A stretch of DNA of 45,681 bases. Source: a bacterium (lineage in GTDB: Bacteria > Bacillota_I > Bacilli_A > Acholeplasmatales > JAEDCM01). Where the stretch lies: the NCBI GenBank assembly GCA_024694145.1, contig JAILKD010000006.1:1-45681 (forward strand). Reading direction: 5' to 3'. Each line of letters opens with the position of its first letter. Position 1 is the first letter of the stretch. Positions 1-45,681 of this stretch are shown here, one piece after another. Below the pieces are notes generated by a model, which worked only from the letters and a program-made list of their open reading frames with translations, made no database searches and had not been told where the DNA came from. A program made the position numbers and the translations under genes.

Positions 1-729
1 TTCGTTATAATAACCAATTAAGTCAGTACGTTCCTTCCACATTGGTTGGATTGGTACTACTACTGTTTTATTATTTAAGAATTCTCCAAATGCGTAAGCT
101 AAACTTGTTTTACCTGTACCTGACATACCTTGTAAAATTAATAGCTTTGTTACAGCTAGTCCTGCGATGAAACGTCTAATATCTTTAATATCGTAATATA
201 GCTTTAAATCATGTGCTGCATAATTTCTAAACATATTACAGAAATCTTTTAGACTTATTTTTTCATCATATTTAGGTGGAATATAGTTTTCCATTTCTAA
301 ATCTATTTGAGTTAACATATAAAATCTTGATTCACCATTACTAGCTTCAACTTTAACTTCATCTTCAAGTTGTTCAATATTTGTTTCACTTTCAACTTTA
401 ACATCAGATGTAGCAGTTAAAGTACCTATTGGTCTATCTTGAATAACTTCAAGTTGCTCATCTATTGATTCAATTTTTTTACTAACACCCTTAAATGATT
501 TTTCTATTGTTTTATTGATGTCTTCAACAATATTTCTTCTTTCTTTTTCTATGTCGTTTTCATATCTTTCTTCTAGTGCTTTTAAACTCCTTATTTTGTT
601 TATCATTAAATCAATTAAAATCACAATAATCAAAACAAAGAAAAGTGATAAATATATTACTAACGCAACATTACTAGTTAAAGCTTTAAAAAAACCATTT
701 AATGAAGCATATAAAATATTAAGTTGCAT
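1..729 (-). CDS. Membrane-anchored AAA+ ATPase (McrB-like), C-terminus cut by window edge
   Basis: Minus-strand reading from ATG at 729 (MQLNILYASLNGFFKALTSNVALVIYLSLFFVLIIVILIDLMINKI...) with one N-terminal TM, coiled linker, then Walker A 'LLILQGMSGTGKTSLAYAFGEFLNN' and 'PMWKERTDLIGYYNE'; open to position 1 so absent from the ORF track. Confidence 0.75.
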   Translation of the reverse strand, partial: MQLNILYASLNGFFKALTSNVALVIYLSLFFVLIIVILIDLMINKIRSLKALEERYENDIEKERRNIVEDINKTIEKSFKGVSKKIESIDEQLEVIQDRPIGTLTATSDVKVESETNIEQLEDEVKVEASNGESRFYMLTQIDLEMENYIPPKYDEKISLKDFCNMFRNYAAHDLKLYYDIKDIRRFIAGLAVTKLLILQGMSGTGKTSLAYAFGEFLNNKTVVVPIQPMWKERTDLIGYYNE

Positions 730-744
730 AAATATCACTCCTAT

Positions 745-3700
745 CTATAGTGGTTTTTTTAACGCCCTTTCAGTTACAGAAATAGTATCATCACCAACGT
801 GATTTACTATTATATTCTTGAAATTTGATTCATCCATAGCGTTTTTATATGATGTCATAAGTTTAATATATGGAACTATTCTCATAGCTATTGCATAATC
901 CATCACTTCAGTTAAATCACTACCAGCTTCTATCATAATTGATGACATCTTTTCGAATGCTAAAGTCATTCTATTATCAATAACAAATTCTTCTATATTA
1001 GCTAAATCTTCTTCAATATCATCTAGCTTTTTCCAGTTATCTTCATCAATATAATATTTTTCTCTATTTTCTTTAATCTTTTGCTCTAAAAGAGTAAATG
1101 ATAAAGCATAATTAATAGTTGGTTCTTCTTGAATAATTTCATTTTCTCTAATGAATAATTCAACTGATACTGCACTATCAGCTATTTTTTTACTAATATT
1201 TTCCAAATATAATTCATCTTTTGGAATCATTAAGAAGAAAATATTCTTATTAACAAATACATTATCGTCTTCATCATCACTCAATTTAATATTTACTGAA
1301 TTATTTGGATCAAGTGAATAATCAAGGAAATCATCATAAATTGATGTATCATCTACATTTACGTTATACATTGTTTCAACATATATTTTTCTATTATTCT
1401 TTGATGCTTGCAATAAATCATTTGCTAGTTTGCTTCTATAAACTACATCATCACTACTTATTTGCCAGAATAATTTTTCTTTTAAATCTATGTTTTCTAA
1501 ATTAATTGGACTAAATTCATCATTTAAATATTTAGTTAATATTTCAGCAAATTTAAGTGTTAAATTAATATCTTGTGATTTTAAGAAAATCATTTTACTT
1601 GATGCGATTGCACCTAAAATAGATCTAATACTTCTTGGTTCAACAATTAAACCACTATTTAAAGCATAATTTGTTAAATCTTCTGCATAAACCAAGAAAT
1701 CTATCTCCTTTGAATAAGTATTATCATCGATTTCTTCATTAATTGTCTTATCGTATGTATATACTTTTTCAACATCTTCTTCTTTACTATTAGCCTCTTC
1801 AATAACCTCTTCTAAATTTTCAACTTCTTCTACATCTTCTTCATTAATTTCTTCTACTTTTGGCTTTTCATAAGTAACTTCAGAAACCAAATCAAATTTA
1901 TCCATATCACTAATTACTTTTGTAATATCACTATTAATATCATATTCATCTTTAACTTTTTTCTTTCTTAGAGTTAAAACTAAGTAGATAACAAATAAAA
2001 TATCAAATATGGCAATAAGAATAAGTGTTGAAATAGTTACAACCTTGTAATTGTTTTGAAGTAAGTTAGCAACAAACACAAATCCAAAGAAAGCATTGTA
2101 ATATAAGCCAACTAGTATAGCAATAAATAACTTTTTACCTTTTCCATGTGACTCATCATTTTTAATATAAGTATTTTTTAGTTCATCTTCTATAAAGTTT
2201 TGATAAGCCTTCTTTATATTTAATACACGCTCAACATCATTAGTTGCTTTAAAGTCATCATAAACATAGTCATCTAGTTCAACTATTTCACTAAGCATTA
2301 TTCTACCTGCTTCATCACAAATAGAAACTTGATATCTTCCTTTTTTGATTACATATTTCATTTTACTAGCATCAAATACTTTGAAACTAAATTCATCAAA
2401 TGGAATTATGAATTTTATTGACTCGTTTGGTTCAATAAACATTTTCTTAAATCCACATAATTTAAAATCGATATCTTTCGAATCTAATGTTGAAATATAT
2501 AATTGAGCAACTTCATATGAACCTATTGGCCCGCTATTTTTAACTGTAAACATTGCTCCTTTTTTAGCAACATCTAAAGTGCTATAATCAAAAATACCAT
2601 AACCTTGTCCATAGCCAAGAGAATATTCATACTGCTTATTTAATACTTCATCTTTTCCTTCATCTAATACATCATAAATTCTTGTTGTTCTAGCTGATGG
2701 AACATTTATTCCAAATAAACAATCAAATATAGCATTTAGACCAAACTTATTTAAAAAATTTGTCTGAATTAATGCATCAACGTTATCTGTAAAGTTATAT
2801 TCAACATAATCATCAGTATTACAAATTGCAATTATCTTGTTGTTTATTTTTCTTATTTTTTCGATCAAATCTAATTCCTTTTTAGGTAGAGTTTTTGATT
2901 TATTGTTATATTTGCCAAGGAATAATAAAACATACTCTGATTCACTAGCTATTCTTTCTGCTTCTAAATAAACATTTTCTAAATCAATGTCTTCTTCAAT
3001 AAAGCCATGAGCATAGCCAACTATATTTAATCCATATTTTTCTATTACTTCCTTAAAATCAATAGTTCCATCTAAATAATTAAATCTAGTCGCAAAATCT
3101 CCTATGATACCTACTTTTGGTTGTCCTTCAATCGGAAGTATTCCATTATTTTTAAGTAACATAATAGATTCACAAATATCACTAGTAATTTCTACTTCGT
3201 TAATTTCAACTTTTCCTCTACTAGAAATCTTAAATGAATCATCAAGCGCTAATAACATAGAGAAATTATCATTAACTATTTTATCTAGCATTTCACTTGA
3301 TATAATTAAGCCTTGATCCTTTAAATCTTCAAATTCAGCATTACTAATAATTCCATTAGCCAAATTAGACATTTCAACTTCATATCTATCTAGTGCATTT
3401 AAAATTGCTTCTTTTGCATTATCATAGAAAATAAAAATTGCTCCATTATTTAATGCATAAATAGAATCTTCATCACAACTTGCTTCAAAAAACTTAAAGC
3501 CCTTAAATCCTGTTTTCTTATTAACAAAATCCAAAGAGTCCTTAGTTTTAAGAATAATCGATGTAGGATTACTACTTAATGCGATTAAGTATGGAGTCAC
3601 ATCATTAAAATCAAATTTATCATAATATATTCTTGGAAAATCAGTTATACATGAAAAATATCCTTTATTATTTATAGCTTCAATTTCAAGTTTAGAAAAA

Positions 3701-4035
3701 AAACCTAATAAATAATTATCAGGATAAATACCATCGATATAACGTTTCAAACTATCTTTTATTTCAATGCCAAAAACTGTATTAAAAGAGTTAATGGATT
3801 CGTATATGTTAGAAAAATATTTATGAGCAAAATTTATTCCCCATGAAGAAAGAAGCGATTTGTAGCTTATTTTTAAATCACTTTTTGCTCCTGTTAAATC
3901 ATATGCCTTTTTTATTTCAAAAGTAGGTAGATCATAGTTTTCTACCTTAATACTTTTATACTTTTCACCAGATGTAATAAAACTTATTTTTTCATCTAAT
4001 GATAAATTTCTAATAATGGATTCAAACTTTAACAT
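745..4035 (-). CDS. Large membrane protein: degenerate GH3-like N-terminal region with FnIII-like part, two TMs, AAA-like C-terminal region without Walker A
   Basis: GH3-type motifs 'NLSLDEKISFITSG', 'ESIMLLKNNGILPIEGQPKVGIIGDF', 'VAQLYISTLDSKDIDFKLCGFKKMFIEPNESIKFIIPFDEFSFKVFD'; TMs near 'LFIAILVGLYYNAFFGFVFVANLL' and 'VVTISTLILIAIFDILFVIYLVLTL'; start moved to MLKFESI because of GGTGGAGG RBS. Confidence 0.7.
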   Translation of the reverse strand: MLKFESIIRNLSLDEKISFITSGEKYKSIKVENYDLPTFEIKKAYDLTGAKSDLKISYKSLLSSWGINFAHKYFSNIYESINSFNTVFGIEIKDSLKRYIDGIYPDNYLLGFFSKLEIEAINNKGYFSCITDFPRIYYDKFDFNDVTPYLIALSSNPTSIILKTKDSLDFVNKKTGFKGFKFFEASCDEDSIYALNNGAIFIFYDNAKEAILNALDRYEVEMSNLANGIISNAEFEDLKDQGLIISSEMLDKIVNDNFSMLLALDDSFKISSRGKVEINEVEITSDICESIMLLKNNGILPIEGQPKVGIIGDFATRFNYLDGTIDFKEVIEKYGLNIVGYAHGFIEEDIDLENVYLEAERIASESEYVLLFLGKYNNKSKTLPKKELDLIEKIRKINNKIIAICNTDDYVEYNFTDNVDALIQTNFLNKFGLNAIFDCLFGINVPSARTTRIYDVLDEGKDEVLNKQYEYSLGYGQGYGIFDYSTLDVAKKGAMFTVKNSGPIGSYEVAQLYISTLDSKDIDFKLCGFKKMFIEPNESIKFIIPFDEFSFKVFDASKMKYVIKKGRYQVSICDEAGRIMLSEIVELDDYVYDDFKATNDVERVLNIKKAYQNFIEDELKNTYIKNDESHGKGKKLFIAILVGLYYNAFFGFVFVANLLQNNYKVVTISTLILIAIFDILFVIYLVLTLRKKKVKDEYDINSDITKVISDMDKFDLVSEVTYEKPKVEEINEEDVEEVENLEEVIEEANSKEEDVEKVYTYDKTINEEIDDNTYSKEIDFLVYAEDLTNYALNSGLIVEPRSIRSILGAIASSKMIFLKSQDINLTLKFAEILTKYLNDEFSPINLENIDLKEKLFWQISSDDVVYRSKLANDLLQASKNNRKIYVETMYNVNVDDTSIYDDFLDYSLDPNNSVNIKLSDDEDDNVFVNKNIFFLMIPKDELYLENISKKIADSAVSVELFIRENEIIQEEPTINYALSFTLLEQKIKENREKYYIDEDNWKKLDDIEEDLANIEEFVIDNRMTLAFEKMSSIMIEAGSDLTEVMDYAIAMRIVPYIKLMTSYKNAMDESNFKNIIVNHVGDDTISVTERALKKPL

Positions 4036-4120
4036 AACGAAACCTCCACCAGTCCAATTTTTCATACATTAAAATAAAAATTATATATTAAATTTTTATA
4101 TATATAGTATAGATAACTCT

Positions 4121-4149
4121 ATTTTACTCCCAAATGAAAGCATTTTCAA
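4121..4149 (-). promoter_or_regulatory. Promoter (TTGAAA-N17-TAAAAT) overlapping a cre-like palindrome TGAAAGCATTTTCA (4135-4148)
   Basis: 13/14 match to cre consensus TGWAANCGNTNWCA; overlaps the -35. Confidence 0.5.
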
Positions 4150-4216
4150 GAAAATTTATTATTATTAATAATAATTAACTAATAATTGACAAAATGTTTA
4201 ATTTTTAGTTAAAAAT

Positions 4217-4242
4217 AAAAAACGGCTTAATTTAGCCGTTTA
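4217..4242 (-). terminator. Intrinsic terminator of the ftsY-ylxM-ffh operon
   Basis: Minus-strand AAACGGCTaaattAAGCCGTTTTTTATTTTT. Confidence 0.8.
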
Positions 4243-5640
4243 TTACTTTCTTTTATATACAGATTGTGGAGCAACGCTATTTTGTCTTGGAACTTGTCCA
4301 TTTTGCATTTTTCTTTGCATTTCTTGCATATCAGCTTCACTCATTCCACTCATTTGTTTAGCTACTTGTTTTTGACGTTCTAGTGTTTTACGTAGGTTAT
4401 TTACTTCTGTAACACTTCTACCGCTACCCTTAGCAATACGTTCTCTACGTTTAGATGATTTATCAATTAAATCAGGATTCTTTCTTTCTTCATCAGTCAT
4501 AGAGCCAATGATAGCTTCCATATATTCAAATTGCTTATCATCCATATTACGAGCAGCTTCTCTAACTTGTTTCATACCAGGAAGTAAGCCTAATATTTTT
4601 GATGAACCAATACGCTTTATCATTTTAAATTGCTTTAACAAATCATAATAGTTATACTTATTACTCATTAATTTTTCTACCATAGACATTGCTTCATCTT
4701 CATCTATATTTTCAGTAACCTTCTCAATTAATGTTAAAGTATCACCCATACCCAAGATTCTTTGAGCCATTCTATCAGGATGGAAAACATCTAAGGCATC
4801 CAATTTTTCACCTGTACCAATAAACTTAATAGGTACTCCTGTAATGTGTCTAATTGATAGTGCTGCACCACCACGTGTATCACCATCTAGTTTAGTTAAA
4901 ATACAGCCTGTTGCATTTAATTTTTCATGGAATGTTTTAGCTACATTTACTGCATCTTGACCAGTCATTGCATCTACTACTAATAATACTTCATCTGGTT
5001 TAGCTACTTGTTTAACTTTAACTAGTTCTTCCATCATATCTTCATCAATATGAAGTCTACCTGCAGTATCTATGATTACTGTATCATAGCCATGTTCTTT
5101 AGCATATACTAATCCATTTTGAACAATATCCCAAGCCTTTTTATTTACACCTTCATCATGAACGTATACATTTAATTGCTTACCAATTTGTACTAATTGA
5201 TCAACGGCAGCTGGTCTATAAATATCAGCAGCAATAAGCATTGGGTTTTTCTTTTCATATTTTCTTAAGTAGTTAGCAAGTTTACCAATTGCTGTTGTTT
5301 TACCAGCACCTTGTAAACCCATTGTCATAATTACTGACATACCTTGCATTTTTAAATTAATACCTGATGCATCATCACCCATAATACGCTTTAATTCATC
5401 AAATACAATTTTTACTACTTGTTGTCCTGGATTTAAACCATGTAAGATCTTTTCTCCTAAAGCTTGTTCTTTAACATTTTGTGTAAATTCTTTTACTACT
5501 TTGTAGTTAACATCTGCTTCTAGAAGTGATAATCTTACATCACGCATCATTTCATCAATATCTTTTTCATTAAGCTTACCACGGCCTGTTACTCTACGTA
5601 GGGCCATTTGTAATCTATCTGATAAGTTTTCAAAAGCCAT
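4243..5640 (-). CDS. ffh: Signal recognition particle protein Ffh
   Basis: GLQGAGKTTAIGKLA, DTAGRLHIDEDMM, Met-rich M domain. Confidence 0.97.
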   Translation of the reverse strand: MAFENLSDRLQMALRRVTGRGKLNEKDIDEMMRDVRLSLLEADVNYKVVKEFTQNVKEQALGEKILHGLNPGQQVVKIVFDELKRIMGDDASGINLKMQGMSVIMTMGLQGAGKTTAIGKLANYLRKYEKKNPMLIAADIYRPAAVDQLVQIGKQLNVYVHDEGVNKKAWDIVQNGLVYAKEHGYDTVIIDTAGRLHIDEDMMEELVKVKQVAKPDEVLLVVDAMTGQDAVNVAKTFHEKLNATGCILTKLDGDTRGGAALSIRHITGVPIKFIGTGEKLDALDVFHPDRMAQRILGMGDTLTLIEKVTENIDEDEAMSMVEKLMSNKYNYYDLLKQFKMIKRIGSSKILGLLPGMKQVREAARNMDDKQFEYMEAIIGSMTDEERKNPDLIDKSSKRRERIAKGSGRSVTEVNNLRKTLERQKQVAKQMSGMSEADMQEMQRKMQNGQVPRQNSVAPQSVYKRK

Positions 5641-5650
5641 TCTATCACCC

Positions 5651-5962
5651 TTAATCTATATTTTTTAATTCTTCTATTAAACTATCATTATACTTTTTTT
5701 CTAATTCTTCAATTATCTCATTTCTCTTGTTAGACTTTTCTAATAAATGAAGTTTTTCTTCATAATCTAATAAAATCTTGCATGTTTTTTTTATGTTATC
5801 ATAAATAGCATTTCTACTTAAATTATTATCACTAGCAATCTCTCCTAGAGAGTTATCAAAGAAATAATACATTTCAAAATAATTTCTTTGTTTTTCAGTT
5901 AATAATTCCTTATAGAAATCGTATAACTGACTCATTTTCTCCTTTTCGATTAAATCAATCAT
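5651..5962 (-). CDS. ylxM: YlxM-family HTH protein
   Basis: 103 aa, between ftsY and ffh; 'LLTEKQRNYFEMYYFFDNSLGEIASDNNLSRNAIYDNIKK'. Confidence 0.9.
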   Translation of the reverse strand: MIDLIEKEKMSQLYDFYKELLTEKQRNYFEMYYFFDNSLGEIASDNNLSRNAIYDNIKKTCKILLDYEEKLHLLEKSNKRNEIIEELEKKYNDSLIEELKNID

Positions 5963-5965
5963 AAG

Positions 5966-6934
5966 CTACTCCTGATCAAAGAAATCTGCGAACAATCCAT
6001 AAATATATTGCTCAATATCAAATGTATCTAAATCTTCTAATTGTTCACCCATACCAACAAGTTTTATAGGTGTACCCATTTCTTGACGAATAGCTAAAAC
6101 AATTCCACCCTTAGCTGTACCATCAAGCTTAGTTAAAACAATACCACTTACATCTGTAGTCTCACTAAATATCTTAGCTTGACTCATACCATTTTGTCCT
6201 GTTGTAGCATCTATTACAAGTAGTGTCTCATGAGGTGCACCAGGCATTTCTCTAGAGATAACTTTCTTTATTTTTTCTAATTCTTTCATTAAGTTAACTT
6301 TGTTTTGTAATCTACCTGCAGTATCGCAAATTAATACATCATATTTTTCCTTTTTAGCTTTAGTAATAGCATCAAACATAACACTTGATGGATCACTTCC
6401 CGCTTCTTTTGTGACAATATCTACACCAACTCTTTTAGCCCATACTTCAAGTTGTTCAATTGCACCTGCTCTAAATGTATCTCCTGCTGCAAGTAAAACT
6501 TTCTTCTTTTCTTTTTTAAGCTTATAAGCTAATTTAGCAATTGTAGTAGTTTTACCAACACCATTAACTCCAACAAATAAATATACTGTTAAACCATCTG
6601 GATTAGTTTTTAAATTGGCATTAACAACTTCTCCATTTAAGTATATTTCAAACATCTTATCAACAATAATTTCTTGTAATAAAGATGGGTCTTTTATATT
6701 TTGTTTTTCAACTTCAAGTTTTATATCATCCATGAATTTAATAACTGTATCTACACCAATATCAGCCATGATAAACATTTCTTCTAGTTCATCAAACAAT
6801 TCATCATCTATTAATTTTTTACTACTTAGTAATTTCTTTAAATTGCCTAGAACACCTGTTCTAGTTTTATTCATACCAAGTTTGTATTTATTATCTTTTT
6901 TCTTACTTCCAAATAATCTTGAAAATAGTCCCAT
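5966..6934 (-). CDS. ftsY: SRP receptor FtsY
   Basis: GVNGVGKTTTIAKLA, DTAGRLQNKVNLM, TKLDGTAKGG; start MGLFSRLFG. Confidence 0.96.
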   Translation of the reverse strand: MGLFSRLFGSKKKDNKYKLGMNKTRTGVLGNLKKLLSSKKLIDDELFDELEEMFIMADIGVDTVIKFMDDIKLEVEKQNIKDPSLLQEIIVDKMFEIYLNGEVVNANLKTNPDGLTVYLFVGVNGVGKTTTIAKLAYKLKKEKKKVLLAAGDTFRAGAIEQLEVWAKRVGVDIVTKEAGSDPSSVMFDAITKAKKEKYDVLICDTAGRLQNKVNLMKELEKIKKVISREMPGAPHETLLVIDATTGQNGMSQAKIFSETTDVSGIVLTKLDGTAKGGIVLAIRQEMGTPIKLVGMGEQLEDLDTFDIEQYIYGLFADFFDQE

Positions 6935-7005
6935 AGTATCAAAACCTTTCCTAATATATAATAACATACTTTTTACTATAAGTAAAAGAAAAATTAAAAA
7001 AAGAA

Positions 7006-7035
7006 AAATAGCTTGAAATCAATCAAGCTATTTAC
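7006..7035 (-). terminator. Intrinsic terminator of topA overlapping its stop region
   Basis: Minus-strand AAATAGCTTGattgatttCAAGCTATTTTTCTTTTTTT. Confidence 0.75.
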
Positions 7036-9277
7036 AATCTTTATTTAAACATTTAAGTTCGCCATCTACTTCATATAAAACCTTACCACATTTAGGACAA
7101 GTTTTATATGATGGCTTATATTGTGTAACAAATTTACACTTAGGATAATTACTGCATCCATAGAAAGAATTTCCCGATTTAGAGCCTTTTTTTGCTGTTC
7201 TTAAAATTAAGTGTCCACTCTTACATTCAGGGCATTTAATTACTTCTTCTTCCTTGCCACAGTTAGGATTTGAGCATATTACATTACCATCATCATCAAT
7301 TACAAGTGGCCTACCACAAGTTGGGCATAACTCTCCATTTGGTTTATATTGAGATGTAAAAGTACACTTAGGGAAGTTATTACAAGCATAGAATTCCTTA
7401 CCCTTAGTTCTACCTTTTTTACTAATTCTAACAACAATACTTCCTGTCTTACATAAAGGGCAAGTCATATCTTCAACTTCTTTTGAAGTAGTCATTTCAT
7501 TTGTTACAACGAACTTACATTTTGGATATGCACTACATGCTTCAAACTCACCATATTTACTCTTTCGCATAACTAGTGGGCTTCCACAAACAGGACAGAA
7601 ATTACCAGTAGTTGGAACAACTGTATCCATATTTTCTTTAGCGTAATCTATTTCACGTTCAAATGTAGGATAGAAATCACTAATGATTTTTTCACCGCTT
7701 ACTTCATCACTAGCTACTCTATCTAGATCGTGTTCCATATTAGCTGTAAATTCAACATTTATAATATCGGAGAAATATTCATCAAGCTTATTAATTGTAA
7801 GCATTCCTTTTTCAGTAGGTTCAATTAATCTCTTTTCAGTTTTAATATACTTCTTTGATTTATTCTTTCTAATTGTTTCAGCATAAGTAGATGGTCTACC
7901 AATACCTTTTTCTTCCATTTCTTTAATTAAAGTTGCTTCTGTATATCTAGTTGGTGGTTGTGTAAAGTGCTTATTACCACTAACTTCTTTAGCATGTAGA
8001 ATATCTCCTGCTTTTAAAGTTGGAAGCATTTCTAGTTTTGGTGAACCCATAACTTTTGTATAGCCATCAAATAATTCTTTTTCACCCTTAGTTTTAAAGA
8101 TTAAACCATTATTATCTAAAACTACATTTGTTACTTCTACAGCAAGTGGAGCCATTAAGCTAGCTAATGCTCTATTATAGATTAATTGATATAATTTAAA
8201 TTCATCTACTGTTAAATAATCTTTAATAGATTCAGGTGTATTTTCAATATATGTAGGTCTAATAGCTTCATGTGCATCTTGGCTTAAAGCAACATTTTTA
8301 TGCTTTGTTTTACCTAAATATTCTTTACCATAGTTTTCTTCAATAAACTTATATGCATGACTTAAAAATGCATCTGATAATCTATCTGAGTCAGTACGCA
8401 TATAAGTAATTAATCCCTTTAACTGGCCATTTACTTCTTTTCCTTCGTAAAGAGTTTGAGCAATTCTCATAGTCTTTGTAGAATCAAAATTAAGTTTGCT
8501 TGAAGCATCTTGTTGAAGTGTTGAAGTAATATATGGTGGTTTTGATTCCCTCTTAGATTCTTTAACATCTACGCTTTTAACAACAAAATCATCAGTTAAT
8601 AAATTCAAGTATTTATTACATTCTTCTTCGCTTTTAATTTCAAGTTTCTTTCCATTATATTCACTTGCTTGTATTTTTGTTTTACCAAAATCAGCATCGA
8701 TAGTATAATATTCTTCAGGATTAAAAGCACTTATTTCTTTTTCTCTATCAACAATTAATTTTAAGGCAACACTTTGTACACGTCCTGCAGATTCACTTTT
8801 TATTTTAGATTTCATCAAGCCTGATAGCTCAAAACCGATTATTCTATCTAAAATACGTCTAGTTTCTTGACTTTCAGTTAATTCCATATCAATCTTTCTT
8901 GGATGTTCTAAAGCCTCTATAATTGCGTTTTTTGTAATTTCGTTAAATACAACTCTATTGTCATCTTCTAAACTTAACCCTAAAACTTGTGCTAAATGCC
9001 AACTAATAGCTTCTCCTTCACGGTCAGGGTCGGTTGCAAGATATACTTTATTTCCAGCACACTTACTCTTAAGCTCATTAACAGTTTTAATCTTTTCTGG
9101 AATTATTTCATAAATAGGTTTAAATTTATTTTCAATATCAACCCCAAGACCTTTCTTGCCTTTAGTTGATAAATCTCTAATATGACCTACAGATGATAAG
9201 ACTTGATATTCATTTTTTAGATACCCCTCAATAGTCTTTGCTTTTGAAGGCGACTCTACGATTAAAATCTTTTTCAT
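7028..9277 (-). CDS. topA: DNA topoisomerase I with several C-terminal zinc-ribbon motifs
   Basis: MKKILIVESPSKAKTIEGYL, GLITYMRTDSDRLS, repeated CPxCG...YPKC ribbons; start moved to RBS-supported ATG at 9277. Confidence 0.97.
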   Translation of the reverse strand: MKKILIVESPSKAKTIEGYLKNEYQVLSSVGHIRDLSTKGKKGLGVDIENKFKPIYEIIPEKIKTVNELKSKCAGNKVYLATDPDREGEAISWHLAQVLGLSLEDDNRVVFNEITKNAIIEALEHPRKIDMELTESQETRRILDRIIGFELSGLMKSKIKSESAGRVQSVALKLIVDREKEISAFNPEEYYTIDADFGKTKIQASEYNGKKLEIKSEEECNKYLNLLTDDFVVKSVDVKESKRESKPPYITSTLQQDASSKLNFDSTKTMRIAQTLYEGKEVNGQLKGLITYMRTDSDRLSDAFLSHAYKFIEENYGKEYLGKTKHKNVALSQDAHEAIRPTYIENTPESIKDYLTVDEFKLYQLIYNRALASLMAPLAVEVTNVVLDNNGLIFKTKGEKELFDGYTKVMGSPKLEMLPTLKAGDILHAKEVSGNKHFTQPPTRYTEATLIKEMEEKGIGRPSTYAETIRKNKSKKYIKTEKRLIEPTEKGMLTINKLDEYFSDIINVEFTANMEHDLDRVASDEVSGEKIISDFYPTFEREIDYAKENMDTVVPTTGNFCPVCGSPLVMRKSKYGEFEACSAYPKCKFVVTNEMTTSKEVEDMTCPLCKTGSIVVRISKKGRTKGKEFYACNNFPKCTFTSQYKPNGELCPTCGRPLVIDDDGNVICSNPNCGKEEEVIKCPECKSGHLILRTAKKGSKSGNSFYGCSNYPKCKFVTQYKPSYKTCPKCGKVLYEVDGELKCLNKDCK

Positions 9278-9357
9278 ATGGGTCACTCCTTTTTCCTTAT
9301 TTATTATATAATAGATGCCCTTATGGTTGTCAACACCCATTTTAGGCAATAAAAAAA

Positions 9358-9379
9358 CCTTATTTTAAATAAAATAAGG
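9358..9379. terminator. Hairpin terminator between rnhB and topA
   Basis: CCTTATTTTaaatAAAATAAGG flanked by A/T tracts on both sides. Confidence 0.65.
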
Positions 9380-9401
9380 AAATTTTTTGAAAAATTTTAT
9401 T

Positions 9402-10037
9402 TTAAAAATCAAAGCTAATTTGCTCAATAAGCATAGTTTTAATTGGCTTAAATGTTTTTCTATGAATATCTGTTATACCATATTTTTTAATAGCTTCTAT
9501 ATGAGCTTTGGTAGGATAACCCTTATGTTTTTTAAATCCATATTCAGGATATATTTTATCCATTTCATCCATATATCTATCTCTAGTTACTTTTGCGATA
9601 ATCGATGCAGCAGCAATAGATTCACTTAATGCATCACCTTTAATTATAGGTTTAACAGGAACATCTATATTCATTGGCATGGCATCACTTAAGACATATT
9701 GTGCCTTAATTTTAAGTTTCTTTATAGCCTCCATCATTGCAAGCCTACTTGCTTCTAAAATGTTTATTTCATCTATTTTTTTATTATCTATAAAAGCCAC
9801 TCCAACAGCAAGTGCCTTTTCATTAATAATATCAAATAATACATTTCTTTTCTTTTCAGTTAATTGTTTACTATCATTAACACCAGTAATAATAGTATTT
9901 TTAGGTAATATTACAGCTGCAGCTACAACAGGGCCAGCTAAAGGTCCACGCCCAGCTTCATCAGTACCTGCTATAAATTCATAGCCTTCACTATATAATT
10001 CTTTTTCATATGCTAGTAAGTCTATCAATTGTAACAC
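9402..10037 (-). CDS. rnhB: Ribonuclease HII
   Basis: AGTDEAGRGPLAGPVVAAAVIL; overlaps rbgA. Confidence 0.95.
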   Translation of the reverse strand: MLQLIDLLAYEKELYSEGYEFIAGTDEAGRGPLAGPVVAAAVILPKNTIITGVNDSKQLTEKKRNVLFDIINEKALAVGVAFIDNKKIDEINILEASRLAMMEAIKKLKIKAQYVLSDAMPMNIDVPVKPIIKGDALSESIAAASIIAKVTRDRYMDEMDKIYPEYGFKKHKGYPTKAHIEAIKKYGITDIHRKTFKPIKTMLIEQISFDF

Positions 10038-10845
10038 GTCCTAACTTTTCATGTCTTAAATCATGTAAAAAGATATTATTTATTTTCTCATAATCATCAT
10101 TCTTACATCCTCTAGCTGTAGCAATTTTATCATAATAATCATTTATATTATTAATTGAATCAATATTATATCTTTCATAGAAAGATTTTTTATAATATGT
10201 ATTCATAAAATCAAAGCCAAAATGTACAACTTCATCCATCGGCATAATATCATCTTTAATAGCCCCAGTTAAAGCTAAGTTCATTCCATTTTCTTCTAAT
10301 TTTGGCCATAATACTCCTGGAGTATCAAGTAAATCTAGGTTACTATCAAGTTTAACCCATTGTTGTGTTTTAGTAACACCAGGCTTATCACCTGTAATAG
10401 TCATTTTCTTTTTTACAAGTGTATTAATGATTGTAGATTTACCTACATTAGGTATACCTGTAATCATTGCTTTCATAGAAAGTTTTATTCCTCTTTCTTT
10501 ATTCTTATCTATCTTATCTTTTAATATTTCAAATGTATATGGTACTATTTTTTTCATGTTATATCCTGTAACTGCATCTATGTCTAGACAATAATAGCCT
10601 TGTTCCTTATAATAGTTCATCCATTTAACTGTTTCATTTTTATCAGCTAAATCGGCTTTATTTAAAAGTAATAAAATAGGTCTATTTGAAGCGATTTCTT
10701 TAATTAAAGGATTAAAAGATGATTTAGGTATTCTACTATCTAAAACCATATATATAATATTTACTAGTTTTATTTTTTCTTGCATTTCACGCTTTGCTTT
10801 TTGCATGTGTCCTGGAAACCAGTTAATATTTTTTGGATCGCTCAT
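10006..10845 (-). CDS. rbgA: Ribosome biogenesis GTPase YlqF/RbgA
   Basis: INWFPGHMQKAKREM, GIPNVGKSTIINTL, circularly permuted GTPase motifs (LLNKADL precedes P-loop). Confidence 0.95.
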   Translation of the reverse strand: MSDPKNINWFPGHMQKAKREMQEKIKLVNIIYMVLDSRIPKSSFNPLIKEIASNRPILLLLNKADLADKNETVKWMNYYKEQGYYCLDIDAVTGYNMKKIVPYTFEILKDKIDKNKERGIKLSMKAMITGIPNVGKSTIINTLVKKKMTITGDKPGVTKTQQWVKLDSNLDLLDTPGVLWPKLEENGMNLALTGAIKDDIMPMDEVVHFGFDFMNTYYKKSFYERYNIDSINNINDYYDKIATARGCKNDDYEKINNIFLHDLRHEKLGRVTIDRLTSI

Positions 10846-10857
10846 AATAACACCTCC

Positions 10858-11103
10858 TTACTTTTTAATGTGTGCTGTAATTATACAATAATTAAATGAA
10901 TTAATGGTAATAATTATATCATCAATTTCAACATAATAATTCTTACCATTTTTATAAATATATGCATTTTTATCTAATACTTTATTTTTAATATAATATA
11001 CTACATCATTACAATCCAATTTTAAATTTTTCTTTATTCTAATTACGCCTAGCTCTGTAGTGTGAATTTTATCTATATTATCTATTAACATATTTATCTC
11101 CAA
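10858..11103 (-). CDS. Small hypothetical protein (81 aa)
   Basis: ORF in operon between lepB and rbgA, overlapping lepB end. Confidence 0.55.
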   Translation of the reverse strand: MEINMLIDNIDKIHTTELGVIRIKKNLKLDCNDVVYYIKNKVLDKNAYIYKNGKNYYVEIDDIIITINSFNYCIITAHIKK

Positions 11104-11921
11104 AAAATTATATCAAATAATACTTTTGAAACTATATCACTCTTTTTTACAGGGCCAAAGCTTCTACTATCTGTTGAATTACCTCTATTATCTCCCATAA
11201 TGAAATATTCATTTTTACCTAAAGTAACACTATTAGAATAATTATTCCATTTTGTTTGATGCCAGTAAGCAAGACTATCTTCTATTACAGTTCCATTACA
11301 TTTAATTTTATGTTCAAGTATTCCTGTTGTTGTATTTAATTCTTCAACATATTCAATAACATCACCTGGAACTCCAACAACTCTTTTAATTAATAGTTCT
11401 TTATCTCCTGTGACATCTTTCATATAAATAATTGATACATCATTTTTCTTTGGATTATATCCAATAGTTCTACAAACTAAAATATCACCATTTTTATAAG
11501 TTGGTCTCATAGATGGACCACTTACCCTAACAAATGAAAATAAATAAGTCATAATTAATATAAAAGCGCAAATACATTCCATAAAGAAATTATACAAATC
11601 ATAAAAATATGCCCATCTATAAAAATGCTTTTCTTTATCTTCTCTTATTTTCTTATAACAAAATATAATTATTAAGCATAATATAGAGAATACTGCATAA
11701 ATTATAACCAGTATTTGAAATATAGGCATTTGCACACTTAAAACGGAATAGGCACCTGCCCTAATTACTATAGCAAGTAAAAAAGTAATAATAGAAACGA
11801 TTGTTCCTATTATGAATTTTCTTTGTAAAAACCAATGAAGCTTATTAAGTCTTACCTCAACATCTTCTTCAATTGCTATTTCTTTTAGGGACATTTCTTT
11901 TTTTACTCTATTAAAGAGCAT
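11094..11921 (-). CDS. lepB: Signal peptidase I with extended multi-TM N-terminus
   Basis: VSGPSMRPTYKNGD, IKRVVGVPGD, MGDNRGNSTDSR. Confidence 0.92.
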   Translation of the reverse strand: MLFNRVKKEMSLKEIAIEEDVEVRLNKLHWFLQRKFIIGTIVSIITFLLAIVIRAGAYSVLSVQMPIFQILVIIYAVFSILCLIIIFCYKKIREDKEKHFYRWAYFYDLYNFFMECICAFILIMTYLFSFVRVSGPSMRPTYKNGDILVCRTIGYNPKKNDVSIIYMKDVTGDKELLIKRVVGVPGDVIEYVEELNTTTGILEHKIKCNGTVIEDSLAYWHQTKWNNYSNSVTLGKNEYFIMGDNRGNSTDSRSFGPVKKSDIVSKVLFDIIFWR

Positions 11922-11942
11922 AACATCACCTTTTTTCTAACT

Positions 11943-11970
11943 AATAGTGCCTGCATAAACAGGCACTATC
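11943..11970 (-). other. Strong stem-loop between ftsK and lepB lacking a clear U-tract
   Basis: ATAGTGCCTGcataaaCAGGCACTAT. Confidence 0.5.
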
Positions 11971-11971
11971 A

Positions 11972-14173
11972 TTATCTTAAAATATTTTCTAATTCTTCTT
12001 GATCAACTAATACTCTTCTAGCCTTACCTGGGGTTGCAGGAGATACAACACCGGCACTTTCAAGTAAATCTATTAAGCTTTGAGCTCTATTAAATCCAAT
12101 ATTGAATCTCTTTTGAAGATTATTGATTGATGCATTTTGCATTTCAACAACATAACGAGCAACATCTTCAAATAGTTCATCAGTGTTTTCTTTTCTATAT
12201 TGTTCTTCAACACTTTGACTTAATGAATCATGGTTAAAGATATAATCTGGACCTGCTTGATTTCTAATATAGTCACAAACAGCTTCAATTTCATCATCCT
12301 TAATAAATGCTCCTTGAATTCTTGTAGTACCAAAGTCATTTTTAAAGAACATGTCTCCTCGACCTAATAATTGCTCAGCTCCGCCGTAATCTAATATTGT
12401 CATAGAGTCAGTTGGACTACTTACTCTAAATGCAATACGTGTTGGAATGTTTGCTTTAATTGTACCTTTAACAACATCAGTCGTAGGTCTTTGAGTAGCA
12501 ACAATTAAATGCATACCAGCAGCTCTTGCTTTTTGTGTAATACGTTGAATTGATTGCTCAACATCAGCACTAGCTGTTTGCATTAAGTCGGCTAACTCAT
12601 CAATTAATATTAAAATATAAGGCATCTTTGGTTCTGAATAACCTTCAGATTCTAGCTTTTGATTATAATCTTCAATATTTCTAACCTTTAATTGGGCAAA
12701 TAGTTTATATCTATTATCCATTTCATCACATGCCCATTTTAATGCTTGACTTGCAAGTTTAGGATCGCTAATAATAGGTGTAACTAAATGTGGTAATTCT
12801 TGATAGAATACATATTCAACACTCTTAGGGTCAACTAATAATAGTTTTAACTCATCTGGTTTATTCTTAAGTAATAAACTTATAATTAATGAATGGCTAC
12901 ATACAGACTTACCAGAACCTGTTGTACCTGCAATTAAACCATGAGGCATTTTATTAATAGGTGTAACAATTGTCTTACCATTTAAGTCAACACCTAAACC
13001 AAAACTTAATTTAGATGAGTTCTTAAATTCATCAGAATGACAAATATTACCAAAGTTAACCATTTCAACAACTTTATTAGGTACTTCAATACCTACATAA
13101 GCTTTTCCAGGAATTGGGGCTTCAATATGTAGTGACATTGCAGCTAAAGCAAGTTTTAGGTTATCAGTTATTTGCGTAACCTTTTTTACACTGACACCAG
13201 GAGCTAATTCAACTTCATAACGTGTTACTGATGGGCCTTTTGTATAATTAACTACTGAACCATCAATGTTAAATTCAGCAAGTGTTCTATTAATAATATC
13301 TAATTGGTCTTGAATCCATTCATATCTAACAGAATCATCTGTTTCAACAGTTTTAAATATTGATAGTGGTGGAAGTTTATATCTAGAATAGTCATTTTTC
13401 TTAGGTTTTGGCTTCTCTACCGCTTTTTCTTTAACAACAGGATGTTCAATAACTGGTTCAACTTTAGATATAGTTTCTTTAACTGGTTCTTCAACAAATT
13501 CAGCTTCATCAAACTCAGGAACAGAAATATCAGCTGGTTTAAATTCATCAACTTCATCTTCTATTTCTAAATTAGAAATAAAGTCATCTATATCATCTGT
13601 TTTAGGAGCTTCTTTAACTTCAACTGGCTTTTTAGGCTCATCAAAGTTAAGATAAGCTGGTTTATTATATAAAATATCATTATCATTATCTAAATCTATA
13701 TCATTAACTTCTTCGACTTTTGGAGTAAGTTTCTTTTCTTCTACTTTTCTAGTTTCTCTTTCAAGTTTTGATCTTCTAGATTCATTTTGAATAGGTGAAT
13801 TCATTTCTTCAAATTCAGGTTTCTTATTCAAATTAGTAATAGATTTTGAACCTGGGAATATTTTTTGTCTATCTTCATTTCTAATAATTATATTTTCAAA
13901 ATCACTAATATCTTTTTCATCTAGTCTTCTCTTATCTTTTTCTCTAAATGGGTCTAGTGATCTATCTGTATATTGTAGTGGATCAGATGGTGGAGCAACT
14001 AATTCATCTATATTTGCTCTACCCCAAATAGCTGAAAAAGCTGGAGTCATTTGAAACTTTTGTTCCTTCCTTTTAATATGTACAGGTGCTTTACTTATTT
14101 GCGGAATAACAAAAGGAATAATTGATTCAGTGCTTTCTTCTTGAATTTTCTTGTTTTTCTTTTTAAACAACAT
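11972..14173 (-). CDS. ftsK: DNA translocase FtsK/SpoIIIE
   Basis: PHGLIAGTTGSGKSVCSHSLI, ATQRPTTDVVKGTIKANIPTRIAF, C-terminal gamma-like domain. Confidence 0.95.
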   Translation of the reverse strand: MLFKKKNKKIQEESTESIIPFVIPQISKAPVHIKRKEQKFQMTPAFSAIWGRANIDELVAPPSDPLQYTDRSLDPFREKDKRRLDEKDISDFENIIIRNEDRQKIFPGSKSITNLNKKPEFEEMNSPIQNESRRSKLERETRKVEEKKLTPKVEEVNDIDLDNDNDILYNKPAYLNFDEPKKPVEVKEAPKTDDIDDFISNLEIEDEVDEFKPADISVPEFDEAEFVEEPVKETISKVEPVIEHPVVKEKAVEKPKPKKNDYSRYKLPPLSIFKTVETDDSVRYEWIQDQLDIINRTLAEFNIDGSVVNYTKGPSVTRYEVELAPGVSVKKVTQITDNLKLALAAMSLHIEAPIPGKAYVGIEVPNKVVEMVNFGNICHSDEFKNSSKLSFGLGVDLNGKTIVTPINKMPHGLIAGTTGSGKSVCSHSLIISLLLKNKPDELKLLLVDPKSVEYVFYQELPHLVTPIISDPKLASQALKWACDEMDNRYKLFAQLKVRNIEDYNQKLESEGYSEPKMPYILILIDELADLMQTASADVEQSIQRITQKARAAGMHLIVATQRPTTDVVKGTIKANIPTRIAFRVSSPTDSMTILDYGGAEQLLGRGDMFFKNDFGTTRIQGAFIKDDEIEAVCDYIRNQAGPDYIFNHDSLSQSVEEQYRKENTDELFEDVARYVVEMQNASINNLQKRFNIGFNRAQSLIDLLESAGVVSPATPGKARRVLVDQEELENILR

Positions 14174-14319
14174 TAGAATCACCCTTTATAAATAATGTTA
14201 TACAAACTACACTATATTATACCATAGTATAATATTTTAATCAAACCATAATAATTTGAAAAATTTAAAAAAATCTACACTTTTTATTATTTTTTGATAT
14301 AATATGTTTGGTGGTTAAA

Positions 14320-15129
14320 ATGAAATATATTTTTGCTGTTGATTTAGACGGTACATTATTAAATGATGAGGCAAAATTAAATAAAAAAACTATCGATTTT
14401 ATTAGGTCTTTAGATAAGGATGAATACAAGTTTGTTCTTACTACAGGTAGACCATATTTAGGTATGATACAGTTCTATAAAGAACTCGAGTTAGATACAT
14501 TTGTAATATGCAATAGTGGTACATCTGTATTAAAGCCAAATAGTGATTTTAAACCAATTAATCACAATATAGAAAAATCGCTATTTCTAGCCTTTTACAA
14601 TAAATCTTTAGATTTACTTGAAAGTGCAATTTTTACTGACAATGATGACTGCTATATCTATAACAAATTATACAATAATGAGTTCTTTAAGCACATTCAA
14701 GAAGGCGCAAATGTAATAGATGGTGATTATAATAAAACTATTAAAGATGGACCTTCTGGTGGACTATTTATTTTAAAAAATGGATGCCATGAAAAGTTCA
14801 TGGAAAATGCTAAAGAGTTTAGTGACAAAATAGGAGTTAGATGTTGGGGTAACTTCTATGGTTGTGATTATTATGAGTTTTATCAAATGGGTTTTAACAA
14901 AAGTACTTCTTTGTATGACTTGTTAAACTTATATGATGCAAAGTTAGAACAACTTGTATGTTTTGGTGATTCTATTAATGATATTGAAATGCTTACCATG
15001 AATCATAATGGAGTATGCATGATTAATGGTAATGAAGATGTTAAAAAATATGCATCACACATCACAAAATATGATAATAATCACGATGGAGTAGTTGAAT
15101 ATATAAAGGAATTGATAAAGGCAAACTAA
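14320..15129 (+). CDS. Cof-type HAD-superfamily hydrolase
   Basis: FAVDLDGTLLNDEAKL, TTGRP, CFGDSINDIEML. Confidence 0.9.
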   Translation: MKYIFAVDLDGTLLNDEAKLNKKTIDFIRSLDKDEYKFVLTTGRPYLGMIQFYKELELDTFVICNSGTSVLKPNSDFKPINHNIEKSLFLAFYNKSLDLLESAIFTDNDDCYIYNKLYNNEFFKHIQEGANVIDGDYNKTIKDGPSGGLFILKNGCHEKFMENAKEFSDKIGVRCWGNFYGCDYYEFYQMGFNKSTSLYDLLNLYDAKLEQLVCFGDSINDIEMLTMNHNGVCMINGNEDVKKYASHITKYDNNHDGVVEYIKELIKAN

Positions 15130-15151
15130 TAAAGTTTGTCTTTTATTTTTT
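15117..15151 (+). terminator. Intrinsic terminator of the HAD gene
   Basis: AAAGGCAAACTaataaAGTTTGTCTTT followed by TATTTTTTT. Confidence 0.6.
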
Positions 15152-15158
15152 TACACGA

Positions 15159-15288
15159 TGTTAACAAATTATGTGCAATTGTAAAATAAATGTATTAGTT
15201 GTGTCAATGATATGTTAACACTATAAATATTAATTTATAGATTTAGTGTTTTTAGTCTTGAAAAAAGCCCACCCACATAGTATAATGT
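15159..15288 (+). promoter_or_regulatory. Hydrogenase operon control region: two TGTTAACA palindromes (15159-15166, 15213-15220) and promoter TTGAAA-N17-TATAAT near its 3' end
   Basis: Direct motif reading; TGTTAACA resembles clostridial Rex half-sites. Confidence 0.45.
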
Positions 15289-15338
15289 TAAAAGAGTGTA
15301 AGGCCAAAAAAATAAAACAATTACAAGGAGGTTTTAAA

Positions 15339-15815
15339 ATGAAGTTAAAAAATGAAGCAGTTAAACAAATTAAAGAGATTTGTGCTAGATACAAAGATGA
15401 ACCATCTCCATTAATGTTAGTTTTAACTGACGTACAAAAAGAATACGGCTACCTACCACTTGAAGTTCAGGAAGTAATTAGTGAAGAATTAAACATTCCT
15501 GTTGCTGATATCTATGGTGTTGTAACATTCTATAGCTTCTTCTCTTTACAACCAAAGGGAAAATATGTTATTGGTGTATGCATCGGTACAGCTTGTTACG
15601 TTAAAGGTGGAGCAAACGTATTAGACAAGTTTAGTGAATTATTAAAGATTAAAGTTGGTCAAACATCTAGTGATGGACTATTTACACTTGATGGATTACG
15701 TTGTATTGGAGCATGTGGTATTGCACCAGCTCTAACAATCAATGGTAAAGTATATCCAAAAGTCAAAGTAACAGATGTTGAATCAATTATTAAGGAATAT
15801 AGAGATAAGGAGTAA
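15339..15815 (+). CDS. hydC: NuoE-like [2Fe-2S] subunit of [FeFe] hydrogenase complex (HydC-type)
   Basis: ADIYGVVTFYSFFSLQPKGKYVIGVCIGTACYVKGG; start chosen at RBS AAGGAGG, not upstream ORF-track start. Confidence 0.9.
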   Translation: MKLKNEAVKQIKEICARYKDEPSPLMLVLTDVQKEYGYLPLEVQEVISEELNIPVADIYGVVTFYSFFSLQPKGKYVIGVCIGTACYVKGGANVLDKFSELLKIKVGQTSSDGLFTLDGLRCIGACGIAPALTINGKVYPKVKVTDVESIIKEYRDKE

Positions 15816-17716
15816 TGACTATGGCAAAGGTAATTAAGACAGTTGAAGATTTAAATCAAGAAATAAAATCTTGTACAGAAAATCTTGATAAGAAATTTGC
15901 TGGTAAAAACGGTAAAAGATCTATTACTATTTGTGGTGGTACAGGATGCTTATCAAGTAACTCAGGAGAAATCCTAAAGAGATTTGAACAATTAATAAAT
16001 GAAAAAGGATTATCTGATAAAGTTGATGTTAACGTTGTTGGATGTTTCGGTTTCTGTAGTCAAGGACCATTCGTTAAAATCTATCCAGAAGATACACTAT
16101 ATCATGCAGTTAAACTTGCTGATGTAGATAGAATCGTTGAAGAAGATATTATCGGTGGAAAAGTAATTGAAGATTTATTATATGTAGATTTCAATACAGG
16201 AAAGAAATGTACTCGTCAAGAAGACATTCCATTCTATCAAAAACAAATGCGTATTGCATTACATGGTTGTGGTGTAATCAATCCAGAAAACATTGAAGAA
16301 GCATTAGGTTATGGTGCTTTCCAAGGTTTCAAAAAAGCTTTACTTACAATGACTCAACAAGAAGTTATTGATGAAGTATTAGCAAGTGGTTTAAGAGGCC
16401 GTGGTGGTGGAGGATTCCCTACTGGTAGAAAATGGCAATTTGCTTATGCACAAAAGAATGATGAAAAATATGTAATTTGTAATGGTGATGAAGGAGATCC
16501 AGGTGCATTCATGGATAGATCAATCCTTGAAGGTAACCCAATCGCTGTTATCGAAGGTATGATGATTGCTGGTTATGCAATTGGTGCTAAAAATGGTTAT
16601 TACTATGTAAGAGCTGAATATCCAGTTGCTGTAGCTCGTTTAAGAAAAGCTATTAAGCAAGTTGAAGAAATGGGCTTACTAGGCGATAATATCCTAGGAA
16701 CTGACTTCTCATTTAGATTACACATCAGATTAGGTGCTGGTGCTTTCGTTTGTGGTGAAGAAACAGCATTATTAAACTCAATTGAAGGTAAACGTGGTAT
16801 GCCAAGACCTCGTCCACCATTCCCTGCTGTAGCTGGTCTATGGGGTAAACCTACAATTGTTAACAACGTTGAAACATTTGCTAACGTACCTTACATCTTA
16901 CGTGAAGGTGCTGCTAAGTTAGCTAGTGTTGGTACTGAAAAATCTAAGGGTACAAAAGTATTCGCATTAGGTGGAAAAGTAAACAACGTTGGTTTAGTTG
17001 AAGTCCCAATGGGAACAACTATTAGAGAATTAGTTTATGATATCGGTGGCGGTATCCCTAATAATAAAGAATTTAAAGCTATTCAAACTGGTGGTCCATC
17101 AGGAGGATGCTTAACTAAAGATGAACTTGATACTCCAATCGATTTCGATAGTTTAATTGCAAGTGGATCTATGATGGGTTCAGGTGGAGCTATCGTTATG
17201 GATGAAGATAACTGTATGGTTGACGTTGCTAAGTTCTATATGGAATTTATTTGCGATGAATCATGTGGTAAATGTTCTCCTTGTAGAATTGGTACTAGAA
17301 GATTACTTGAAATCTTAACTAAGGTTACAGATGGAAAAGCAACTATGGATGACTTAAGAGATCTTGAAAACTTAGGTGAAACAATTAAAGTTGGTTCATT
17401 ATGTGCATTAGGTCAAACTGCTTCTAACCCTATTTTATCTACATTAAGAAAGTTTAAAGATGAATACATTAGACACGTTGTTGATAAGAAATGTGATGCT
17501 GGTGTGTGTAAGAACTTAATGAGTTATGTAATTGAAAAAGACAGCTGCTTCGGTTGTGGAATGTGTTCTAAGGCTTGTCCAGTTGATGCAATTCATGTAA
17601 CTGATTATACAGCTCCAGGTAAGAAAAAACCTGCACTTGAAATTGATCAAACTAAATGTATTAAGTGTGGATCATGTATTGCTACATGTAAGTTCCATGC
17701 AATTGTAAAGAAGTAA
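15815..17716 (+). CDS. hydB: NuoF-like NAD(P)H/FMN subunit with C-terminal 2[4Fe-4S] ferredoxin domain (HydB-type)
   Basis: GRGGGGFPTGRKW, NGDEGDPGAFMDR, SCGKCSPCRIGTRR, CFGCGMCSKACPVDAI...CIKCGSCIATC. Confidence 0.94.
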   Translation: MTMAKVIKTVEDLNQEIKSCTENLDKKFAGKNGKRSITICGGTGCLSSNSGEILKRFEQLINEKGLSDKVDVNVVGCFGFCSQGPFVKIYPEDTLYHAVKLADVDRIVEEDIIGGKVIEDLLYVDFNTGKKCTRQEDIPFYQKQMRIALHGCGVINPENIEEALGYGAFQGFKKALLTMTQQEVIDEVLASGLRGRGGGGFPTGRKWQFAYAQKNDEKYVICNGDEGDPGAFMDRSILEGNPIAVIEGMMIAGYAIGAKNGYYYVRAEYPVAVARLRKAIKQVEEMGLLGDNILGTDFSFRLHIRLGAGAFVCGEETALLNSIEGKRGMPRPRPPFPAVAGLWGKPTIVNNVETFANVPYILREGAAKLASVGTEKSKGTKVFALGGKVNNVGLVEVPMGTTIRELVYDIGGGIPNNKEFKAIQTGGPSGGCLTKDELDTPIDFDSLIASGSMMGSGGAIVMDEDNCMVDVAKFYMEFICDESCGKCSPCRIGTRRLLEILTKVTDGKATMDDLRDLENLGETIKVGSLCALGQTASNPILSTLRKFKDEYIRHVVDKKCDAGVCKNLMSYVIEKDSCFGCGMCSKACPVDAIHVTDYTAPGKKKPALEIDQTKCIKCGSCIATCKFHAIVKK

Positions 17717-17729
17717 GGAGTGAATAAAT

Positions 17730-19502
17730 ATGTCAATGGTAAATATTAAAATTGAAGGTAAAGATTATCAAGTTGATAGTTCACTAACTGTTCTACAAGC
17801 TGCAAGACAATGTGGCTATAACATTCCATCATTATGTACATGGCAAGATGGTAAATGCTCTCTTGCTTCATGTAGAGTATGTTTAGTAGCTGTTAAAGGT
17901 GCAAGAGGGTTAGTTGCTTCTTGTGTTTACCCAGTAAATGAAGGTATGGAAATATCTATTTCTGATCCTAAAGCTACTGCTGCTAGAAGAACAAGTGTTG
18001 AATTATTATTATCTAACCACTCAATGAACTGTCAAGCATGTTCAAAGAATGGTCAATGTGAATTATTAGAAGTTGCTAGAATTGTTGGTGCTAGAGAAGA
18101 TATGTATAAGGGTGTAAAAACTCCTACTACTTATGATGATGTAGCTCCAGGAATCGTTAGAGATACATCTAAATGTATTCTTTGCGGTAGATGTATTGAA
18201 GTATGTAAACAATACCAAGGTATTGGTGTATTAGGATTTGAAAACAGAGGATTCAAAGCTATCGTTGGTCCTGCTGAAAATAGAAGCTTTGCTGAATCTC
18301 CATGTATCCAATGTGGTCAATGCGTTAACGTATGTCCTACTGGTGCATTAATGGAAAAGAGTGAAATCGAACTTGTTGATGAAGCATTAAGAGCTGGAAA
18401 GAAAGTAATTGTACAAACTGCTCCTGCTGTTAGAGCTGCTATCGCTGAAGAATTCGGTGAAAAAGTTGGAACAAGTGGAACAGGTAAAATGTGTGCTGCA
18501 CTTCACAGACTAGGATTCTATAGAGTATTCGATACTAACTTCGGTGCTGACTTAACAATTATGGAAGAAGCTAACGAATTAGTTGAAAGAATAAAAAATG
18601 GTGGAGTTCTACCAATGATTACTTCTTGTTCTCCAGGATGGATTAACTTTATTGAGCTTAACTATCCTGAACTAACTGATCACTTATCAAGCTGTAAATC
18701 ACCTCATCAAATGATGGGTGCAATCATTAAATCTTACTATGCTGAAAAGCATGATATTGATCCAAAAGATATTTTCACAGTTTCAGTAATGCCTTGTACA
18801 GCTAAGAAAACTGAAAACAAACGTCCTCAAATGGAAGTTGATGGAAATAGAGATGTTGATGCCGTACTTACAACTAGAGAATTAGCTAAGATGATTAGAC
18901 GTGCTGGTATTAACTGGAATAGACTTCCAAATGAATCATTTGATGATGATCTAATCGGTGAATATTCTGGTGCTGGTGTAATCTTCGGTGTTACTGGTGG
19001 TGTTATGGAAGCTGCAGTAAGAACTGCTTACAACATGTTAACTGGTAAAGAATTAGAACCAGTTGAATTCATGCCAGTTAGAGGATTCGAAGGAATTAAA
19101 GAAGCTAGCGTTGAAATTAATGGATTAAAGATTAATTTATGTGTTGCTTCTACTACTAAGAATGCTAAGATCATTATGGATCAAATTAAAGCAGGTACTT
19201 CTAAATATAACTTCATCGAAATCATGGCTTGTCCAGGTGGATGTATTAATGGTGGTGGCCAACCATTCGTTAAACCTATCTTCTTACCAAATGAAGACTT
19301 AGATATTATGGAAACATATAAGCAAAAACGTGCTTCTGTATTGTATAAGGAAGATGAAGGCAAAGAAGTTAGACGTTCTCACTTAAATAAAGATATCATT
19401 AAATTATATGCTGATTACTTAGAGAAACCAGGCTCACACAAATCTCATAAGTTACTTCATACAACATATAATAAAGATAGAGAAAAATTTCCTTGTAAAT
19501 AA
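17730..19502 (+). CDS. hydA: [FeFe] hydrogenase catalytic subunit, group A multimeric type (HydA)
   Basis: H-cluster motifs TSCSPGWINF, MPCTAKK, MACPGGCINGGGQP; N-terminal NuoG-like [2Fe-2S] and [4Fe-4S] domains. Confidence 0.95.
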   Translation: MSMVNIKIEGKDYQVDSSLTVLQAARQCGYNIPSLCTWQDGKCSLASCRVCLVAVKGARGLVASCVYPVNEGMEISISDPKATAARRTSVELLLSNHSMNCQACSKNGQCELLEVARIVGAREDMYKGVKTPTTYDDVAPGIVRDTSKCILCGRCIEVCKQYQGIGVLGFENRGFKAIVGPAENRSFAESPCIQCGQCVNVCPTGALMEKSEIELVDEALRAGKKVIVQTAPAVRAAIAEEFGEKVGTSGTGKMCAALHRLGFYRVFDTNFGADLTIMEEANELVERIKNGGVLPMITSCSPGWINFIELNYPELTDHLSSCKSPHQMMGAIIKSYYAEKHDIDPKDIFTVSVMPCTAKKTENKRPQMEVDGNRDVDAVLTTRELAKMIRRAGINWNRLPNESFDDDLIGEYSGAGVIFGVTGGVMEAAVRTAYNMLTGKELEPVEFMPVRGFEGIKEASVEINGLKINLCVASTTKNAKIIMDQIKAGTSKYNFIEIMACPGGCINGGGQPFVKPIFLPNEDLDIMETYKQKRASVLYKEDEGKEVRRSHLNKDIIKLYADYLEKPGSHKSHKLLHTTYNKDREKFPCK

Positions 19503-19516
19503 TTATATAAATATTA

Positions 19517-19544
19517 AAGGGTAGATTAAGTTCTACCCTTTTTT
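19517..19544 (+). terminator. Intrinsic terminator after hydA
   Basis: AAGGGTAGAttaagtTCTACCCTTTTTT. Confidence 0.85.
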
Positions 19545-19572
19545 ATGTTATAATAGTTTTGAGGTGGTACTT

Positions 19573-21096
19573 ATGTATGATTCATATGCATCAATAAATT
19601 ATATAAGACGTCAAGTATTTAAAGAGGTTGCAAAAATTGCCTATAATGGTAATTATGAAGATTTAAATGATATACCTTATATTATGCTTAATGGTAAAGC
19701 TAAATACAGAGAATCAATTTTTTTAGAGCGTGCTATTGTTGCGGAACGTATTAGACTTGCTATAGGGCTACCTGTTAGGAGTGCTGATGAACATGGTCCA
19801 CTTTCTAAAGGAATACATGAAGCAATTAAACCAGAGCGTTATTTTAATGATCCACTTATTAATGTAATCGACTTTGCCTGTAATGCTTGTCCTACTGAAT
19901 CATACTACGTAAGTGACTCATGTGTAGGTTGCCTTGCTAACCCTTGTACTAATATTTGTAAGGTTGGAGCAATCAAAATAGTTAATGGTAGATCAGTAAT
20001 AGATCAAGATAAATGCGTTAAGTGTGGCAAATGTAAGGAAGTATGTCCTTATGAAGCGATTATTCATAGAAAGCGTCCTTGTGAAAAATCATGTGAAATG
20101 CATGCAATAGAATCAGACTCAGAAGGAAAAGCTAAAATTAATTATGATAAATGTGTAGCTTGTGGAATGTGTATTGTTAACTGTCCATTTGGAGCTATCG
20201 CAGATAAGTCGCAAATAGTTCAAGTAATTGAAGCTATTAAAACAAAAACTCCAGTATACGCAATTGTTGCACCTGCTTTTAGTGCACAATTTGGGTCTAG
20301 AGTTACTTTAGATAATATAGGAGATTGCTTAAAGCAATTAGGATTTAAGGACTTCTTTGAAGTTGCTATAGGTGCAGATCTTTGCTCTATAAGTGAAGCA
20401 CATGAATTCATGGAAAAAGTTCCTAATGAAATTAATTTTATGGCTACTTCTTGTTGCCCTGCATGGTATAGAATGGCTAAACATGATTTTCCTGAATTTA
20501 AGAGTAATATATCCATGACTCTAACACCTATGATTTTAACTGCTAAAACAGTTAAAACTGAGCATCCAGATAGTAAGGTTGTATTTATTGGACCTTGTTC
20601 AGCTAAAAAGCTAGAGGTTTTAAAAAAGAAAAATGGTGGTTCTGTAGATTTTGTTTTAACATTTGAAGAATTAATGGGAATGATTCAAGCAAAAGAAATA
20701 GATTTATCAAGATTAAATAATACTGATAAAGTAAGCGAATCATCTTCTTATGGTAAAGGATTTGCTGTAAGTGGTGGTGTAGCAAATAGTGTTATAAAGG
20801 TATTAAAAGATAAGGAACCTAATTCTAATTTTAAAACACATTGTGCTAAAGGATTAGAGGAATGTAGAAAAATGCTTATAGATGCAAAAAATGGCTTATA
20901 TGATGGATATTTACTTGAAGGTATGGCTTGTCATATGGGTTGTGTTAGTGGTGCAGGAACAATTTCAACACCTAATAAAGCTAAAGCTTTAATAGATTTA
21001 GAGATGAAAAAAGATTCTATTACCAGTCCGCTTAATAGTATTTACGCAGATAAAATAGGTATTATAGAAAAATATAAGAAAGAAGAAAAAGAATAA
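19573..21096 (+). CDS. [FeFe] hydrogenase, group-B-like, with extra N-terminal region and [4Fe-4S] clusters
   Basis: Motifs TSCCPAW, GPCSAKK, EGMACHMGCVSGAG; ferredoxin-type clusters; own extended -10 TGTTATAAT after upstream terminator. Confidence 0.85.
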   Translation: MYDSYASINYIRRQVFKEVAKIAYNGNYEDLNDIPYIMLNGKAKYRESIFLERAIVAERIRLAIGLPVRSADEHGPLSKGIHEAIKPERYFNDPLINVIDFACNACPTESYYVSDSCVGCLANPCTNICKVGAIKIVNGRSVIDQDKCVKCGKCKEVCPYEAIIHRKRPCEKSCEMHAIESDSEGKAKINYDKCVACGMCIVNCPFGAIADKSQIVQVIEAIKTKTPVYAIVAPAFSAQFGSRVTLDNIGDCLKQLGFKDFFEVAIGADLCSISEAHEFMEKVPNEINFMATSCCPAWYRMAKHDFPEFKSNISMTLTPMILTAKTVKTEHPDSKVVFIGPCSAKKLEVLKKKNGGSVDFVLTFEELMGMIQAKEIDLSRLNNTDKVSESSSYGKGFAVSGGVANSVIKVLKDKEPNSNFKTHCAKGLEECRKMLIDAKNGLYDGYLLEGMACHMGCVSGAGTISTPNKAKALIDLEMKKDSITSPLNSIYADKIGIIEKYKKEEKE

Positions 21097-21119
21097 CTCA
21101 AACGAGTTATTCTTTTTTT
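21091..21119. terminator. Bidirectional terminator between convergent hydrogenase and CDF genes
   Basis: GAATAACTCaaacGAGTTATTCTTTTTTT. Confidence 0.8.
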
Positions 21120-22247
21120 CTATGACAAACTAAAGTCTTGATCGTAATTAATAATTATCTTATAATTACTATCTAATTCTTCTTTTTCTTTTTTAATTTT
21201 ACTAATTGTTTCTTCAGGATTATTATCATCAAAAGATATAACTAAATCATAATTTATTAGCATTAAATCTTTATCAATATAAAATCCATGTATTTGTAAG
21301 ACTGTTTCATATTTTTTAATGATATCTAACACTTTAGAATAATACTCTTTACTAAAATCATCACTAAAATTTTCCGCATATATACCTATAGTCATTATTG
21401 TATTATATTTAGTATACATTAACATAGTTATATCACGTTCTATTTTTTGAATCTCTTTTGCAGTTAAGTTATCACTAACACCAATATGTACTGAACCTAT
21501 GTTTTTATTATGTCCATAACTATTTAATATTAAATCATATGTTCCTTTTACACCATCAATACTATTAATAGCTTTTTTAATTTCTGTTACATATTCTTTA
21601 TCAAATCTATTACCAATCATTAATCCTAGTGACTCTTTTAAAACTTCAAATCCGCTTCTTAAAATAAATAAGCCAATTATAATACCTAAGAAGCCTTCAA
21701 CATAAAGATTAGCAAATTTAGCAAGGATTACACCAATTAAAGTTGCAGTTGAAAGTATAGAATCAAATAGTGCATCCATACCTGATGCCTTAAGAGCATC
21801 ACTTTCTATTTTCTTACCCTTATGTCTAAAATATAGCCCAATAGAGACCTTTACTACGATTGCAGCAGCAATAATTATTATTGAATATATTTCAAAGCTT
21901 GGCATTGTTCCATTTTGATAATGATCTATTATTGATTTAATAGATTCATATATTGCCATGCCTCCAGCAAATAATATCAATATTGCTATTAATGTAGATG
22001 TCATATATTCAATTCTACCATAACCATATGGATGCTTTTTATTTGGTTTTTTACCACTTAGCTTTGTACCTATTATAGTAATAATACTAGATAAGGCATC
22101 AGTAAAGTTATTAATTGCATCCATTATAATAGAAACTGAATTAGCAATTATTCCAACAAATGCTTTAAACAAAACAAGTATAACATTACCTATTATACCA
22201 ATTATACTTGTTTTAATTATTTCTTTTTCTCTTTGTTTTTCTTTCAT
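21120..22247 (-). CDS. Cation diffusion facilitator family transporter
   Basis: ANSVSIIMDAINNFTDALSSIITIIGTKLSGKKPNKKHPYGYGRIEY. Confidence 0.93.
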   Translation of the reverse strand: MKEKQREKEIIKTSIIGIIGNVILVLFKAFVGIIANSVSIIMDAINNFTDALSSIITIIGTKLSGKKPNKKHPYGYGRIEYMTSTLIAILILFAGGMAIYESIKSIIDHYQNGTMPSFEIYSIIIIAAAIVVKVSIGLYFRHKGKKIESDALKASGMDALFDSILSTATLIGVILAKFANLYVEGFLGIIIGLFILRSGFEVLKESLGLMIGNRFDKEYVTEIKKAINSIDGVKGTYDLILNSYGHNKNIGSVHIGVSDNLTAKEIQKIERDITMLMYTKYNTIMTIGIYAENFSDDFSKEYYSKVLDIIKKYETVLQIHGFYIDKDLMLINYDLVISFDDNNPEETISKIKKEKEELDSNYKIIINYDQDFSLS

Positions 22248-22282
22248 ATAATCACTCCAATTATACAAATATTATAACACAA

Positions 22283-22762
22283 TTATTTTTCTAATTCTTC
22301 TCTTACTTTATCAATAAATTTTTCTGGTTTAGCCATTGAACCAAATCTTTCAACTACATTACCATTTCTATCAATTAAGAATTTAGTAAAATTCCATTTG
22401 ATATTTTTTGGCTTATTCTTTTCATTTTGACAAATAAGCCATTTGTAAAGTGGATCTGCATTATCACCTTTTACATCAATTTTTTTAAATCTAGGGAATT
22501 TAGTATTAAATCTTAATGAACAAAATTGATTAATTTCTTCATCAGATCCTGGTGCTTGATGTAAAAATTGGTTGCAAGGAAAATCTAAGATTTCAAATCC
22601 TTTATCTTTTAATTCTTCATACATAGCTTCAAGTGCTTCGTATTGTGGAGTAAAACCACATTTAGTTGCAGTATTAACAATTAATAATACTTTACCTTTA
22701 TAAATGTCTAAACTAACTTCTTCATTCTTTTGGTTTAACACCTTAAAATCATAAACGTTCAT
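22283..22762 (-). CDS. Glutathione peroxidase-family (Cys-type) peroxidase
   Basis: LLIVNTATKCGFTPQYEALE, FPCNQF, KWNFTKFL. Confidence 0.93.
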   Translation of the reverse strand: MNVYDFKVLNQKNEEVSLDIYKGKVLLIVNTATKCGFTPQYEALEAMYEELKDKGFEILDFPCNQFLHQAPGSDEEINQFCSLRFNTKFPRFKKIDVKGDNADPLYKWLICQNEKNKPKNIKWNFTKFLIDRNGNVVERFGSMAKPEKFIDKVREELEK

Positions 22763-22764
22763 AA

Positions 22765-23205
22765 TTAATCCTCCTTTGTTTCATTTAAAATTTTATACAA
22801 AATCTTATAGAAGAATATTGCTTCTTCTTCACTTAGATTTATTTCTTTGGCTAGTGATTTTGGCACATCAACAGCCTTTTCCTTTAATAGACGTCCTTCA
22901 TCTGTTATACTAATCTTTAAATTTCTTTTATCTAATTCATCTTTTTTAATTTCAACAAGTCCTTTAGCTTCTAACTTTTTTAAAAGTGGATTTAAAGTAT
23001 TAGCTTGTAAATAAAGTGCATTAACCAAATCTTTTTCATTTACAATTTCTTTTTCCCACATAACCATCATTACAATGTACTGTGTATATGTTAGATCAAG
23101 ATTTTTAAGTAGGGGTTGATATCTTCTAATGATCTTGTTACTAACAGCATATACGGGAAAACAAATTTGGTTTTTTAGTAATAGGCAATCGTATTTATTA
23201 TCCAT
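22765..23205 (-). CDS. MarR-family transcriptional regulator
   Basis: LTYTQYIVMMVMWE...LVNALYLQANTLNPLLKKLEAKGLV. Confidence 0.9.
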   Translation of the reverse strand: MDNKYDCLLLKNQICFPVYAVSNKIIRRYQPLLKNLDLTYTQYIVMMVMWEKEIVNEKDLVNALYLQANTLNPLLKKLEAKGLVEIKKDELDKRNLKISITDEGRLLKEKAVDVPKSLAKEINLSEEEAIFFYKILYKILNETKED

Positions 23206-23629
23206 TTAGTCCACTCTTCTCTACAATTTTATCAACAAATCTAGCTAATCTATTAAAATCTTCTTCATTAGGTCTATCTTTATTAATGAATATCCAGGAT
23301 GCTTTTGTATGATATTCATCTTCTAAAATATTAATACCTAATCTATCACATTCTTTTTTTACCTTTTTATATGTTGATTTACCACTAGCTGAGCTACATA
23401 CATTAACAACATTTTTAATTTTATCCTTATTATTTTCTAAGAATACCTTAACTTCTTTATCAATATTATTAGCATATAATGCATTTACAAGTATTAAGTA
23501 ATTTACTTCTTCATTTAAATTATTAGATACATCAAGTGCTTCTACACCAATTCTATTAGAAATAAAATCAGATAATTTTTTTGTGTTTCCTTTTTTACTT
23601 TTTGTAAAATATCTTATACATAAGTTCAT
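23198..23629 (-). CDS. Flavodoxin-like protein
   Basis: N-terminal 'IRYFTKSKKGNTKKLSDFISNRI' flavodoxin FMN-loop-like; overlaps marR start. Confidence 0.65.
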   Translation of the reverse strand: MNLCIRYFTKSKKGNTKKLSDFISNRIGVEALDVSNNLNEEVNYLILVNALYANNIDKEVKVFLENNKDKIKNVVNVCSSASGKSTYKKVKKECDRLGINILEDEYHTKASWIFINKDRPNEEDFNRLARFVDKIVEKSGLNG

Positions 23630-23651
23630 GTAATCATCTCCTTACACTTTT

Positions 23652-23680
23652 ATTATATCGTATGCGATATATTTTGTCAA
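23652..23680 (-). promoter_or_regulatory. Perfect promoter TTGACA-N17-TATAAT overlapping palindrome TATATCG-TATG-CGATATA (23654-23671)
   Basis: Direct reading on minus strand; candidate MarR operator. Confidence 0.65.
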
Positions 23681-23691
23681 CAACATTTTTT

Positions 23692-23722
23692 TACAAATAA
23701 AAAATAGCCTAAAAGGCTATTA
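23692..23722 (-). terminator. Intrinsic terminator of the sulfur operon
   Basis: Minus-strand AATAGCCttttaGGCTATTTTTTATTTG. Confidence 0.8.
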
Positions 23723-23723
23723 A

Positions 23724-24890
23724 TTATAAATCTTTAAATGTTTTATACAAAGAATCTAGCATTTTATCAATTAATATTCTTGATGTAGCAACATTAATTC
23801 TTTGATAATTTGACCCAGATTCTCCAAATATTAATCCACTATCAAACCATAGTTTTGCTTTATTAATAATCAAATCATCTATTTTTTTATCTGTTAGATT
23901 ATATTTTTTAAAATCTAACCATATTAAATATGTTCCTTCTGGTTTAATTAGTTTGATCTTTGGGAGTTTATCCTTTAAATATTTTTCAATATAAATAATA
24001 TTATTATAAATGTATTCTTTTAATTCTTTTAACCATTCTTCTCCATAACTATATGCATAAATAGTTGCATATAATCCGAAAAACGATTGTTGCGAATACC
24101 CTATTTTATCTAGTTCTATTTTATATTTTTTATATAGAGTTTTATCATAAATAATTGTATTAGAAATCTTAAGCCCCGGAATATTAAAAGTTTTTGTTGG
24201 TGCACTAACAATAACTTTTTTGTCATAATCAAATAACCCTATTGAAAAAAACTCTTTATTATAGATGAAATCGGCATGAATTTCATCTGAAATAATAAAT
24301 ACATCATTTCTTTTGCATATATCTATTATTTTTCCTAATTCCAATTTATCCCAAACTCTACCCACAGGATTATGAGGGTTACATAATATATATAATTTAA
24401 CATTATTATCTATAATCTTTTTTTCAAATTCTTTATAGTCAATAACATATTTATCGTTTTCTATTACTAAATTACTTATAATAGTTTTTCTATTATTAAT
24501 AGTTATAGATTCTTTAAAAGGATAATAAACTGGTTCACTTATCAAGATACTATCATTTTCCTTAGTAAGTATTCTAATTAAAGTACATATAGAAAAAATT
24601 ACACTAGGTGTTACTATGATATTCTCTTTTGATACATTTATTCCATAATGCGTATTAAACCAATTAGATACTGCATTATAATAATTACTACTACATTCAC
24701 TATAGCCAAATATACCTTCATTTAGTTTTTTTGATAATGGGTTTAATATTTCATTTGGCAATTTAAAATCCATATCAGCTACCCAGAAAGGTAAAATATC
24801 CTTTTGTTTTCCCCTTTCTAGATTAAAGTCCCATTTTAAGCTAGATGTATTATATCTATTTATTTGTTCATCAAAATTGTATTTACCCAT
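23724..24890 (-). CDS. MalY/PatB-type PLP C-S lyase (cystathionine beta-lyase-like)
   Basis: LPFWVADMDFKLP, NPHNPVGRVW, ISDEIHADFIY, SAPTKTFNIPGLK. Confidence 0.9.
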   Translation of the reverse strand: MGKYNFDEQINRYNTSSLKWDFNLERGKQKDILPFWVADMDFKLPNEILNPLSKKLNEGIFGYSECSSNYYNAVSNWFNTHYGINVSKENIIVTPSVIFSICTLIRILTKENDSILISEPVYYPFKESITINNRKTIISNLVIENDKYVIDYKEFEKKIIDNNVKLYILCNPHNPVGRVWDKLELGKIIDICKRNDVFIISDEIHADFIYNKEFFSIGLFDYDKKVIVSAPTKTFNIPGLKISNTIIYDKTLYKKYKIELDKIGYSQQSFFGLYATIYAYSYGEEWLKELKEYIYNNIIYIEKYLKDKLPKIKLIKPEGTYLIWLDFKKYNLTDKKIDDLIINKAKLWFDSGLIFGESGSNYQRINVATSRILIDKMLDSLYKTFKDL

Positions 24891-26007
24891 ATATTGCATC
24901 CCTCAAATCATTAATTAAATCAATTGAATTTTCAATACCAATAGATAATCTCAAAAATCTATCATTTATACCTCTAGCATTTCTTTCATTTTCAGGAACG
25001 TCCGCATGAGTTTGTTTTATTGGATAAGTAATTAGTGAATCTACTCCCCCAAGAGATTCAGCATATTTAAAAATTTTTACATTATTAAGTATTTTAATAG
25101 CTAATTCTTCACTTTCTACTTCGATAGAAATCATTCCCCCAAAACCAGATGATTGTTTTTTATTTATCTCATATCCCTTATGAGATTTTAGTCCTACATA
25201 ATAGACTTTCTTTATTTTGCTTATTGTAGTTAAAAAGTTTGCAACCTTTATGGCGTTACTATTTATTCTATCCATTCTAAGAGCAAGTGTTTTAATACCA
25301 CGCTCTATCAAAAATGAATCAAAAGGCGAAAGTGTTGCTCCTATTGTTTTAGATATAAAAGTTATTTTATCACCTAATTCAATTGAATTAGTTATTACAA
25401 ATCCACTTAATGTATCATTATGTCCGCCTAAATACTTTGTCCCACTATGGATGACAATATCTGCGCCGAGCTCAAGTGGACGTTGAAAATATGGCGATAA
25501 GAAGGTATTATCTACTATTACTATAATATTATATTTTTTAGCTATTTCACTGATTTTAGCTATATCTGTTACTTGCATCAAAGGATTTGATGGAGTTTCA
25601 ATATAAATAGCTTTTGTATTTGGATTAATTAGTTTAACTACATCACTAGTATTTGATGTATCAACATAATCAAAATCAATTCCTTCTAGTTTAGAAAAAT
25701 TATTAAATAGGCGAATCGCACCACCATATAAATCATTAGATGCGATTATGTGATCACACTTTTTGAATAATTTTAATACTGTTGTTATAGCTGCCATGCC
25801 TGATGAGAAGGCATTACAGGATTTTCCATTTTCTAGTTTTCTAACTACATTTTCGACACTACTTCTAGTAGGGTTAGATAGTCTAGAATAACTATATTCA
25901 TCATTACCATTATGATAAAATGTTGCACTTTGATAAATTGGTGTAGAAATACTTCCAAATTTATCTTCCATATTATTTGCGTGTAAACAGAGTGTATCTA
26001 TCTCCAT
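24883..26007 (-). CDS. Cystathionine gamma-synthase/lyase family PLP enzyme
   Basis: YSRLSNPTRSSVE, FSSGMAAI, VDNTFLSPYFQRPLELGADIVIHSGTKYLGGHND. Confidence 0.92.
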   Translation of the reverse strand: MEIDTLCLHANNMEDKFGSISTPIYQSATFYHNGNDEYSYSRLSNPTRSSVENVVRKLENGKSCNAFSSGMAAITTVLKLFKKCDHIIASNDLYGGAIRLFNNFSKLEGIDFDYVDTSNTSDVVKLINPNTKAIYIETPSNPLMQVTDIAKISEIAKKYNIIVIVDNTFLSPYFQRPLELGADIVIHSGTKYLGGHNDTLSGFVITNSIELGDKITFISKTIGATLSPFDSFLIERGIKTLALRMDRINSNAIKVANFLTTISKIKKVYYVGLKSHKGYEINKKQSSGFGGMISIEVESEELAIKILNNVKIFKYAESLGGVDSLITYPIKQTHADVPENERNARGINDRFLRLSIGIENSIDLINDLRDAIYG

Positions 26008-26027
26008 AAAAATCACTTCCATTATCA

Positions 26028-26621
26028 TTAAATACTTTCAATTATTTTTATTAGATTATTCGCTAATTCCATGTGACTGTATTCGTCAAAATGTTCTCCA
26101 TCCATCCCTGCTTTTGCAACTTCTTTAGCATCAAAGAATAAGGCATTATAATTATCAGCTAATTCTTTATAAACTGTGTAGCTTTTTTTTGATAACAAAT
26201 ACGAATTATAATCAAAATCGCTATCTAAACTGCTTATGTTTTTTGATAAAAGAATAGGTGAAATAACTAATATTTTCTTTACATTTCCAAAACCATTTAT
26301 TTTATTTAATAGCTTATTCATGCCTTTTTTTAAATCTTTAGCACTTCTGGCATTACTTTTTTTATAATCATTTGTCCCAAGCATTATCACAAATAAATCT
26401 ATATTCTTATATTTTGATAATGTAATATCTATATCATCAATGGCTTTTCTATTTGGTCTATAATCATTATAGATTGTAGTTCTACCGACTAAGCCCTCTT
26501 CATAGATATTAACTTTTAGATCAAAATACTTTTTCAATATTTCTGAATATCTATTTTCATATCTACCACCTTCTGGCATTAATCCATATGTGTTAGAGTC
26601 TCCGTATAGAACTACATCCAT
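26028..26621 (-). CDS. SGNH/GDSL-family hydrolase
   Basis: VVLYGDSNTYG, MLGTNDYK, DGEHFDEYSH. Confidence 0.88.
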   Translation of the reverse strand: MDVVLYGDSNTYGLMPEGGRYENRYSEILKKYFDLKVNIYEEGLVGRTTIYNDYRPNRKAIDDIDITLSKYKNIDLFVIMLGTNDYKKSNARSAKDLKKGMNKLLNKINGFGNVKKILVISPILLSKNISSLDSDFDYNSYLLSKKSYTVYKELADNYNALFFDAKEVAKAGMDGEHFDEYSHMELANNLIKIIESI

Positions 26622-26632
26622 AATAATCCTCC

Positions 26633-28198
26633 TTAATCTATTGCTTTAGCTTCTACTCCAGTTCTTGTTGCATAAGCTTTAAATACATTTAAAGTATTAT
26701 CTTTAATTGATTTATAATTTGTTTCGCTATATACATAATCAGCTCTTGTATCAACTAATGTTAACATTTCTTCATAATATGCAGTAATAGGTGCTGCTAA
26801 GTTATCACTATCTTTAGCATCCTTATTGTAGTTTAATAAATAAGGTACTTGTAATTTCTTTACTTTTACTACATTTCCATCTTTATCCGCATATTCAATA
26901 TGCTTATAGCTAGCTTCATCATTTACATTATATAAAGTAGTAATATTTGTGAAGTATTTATCAATTAAATTTGCATATAAAGTAGTTAATTTAGTGTTAG
27001 ATTCTCTAATATGAGCATCTTTTGAATATCCATATTTAGATTTAGCAATACCACTATCTAATTTAGTATCAAAATTATAAATAGTTAAATTGTTTTTAAC
27101 AGCAAAATCATTAAATGTCTTGATTGAAGCTTGAGTATTACCACACCAAGTACCACCAAGTAAAATAATTGAATTACCTTCTTGATTTAATAACCATTCA
27201 AGTTGTCTATAAGTAATAGTTTCAATATTGATTTGACTATCAGATGCAAATATTTCTTTACCTGATCTAGTGTTATAAGTATTAATAATATAATCTTTAT
27301 CTGAATAATCCGTTACTTCTACAGTACCATAAGTTTTCTTAATTGAATCAAAGAAACCATGTAATCCATCTACATAATCATTTGTAATATAGTTTCTACC
27401 GCCTTCAGCATTCTTACCTTTATAAATACCTTTACTATCTAAGTCAACCATTTCTTCAAATGCACTTACAATTGGTCCACTTGCATTACTCTTATCATAG
27501 TAGAATAAGAATGGTACTTGTAATTTAGCAACTGTTGTTTCAGTTCCTTCTTTATCATTAAATTTAAGAGCTGAAGCTGTATCTGTTTTATATTCAACAA
27601 AATCATTTAAATTTGTTAGATATTTAGTTACTAATTCACCATATAAAAAGTTATATTCAGTTCCTGCAGTTACTCTTGCTGGATCAGTTGGATTAGTATT
27701 TCTAACATGTGTAGAGTTTGTTGTTCCATCTAAAAAGAAATCAAAGTTAAAAATTTTATCTACACCATATTCTTTAGCAATACTATTTACATATGGAGCA
27801 GCTGCTCTAGTATTATGGCACCATGATCCACCAAAGAAGAATAAGTATTTACCATCTGATTCTAAAATGTTTACTAATTCTTCATAAGTAATTGCATCAA
27901 ATATAATATCTTTATCACTAAATGTTGCTACCCCTTGTCTATTTGTATCTGCAAGAGATCTTTTATTATAATCATCAAAGAAGAATTCTTTTTCAAAATT
28001 ATAAGCTTTTTGTGATAATCCTTTTTCATATACTTTTGCTTCTACTGTTGGTGTTTCATCTGTTGGTGTTACAACAACTGTTCCATTATCTTTATTTTCA
28101 TCATTATTCTTTTTATCTTTTCCTTGGCAACCAGCTAATGCTAAAGCTCCAAGTCCTAATGTAATTCCTAATCCTAATATCCTTTTAAATTTATTCAT
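26633..28198 (-). CDS. Lipoprotein with two tandem thioredoxin-like domains
   Basis: Lipobox LALAGC; repeats 'YLFFFGGSWCHNTRAAAPYVNSIAKEY' and 'SIILLGGTWCGNTQASIKTFNDFAVKN', followed by similar segments (KLQVPFLFYYDKS / KLQVPYLLNYNKD). Confidence 0.75.
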   Translation of the reverse strand: MNKFKRILGLGITLGLGALALAGCQGKDKKNNDENKDNGTVVVTPTDETPTVEAKVYEKGLSQKAYNFEKEFFFDDYNKRSLADTNRQGVATFSDKDIIFDAITYEELVNILESDGKYLFFFGGSWCHNTRAAAPYVNSIAKEYGVDKIFNFDFFLDGTTNSTHVRNTNPTDPARVTAGTEYNFLYGELVTKYLTNLNDFVEYKTDTASALKFNDKEGTETTVAKLQVPFLFYYDKSNASGPIVSAFEEMVDLDSKGIYKGKNAEGGRNYITNDYVDGLHGFFDSIKKTYGTVEVTDYSDKDYIINTYNTRSGKEIFASDSQINIETITYRQLEWLLNQEGNSIILLGGTWCGNTQASIKTFNDFAVKNNLTIYNFDTKLDSGIAKSKYGYSKDAHIRESNTKLTTLYANLIDKYFTNITTLYNVNDEASYKHIEYADKDGNVVKVKKLQVPYLLNYNKDAKDSDNLAAPITAYYEEMLTLVDTRADYVYSETNYKSIKDNTLNVFKAYATRTGVEAKAID

Positions 28199-28210
28199 TT
28201 TTTATTCCTC

Positions 28211-28744
28211 CTAGCATATTTCTATTTCTTCACTACTACTATTATTATTTGTGTTAATGTTTGAACTATTATCTTCATTTTTTGTTCCATATTTATCTTG
28301 TAGATATTTAAAATCAGAATATCCTGTAATAGTTTCATAACTACTTTCACTAAAATATTTTTCTAATTTTTCTGTTGCTTCATTAACTGCTAAAGTAATT
28401 TCTTCATTAGTTATTCCATCAGCAACTTTTCTATTATCTAAAACTATTGCTTTTTTAATTGCTAGTCTTACATAATCTGTTTTAGCTTCATCAAGTTTAC
28501 TAGCATTTTTAACCTTTTTTTCTAATCCTATATTTCTATCTAGTTTGTTATAATAAACAATTGCTTGATCAATTTTCTCTTCTGTTTCTATAGATAAACT
28601 AACTTCTCCTATATTATCTATAGACTTTTTTGTTCTATTAACTTTTATTACACTAGTTATAATTGATAAGCTTAAGAATAGAATTGCAAAACTAGTTAAA
28701 GCTATTATTAAAATTGTTCTATTACTTAATTTATTTGTTTTCAT
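28211..28744 (-). CDS. Small single-TM hypothetical protein ending in Cys
   Basis: N-terminal TM (TILIIALTSFAILFLSLSIITSVI), C-term SSSEEIEIC; inside operon. Confidence 0.6.
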   Translation of the reverse strand: MKTNKLSNRTILIIALTSFAILFLSLSIITSVIKVNRTKKSIDNIGEVSLSIETEEKIDQAIVYYNKLDRNIGLEKKVKNASKLDEAKTDYVRLAIKKAIVLDNRKVADGITNEEITLAVNEATEKLEKYFSESSYETITGYSDFKYLQDKYGTKNEDNSSNINTNNNSSSEEIEIC

Positions 28745-30333
28745 TTACTAACAGCCTTCTTTCTAGGGCTAAATGAGCATACTTGATCTTCATTTATTAA
28801 TGATTCTTCATTTTTCTTTTTCTTTATACTTACTGAGCAAACCTGATCTTCATTAATCAAGGAATCACTTATAGATTCTTTTTTCTTAGATATAGCACAT
28901 ACTTGGTCTTCATTAATTAAATCGTCATCTTTTTTATTTAACTTATCTAATTTGCTTAAATCAATATCAAATGGTTTATTAGCTTCTACCACAGTTTCTT
29001 TTTCATCTAGTACTACACTATTACCTACAATTATTCCAGCTGTTGCGGCTGTTGATACATTATCAACTGTTCTAATCATATCTGATATTGTATTTATCGG
29101 CATTAATAATATTACTGCAGCAACAGGTAAACCTAATACACTAAATAGTGATATTGATGATACAATTGCAATTCCAGGAACTCCTGCACTACCAAATGAT
29201 AATACTAAAGTTAATATTGCTAAAATAATATAGTCACCAACACCCCAGTTTAATCCAACTGCATTTACATAAAATATTGCAAGTAATATTGGCCATATAC
29301 ATGTACAACCTGGCATTCCTATAGTTGTTCCAAGTGGTGCAGTGAAGTTTGATACTTCTTCATCTACTCCAAGATCCTCCAAGTTTTTAATTGTTACAGG
29401 AAGTGTCCCAATACTTGATTGTGTTGTGAATGCTGTAGCTTGCGCAGGGAATATTGCCTTAAAGAACTTAAATAGGCTAATCTTAGCAAATAGTTTTACT
29501 AATAAGCCATTAGCAATAAATGTATGAACTAAAGCTACGATGTAGATTAATCCAACTAGAATTAATAATTGAATTATTGAATCCCCACTACTAAATATCT
29601 TACTTGTAGATACACTTATAATTGCTAAAACAGCATAAGGTGTAAGTTTAATAACAAAAGCTAACACTCTATAAATTATTCTTTTAGAAGCATTTATAAA
29701 GTCTTTAAATGATTCAACTTTATCTTCTCCACTTGACTTTGAAACACTTATATAACCTATAGCAAGTGCTATAGCTATAATAATTATTGCTACTACATTA
29801 TTATTTAGAATATCTCCTACAATATTTGATGGGAATAAATTAACTATTACATCTTCAAATGATTTAGTTAAGCCTGAATAAGCACTAACTGTACCGTCAG
29901 ATACACTATTTATATCACTAAATACGCTAGATGCACCTCTTCCTAGATGGAATACTGTTCCAGCTACAATTGATAAAACTATCGCAATACTTGCTGAAGT
30001 TAATAACCATACAACTGATTTAACTCCAATTTTTTTCATACTTCCTTTATTTTTTAAAGTAATGAAGCTTGAAATGATTGAAACAAGTATTACAGGTGCT
30101 ACAAGTGCTGTAATTATTCTTATATAAATATCTCCAATTAATCCAACCCATTTTAAATAACTATTACCTTCAGACTTAAATAGGAATCCTACTCCAACTC
30201 CAAGTGCTAAAGCAATAAGTATTACAAATGTGAAATTTATTTTCTTACTTAAGAAATGTAGTAAAACAAATAGTAAGAATACGATTGATAAAGCAAATAA
30301 GCTTATCCAATTAAAATCTAAGAAAGCATCCAT
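28741..30333 (-). CDS. DAACS (dicarboxylate/amino acid:cation) symporter, TcyP-like cystine transporter candidate, with repetitive Cys-containing C-terminal tail
   Basis: 'LVAPVILVSIISSFITLKNKGSMKKIG', 'FPAQATAFTTQSSIGTLPVTIKNL', 'PLGTTIGMPGCTCIWPI'; sulfur gene context. Confidence 0.85.
   Translation of the reverse strand: MDAFLDFNWISLFALSIVFLLFVLLHFLSKKINFTFVILIALALGVGVGFLFKSEGNSYLKWVGLIGDIYIRIITALVAPVILVSIISSFITLKNKGSMKKIGVKSVVWLLTSASIAIVLSIVAGTVFHLGRGASSVFSDINSVSDGTVSAYSGLTKSFEDVIVNLFPSNIVGDILNNNVVAIIIIAIALAIGYISVSKSSGEDKVESFKDFINASKRIIYRVLAFVIKLTPYAVLAIISVSTSKIFSSGDSIIQLLILVGLIYIVALVHTFIANGLLVKLFAKISLFKFFKAIFPAQATAFTTQSSIGTLPVTIKNLEDLGVDEEVSNFTAPLGTTIGMPGCTCIWPILLAIFYVNAVGLNWGVGDYIILAILTLVLSFGSAGVPGIAIVSSISLFSVLGLPVAAVILLMPINTISDMIRTVDNVSTAATAGIIVGNSVVLDEKETVVEANKPFDIDLSKLDKLNKKDDDLINEDQVCAISKKKESISDSLINEDQVCSVSIKKKKNEESLINEDQVCSFSPRKKAVSK
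28744..28935 (-). repeat. Three degenerate repeats encoding LINEDQVC(A/S)xSxxKK in the symporter tail
   Basis: LINEDQVCAISKKK / LINEDQVCSVSIKKK / LINEDQVCSFSPRKK. Confidence 0.9.
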
Positions 30334-30353
30334 AATTTCAACTCCTTTTTATA

Positions 30354-30395
30354 TTAAATATGTTTTCTCCTACACATATAACAGTCAGAACTCAT
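30354..30395 (-). CDS. Micro-ORF MSSDCYMCRRKHI, directly upstream of the symporter
   Basis: RBS TAAGGAGATGGTTTT-ATG; stop about 20 nt before symporter start. Confidence 0.55.
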   Translation of the reverse strand: MSSDCYMCRRKHI

Positions 30396-30420
30396 AAAAC
30401 CATCTCCTTAAATACTTGCA

Positions 30421-30447
30421 AAATAAAAACAGGGTATCTCCCTGTTT
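30421..30447 (-). terminator. Leader-region intrinsic terminator (attenuator)
   Basis: Minus-strand AAACAGGGagataCCCTGTTTTTATTTTG, located between leader ORF and operon. Confidence 0.75.
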
Positions 30448-30464
30448 AATAGTTTAATTATTAA

Positions 30465-30569
30465 CTATTTTGCATTAGGGAGATTTAAGTGCATAATTAA
30501 ACACATGTGGCTACACATGCACATTGAACTATTCATTTTATGACTTTTACTAATTATTATTTTATTCAT
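30465..30569 (-). CDS. Cys/Met-rich leader peptide MNKIIISKSHKMNSSMCMCSHMCLIMHLNLPNAK
   Basis: RBS GTGGGAGG 9 nt before ATG; 3 Cys and 6 Met in 34 aa; ends just before attenuator. Confidence 0.6.
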   Translation of the reverse strand: MNKIIISKSHKMNSSMCMCSHMCLIMHLNLPNAK

Positions 30570-30602
30570 AAGTTCATACCTCCCACTTTAGTATTCAACT
30601 GT

Positions 30603-30637
30603 ATTGTACTCCTCTTTTCCTACTATGTCAATAGGAA
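30603..30637 (-). promoter_or_regulatory. Promoter TTGACA-N17-TACAAT with overlapping operator TTCCTA-N9-TAGGAA (30617-30637)
   Basis: Same operator architecture as metY promoter. Confidence 0.7.
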
Positions 30638-30654
30638 TAGTATAAAATATTTTA

Positions 30655-30690
30655 AAAAAATTAAAAGTAGTTAAGTTTTGGCTTAACTAC
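30655..30690 (-). terminator. Intrinsic terminator of the nitroreductase gene
   Basis: Minus-strand GTAGTTAAGccaaaaCTTAACTACTTTTAATTTTTTT. Confidence 0.8.
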
Positions 30691-30703
30691 CTTATTTTTG
30701 AGA

Positions 30704-31336
30704 CTAAAATTTATTAAAATGTATCTTTTCTTTTGTATTAATTTCTTTTTGTTTGCATAACTTTTCGCCTTTTTTAGGCTTCCCAAGTCCTAAGAAGCAA
30801 GGAACAAAATATTCTTCTGGTATATTTAATACTTTTTTTGCATTATCCATTTCTTTAGCCAAAGCAATTCTTAAACTGCATCCTAAGTTTTCATAAGTTG
30901 AAGCAAGTAAGAAATTTTCTATACTACACCAAATAGATGCGAATACATTTAAGTGACTAATATCAGCAGGATGTAATATATCTACTTTTTCTTTAAATAT
31001 TGGAATAATAAGTGCATTTGCTTCATAAAGCATTCTATATTGCTTAGGTACAGCAAGCTTATATGCATTAAACTGATCTATATCATTTAAATTCCATGCT
31101 TTAGCTAGTTCATTCATTTCTTCATCGGAGAATTCTCTTGGTATAGTATCAACATCTAAAACTTTAGACATAATATTTTTATCTTTTATAACTATATATT
31201 CCCAGTCTCTTAAATGATCATTAGATGGTGCCTTCATAGCAGCATCTACAATACGCTCAATAGTTTCCATAGGAATATCATAATTTTCAAATTCACGAAC
31301 TGTTCTTCTTTTATTAATTACATCATAAAAATCCAT
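30704..31336 (-). CDS. Nitroreductase family protein
   Basis: FYDVINKRRTVREFENYDIPMETIERIVDAAMKAPSNDHLRDWEYIVIKD. Confidence 0.9.
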   Translation of the reverse strand: MDFYDVINKRRTVREFENYDIPMETIERIVDAAMKAPSNDHLRDWEYIVIKDKNIMSKVLDVDTIPREFSDEEMNELAKAWNLNDIDQFNAYKLAVPKQYRMLYEANALIIPIFKEKVDILHPADISHLNVFASIWCSIENFLLASTYENLGCSLRIALAKEMDNAKKVLNIPEEYFVPCFLGLGKPKKGEKLCKQKEINTKEKIHFNKF

Positions 31337-31410
31337 ATAATCACTCCTTTTAGGGAACATTTATATAATAATTATAACAATGTATTTCCTAAAAACCAAT
31401 ATAATAAATA

Positions 31411-31431
31411 GTCCACGAAGGACTATTCATC
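31411..31431 (-). terminator. Hairpin at the end of the aro operon
   Basis: Minus-strand AATAGTCCttcgtGGACTATT, weak T-rich tail. Confidence 0.5.
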
Positions 31432-31710
31432 AAATATTGTTTTCTTTTCTACTAAATGTTCAGAACATTCTTTTAATTTATGATGTAAGTTGTTTGGTTT
31501 ATAATTTGTTTCTAGAGTCTCTAAAGAATCAAAATATAATTTAGCCATAACATCATAATTATTTTTACCATTAACCTTATTAATAATTAAATCATAACTA
31601 TTTAGGCCATTAATAGATTCAACCATCTCATTATAAATTGGTTTAACTATATTAACATATTCATGTAAAGTATTAATATCTTTTAATTTTACTATTATAT
31701 AATGTGTCAT
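31423..31710 (-). CDS. Dabb-like small alpha/beta-barrel protein
   Basis: MTHYIIVKLKDINTLHEYVN...YDVMAKLYFDSLETLETN; 95 aa. Confidence 0.5.
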   Translation of the reverse strand: MTHYIIVKLKDINTLHEYVNIVKPIYNEMVESINGLNSYDLIINKVNGKNNYDVMAKLYFDSLETLETNYKPNNLHHKLKECSEHLVEKKTIFDE

Positions 31711-31711
31711 A

Positions 31712-32758
31712 TTACTTCTTTAATAAATCTCTTCTAATATCAGCAAGTTCTAGAATTAATTTTTCAGTCTTTTCCCAGCCTAAACATGGATCAGTAACAG
31801 ATTGACCATATACATTTCCGTCTTCTTTTTGTTTTCCGTCAACTAGATATGATTCAATCATTAAACCTTTAACAATACTTCTAATTTGTTCATTGTGTTT
31901 AATAGAATGCATTACTTCTTTAGCAATACGAATTTGTTCTAAATATTGCTTATTAGAGTTTGCATGGTTACAGTCAACAATAACAGCTGGGTTTTGTAAT
32001 TTAGCTTCCATATATTTCTCATAACAATAAATTAAATCTTCATAGTGATAGTTAGGAATACTTACACCTTTCTTATTAACACTACCTCTTAAAATGGCGT
32101 GACAAAGAGGATTTCCTTTGCTTTCTACTTCCCAACCTCTATATATAAATTCATGACTCATTTGACCAGCTTTAATAGAATTCATCATAACATTTAAGTC
32201 ACCACTTGTAGGGTTCTTCATGCCTGCAGGTATATTTAAGCCACTTGCTGTCATTCTATGTTGTTGGTCTTCTGAGCTTCTTGCACCTACTGCTACATAA
32301 CTAAGTAGATCTGATAAATATCTATGGTTTTCAGGATATAACATTTCATCAGCACATGAGAAACCTGTTTCATTTAAAGCTCTCATATGAAGTTTTCTAA
32401 TTGCTATTAAACCTTTTAACATATTTTCTTCATCATTTAGTGATGGTTGATGTAACATTCCTTTATAACCTGAACCATTTGTTCTAGGCTTATTTGTATA
32501 GATTCTAGGAATTATACATAAAACATCTTTTACTTTTTCATAAACACCTTTTAATTTATGAAGATAATCCATTACAGCATCTTCTCTATCAGCTGAACAT
32601 GGTCCAATGATTAAAATAAACTTATCACTTTTACCTTCAAAGATTTCTCTAATTTCTTTATCGTTTTTTTCTTTTGCAAGTCTACCTTCTTCACTAATAG
32701 GATACATTTCCTTTATTTCTTGTGGAATTGGTAGTTTTCTTTTAAATACTAAATTCAT
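31712..32758 (-). CDS. aroF: 3-deoxy-7-phosphoheptulonate synthase, class I-alpha (AroF/G/H type)
   Basis: FILIIGPCSADREDAV, PRTNGSGYKGMLHQPSLN, GARSSEDQQHRMTASGL. Confidence 0.95.
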   Translation of the reverse strand: MNLVFKRKLPIPQEIKEMYPISEEGRLAKEKNDKEIREIFEGKSDKFILIIGPCSADREDAVMDYLHKLKGVYEKVKDVLCIIPRIYTNKPRTNGSGYKGMLHQPSLNDEENMLKGLIAIRKLHMRALNETGFSCADEMLYPENHRYLSDLLSYVAVGARSSEDQQHRMTASGLNIPAGMKNPTSGDLNVMMNSIKAGQMSHEFIYRGWEVESKGNPLCHAILRGSVNKKGVSIPNYHYEDLIYCYEKYMEAKLQNPAVIVDCNHANSNKQYLEQIRIAKEVMHSIKHNEQIRSIVKGLMIESYLVDGKQKEDGNVYGQSVTDPCLGWEKTEKLILELADIRRDLLKK

Positions 32759-32774
32759 AATTTCATCCTCCTAA

Positions 32775-33626
32775 TTAATCGAAATACTTACGACGTTCTG
32801 TAGACGTACGCATCATTTGTTGCATTGTTTCTTTATCATCTTGTGCTAGTGCATCTCTTAGTCTTCTAAATTGTCCTAAGAATAAATCCATTTGACTTAA
32901 TAATTCATGTTTATTCATAATGAATAATTCAGTCCACATTTTTTCATTAATCTTAGCTATTCTAGTTAAATCTCTAAATGAATCCCCAGTAAAGTCAACT
33001 AAATGTTTTGATTCTTTACACACCATTAAGCTTACTGCGATGCAGTGAGTTAATTGTGACAAGAATCCAATCATTTCATCATGTTCTTGTGGAGTTAAAT
33101 AACTAACTTTTCTAAATCCTAATACTTCACCAATTGAAGCAACAAATTCAATATTTCCTTTTGTATTATCACTTGTAGGTGTAACAATGTAGTTTGAGCC
33201 ATTAAATATAGTGCTAGTTGCATTTTCAACACCACTTACTTCACGTCCTGCCATAGGATGGGCTGGTACAAATTCTACATCTTTTCTTAAAATAGATTGT
33301 ATTTTATAAACTATTTCACATTTAACACCTGTAACATCGCTTATTACTATTCCTGATTTAAAACAATCTTGATATTTTTCAATCCAATTAGTAAATTGTT
33401 CGGGATATAATGCAAATATTACTAAATCATATTTAGATACAAATTCTTTAGTTACTTCTGTTGTCCCTTCACTAATAATTCCTTTATTTAAGGCATAATC
33501 AATAGATTTTTGACTACGAGTAATAGCTCCAACAAAATAACCTTTCTTAGTAAATCCTTCTGCATAAGATCCACCAATTAAGCCTAAACCTACAATTAAT
33601 ATTTTTTTATCATTTGATAATTTCAT
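32775..33626 (-). CDS. tyrA: Prephenate dehydrogenase
   Basis: ILIVGLGLIGGSYAEGF, PAHPMAGREVSGVENA. Confidence 0.94.
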   Translation of the reverse strand: MKLSNDKKILIVGLGLIGGSYAEGFTKKGYFVGAITRSQKSIDYALNKGIISEGTTEVTKEFVSKYDLVIFALYPEQFTNWIEKYQDCFKSGIVISDVTGVKCEIVYKIQSILRKDVEFVPAHPMAGREVSGVENATSTIFNGSNYIVTPTSDNTKGNIEFVASIGEVLGFRKVSYLTPQEHDEMIGFLSQLTHCIAVSLMVCKESKHLVDFTGDSFRDLTRIAKINEKMWTELFIMNKHELLSQMDLFLGQFRRLRDALAQDDKETMQQMMRTSTERRKYFD

Positions 33627-34830
33627 ATTTAATTCCAACCTCCTCTAATCTTTCTAAAAATGTTGGGAAGCTCTTATTTATTGCTTCAACTCCATCAATA
33701 ATTCCACTATATTTTGTAAGTAGTATTATTAATGACATTACTATTCTATGGTCATTATGTCCATCAAGAGTAACGTTTGGAGAATGAAGCTCATTTTTAT
33801 GAATAATTACACAATCATCAAATACTTCTATATTTGCACCAAACTTATTTAATTCTTCTACCATTGATGAAACTCTATCAGACTCTTTTATTCTAAGGCG
33901 CTTAATACCAGTAATTTTTGCACCATTTAAGTATGTTGCAAGCATAAATAATACTGGTCCTAAATCAATGCAGTTACTTACATCAATTGTAGGATTAGTA
34001 CCTTCAAGTTTAGGAAATAATTTCATATAAATGGAATCTCCTTGTCTTGAAAAATAATTTAAGCCCTTAACATTTACATTGTTATTTAAATCAATATAAT
34101 TAAGTGCTTCTAAGAATGCTGCATTTGAAAAATCACCTTCAACAGTTGAATTAATTCTTGCATACTTTTGGTGTCCCATAATACTTACTATATTATTTTC
34201 TAGTGTTACATCTACATTAAAATGGCTTAATGTATCAATAGTTAAATTGATATATGGAAGAGATTCTATATCACCAGTTATTTCTATTTTTGTATTACGT
34301 TTTAAAAGTGATAATGCAAAAATTAAACCTGAAATATACTGACTACTAATATTTCCTGGCACACTAAAAGAACTTCCTAAAAGTCTACCCTTAAAGCTAA
34401 ATGAATCCTCTGTATAAGAATACTCTACTTTTGACTTTTTAAATATTTCTTCATATACTGATAGGCCTCTAGAAATAAGTTTCTTAGTTCCTTTCATAGT
34501 TATCTTACTATTCTTTTTTAATACTAATGCAATAGGAATTAAAAATCTTATTGTTGAGCCACTTTCACCACAATCTAGAATATATTCATCTTTTATTTCT
34601 TTATCGTTATTTCCATCAAATATTACTTCATTATCTTTTATAGTAAATGATGCACCTAATTCTTTAATGCAAGATAGTGTTGCATTAATATCATTTGAAA
34701 ACTCAACATTAGATACACTACATTTTCTATTTGATAAGAATGAAGCTATTAATAAACGATGTGCATAACTTTTCGAAGGTGGTGCATAGCAAGTTCCACT
34801 TGCATTACCCTTAAATACTTTAATTTTCAT
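33610..34830 (-). CDS. aroA: 3-phosphoshikimate 1-carboxyvinyltransferase (EPSP synthase)
   Basis: PPSKSYAHRLLIA, DCGESGSTIRFLIP, RIKESDRVSSM, HDHRIVMS-like 'NDHRIVMSL'. Confidence 0.96.
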   Translation of the reverse strand: MKIKVFKGNASGTCYAPPSKSYAHRLLIASFLSNRKCSVSNVEFSNDINATLSCIKELGASFTIKDNEVIFDGNNDKEIKDEYILDCGESGSTIRFLIPIALVLKKNSKITMKGTKKLISRGLSVYEEIFKKSKVEYSYTEDSFSFKGRLLGSSFSVPGNISSQYISGLIFALSLLKRNTKIEITGDIESLPYINLTIDTLSHFNVDVTLENNIVSIMGHQKYARINSTVEGDFSNAAFLEALNYIDLNNNVNVKGLNYFSRQGDSIYMKLFPKLEGTNPTIDVSNCIDLGPVLFMLATYLNGAKITGIKRLRIKESDRVSSMVEELNKFGANIEVFDDCVIIHKNELHSPNVTLDGHNDHRIVMSLIILLTKYSGIIDGVEAINKSFPTFLERLEEVGIKYEIIK

Positions 34831-35263
34831 TATTAATCAAATCCTTTAAAAAATCTATTGCTAAAATATAGCCATCAAAACCTTTACCCATAATAGTTTT
34901 ACAAGCATTTTCTCTAATATAAGATATTTGTCTAAAATCGTCACGTTTAGAAACATCTGAAATATGTACTTCTACATACTTTATTTTTACTGCCTTTAAG
35001 GCATCTAATATAGCTACTGATGTATGAGTATAAGCTCCTGGGTTAATTACTATACCATCAATTCCTTTAAAATATGCTTCTTGTATTTTATCAACTAAAT
35101 CTCCTTCGTGATTTGATTGATAAGTTTCTACTGTAATATTAAGTTTTGAGGCATGATCATTAATCATATCAACTAAATCTTTATAAGTTTTAGCACCATA
35201 AATATCTGGTTCTCTTATTCCTAACATATTTAAGTTAGGACCATTAATAACTAATATTTTCAT
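34820..35263 (-). CDS. aroQ: 3-dehydroquinate dehydratase, type II
   Basis: ILVINGPNLNMLGIREPDIYG, QSNHEGDLVDKI, NPGAYTHTSVAI. Confidence 0.97.
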   Translation of the reverse strand: MKILVINGPNLNMLGIREPDIYGAKTYKDLVDMINDHASKLNITVETYQSNHEGDLVDKIQEAYFKGIDGIVINPGAYTHTSVAILDALKAVKIKYVEVHISDVSKRDDFRQISYIRENACKTIMGKGFDGYILAIDFLKDLINNEN

Positions 35264-36492
35264 TAATCTAACCTCCTTAATATTTCATCAATAACTAAAT
35301 CTATGCTAGAATTATTTTCTACTTTAATATCACTATAAAGATTATATAAATCTATTCTTTCATCATATTTTTTCTTTAAATCATCTATATTACTAGTAAG
35401 TGGACGAGTAGATGTTGGAGTTAATTTATCTAGGGATCTATCAACAAATATAATTATTCCATTTTGTTTAAGTCTAATTATATTTTCTTTATTTAAAATT
35501 ACTCCTCCACCAGTAGAAATAATAATACCATTTTGTTTAGATAAGTTTTCTATTACACTACTTTCTATATTTCTAAAAGATTCTTCACCATTACTTTTAA
35601 TGAAATTAGAAATATCAGTGTTTATTATATTTTCTATTTCAGTATCACTATCATAAATGGCTTTATTAAGCCTTTTAGATAATATTTTACCAATAGTTGT
35701 TTTACCACATGATGGCATTCCTATTAAAACAATATTTTGTTTTTCTTTAATTAATTTTTTATAAACATCATCAATGATAGAATCATCTATTTCTATATTC
35801 TTAAATAACTTAATTGCATATACAGCTTGAGCAATTAACATATATAAGCCACCATCAGCTTTTATGTTTTTAGCTTTACCATCTAATACTAAATTAGTAT
35901 TTAGCGGGTTATATATAACATCTACTAAGCCAACTAAATTATTAAATTTAGTTATATCTATTAGTTTATCATTATTATTAGGATACATTCCTACAGGTGT
36001 AGTATTAACAATGTAATTTATATCATAATTATAAATATCATCATAACTAATTAAGCCTTCTATACTTTTACGGCTTGCTTGATATATATTTGATACATTT
36101 AAATCTTTTAATACTGCCTTAGCTGTAAGGCTAGTCCCACCTGTGCCTAAAACTAATACATTCTTATTTTCTAGATTAACATTTTGTTTTTTTATTAATA
36201 ACTTTAAGCCATAATAATCTGTATTATAGCCATAAAGTTTCCCATCCTTATTCACTATTGTATTTACACAACCTATTTTTTTAGCTTCATCGCTAATAAA
36301 ATCTAGGTATGGAAGTACACTTTTTTTATAGGGAATAGTTACATTTATACATTTAAATTCTTTAGCCTTCATAAAGCTATCAAGATTCTCTTTAGCTATT
36401 TCTTTAAGTTCATACTTATAGTCTGCAATCATTTCATGAATTATTTTAGAAAAGCTATGACCTAGCTTTTCACCAATAAGTCCATATTCCAT
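35263..36492 (-). CDS. aroE: Bifunctional shikimate dehydrogenase-shikimate kinase (AroE-AroK fusion)
   Basis: N-term YGLIGEKLGHSFSKIIHE, NTDYYG, VLGTGGTS; C-term IVLIGMPSCGKTTIGKILSKRL, ISTGGGVI, DSDTEIE. Confidence 0.95.
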   Translation of the reverse strand: MEYGLIGEKLGHSFSKIIHEMIADYKYELKEIAKENLDSFMKAKEFKCINVTIPYKKSVLPYLDFISDEAKKIGCVNTIVNKDGKLYGYNTDYYGLKLLIKKQNVNLENKNVLVLGTGGTSLTAKAVLKDLNVSNIYQASRKSIEGLISYDDIYNYDINYIVNTTPVGMYPNNNDKLIDITKFNNLVGLVDVIYNPLNTNLVLDGKAKNIKADGGLYMLIAQAVYAIKLFKNIEIDDSIIDDVYKKLIKEKQNIVLIGMPSCGKTTIGKILSKRLNKAIYDSDTEIENIINTDISNFIKSNGEESFRNIESSVIENLSKQNGIIISTGGGVILNKENIIRLKQNGIIIFVDRSLDKLTPTSTRPLTSNIDDLKKKYDERIDLYNLYSDIKVENNSSIDLVIDEILRRLD

Positions 36493-37574
36493 TATTTTAA
36501 ATAATCTTCTCCATATCTTGTAATTAATAAATCACAAATTGTTATTGCGCTAATAGCTGTAATAACTACGCATATTCTTCTTATGATTGCAGGATCATGT
36601 CTTCCTTTTATTTCTAGTTCAACTTCTTTATTATTCTTAAAATCAACTGTATTTTGTTTTAAACCAATAGAAGGTGTTGGCTTAATTGCACATTTAAATG
36701 TTATAGGCATTCCATTAGTAATACCACCATTTATACCACCATTATTATTAGTTTTTGTCTTAATAGAACCGTTATTTATAATAAATTCATCATTAGCTTC
36801 ACTTCCCATTTTTTCACCAAAGCCAAAGCCAAGTCCAAATTCAATCCCTTTAACTCCTCCAATAGAAAATACACTATTACTTAATTTACCTTCAATACTT
36901 GAAAACCAAGGATCTCCAACTCCAGCAGGCATATTATAAATAGCAGTTTCTATTATTCCACCAATAGAATCTTTATTCTCTTTTGCTTTTAATATTTCTT
37001 TTTCTAGATTCTCTTCTAAATTATTAATTAGAGGAATTTTTTTATTATTAACTAAATCAAGTTCTTCTTCTTTTTCAAATTCCTTATCAATTACATTACC
37101 ACACTTATAAATGTGTGTAGCTATTTTTATTCCTTTTTTATTTAATGCATCAATACAGATTGCTCCTAGTGCAACAATAGGTGCTGTAATACGTCCTGAA
37201 AAATGTCCTCCACCTCTATAATCAGCAAATCCATGATATTTCATATATGCTGCATAATCAGCGTGACTTGGTCTAGCTTTATTTTCTAAATCAGTATAAG
37301 CATTACTATTAACATTTTTATTAGGAATAATTATTGTTAGTGGTGCTCCTGTAGTGTATCCATTAAATTCACCGCTAATAATTTTATATTCATCTTCTTC
37401 AACTCTTGCTGTATCCATACATGAGCATGGGCGTCTAAGTGATAAGTAATGTTTAATAACACTATCATCAATTTTTATTCCAGGAGTAAGTCCATCTAAT
37501 GTTGCTCCTATGTAGTCGCTATGTGATTCTCCAAATAATGTTAAAGTTAGATTGTCTCCTAAAACATTTTTCAT
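36492..37574 (-). CDS. aroC: Chorismate synthase
   Basis: LTLFGESHSDYIGATLDGLTPG, GRITAPIVALGAI, KGRHDPAIIRR. Confidence 0.96.
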   Translation of the reverse strand: MKNVLGDNLTLTLFGESHSDYIGATLDGLTPGIKIDDSVIKHYLSLRRPCSCMDTARVEEDEYKIISGEFNGYTTGAPLTIIIPNKNVNSNAYTDLENKARPSHADYAAYMKYHGFADYRGGGHFSGRITAPIVALGAICIDALNKKGIKIATHIYKCGNVIDKEFEKEEELDLVNNKKIPLINNLEENLEKEILKAKENKDSIGGIIETAIYNMPAGVGDPWFSSIEGKLSNSVFSIGGVKGIEFGLGFGFGEKMGSEANDEFIINNGSIKTKTNNNGGINGGITNGMPITFKCAIKPTPSIGLKQNTVDFKNNKEVELEIKGRHDPAIIRRICVVITAISAITICDLLITRYGEDYLK

Positions 37575-37585
37575 AACTACACCTC

Positions 37586-38584
37586 CTATTTAAGGTAATC
37601 TTTTAATTCATTAATTTCTATTTTTCTAAATTCAAAACTTCCTATTTCTTTTACATAAACTATTGATACTTTACTTCCACTTGATTTTTTATCAAGTTTA
37701 ACTAAATCAATTATTTCATTTTTATTAACATTTATACTTGTTGGTAAATCAAATTTCTTTAAGACTGTTTCTAAATCTTTTTTAACATTCTCATCTACCA
37801 TATACATCATACCTAGTGCAACACATTCACCATGTAATAAACTACCAGAGCTAAGTGATTCAATTGCATGACCTATTGTATGACCAAAATTTAATACTTT
37901 TCTTAAGTTTTGTTCAAAAGGATCAGCTTCTACTACATTCTTTTTTATTGTTAAAGCTTCTTTAATTACATAATCTATGTCAATATTTGAATTGTTCTTT
38001 AAATAATCAAACAATTCTTTATTTGATGTAGCACTCATCTTTATAACTTCTGCCATACCAGCATTAAATTCTCTTTTTTCTAGTGTTTCAAGTGTATTTG
38101 AATCAATTAATACACCATTTGGATTTTTAAATGCTCCTATATTATTTTTTACACCCAAAAAATCTATTGCACATTTACCACCAATTGATGAATCAACTTG
38201 TGATAAAAGTGTTGTTGGAATATTATAAAAATCTATTCCTCTCATATAGCTAGATGCGACAAAACCACTTAAATCACCAACAACTCCACCGCCTATAGCA
38301 ACAATAGCATCAGTTCTAGTGAATTTGTTATTAACCATAAACTCTAATATTTTTTTATAATTATCAAAGTTTTTACTAGCTTCACCTTTAAGTATTACAT
38401 AAACAAATGGTTCCATACATTGTTCTTTAACTATATTTGAATAAATAGATGGAACTCCACTATCTGTAATAATTAATACTTTTCTTTTAAGGTTAAAATA
38501 ATTACTAACATTATTTATAGAATCTCTTTCTATAATAATTGGATAGTTAATATCATTAACTTTTGATATAACATCAATAGTCAT
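37586..38584 (-). CDS. aroB: 3-dehydroquinate synthase
   Basis: AIGGGVVGDLSGFVASSYMRGIDFYNIPTTLLSQVDSSIGGKCAID. Confidence 0.97.
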   Translation of the reverse strand: MTIDVISKVNDINYPIIIERDSINNVSNYFNLKRKVLIITDSGVPSIYSNIVKEQCMEPFVYVILKGEASKNFDNYKKILEFMVNNKFTRTDAIVAIGGGVVGDLSGFVASSYMRGIDFYNIPTTLLSQVDSSIGGKCAIDFLGVKNNIGAFKNPNGVLIDSNTLETLEKREFNAGMAEVIKMSATSNKELFDYLKNNSNIDIDYVIKEALTIKKNVVEADPFEQNLRKVLNFGHTIGHAIESLSSGSLLHGECVALGMMYMVDENVKKDLETVLKKFDLPTSINVNKNEIIDLVKLDKKSSGSKVSIVYVKEIGSFEFRKIEINELKDYLK

Positions 38585-38595
38585 TTTAATCCCTC

Positions 38596-39684
38596 CTAAT
38601 TTATTCTATATGTACCTACTAGTTTTAAATCGTCACATACAGTTTTTAGCTGAACTAATAAATCTGTTCCAGCTTCACTAAATACATTTCCTTCTATTTC
38701 AACATAAAAATAATATTTCCACATAGAATTTTTCATTGGTCTACTACGAAGATTTCTCATATTAAATCCATTAGAGCTTATTATATTAAGTGTTTTAGCA
38801 AGACTACCGGCTTCATTTCTAACAGTAAATACTAAAATGAAGTTTTCATCATTTTTACTACTACCAATATTTTTATTTAAGCTTCTTGAGAAACATGCAA
38901 AACGTGTTGAGTTATTTTTATTTTGATTAATATTTTTCTCAATAATATCTAAGTTATATAAATTAGCTGTTTCTAAACTTGCAATAGCAGCAATTGTTGG
39001 ATCATTTTTTTCACTAACCATTTTAGCTGCAATAGCTGTATTTACACATTCAATCTCATCATAATTATGTTCTTTAATGAATTCTGATGATTGAGCTAAT
39101 GCTTGTGGATGTGAATAAACTGTTTTAATAGTTGATTTTGAAGCACCTTTAACAGCAAGTAAGTTTTGTTGTATTTCTACACTCAATACTTGATTAATAT
39201 AAAGATTTCCTTCAAATATTAAATCAATAACATTACCAACATCCCCAGCAGTAGAATTTTCAATAGGTAAAACTACTACATCACAAACTCCATTAATTAC
39301 AGAATTATATGCTTTTGCAAAATCAGGGTAAGCATGGAATGAAGCAGTTGGATACATCTTTTTAGCAGCAATATAAGCAAATGCACCTGGTACACCTGTA
39401 TAAGCCACTTTAAGACCATTGATCAACCTTGCTTGATATTTTTTTGATTCAGTTAAGATTTCTTTGATAAACGAAATATAATATTCTTTTATTTCTTCGC
39501 TCTTAATAAATTCACTATTTCTAATGATTATTTCATCTTCCCTTTTAGAGTCTTCAATAGATAATCCGTTTTCTTTTTTATAATCTGCAACAGCATGACT
39601 AGCTTGCATTCTTTCTTCAAATAGTTTAGCCATTTCTTTATCTATTTCATTTATTTTAAGTCTAGCTTCATCTAGTTTACTCAT
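38596..39684 (-). CDS. pheA: Bifunctional chorismate mutase/prephenate dehydratase with ACT domain
   Basis: MSKLDEARLKINEIDKEM (CM), VAYTGVPGAFAYIAAKKM (PDT), C-terminal ACT. Confidence 0.94.
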   Translation of the reverse strand: MSKLDEARLKINEIDKEMAKLFEERMQASHAVADYKKENGLSIEDSKREDEIIIRNSEFIKSEEIKEYYISFIKEILTESKKYQARLINGLKVAYTGVPGAFAYIAAKKMYPTASFHAYPDFAKAYNSVINGVCDVVVLPIENSTAGDVGNVIDLIFEGNLYINQVLSVEIQQNLLAVKGASKSTIKTVYSHPQALAQSSEFIKEHNYDEIECVNTAIAAKMVSEKNDPTIAAIASLETANLYNLDIIEKNINQNKNNSTRFACFSRSLNKNIGSSKNDENFILVFTVRNEAGSLAKTLNIISSNGFNMRNLRSRPMKNSMWKYYFYVEIEGNVFSEAGTDLLVQLKTVCDDLKLVGTYRIN

Positions 39685-40005
39685 AATTTCACCTCCAAAA
39701 TAATTACGCACACTATTTATTATATTATATCACTATATAATAATAAATATTAATACGCAAAAACTATGAAAACGCACGACAAAAGTGACTATTTTATTTA
39801 TTATTAAACATTTTTTAATCTATATGTGTATCAACTAATAAATTGTAAGAAATAATCAGGATAAAGATAGTAAATAGTATTTAGTTCATACTTAAGATTT
39901 TTCGTTAATCATAGTATAAAAACCATAAATATTAAGCGCTATATACTTTCAAATAAAGGCTTTATAAAGCAATTTTTTATAGAACATAATTTTAAAAAAT
40001 AAGCA

Positions 40006-40050
40006 TTGAAAAAACAGCAAAATAATGTTATACTAGTATTGTAATAGGAA
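40006..40050 (+). promoter_or_regulatory. rrf2 promoter TTGAAA-N17-TATACT with degenerate operator ATACTA-N9-TAGGAA (40030-40050)
   Basis: Same N9 geometry as sulfur operon operators, 4/6 in left arm. Confidence 0.5.
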
Positions 40051-40063
40051 AAGAGGGATATAT

Positions 40064-40498
40064 ATGATTTCAACTAAAGGAAGATATGCCTTACGACTAA
40101 TGATAGATATAGCTATATATGAAGAAAAAGGTTATGTTAGTTTAAAAGATTCTTCTAGTAGAGAAGATTTATCAATTAAATATTTAGAGCAAGTTGCATC
40201 TATTCTTACTAGAGCTGGTTTAATTTTAAGTTTTAGAGGAAACAATGGGGGATATAAATTATCTAGAAATCCTAAAGATTATAAAATAGGTGAAATCTTA
40301 AGGGCAGCTGAAGGATCGCTAGCTCCAGTTGCTTGCTTAGAATGTTCTAATAATTATTGTAATAGAAAAGATAAATGTACAACTATTGATTTTTGGGATG
40401 GTTTTAATAAAGTAATTAATGATTATGTTGATAATATTACTTTAGAGGATTTAGTAGATAAAGCTAAAGGTAAATTAACAAATGATTATAGCATTTAA
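40064..40498 (+). CDS. Rrf2-family transcriptional regulator with 4-Cys loop
   Basis: MISTKGRYALRLMIDIA, FRGNNGGYKLSRNP, ACLECSNNYCNRKDKC. Confidence 0.94.
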   Translation: MISTKGRYALRLMIDIAIYEEKGYVSLKDSSSREDLSIKYLEQVASILTRAGLILSFRGNNGGYKLSRNPKDYKIGEILRAAEGSLAPVACLECSNNYCNRKDKCTTIDFWDGFNKVINDYVDNITLEDLVDKAKGKLTNDYSI

Positions 40499-40538
40499 AA
40501 AAGGCACGTTTGTGCCTTTTTTTATTGCTTTTGTGATG

Positions 40539-41624
40539 CTATTTTTGATATAAATATAAATCCCCTGAAACAGCAATCTTAATGCTATTTTTACCACTAC
40601 CAATTAAATACATTTCATCGCCTAATTTGTTACCTATATTATAATATGTTTCACCGCTTACTTTATTACCATCAACGCTATAATCTTTTCTAGTAATATT
40701 TATTTTATAGGAAGCATCATAATTAAAATATAGGTATACTTTTCCACCATTACTATATTTATCAGTGATATTAATATTATTAATTAATCCTATATTAAAA
40801 TGTAAAGTATAAGATGATAATTTAATATTTACTTCATCTGCTTCTACTACATTTAAGTAAATATCTCCACATACTCCAATACCATCAATTTCTCCAACTT
40901 TATTTAAATTCATACTCATAGAACTACCTGTAGAATATCTTAATGAATTTATTGTTCCACTTGAAGATATTGCATAATAATATGATGGACCATCATTTTT
41001 AGTTCCGCCTAACAAATCAACTTCATTAGCACTATTAAAGAATCCTAATACACTACCATGATTGCTATTAACGTGTAATTCCTTTAATTCGTTATCTCCT
41101 AAATCAAAATCAATACTTGCATTATATGTATGGATTGATATACTCATATTACTTCTATTAGGTATATATACTACTAAATCCTTATATAATGATCCATAAT
41201 CATAATTTCCACTTTTAGAGTATTGAATCATCATAGAGTGCCCATATTTATCTGATTCTTTATAATTATAATGCATCATAAACTTATCAGTAACAGTCTC
41301 ATTAGCTACTTCTTTAATTGAAACGTAATCACCATCATAAGTATAAACCCTAACACTACCATCTCTCCAGTTTATACTCAAAGTATCAATATGTGTTTTT
41401 TCATTATATGAACTACTTGCTTTATATTGACTAGAAAATTCATATCTTGTAGAAAAACCTTTAGTCATAGTATCATATATTCCACATGATGGGAAGAATA
41501 ATAAAAAACAAATAATTCCACCAACTATCAGTAAAAAGATAAATAGACTAAACAGTCTTTTCTTTTTGCTTTTTTTCTTTTTAATTTTCTTAATTTTTGT
41601 CTTTACAATTTTCTTCTCTTCCAT
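40539..41624 (-). CDS. Single-TM membrane protein with Lys-rich N-terminus and repetitive beta-strand ectodomain (DUF4097-like)
   Basis: KTKIKKIKKKKSKKKRLFSLFIFLLIVGGIICFLLFF followed by beta-rich region. Confidence 0.6.
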   Translation of the reverse strand: MEEKKIVKTKIKKIKKKKSKKKRLFSLFIFLLIVGGIICFLLFFPSCGIYDTMTKGFSTRYEFSSQYKASSSYNEKTHIDTLSINWRDGSVRVYTYDGDYVSIKEVANETVTDKFMMHYNYKESDKYGHSMMIQYSKSGNYDYGSLYKDLVVYIPNRSNMSISIHTYNASIDFDLGDNELKELHVNSNHGSVLGFFNSANEVDLLGGTKNDGPSYYYAISSSGTINSLRYSTGSSMSMNLNKVGEIDGIGVCGDIYLNVVEADEVNIKLSSYTLHFNIGLINNINITDKYSNGGKVYLYFNYDASYKINITRKDYSVDGNKVSGETYYNIGNKLGDEMYLIGSGKNSIKIAVSGDLYLYQK

Positions 41625-41704
41625 AATATCACCACTTACACTTATTATTATACTTATAAAAGTATAAAAGATAAAGGAAGAAAAATTATTTATTTTTTAC
41701 TCTT

Positions 41705-41769
41705 TTCCTATTGACTTACTAGGAATTAAGTAGTATCATATAGTTGTAATCCTACTAAACAAGTAGGAA
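41705..41769 (+). promoter_or_regulatory. metY promoter TTGACT-N17-TATCAT with two operators: TTCCTA-N9-TAGGAA (41705-41725) and ATCCTA-N9-TAGGAA (41749-41769)
   Basis: Direct reading; both share arms and spacing with the symporter operator. Confidence 0.7.
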
Positions 41770-41792
41770 ATGTAAGAAAAGAGGCGATGCTT

Positions 41793-41867
41793 ATGAGTAG
41801 CGATTGTTGTTGCGACATGCATATGTATAAGAAAAATATTTTAAAAAAGGAAAACAATCAAATTTAG
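41793..41867 (+). CDS. Cys-rich leader peptide MSSDCCCDMHMYKKNILKKENNQI
   Basis: GAGG RBS; three consecutive Cys codons; stop 24 nt before metY. Confidence 0.65.
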   Translation: MSSDCCCDMHMYKKNILKKENNQI

Positions 41868-41891
41868 AAAGAAAATTAGGAGGAATTTAAA

Positions 41892-43184
41892 ATGAGTAGA
41901 AATTATAAATTTGAAACATTACAATTACATGTAGGACAAGAAAAACCAGATTCAGCTACTGGAGCAAGAGCTGTACCAATTTATTTAACATCTTCTTATG
42001 TTTTTAACAATTCAAAGCATGCTGAAGATAGATTTGGTCTAAGAGATGCAGGTAACATCTATGGTAGACTAACAAACCCAACACAAGATGTATTTGAGCA
42101 AAGAGTTGCTGCACTTGAAGGTGGCGTTGGCGCACTAGCAACTGCAAGTGGAGCAAGTGCAATATATTATGCAATTATTGCTTTAGCTAAGGCTGGAGAC
42201 AATATTGTTGCCGCTAATAATATTTATGGTGGTACATATAATTTATTTGAACATACATTAAAAGATTTCAATATCAGCACTACTTTTGTTGATCCATCTG
42301 ATATAGAAAACTTTAGAAAAGCAATTAAAGATAATACTAAATTAGTATTTATTGAAACATTAGGTAACCCTAATAGCGATGTAATCGATATTGAAGCTAT
42401 TGCTAAGGTTGCACATGAAGCAAAAATCCCTCTAGTAGTGGATAATACATTTGCTTCTCCATACTTAGTTAGACCAATTGAATATGGTGCTGATGTAGTA
42501 GTTCACTCAGCTACAAAATTCATTATCGGTCATGGAACAGGACTTGGTGGAGTTATAGTAGATAGTGGTAAATTTGACTTTGAGGCTAGTGGTAAATTCC
42601 CTCATTTAGTAGAACCAAACCCAAGCTATCATGGTATTTCATTCACTAAAGCTGTTGGTCCATTAGCACTAGTAATTTATATTAGAGCTATTCTACTTCG
42701 TGATACAGGTGCTGCTATTTCACCAGTTAATGCATTTATTGCACTTCAAGGTTTAGAAACATTATCTTTAAGAGTTGAACGACACACTTCAAATGCTTTA
42801 AAGGTAGTTGAATACTTAAGCAAGAATAAGCATGTATTAAAAGTTAACCATCCAGCTGTAACTAAAGATTCTAAGCAAAAAGAATTATACAAAAAATATT
42901 ATCCAAATGGTGGAGGAACAATTTTCACATTTGAAATTGATGGTTCTGAAGAAAAGACTAAAGAATTTATTGATAATCTAGAATTATTTAGCTTATTAGC
43001 AAATGTTGCCGATGTTAAGTCTTTAGTAATTCATCCAGCTTCTACTACTCACTCACAATTAACTGATGAAGAGTTAGCAAGCGTTGGAATTTATAGAAAT
43101 ACTGTTAGAGTATCAATTGGTACTGAACATATTGATGATATTATTGAAGATTTAGAATTAGCATTTAGAAAAACATTTAACTAG
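41892..43184 (+). CDS. metY: O-acetylhomoserine sulfhydrylase
   Basis: FETLQLHVGQEKPDSATGARAVPIYLTSSYVF, VDNTFASPYLVRPIEYGADVVVHSATKFIIGHG. Confidence 0.95.
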   Translation: MSRNYKFETLQLHVGQEKPDSATGARAVPIYLTSSYVFNNSKHAEDRFGLRDAGNIYGRLTNPTQDVFEQRVAALEGGVGALATASGASAIYYAIIALAKAGDNIVAANNIYGGTYNLFEHTLKDFNISTTFVDPSDIENFRKAIKDNTKLVFIETLGNPNSDVIDIEAIAKVAHEAKIPLVVDNTFASPYLVRPIEYGADVVVHSATKFIIGHGTGLGGVIVDSGKFDFEASGKFPHLVEPNPSYHGISFTKAVGPLALVIYIRAILLRDTGAAISPVNAFIALQGLETLSLRVERHTSNALKVVEYLSKNKHVLKVNHPAVTKDSKQKELYKKYYPNGGGTIFTFEIDGSEEKTKEFIDNLELFSLLANVADVKSLVIHPASTTHSQLTDEELASVGIYRNTVRVSIGTEHIDDIIEDLELAFRKTFN

Positions 43185-43196
43185 GAGGGTAAATCT

Positions 43197-44129
43197 ATGA
43201 GTAAAGTATATAGTAATATTACAGAATTAGTAGGGAAAACACCTCTACTTGAATTAACTAATTATGAAAAGAATAATAACTTAGAAGCTAAGATTATTGC
43301 TAAGGTTGAATATTTCAACCCAGCAGGATCAGTTAAAGATAGAATTGCTAAAGCTATTATTGAAGATTATGAAGCTAAAGGATTACTAAAAAAAGGTTCT
43401 ACTATTATTGAACCAACTAGTGGTAATACTGGTATAGGACTTGCTGCAATTGCTGCAGCTAAAGGCTATAGATTAATTATCACACTTCCTGAAACAATGA
43501 GTGTTGAAAGACGTAACTTAATTAAAGCATATGGTGCTGAACTAGTTTTAACTGAAGGTGCTCTTGGTATGAAGGGTGCTATTGCTAAAGCTAATGAACT
43601 TCATGAACAAATTAAAGATTCTATTATTGCAGGACAATTCGTAAACCCAGCAAACCCTAAAGCACATTATGAAACTACAGGTCCAGAAATTTATAACGAT
43701 CTTGATGGTAAAGTAGATATCTTTGTAGCAGGTATTGGTACAGGTGGAACTGTAAGTGGTGTAGGTAAATTCTTAAAAGAAAAGAATCCTAATGTAAAAG
43801 TTGTTGGTGTTGAACCTAAAGGATCTCCAGTATTAACTGAAGGTCATCCAGGTCCACATAAAATTCAAGGAATTGGTGCTGGATTTGTTCCTGATACATT
43901 AGATACTAAGATTTATGATGAAATTATAGATGTTGAAAATGAAGATGCATTTAAAACAGGAAAAGACATTGCTAGAAACGATGGACTTCTTGTAGGTATA
44001 AGTGCTGGAGCTGCTGTATATGCAGCAACACTTCTTGCTAAGCGTCCTGAAAATAAAGGAAAGAATATTGTAGTAATCTTACCTGATACAGGTGATAGAT
44101 ACTTATCAACTCCATTATTCCAAGACTAA
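43197..44129 (+). CDS. cysK: Cysteine synthase A
   Basis: ELVGKTPLLELTNYE, FNPAGSVKDRIAKA, EPTSGNTGIGLA, GIGTGGTVSGVGKFLK. Confidence 0.96.
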   Translation: MSKVYSNITELVGKTPLLELTNYEKNNNLEAKIIAKVEYFNPAGSVKDRIAKAIIEDYEAKGLLKKGSTIIEPTSGNTGIGLAAIAAAKGYRLIITLPETMSVERRNLIKAYGAELVLTEGALGMKGAIAKANELHEQIKDSIIAGQFVNPANPKAHYETTGPEIYNDLDGKVDIFVAGIGTGGTVSGVGKFLKEKNPNVKVVGVEPKGSPVLTEGHPGPHKIQGIGAGFVPDTLDTKIYDEIIDVENEDAFKTGKDIARNDGLLVGISAGAAVYAATLLAKRPENKGKNIVVILPDTGDRYLSTPLFQD

Positions 44130-44182
44130 TTATGTTATAATATTTTTGGAAAGATAATTTACAACTAAATAAAAAAAATAAG

Positions 44183-44217
44183 CCTTACTGAGTAAAACAG
44201 TAAGGTTTTGTTTTTTT
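44183..44217 (+). terminator. Intrinsic terminator after cysK
   Basis: CCTTACTGagtaaaaCAGTAAGGTTTTGTTTTTTT. Confidence 0.85.
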
Positions 44218-44327
44218 AAAGACTAAAAAATAAAATAGAATTATATTATGAAAAAAAAGTAATCAATAAGAATATCATTTTTAATAATACATACTGATTA
44301 CTTATTTATATATTTTATAAAGGCCTA

Positions 44328-44747
44328 TTATTTTATATCAAAGCTTTCTGTCCTTAAATCACAATAATATCTACCACTAACTGCACTAAATTTTAAAACA
44401 CAATAATCAGGATCAGTTACGCCCCCTTTATAAAACATTTTATCAAACTTTTTCCAAATCATGTTTTTAGACTTTTGATCAGTTAACACTTCCATCTTAC
44501 CCTTCAGCATTACACCAACATATTTAAACAAACCCTTATGATAAAAATAAATCGATGCATTTGGATTATTTAAAAATTGTTTTACTCTAATAGATGAAGT
44601 ATTAGTAGAAAAATAAAATTCTTTTATTCCATTTCTTTTCCTTGGTTTAAGCATAGCTTTAACATTTGGAATATTCTCTTCATCAATTGAGCAAATAAAG
44701 CTCACCTTTTGCTTATCAATAAACTTTTCAATCACTTTTAGTTCCAT
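44328..44747 (-). CDS. Pyridoxamine 5'-phosphate oxidase-family (FMN-binding split barrel) protein
   Basis: FICSIDEENIPNVKAMLKPRKRNGIKEFYFSTNTSSIRVKQFLNNPNASIYFY. Confidence 0.85.
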   Translation of the reverse strand: MELKVIEKFIDKQKVSFICSIDEENIPNVKAMLKPRKRNGIKEFYFSTNTSSIRVKQFLNNPNASIYFYHKGLFKYVGVMLKGKMEVLTDQKSKNMIWKKFDKMFYKGGVTDPDYCVLKFSAVSGRYYCDLRTESFDIK

Positions 44748-44804
44748 AGCATTCCCCTTTAATTATATCTATTTAATATGTGAAAAAGGCTTTAAATGAG
44801 CCTT

Positions 44805-45494
44805 TTATTGTGTAATTGTTTCAGTTTCTACTTCTTTATCTATACTACCGTATTCTCTTTTAGGTTTTCTAGCAGTTTTAATAGTAATAATAAATGTAAC
44901 TATTGTATAGATAAATCCTAATAATATAGTTGATCCTAAAATAATACCCCCAATTAATTCACCATTAGCAATATTATTTTCACTATCAATATAATAAGCT
45001 CCTATACTTAATAATGCATCCCAAGATCCATGTAAAATAAATATTACAAGAGTTGCAAGCATTAAATGAATAAATGCTTTTCCTTTTTTATTATCTTTTT
45101 TATAATCTTTAGATAATTGATAGTGTCTACCTTGATTCCACTGCCATAATAAATGCATTGGAATAAATAAATTAATTACAATAGCCATTGGATTAAATAA
45201 AACAACCTTTTCAACTATTCCATACATTAAACCAATACATCCAGCAGCAAACATTGAATCACTTCTTAAACTTTTTTCTAGCTAGCATAAATCCTAAGAA
45301 TTTAAATGATTCTTCTAGTAGTGCTGCTCTTAAGAAACATTCAATTAATTCTCTTGTTATTCCTTTTCAAAACCTATTGCTTTGCATATTCCATCCCATG
45401 CTAATTATGATGCAATAATCAGCAATGTAGAAACTACAAAACCATAAAATAAAAATATAAATAAATAATTTTTCTTTGTTAATTTGTTATCCAT
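44805..45494 (-). pseudogene. PrsW-like intramembrane protease, frameshifted
   Basis: Fragments in different frames: MDNKLTKKNYLFIFLFYGFVVSTLLIIAS*, LAWDGICKAIGFEKE*, ITRELIECFLRAALLEESFKFLGFMLARKKFKK*, then RSDSMFAAGCIGLMYGIVEKV... Confidence 0.6.
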
Positions 45495-45557
45495 ATAATT
45501 ACCTAGATTAATTATATCACAGATAATATAAAAAGGCTATATGAAGTGATATATTAA

Positions 45558-45597
45558 AAGTAGACAACCCTAAAAAAAAGGGCGGTCTACTTTTTTT
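45558..45597 (+). terminator. Hairpin with U-tract upstream of the edge ORF
   Basis: AGTAGACaaCCCTaaaaaaaAGGGcgGTCTACTTTTTTT. Confidence 0.6.
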
Positions 45598-45629
45598 GTT
45601 GTATAATAATTCAATAAGGAGGAATAATC

Positions 45630-45681
45630 ATGGCAAGATTAAAGGGAACAAAGAATAAAATGCGAACACCTGAAGAAAAAG
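45630..45681 (+). CDS. Start of a possible IS3-type transposase HTH ORF (truncated by window edge)
   Basis: RBS AAGGAGG; MARLKGTKNKMRTPEEK resembles OrfA N-termini; only 17 residues visible. Confidence 0.4.
   Translation, partial: MARLKGTKNKMRTPEEK

Follow-up and report, generated by a model that had tools for sequence, protein, structure and literature searches.

A candidate cysteine-sensing leader peptide upstream of metY-cysK in an Acholeplasmatales genome

The window analysed here is the whole of a 45,681-nucleotide stretch of contig JAILKD010000006.1 (assembly GCA_024694145.1; 84% complete, 3.3% contamination) from an Acholeplasmatales organism that groups with rumen MAGs. It contains a metY-cysK operon and, between the promoter and metY, a short open reading frame (ORF) rich in Cys codons. 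The features of this region are as follows:

41706-41725, + strand: palindromic operator TCCTATTGACTTACTAGGAA, overlapping the -35 element of the metY promoter
41711-41739, + strand: sigma-70-type promoter, TTGACT-17 nt-TATCAT (consensus scan, 10/12 matches)
41750-41769, + strand: second palindrome, TCCTACTAAACAAGTAGGAA, just 3' of the predicted transcription start
41780-41784, + strand: leader Shine-Dalgarno (SD) sequence AGAGG (GAGG at 41781-41784), 8 nt 5' of the ATG at 41793
41793-41867, + strand: leader peptide ORF MSSDCCCDMHMYKKNILKKENNQI, 24 codons, a conserved SD-led Cys ORF
41878-41883, + strand: metY SD sequence AGGAGG, predicted accessible
41892-43184, + strand: metY, O-acetylhomoserine/O-acetylserine sulfhydrylase (TIGR01326, 615 bits against a cut-off of 495)
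43197-44129, + strand: second gene of the operon, a cysteine synthase ORF assigned from the ORF and its sequence, which we take to be of the cysK type

The leader ORF carries three Cys codons in a row (TGT TGT TGC), and its stop codon is separated by 24 nt from the metY start codon at 41892. The first-pass annotation of the window had described just this arrangement, with the CCC run, the GAGG sequence and the position between promoter and metY, and the sequence agrees in every respect. It had also seen no intrinsic terminator ahead of metY, and a scan of 41625-41960 likewise returns zero terminator-like sites. Cys makes up 1.5% of residues in the window's proteins, and CCC is absent from all 28 of those checked. 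The leader peptides match no NCBIfam protein family when searched with the NCBIfam profiles. The second palindrome may serve as another operator or as a hairpin at the 5' end of the transcript, where it is predicted to fold with 7 bp; across the order its form is preserved at almost every metY locus.

An ortholog of metY is present in 24 of 161 genomes of the order, which yield 23 distinct upstream regions. When these regions are compared, as the first-pass annotation had proposed, each of the 23 contains an SD-led short ORF with Cys codons whose end falls in the interval from 72 nt upstream to 4 nt downstream of the metY start. For ATG-started, SD-led ORFs, with leader starts assigned by rule, at least one Cys codon is found in 23/23 regions, at least two in 22/23 and at least three in 11/23. 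The corresponding means over 200 dinucleotide shuffles are 2.3, 0.39 and 0.04 regions, with maxima of 9 for at least one Cys codon and 3 for at least two. The wider background consists of fetched loci and pattern searches; at gene starts in the fetched loci of the same order, every upstream ORF with at least three Cys codons stands before metY or another sulfur-related operon. Because the loci are related, the 23 regions do not count as independent events. Judged on these sequence comparisons, the order-wide conservation of the leader is not chance.

Comparison within the genus indicates which property is conserved. Over the first 13 leader codons, locus L002 differs from the window at three positions, all synonymous, and it retains CCC. 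The leader of L003, MSSDCSDMCDMC, has CSDMCDMC instead, and its stop codon overlaps the metY start as ATGA. The CCC run is thus lost from a close relative, an outcome that the first-pass annotation had named as evidence against a leader; since the count of three Cys codons is kept, what is conserved seems to be the Cys codons and not the back-to-back run, which had been taken as a hallmark. What the ORFs share is Cys codons early in the frame, accompanied by Met; some leaders of the order have few Cys codons, with a single one in L156.

In the window's genus, peptides beginning MSSDC precede three sulfur operons, and a pattern search of the genus finds true MSSDC starts at leaders only (two in genome G000, three in G001 and one in G002). 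The same five residues are encoded differently from operon to operon, as ATG AGT AGC GAY TGT, ATG AGT TCT GAC TGT or ATG TCA TCA GAC TGT. This variation in the Ser codons (AGT AGC, AGT TCT, TCA TCA) suggests selection at the level of the translated peptide.

A second operon in the window shares both the operator and the Cys leaders of metY. Its features, together with a regulator gene, are:

28741-30333, - strand: dicarboxylate/amino-acid:cation symporter family gene (family-level matches, below equivalog cut-offs)
30354-30395, - strand: sister leader 2, MSSDCYMCRRKHI, adjoining the symporter gene
30464-30569, - strand: sister leader 1, MNKIIISKSHKMNSSMCMCSHMCLIMHLNLPNAK, with an intrinsic terminator 3' of it and a possible antiterminator
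30617-30636, - strand: symporter-operon copy of the operator, TCCTATTGACATAGTAGGAA
40064-40498, + strand: Rrf2-family regulator with Cys cluster CLECSNNYCNRKDKC (TIGR00738, above cut-off)

Searched without mismatches, TCCTATTGACNNNNTAGGAA occurs in G000 in two copies only, 5' of metY and of the symporter, and the operator palindrome also lies 5' of leader operons in relatives. The operator is probably bound by an Rrf2-type (CymR/IscR-like) repressor, for which the product of 40064-40498 is a candidate. This protein falls below the cut-offs of the IscR and CymR equivalogs (CymR NF047409, 102 bits against 195), and the only profile that it matches above cut-off is that of the Rrf2 superfamily. 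Its profile scores lie between those of IscR and CymR, it has an extra Cys cluster, and its gene is near the metY operon with an oppositely oriented gene between them.

The terminator 3' of sister leader 1 had been reported earlier and is present; its 5' arm, AGGGAGAU, is complementary to AUCUCCCU within the leader. The tandem Cys leaders at 30354-30569 amount to two control steps in series before the symporter. The substrate of this transporter is perhaps cystine or cysteine, a guess from its regulation. Its C-terminal tail contains three near-identical (S/D)LINEDQVC(A/S)(I/V/F)S repeats with one Cys each. Related arrangements occur in other genomes. Genome G001 has the operator and leader MSSDCCMCIKENRLNETKNNKRIIKKKEGI before a substrate-binding-protein gene, with the leader stop 2 nt from the gene. 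Locus L140 (G057:C1, reverse strand, about 1510-1730), as read from the sequence, carries a GST-like gene preceded by leader MSNKIIIANVNFNKMMCSCMCISYHTVFSGFHNS and a terminator-like hairpin; relatives of this gene sit 5' of a transporter gene of the substrate-binding/ABC kind. The symporter of G131 has leader MKKMMCCINNKINEVCRMQ plus a terminator-like hairpin, and that of G135 retains the operator with the leader absent. Cys leaders are thus found again at operons of three kinds (symporter, ABC-transporter and GST-like), in some cases with an intrinsic terminator.

Across the order, the metY leaders take two main forms. Type A leaders, found in the window's genus and some others, have many Asp and Cys residues close to the N-terminus; type B leaders carry R-C-M, often R-M-C, plus S-H-N-V-M-C blocks, and the leader of L157 is a mixture of the two. 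The spacing between conserved blocks is a multiple of three in 11 of 12 type B leaders, which also speaks for constraint on coding. At these 12 loci, the start region of the leader pairs with the SHNVMC segment (-15 to -21 kcal/mol), a helix first suggested by RNAalifold. The duplex energy is at or near the minimum of 300 shuffles in 11 of 12; the exception is L007 (p=0.11), where the SHNVMC segment is read in a different frame and both the pairing and a Cys codon persist. In an 11-sequence set, 94.8% of cells in the helix are paired, against 20-62% when the alignment is slid, and there are three two-sided pair changes, where 12 of 500 shuffles have at least as many; one of the three is an A-U to G-C change at the GTG start codon of L006. 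Support for the helix is good and not conclusive, since the set is small, related and chosen after the helix had been seen. A corresponding start/antistart helix in the window's genus does not rise above shuffles (p=0.57 for L001, 0.92 for L002 and 0.34 for L003), and the helix is therefore a feature of relatives only. In type B leaders (e.g. L153) the rare Arg codon CGA is conserved directly 5' of Cys/Met codons; CGA accounts for 1.1% of Arg codons in the window, for 6% in the metY genes of Clostridia and for none of 64 in a sample of g2 metY genes.

Similar motifs are found at clostridial metY genes. The named collection includes 78 metY loci whose upstream sequence is long enough for the comparison. 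An SD-led ORF bearing an RMC/RCM-type motif occurs at 20 of them, nearly always encoded CGA ATG TGY; at two of the 20 (L073 and L108) it lies a long way upstream and could be a chance occurrence, and L033 comes from an Acholeplasmatales genome. The pattern CGNATGTGY is expected about once in an equal amount of sequence. Pairing with the leader SD involves the motif itself in L042, L051 and L088 (p 0.003-0.017); in the Ruminococcus loci a segment beside the motif can pair with this SD, with mixed support (p 0.03-0.68). RMC-stop or RMCRC-stop closes the leaders of L059, L099 and L100, and some of these leaders contain just one Cys codon, which is odd if codons are simply counted. A wider reading, which we regard as doubtful, would join all of these into a Firmicutes-wide family of self-closing sulfur-sensing leader ORFs. 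In such a family a segment late in the leader, coinciding with its Met-Cys codons or adjoining them (often CGA-ATG-TGY or CGA-TGT-ATG), would pair with the leader's own SD or start, and the position of the ribosome on the Cys codons would decide whether the leader is open to re-initiation. The downstream gene would then be controlled without a terminator, Rho or SD masking, and the window's genus would have a reduced, helix-less form.

Judged from computational evidence throughout, the ORF at 41793-41867 is likely a cis-acting cysteine-sensing leader peptide of metY-cysK, whatever its output step. The first-pass annotation had made the same proposal, which now draws good support from the conserved Cys codons and from sister leaders of the same sulfur regulon that are linked to terminators. 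Together with the order-wide Cys ORFs and the recurrence of MSSDC, these make cysteine supply the most likely quantity that the leader reports. The best explanation of the arrangement is that the leader forms a second control layer below the Rrf2-type operator.

The output at metY is approached by exclusion, since this site has no terminator, a metY SD predicted to be open and no T-box, and eight genomes searched for Rho give no match above its cut-off. Neither T-box RF00230 nor any other Rfam element or riboswitch is found at metY in loci L001-L007, and T-boxes are present elsewhere in the genome. Most leaders of the order leave 19-72 nt between their stop and metY and show no obvious output structure. 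If sensing is granted, our tentative first choice is that a stalled ribosome protects the mRNA against RNase J. A fall in charged tRNA-Cys would stall the ribosome about 60 nt into the transcript, on codons 5-7; the stalled ribosome, behind the 5' hairpin, would block 5'-to-3' decay by RNase J and stabilise the metY-cysK mRNA. With ample Cys, the ribosome would move on and the mRNA would decay normally. This direction of control is taken from what would make physiological sense. Protection is ranked first because the genome has two RNase J-type genes, because RNase J follows ribosomes and leaves 5'P footprints that, in Lactobacillus plantarum, mark slow ribosomes at Cys codons (PMC10234816), and because stalling on erm leaders has been tied to mRNA stabilisation (PMC9178857), an effect that has itself met with doubt (PMC5118997).

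Ranked second, and somewhat unlikely even where sensing is granted, is translational occlusion or coupling, the latter named among the outputs in the first-pass annotation. Ribosomes that have translated the whole leader would terminate at the metY ribosome-binding site or shortly ahead of it and there impede or supply initiation, and stalling at the early Cys codons would alter this traffic. The stop-to-start distance is at most 35 nt in 6/6 MSSDC leaders, the L003 leader overlaps metY, and the L145 leader stops 2 nt from an ABC-transporter gene, all as such occlusion or coupling would predict. Elsewhere in the order, however, leader stop and metY are 19-72 nt apart, in most cases more than a ribosome footprint, and metY has a strong SD of its own; taken together with the shared sensor, this account is unlikely.

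Two further readings dispense with the sensing of tRNA-Cys shortage, and both are improbable. The ORF might encode a working small Cys-rich protein that binds thiols or metal and is no regulator. The MSSDC N-terminus is indeed preserved at the protein level across operons and clusters such as CGCDCC resemble metal sites, but leader length, tail and Cys positions differ widely across the order, type B leaders pair with their own start and the sister leaders lie in attenuator-like regions. Alternatively, the nascent peptide itself, through R-M-C, R-C-M or D-C motifs, might arrest the ribosome upon sensing a sulfur metabolite. The recurrence of RMC/RCM with the rare CGA codon and the single-Cys clostridial leaders ending in RMC-stop would fit arrest; the window's peptide, however, has no RMC, and CGA is equally explained by a constraint at the codon or RNA level.

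Two other outputs had been offered by the first-pass annotation and fare worse. Structural translational attenuation, in which the same sensor would keep the metY SD masked until a stalled ribosome occupies the leader, has been reported for cysteine leaders of mycobacteria and is quite improbable here. It has some footing in genus g28 (L032, L154), where a post-leader UCCUUC can pair with either the metY SD or the leader GAAGGA and the SD has an unpaired probability of 0.04-0.34, but in the window's genus an accessibility calculation gives 0.81-0.97 whichever ribosome state is modelled. Termination by Rho under the control of leader translation is very unlikely: it would suit a site with no intrinsic terminator and has been proposed for mycobacterial cys operons (PMC1262725), but Rho (TIGR00767) exceeds its cut-off in none of eight genomes (completeness is 91% or better in five, and 84% in the window's own), with ATPase cross-hits only, and the spacer is A-rich, not C-rich.

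This kind of leader is already known from Mycobacterium, and the metY leader would be a variant form. The mycobacterial polycysteine sORFs are likewise Cys-rich short ORFs before sulfur genes and are reported to act by cysteine-responsive attenuation (Canestrari 2020, doi 10.1111/mmi.14498, as cited in PMC9094748 and PMC13236596). Those are leaderless, whereas the window's ORF is SD-led, has a predicted 5' UTR, carries its Cys codons near the start, lacks predicted SD masking, belongs to a distant phylum and has a palindromic operator upstream. Cys leader peptides without an obvious terminator have also been described before cys operons of Mycobacterium and some other Actinobacteria, with the mode of action left open (Seliverstov 2005, PMC1262725). 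These cys/cbs leaders resemble the one at metY in both respects, but their Cys runs lie near the stop and their genomes have Rho; here the Cys codons come early and a search of eight genomes yielded no Rho. The sister leaders of the symporter and GST operons pair Cys codons with a terminator as trp-type attenuators do, whereas the metY leader has none. The cysteine T-boxes of Clostridia (PMC2940859) also sense tRNA-Cys charging at cysteine genes; none is present at metY, which has a translated ORF instead. The proposed stall-and-protect output resembles that of erm-type leaders, with amino-acid shortage in place of an antibiotic. A literature search covering few subscription journals returned no description of Cys leaders for Acholeplasmatales or for Lachnospiraceae/Ruminococcus.

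If the proposal is true, cysteine-responsive leaders extend from Actinobacteria to Acholeplasmatales and to gut and rumen Clostridia, and leader control would operate without detectable Rho, at a site with neither a terminator nor an SD mask. The natural variants differ in the output element that they carry. How terminator-less Cys leaders act, the question raised in PMC1262725, could then be tested on short sequences with clear limits.
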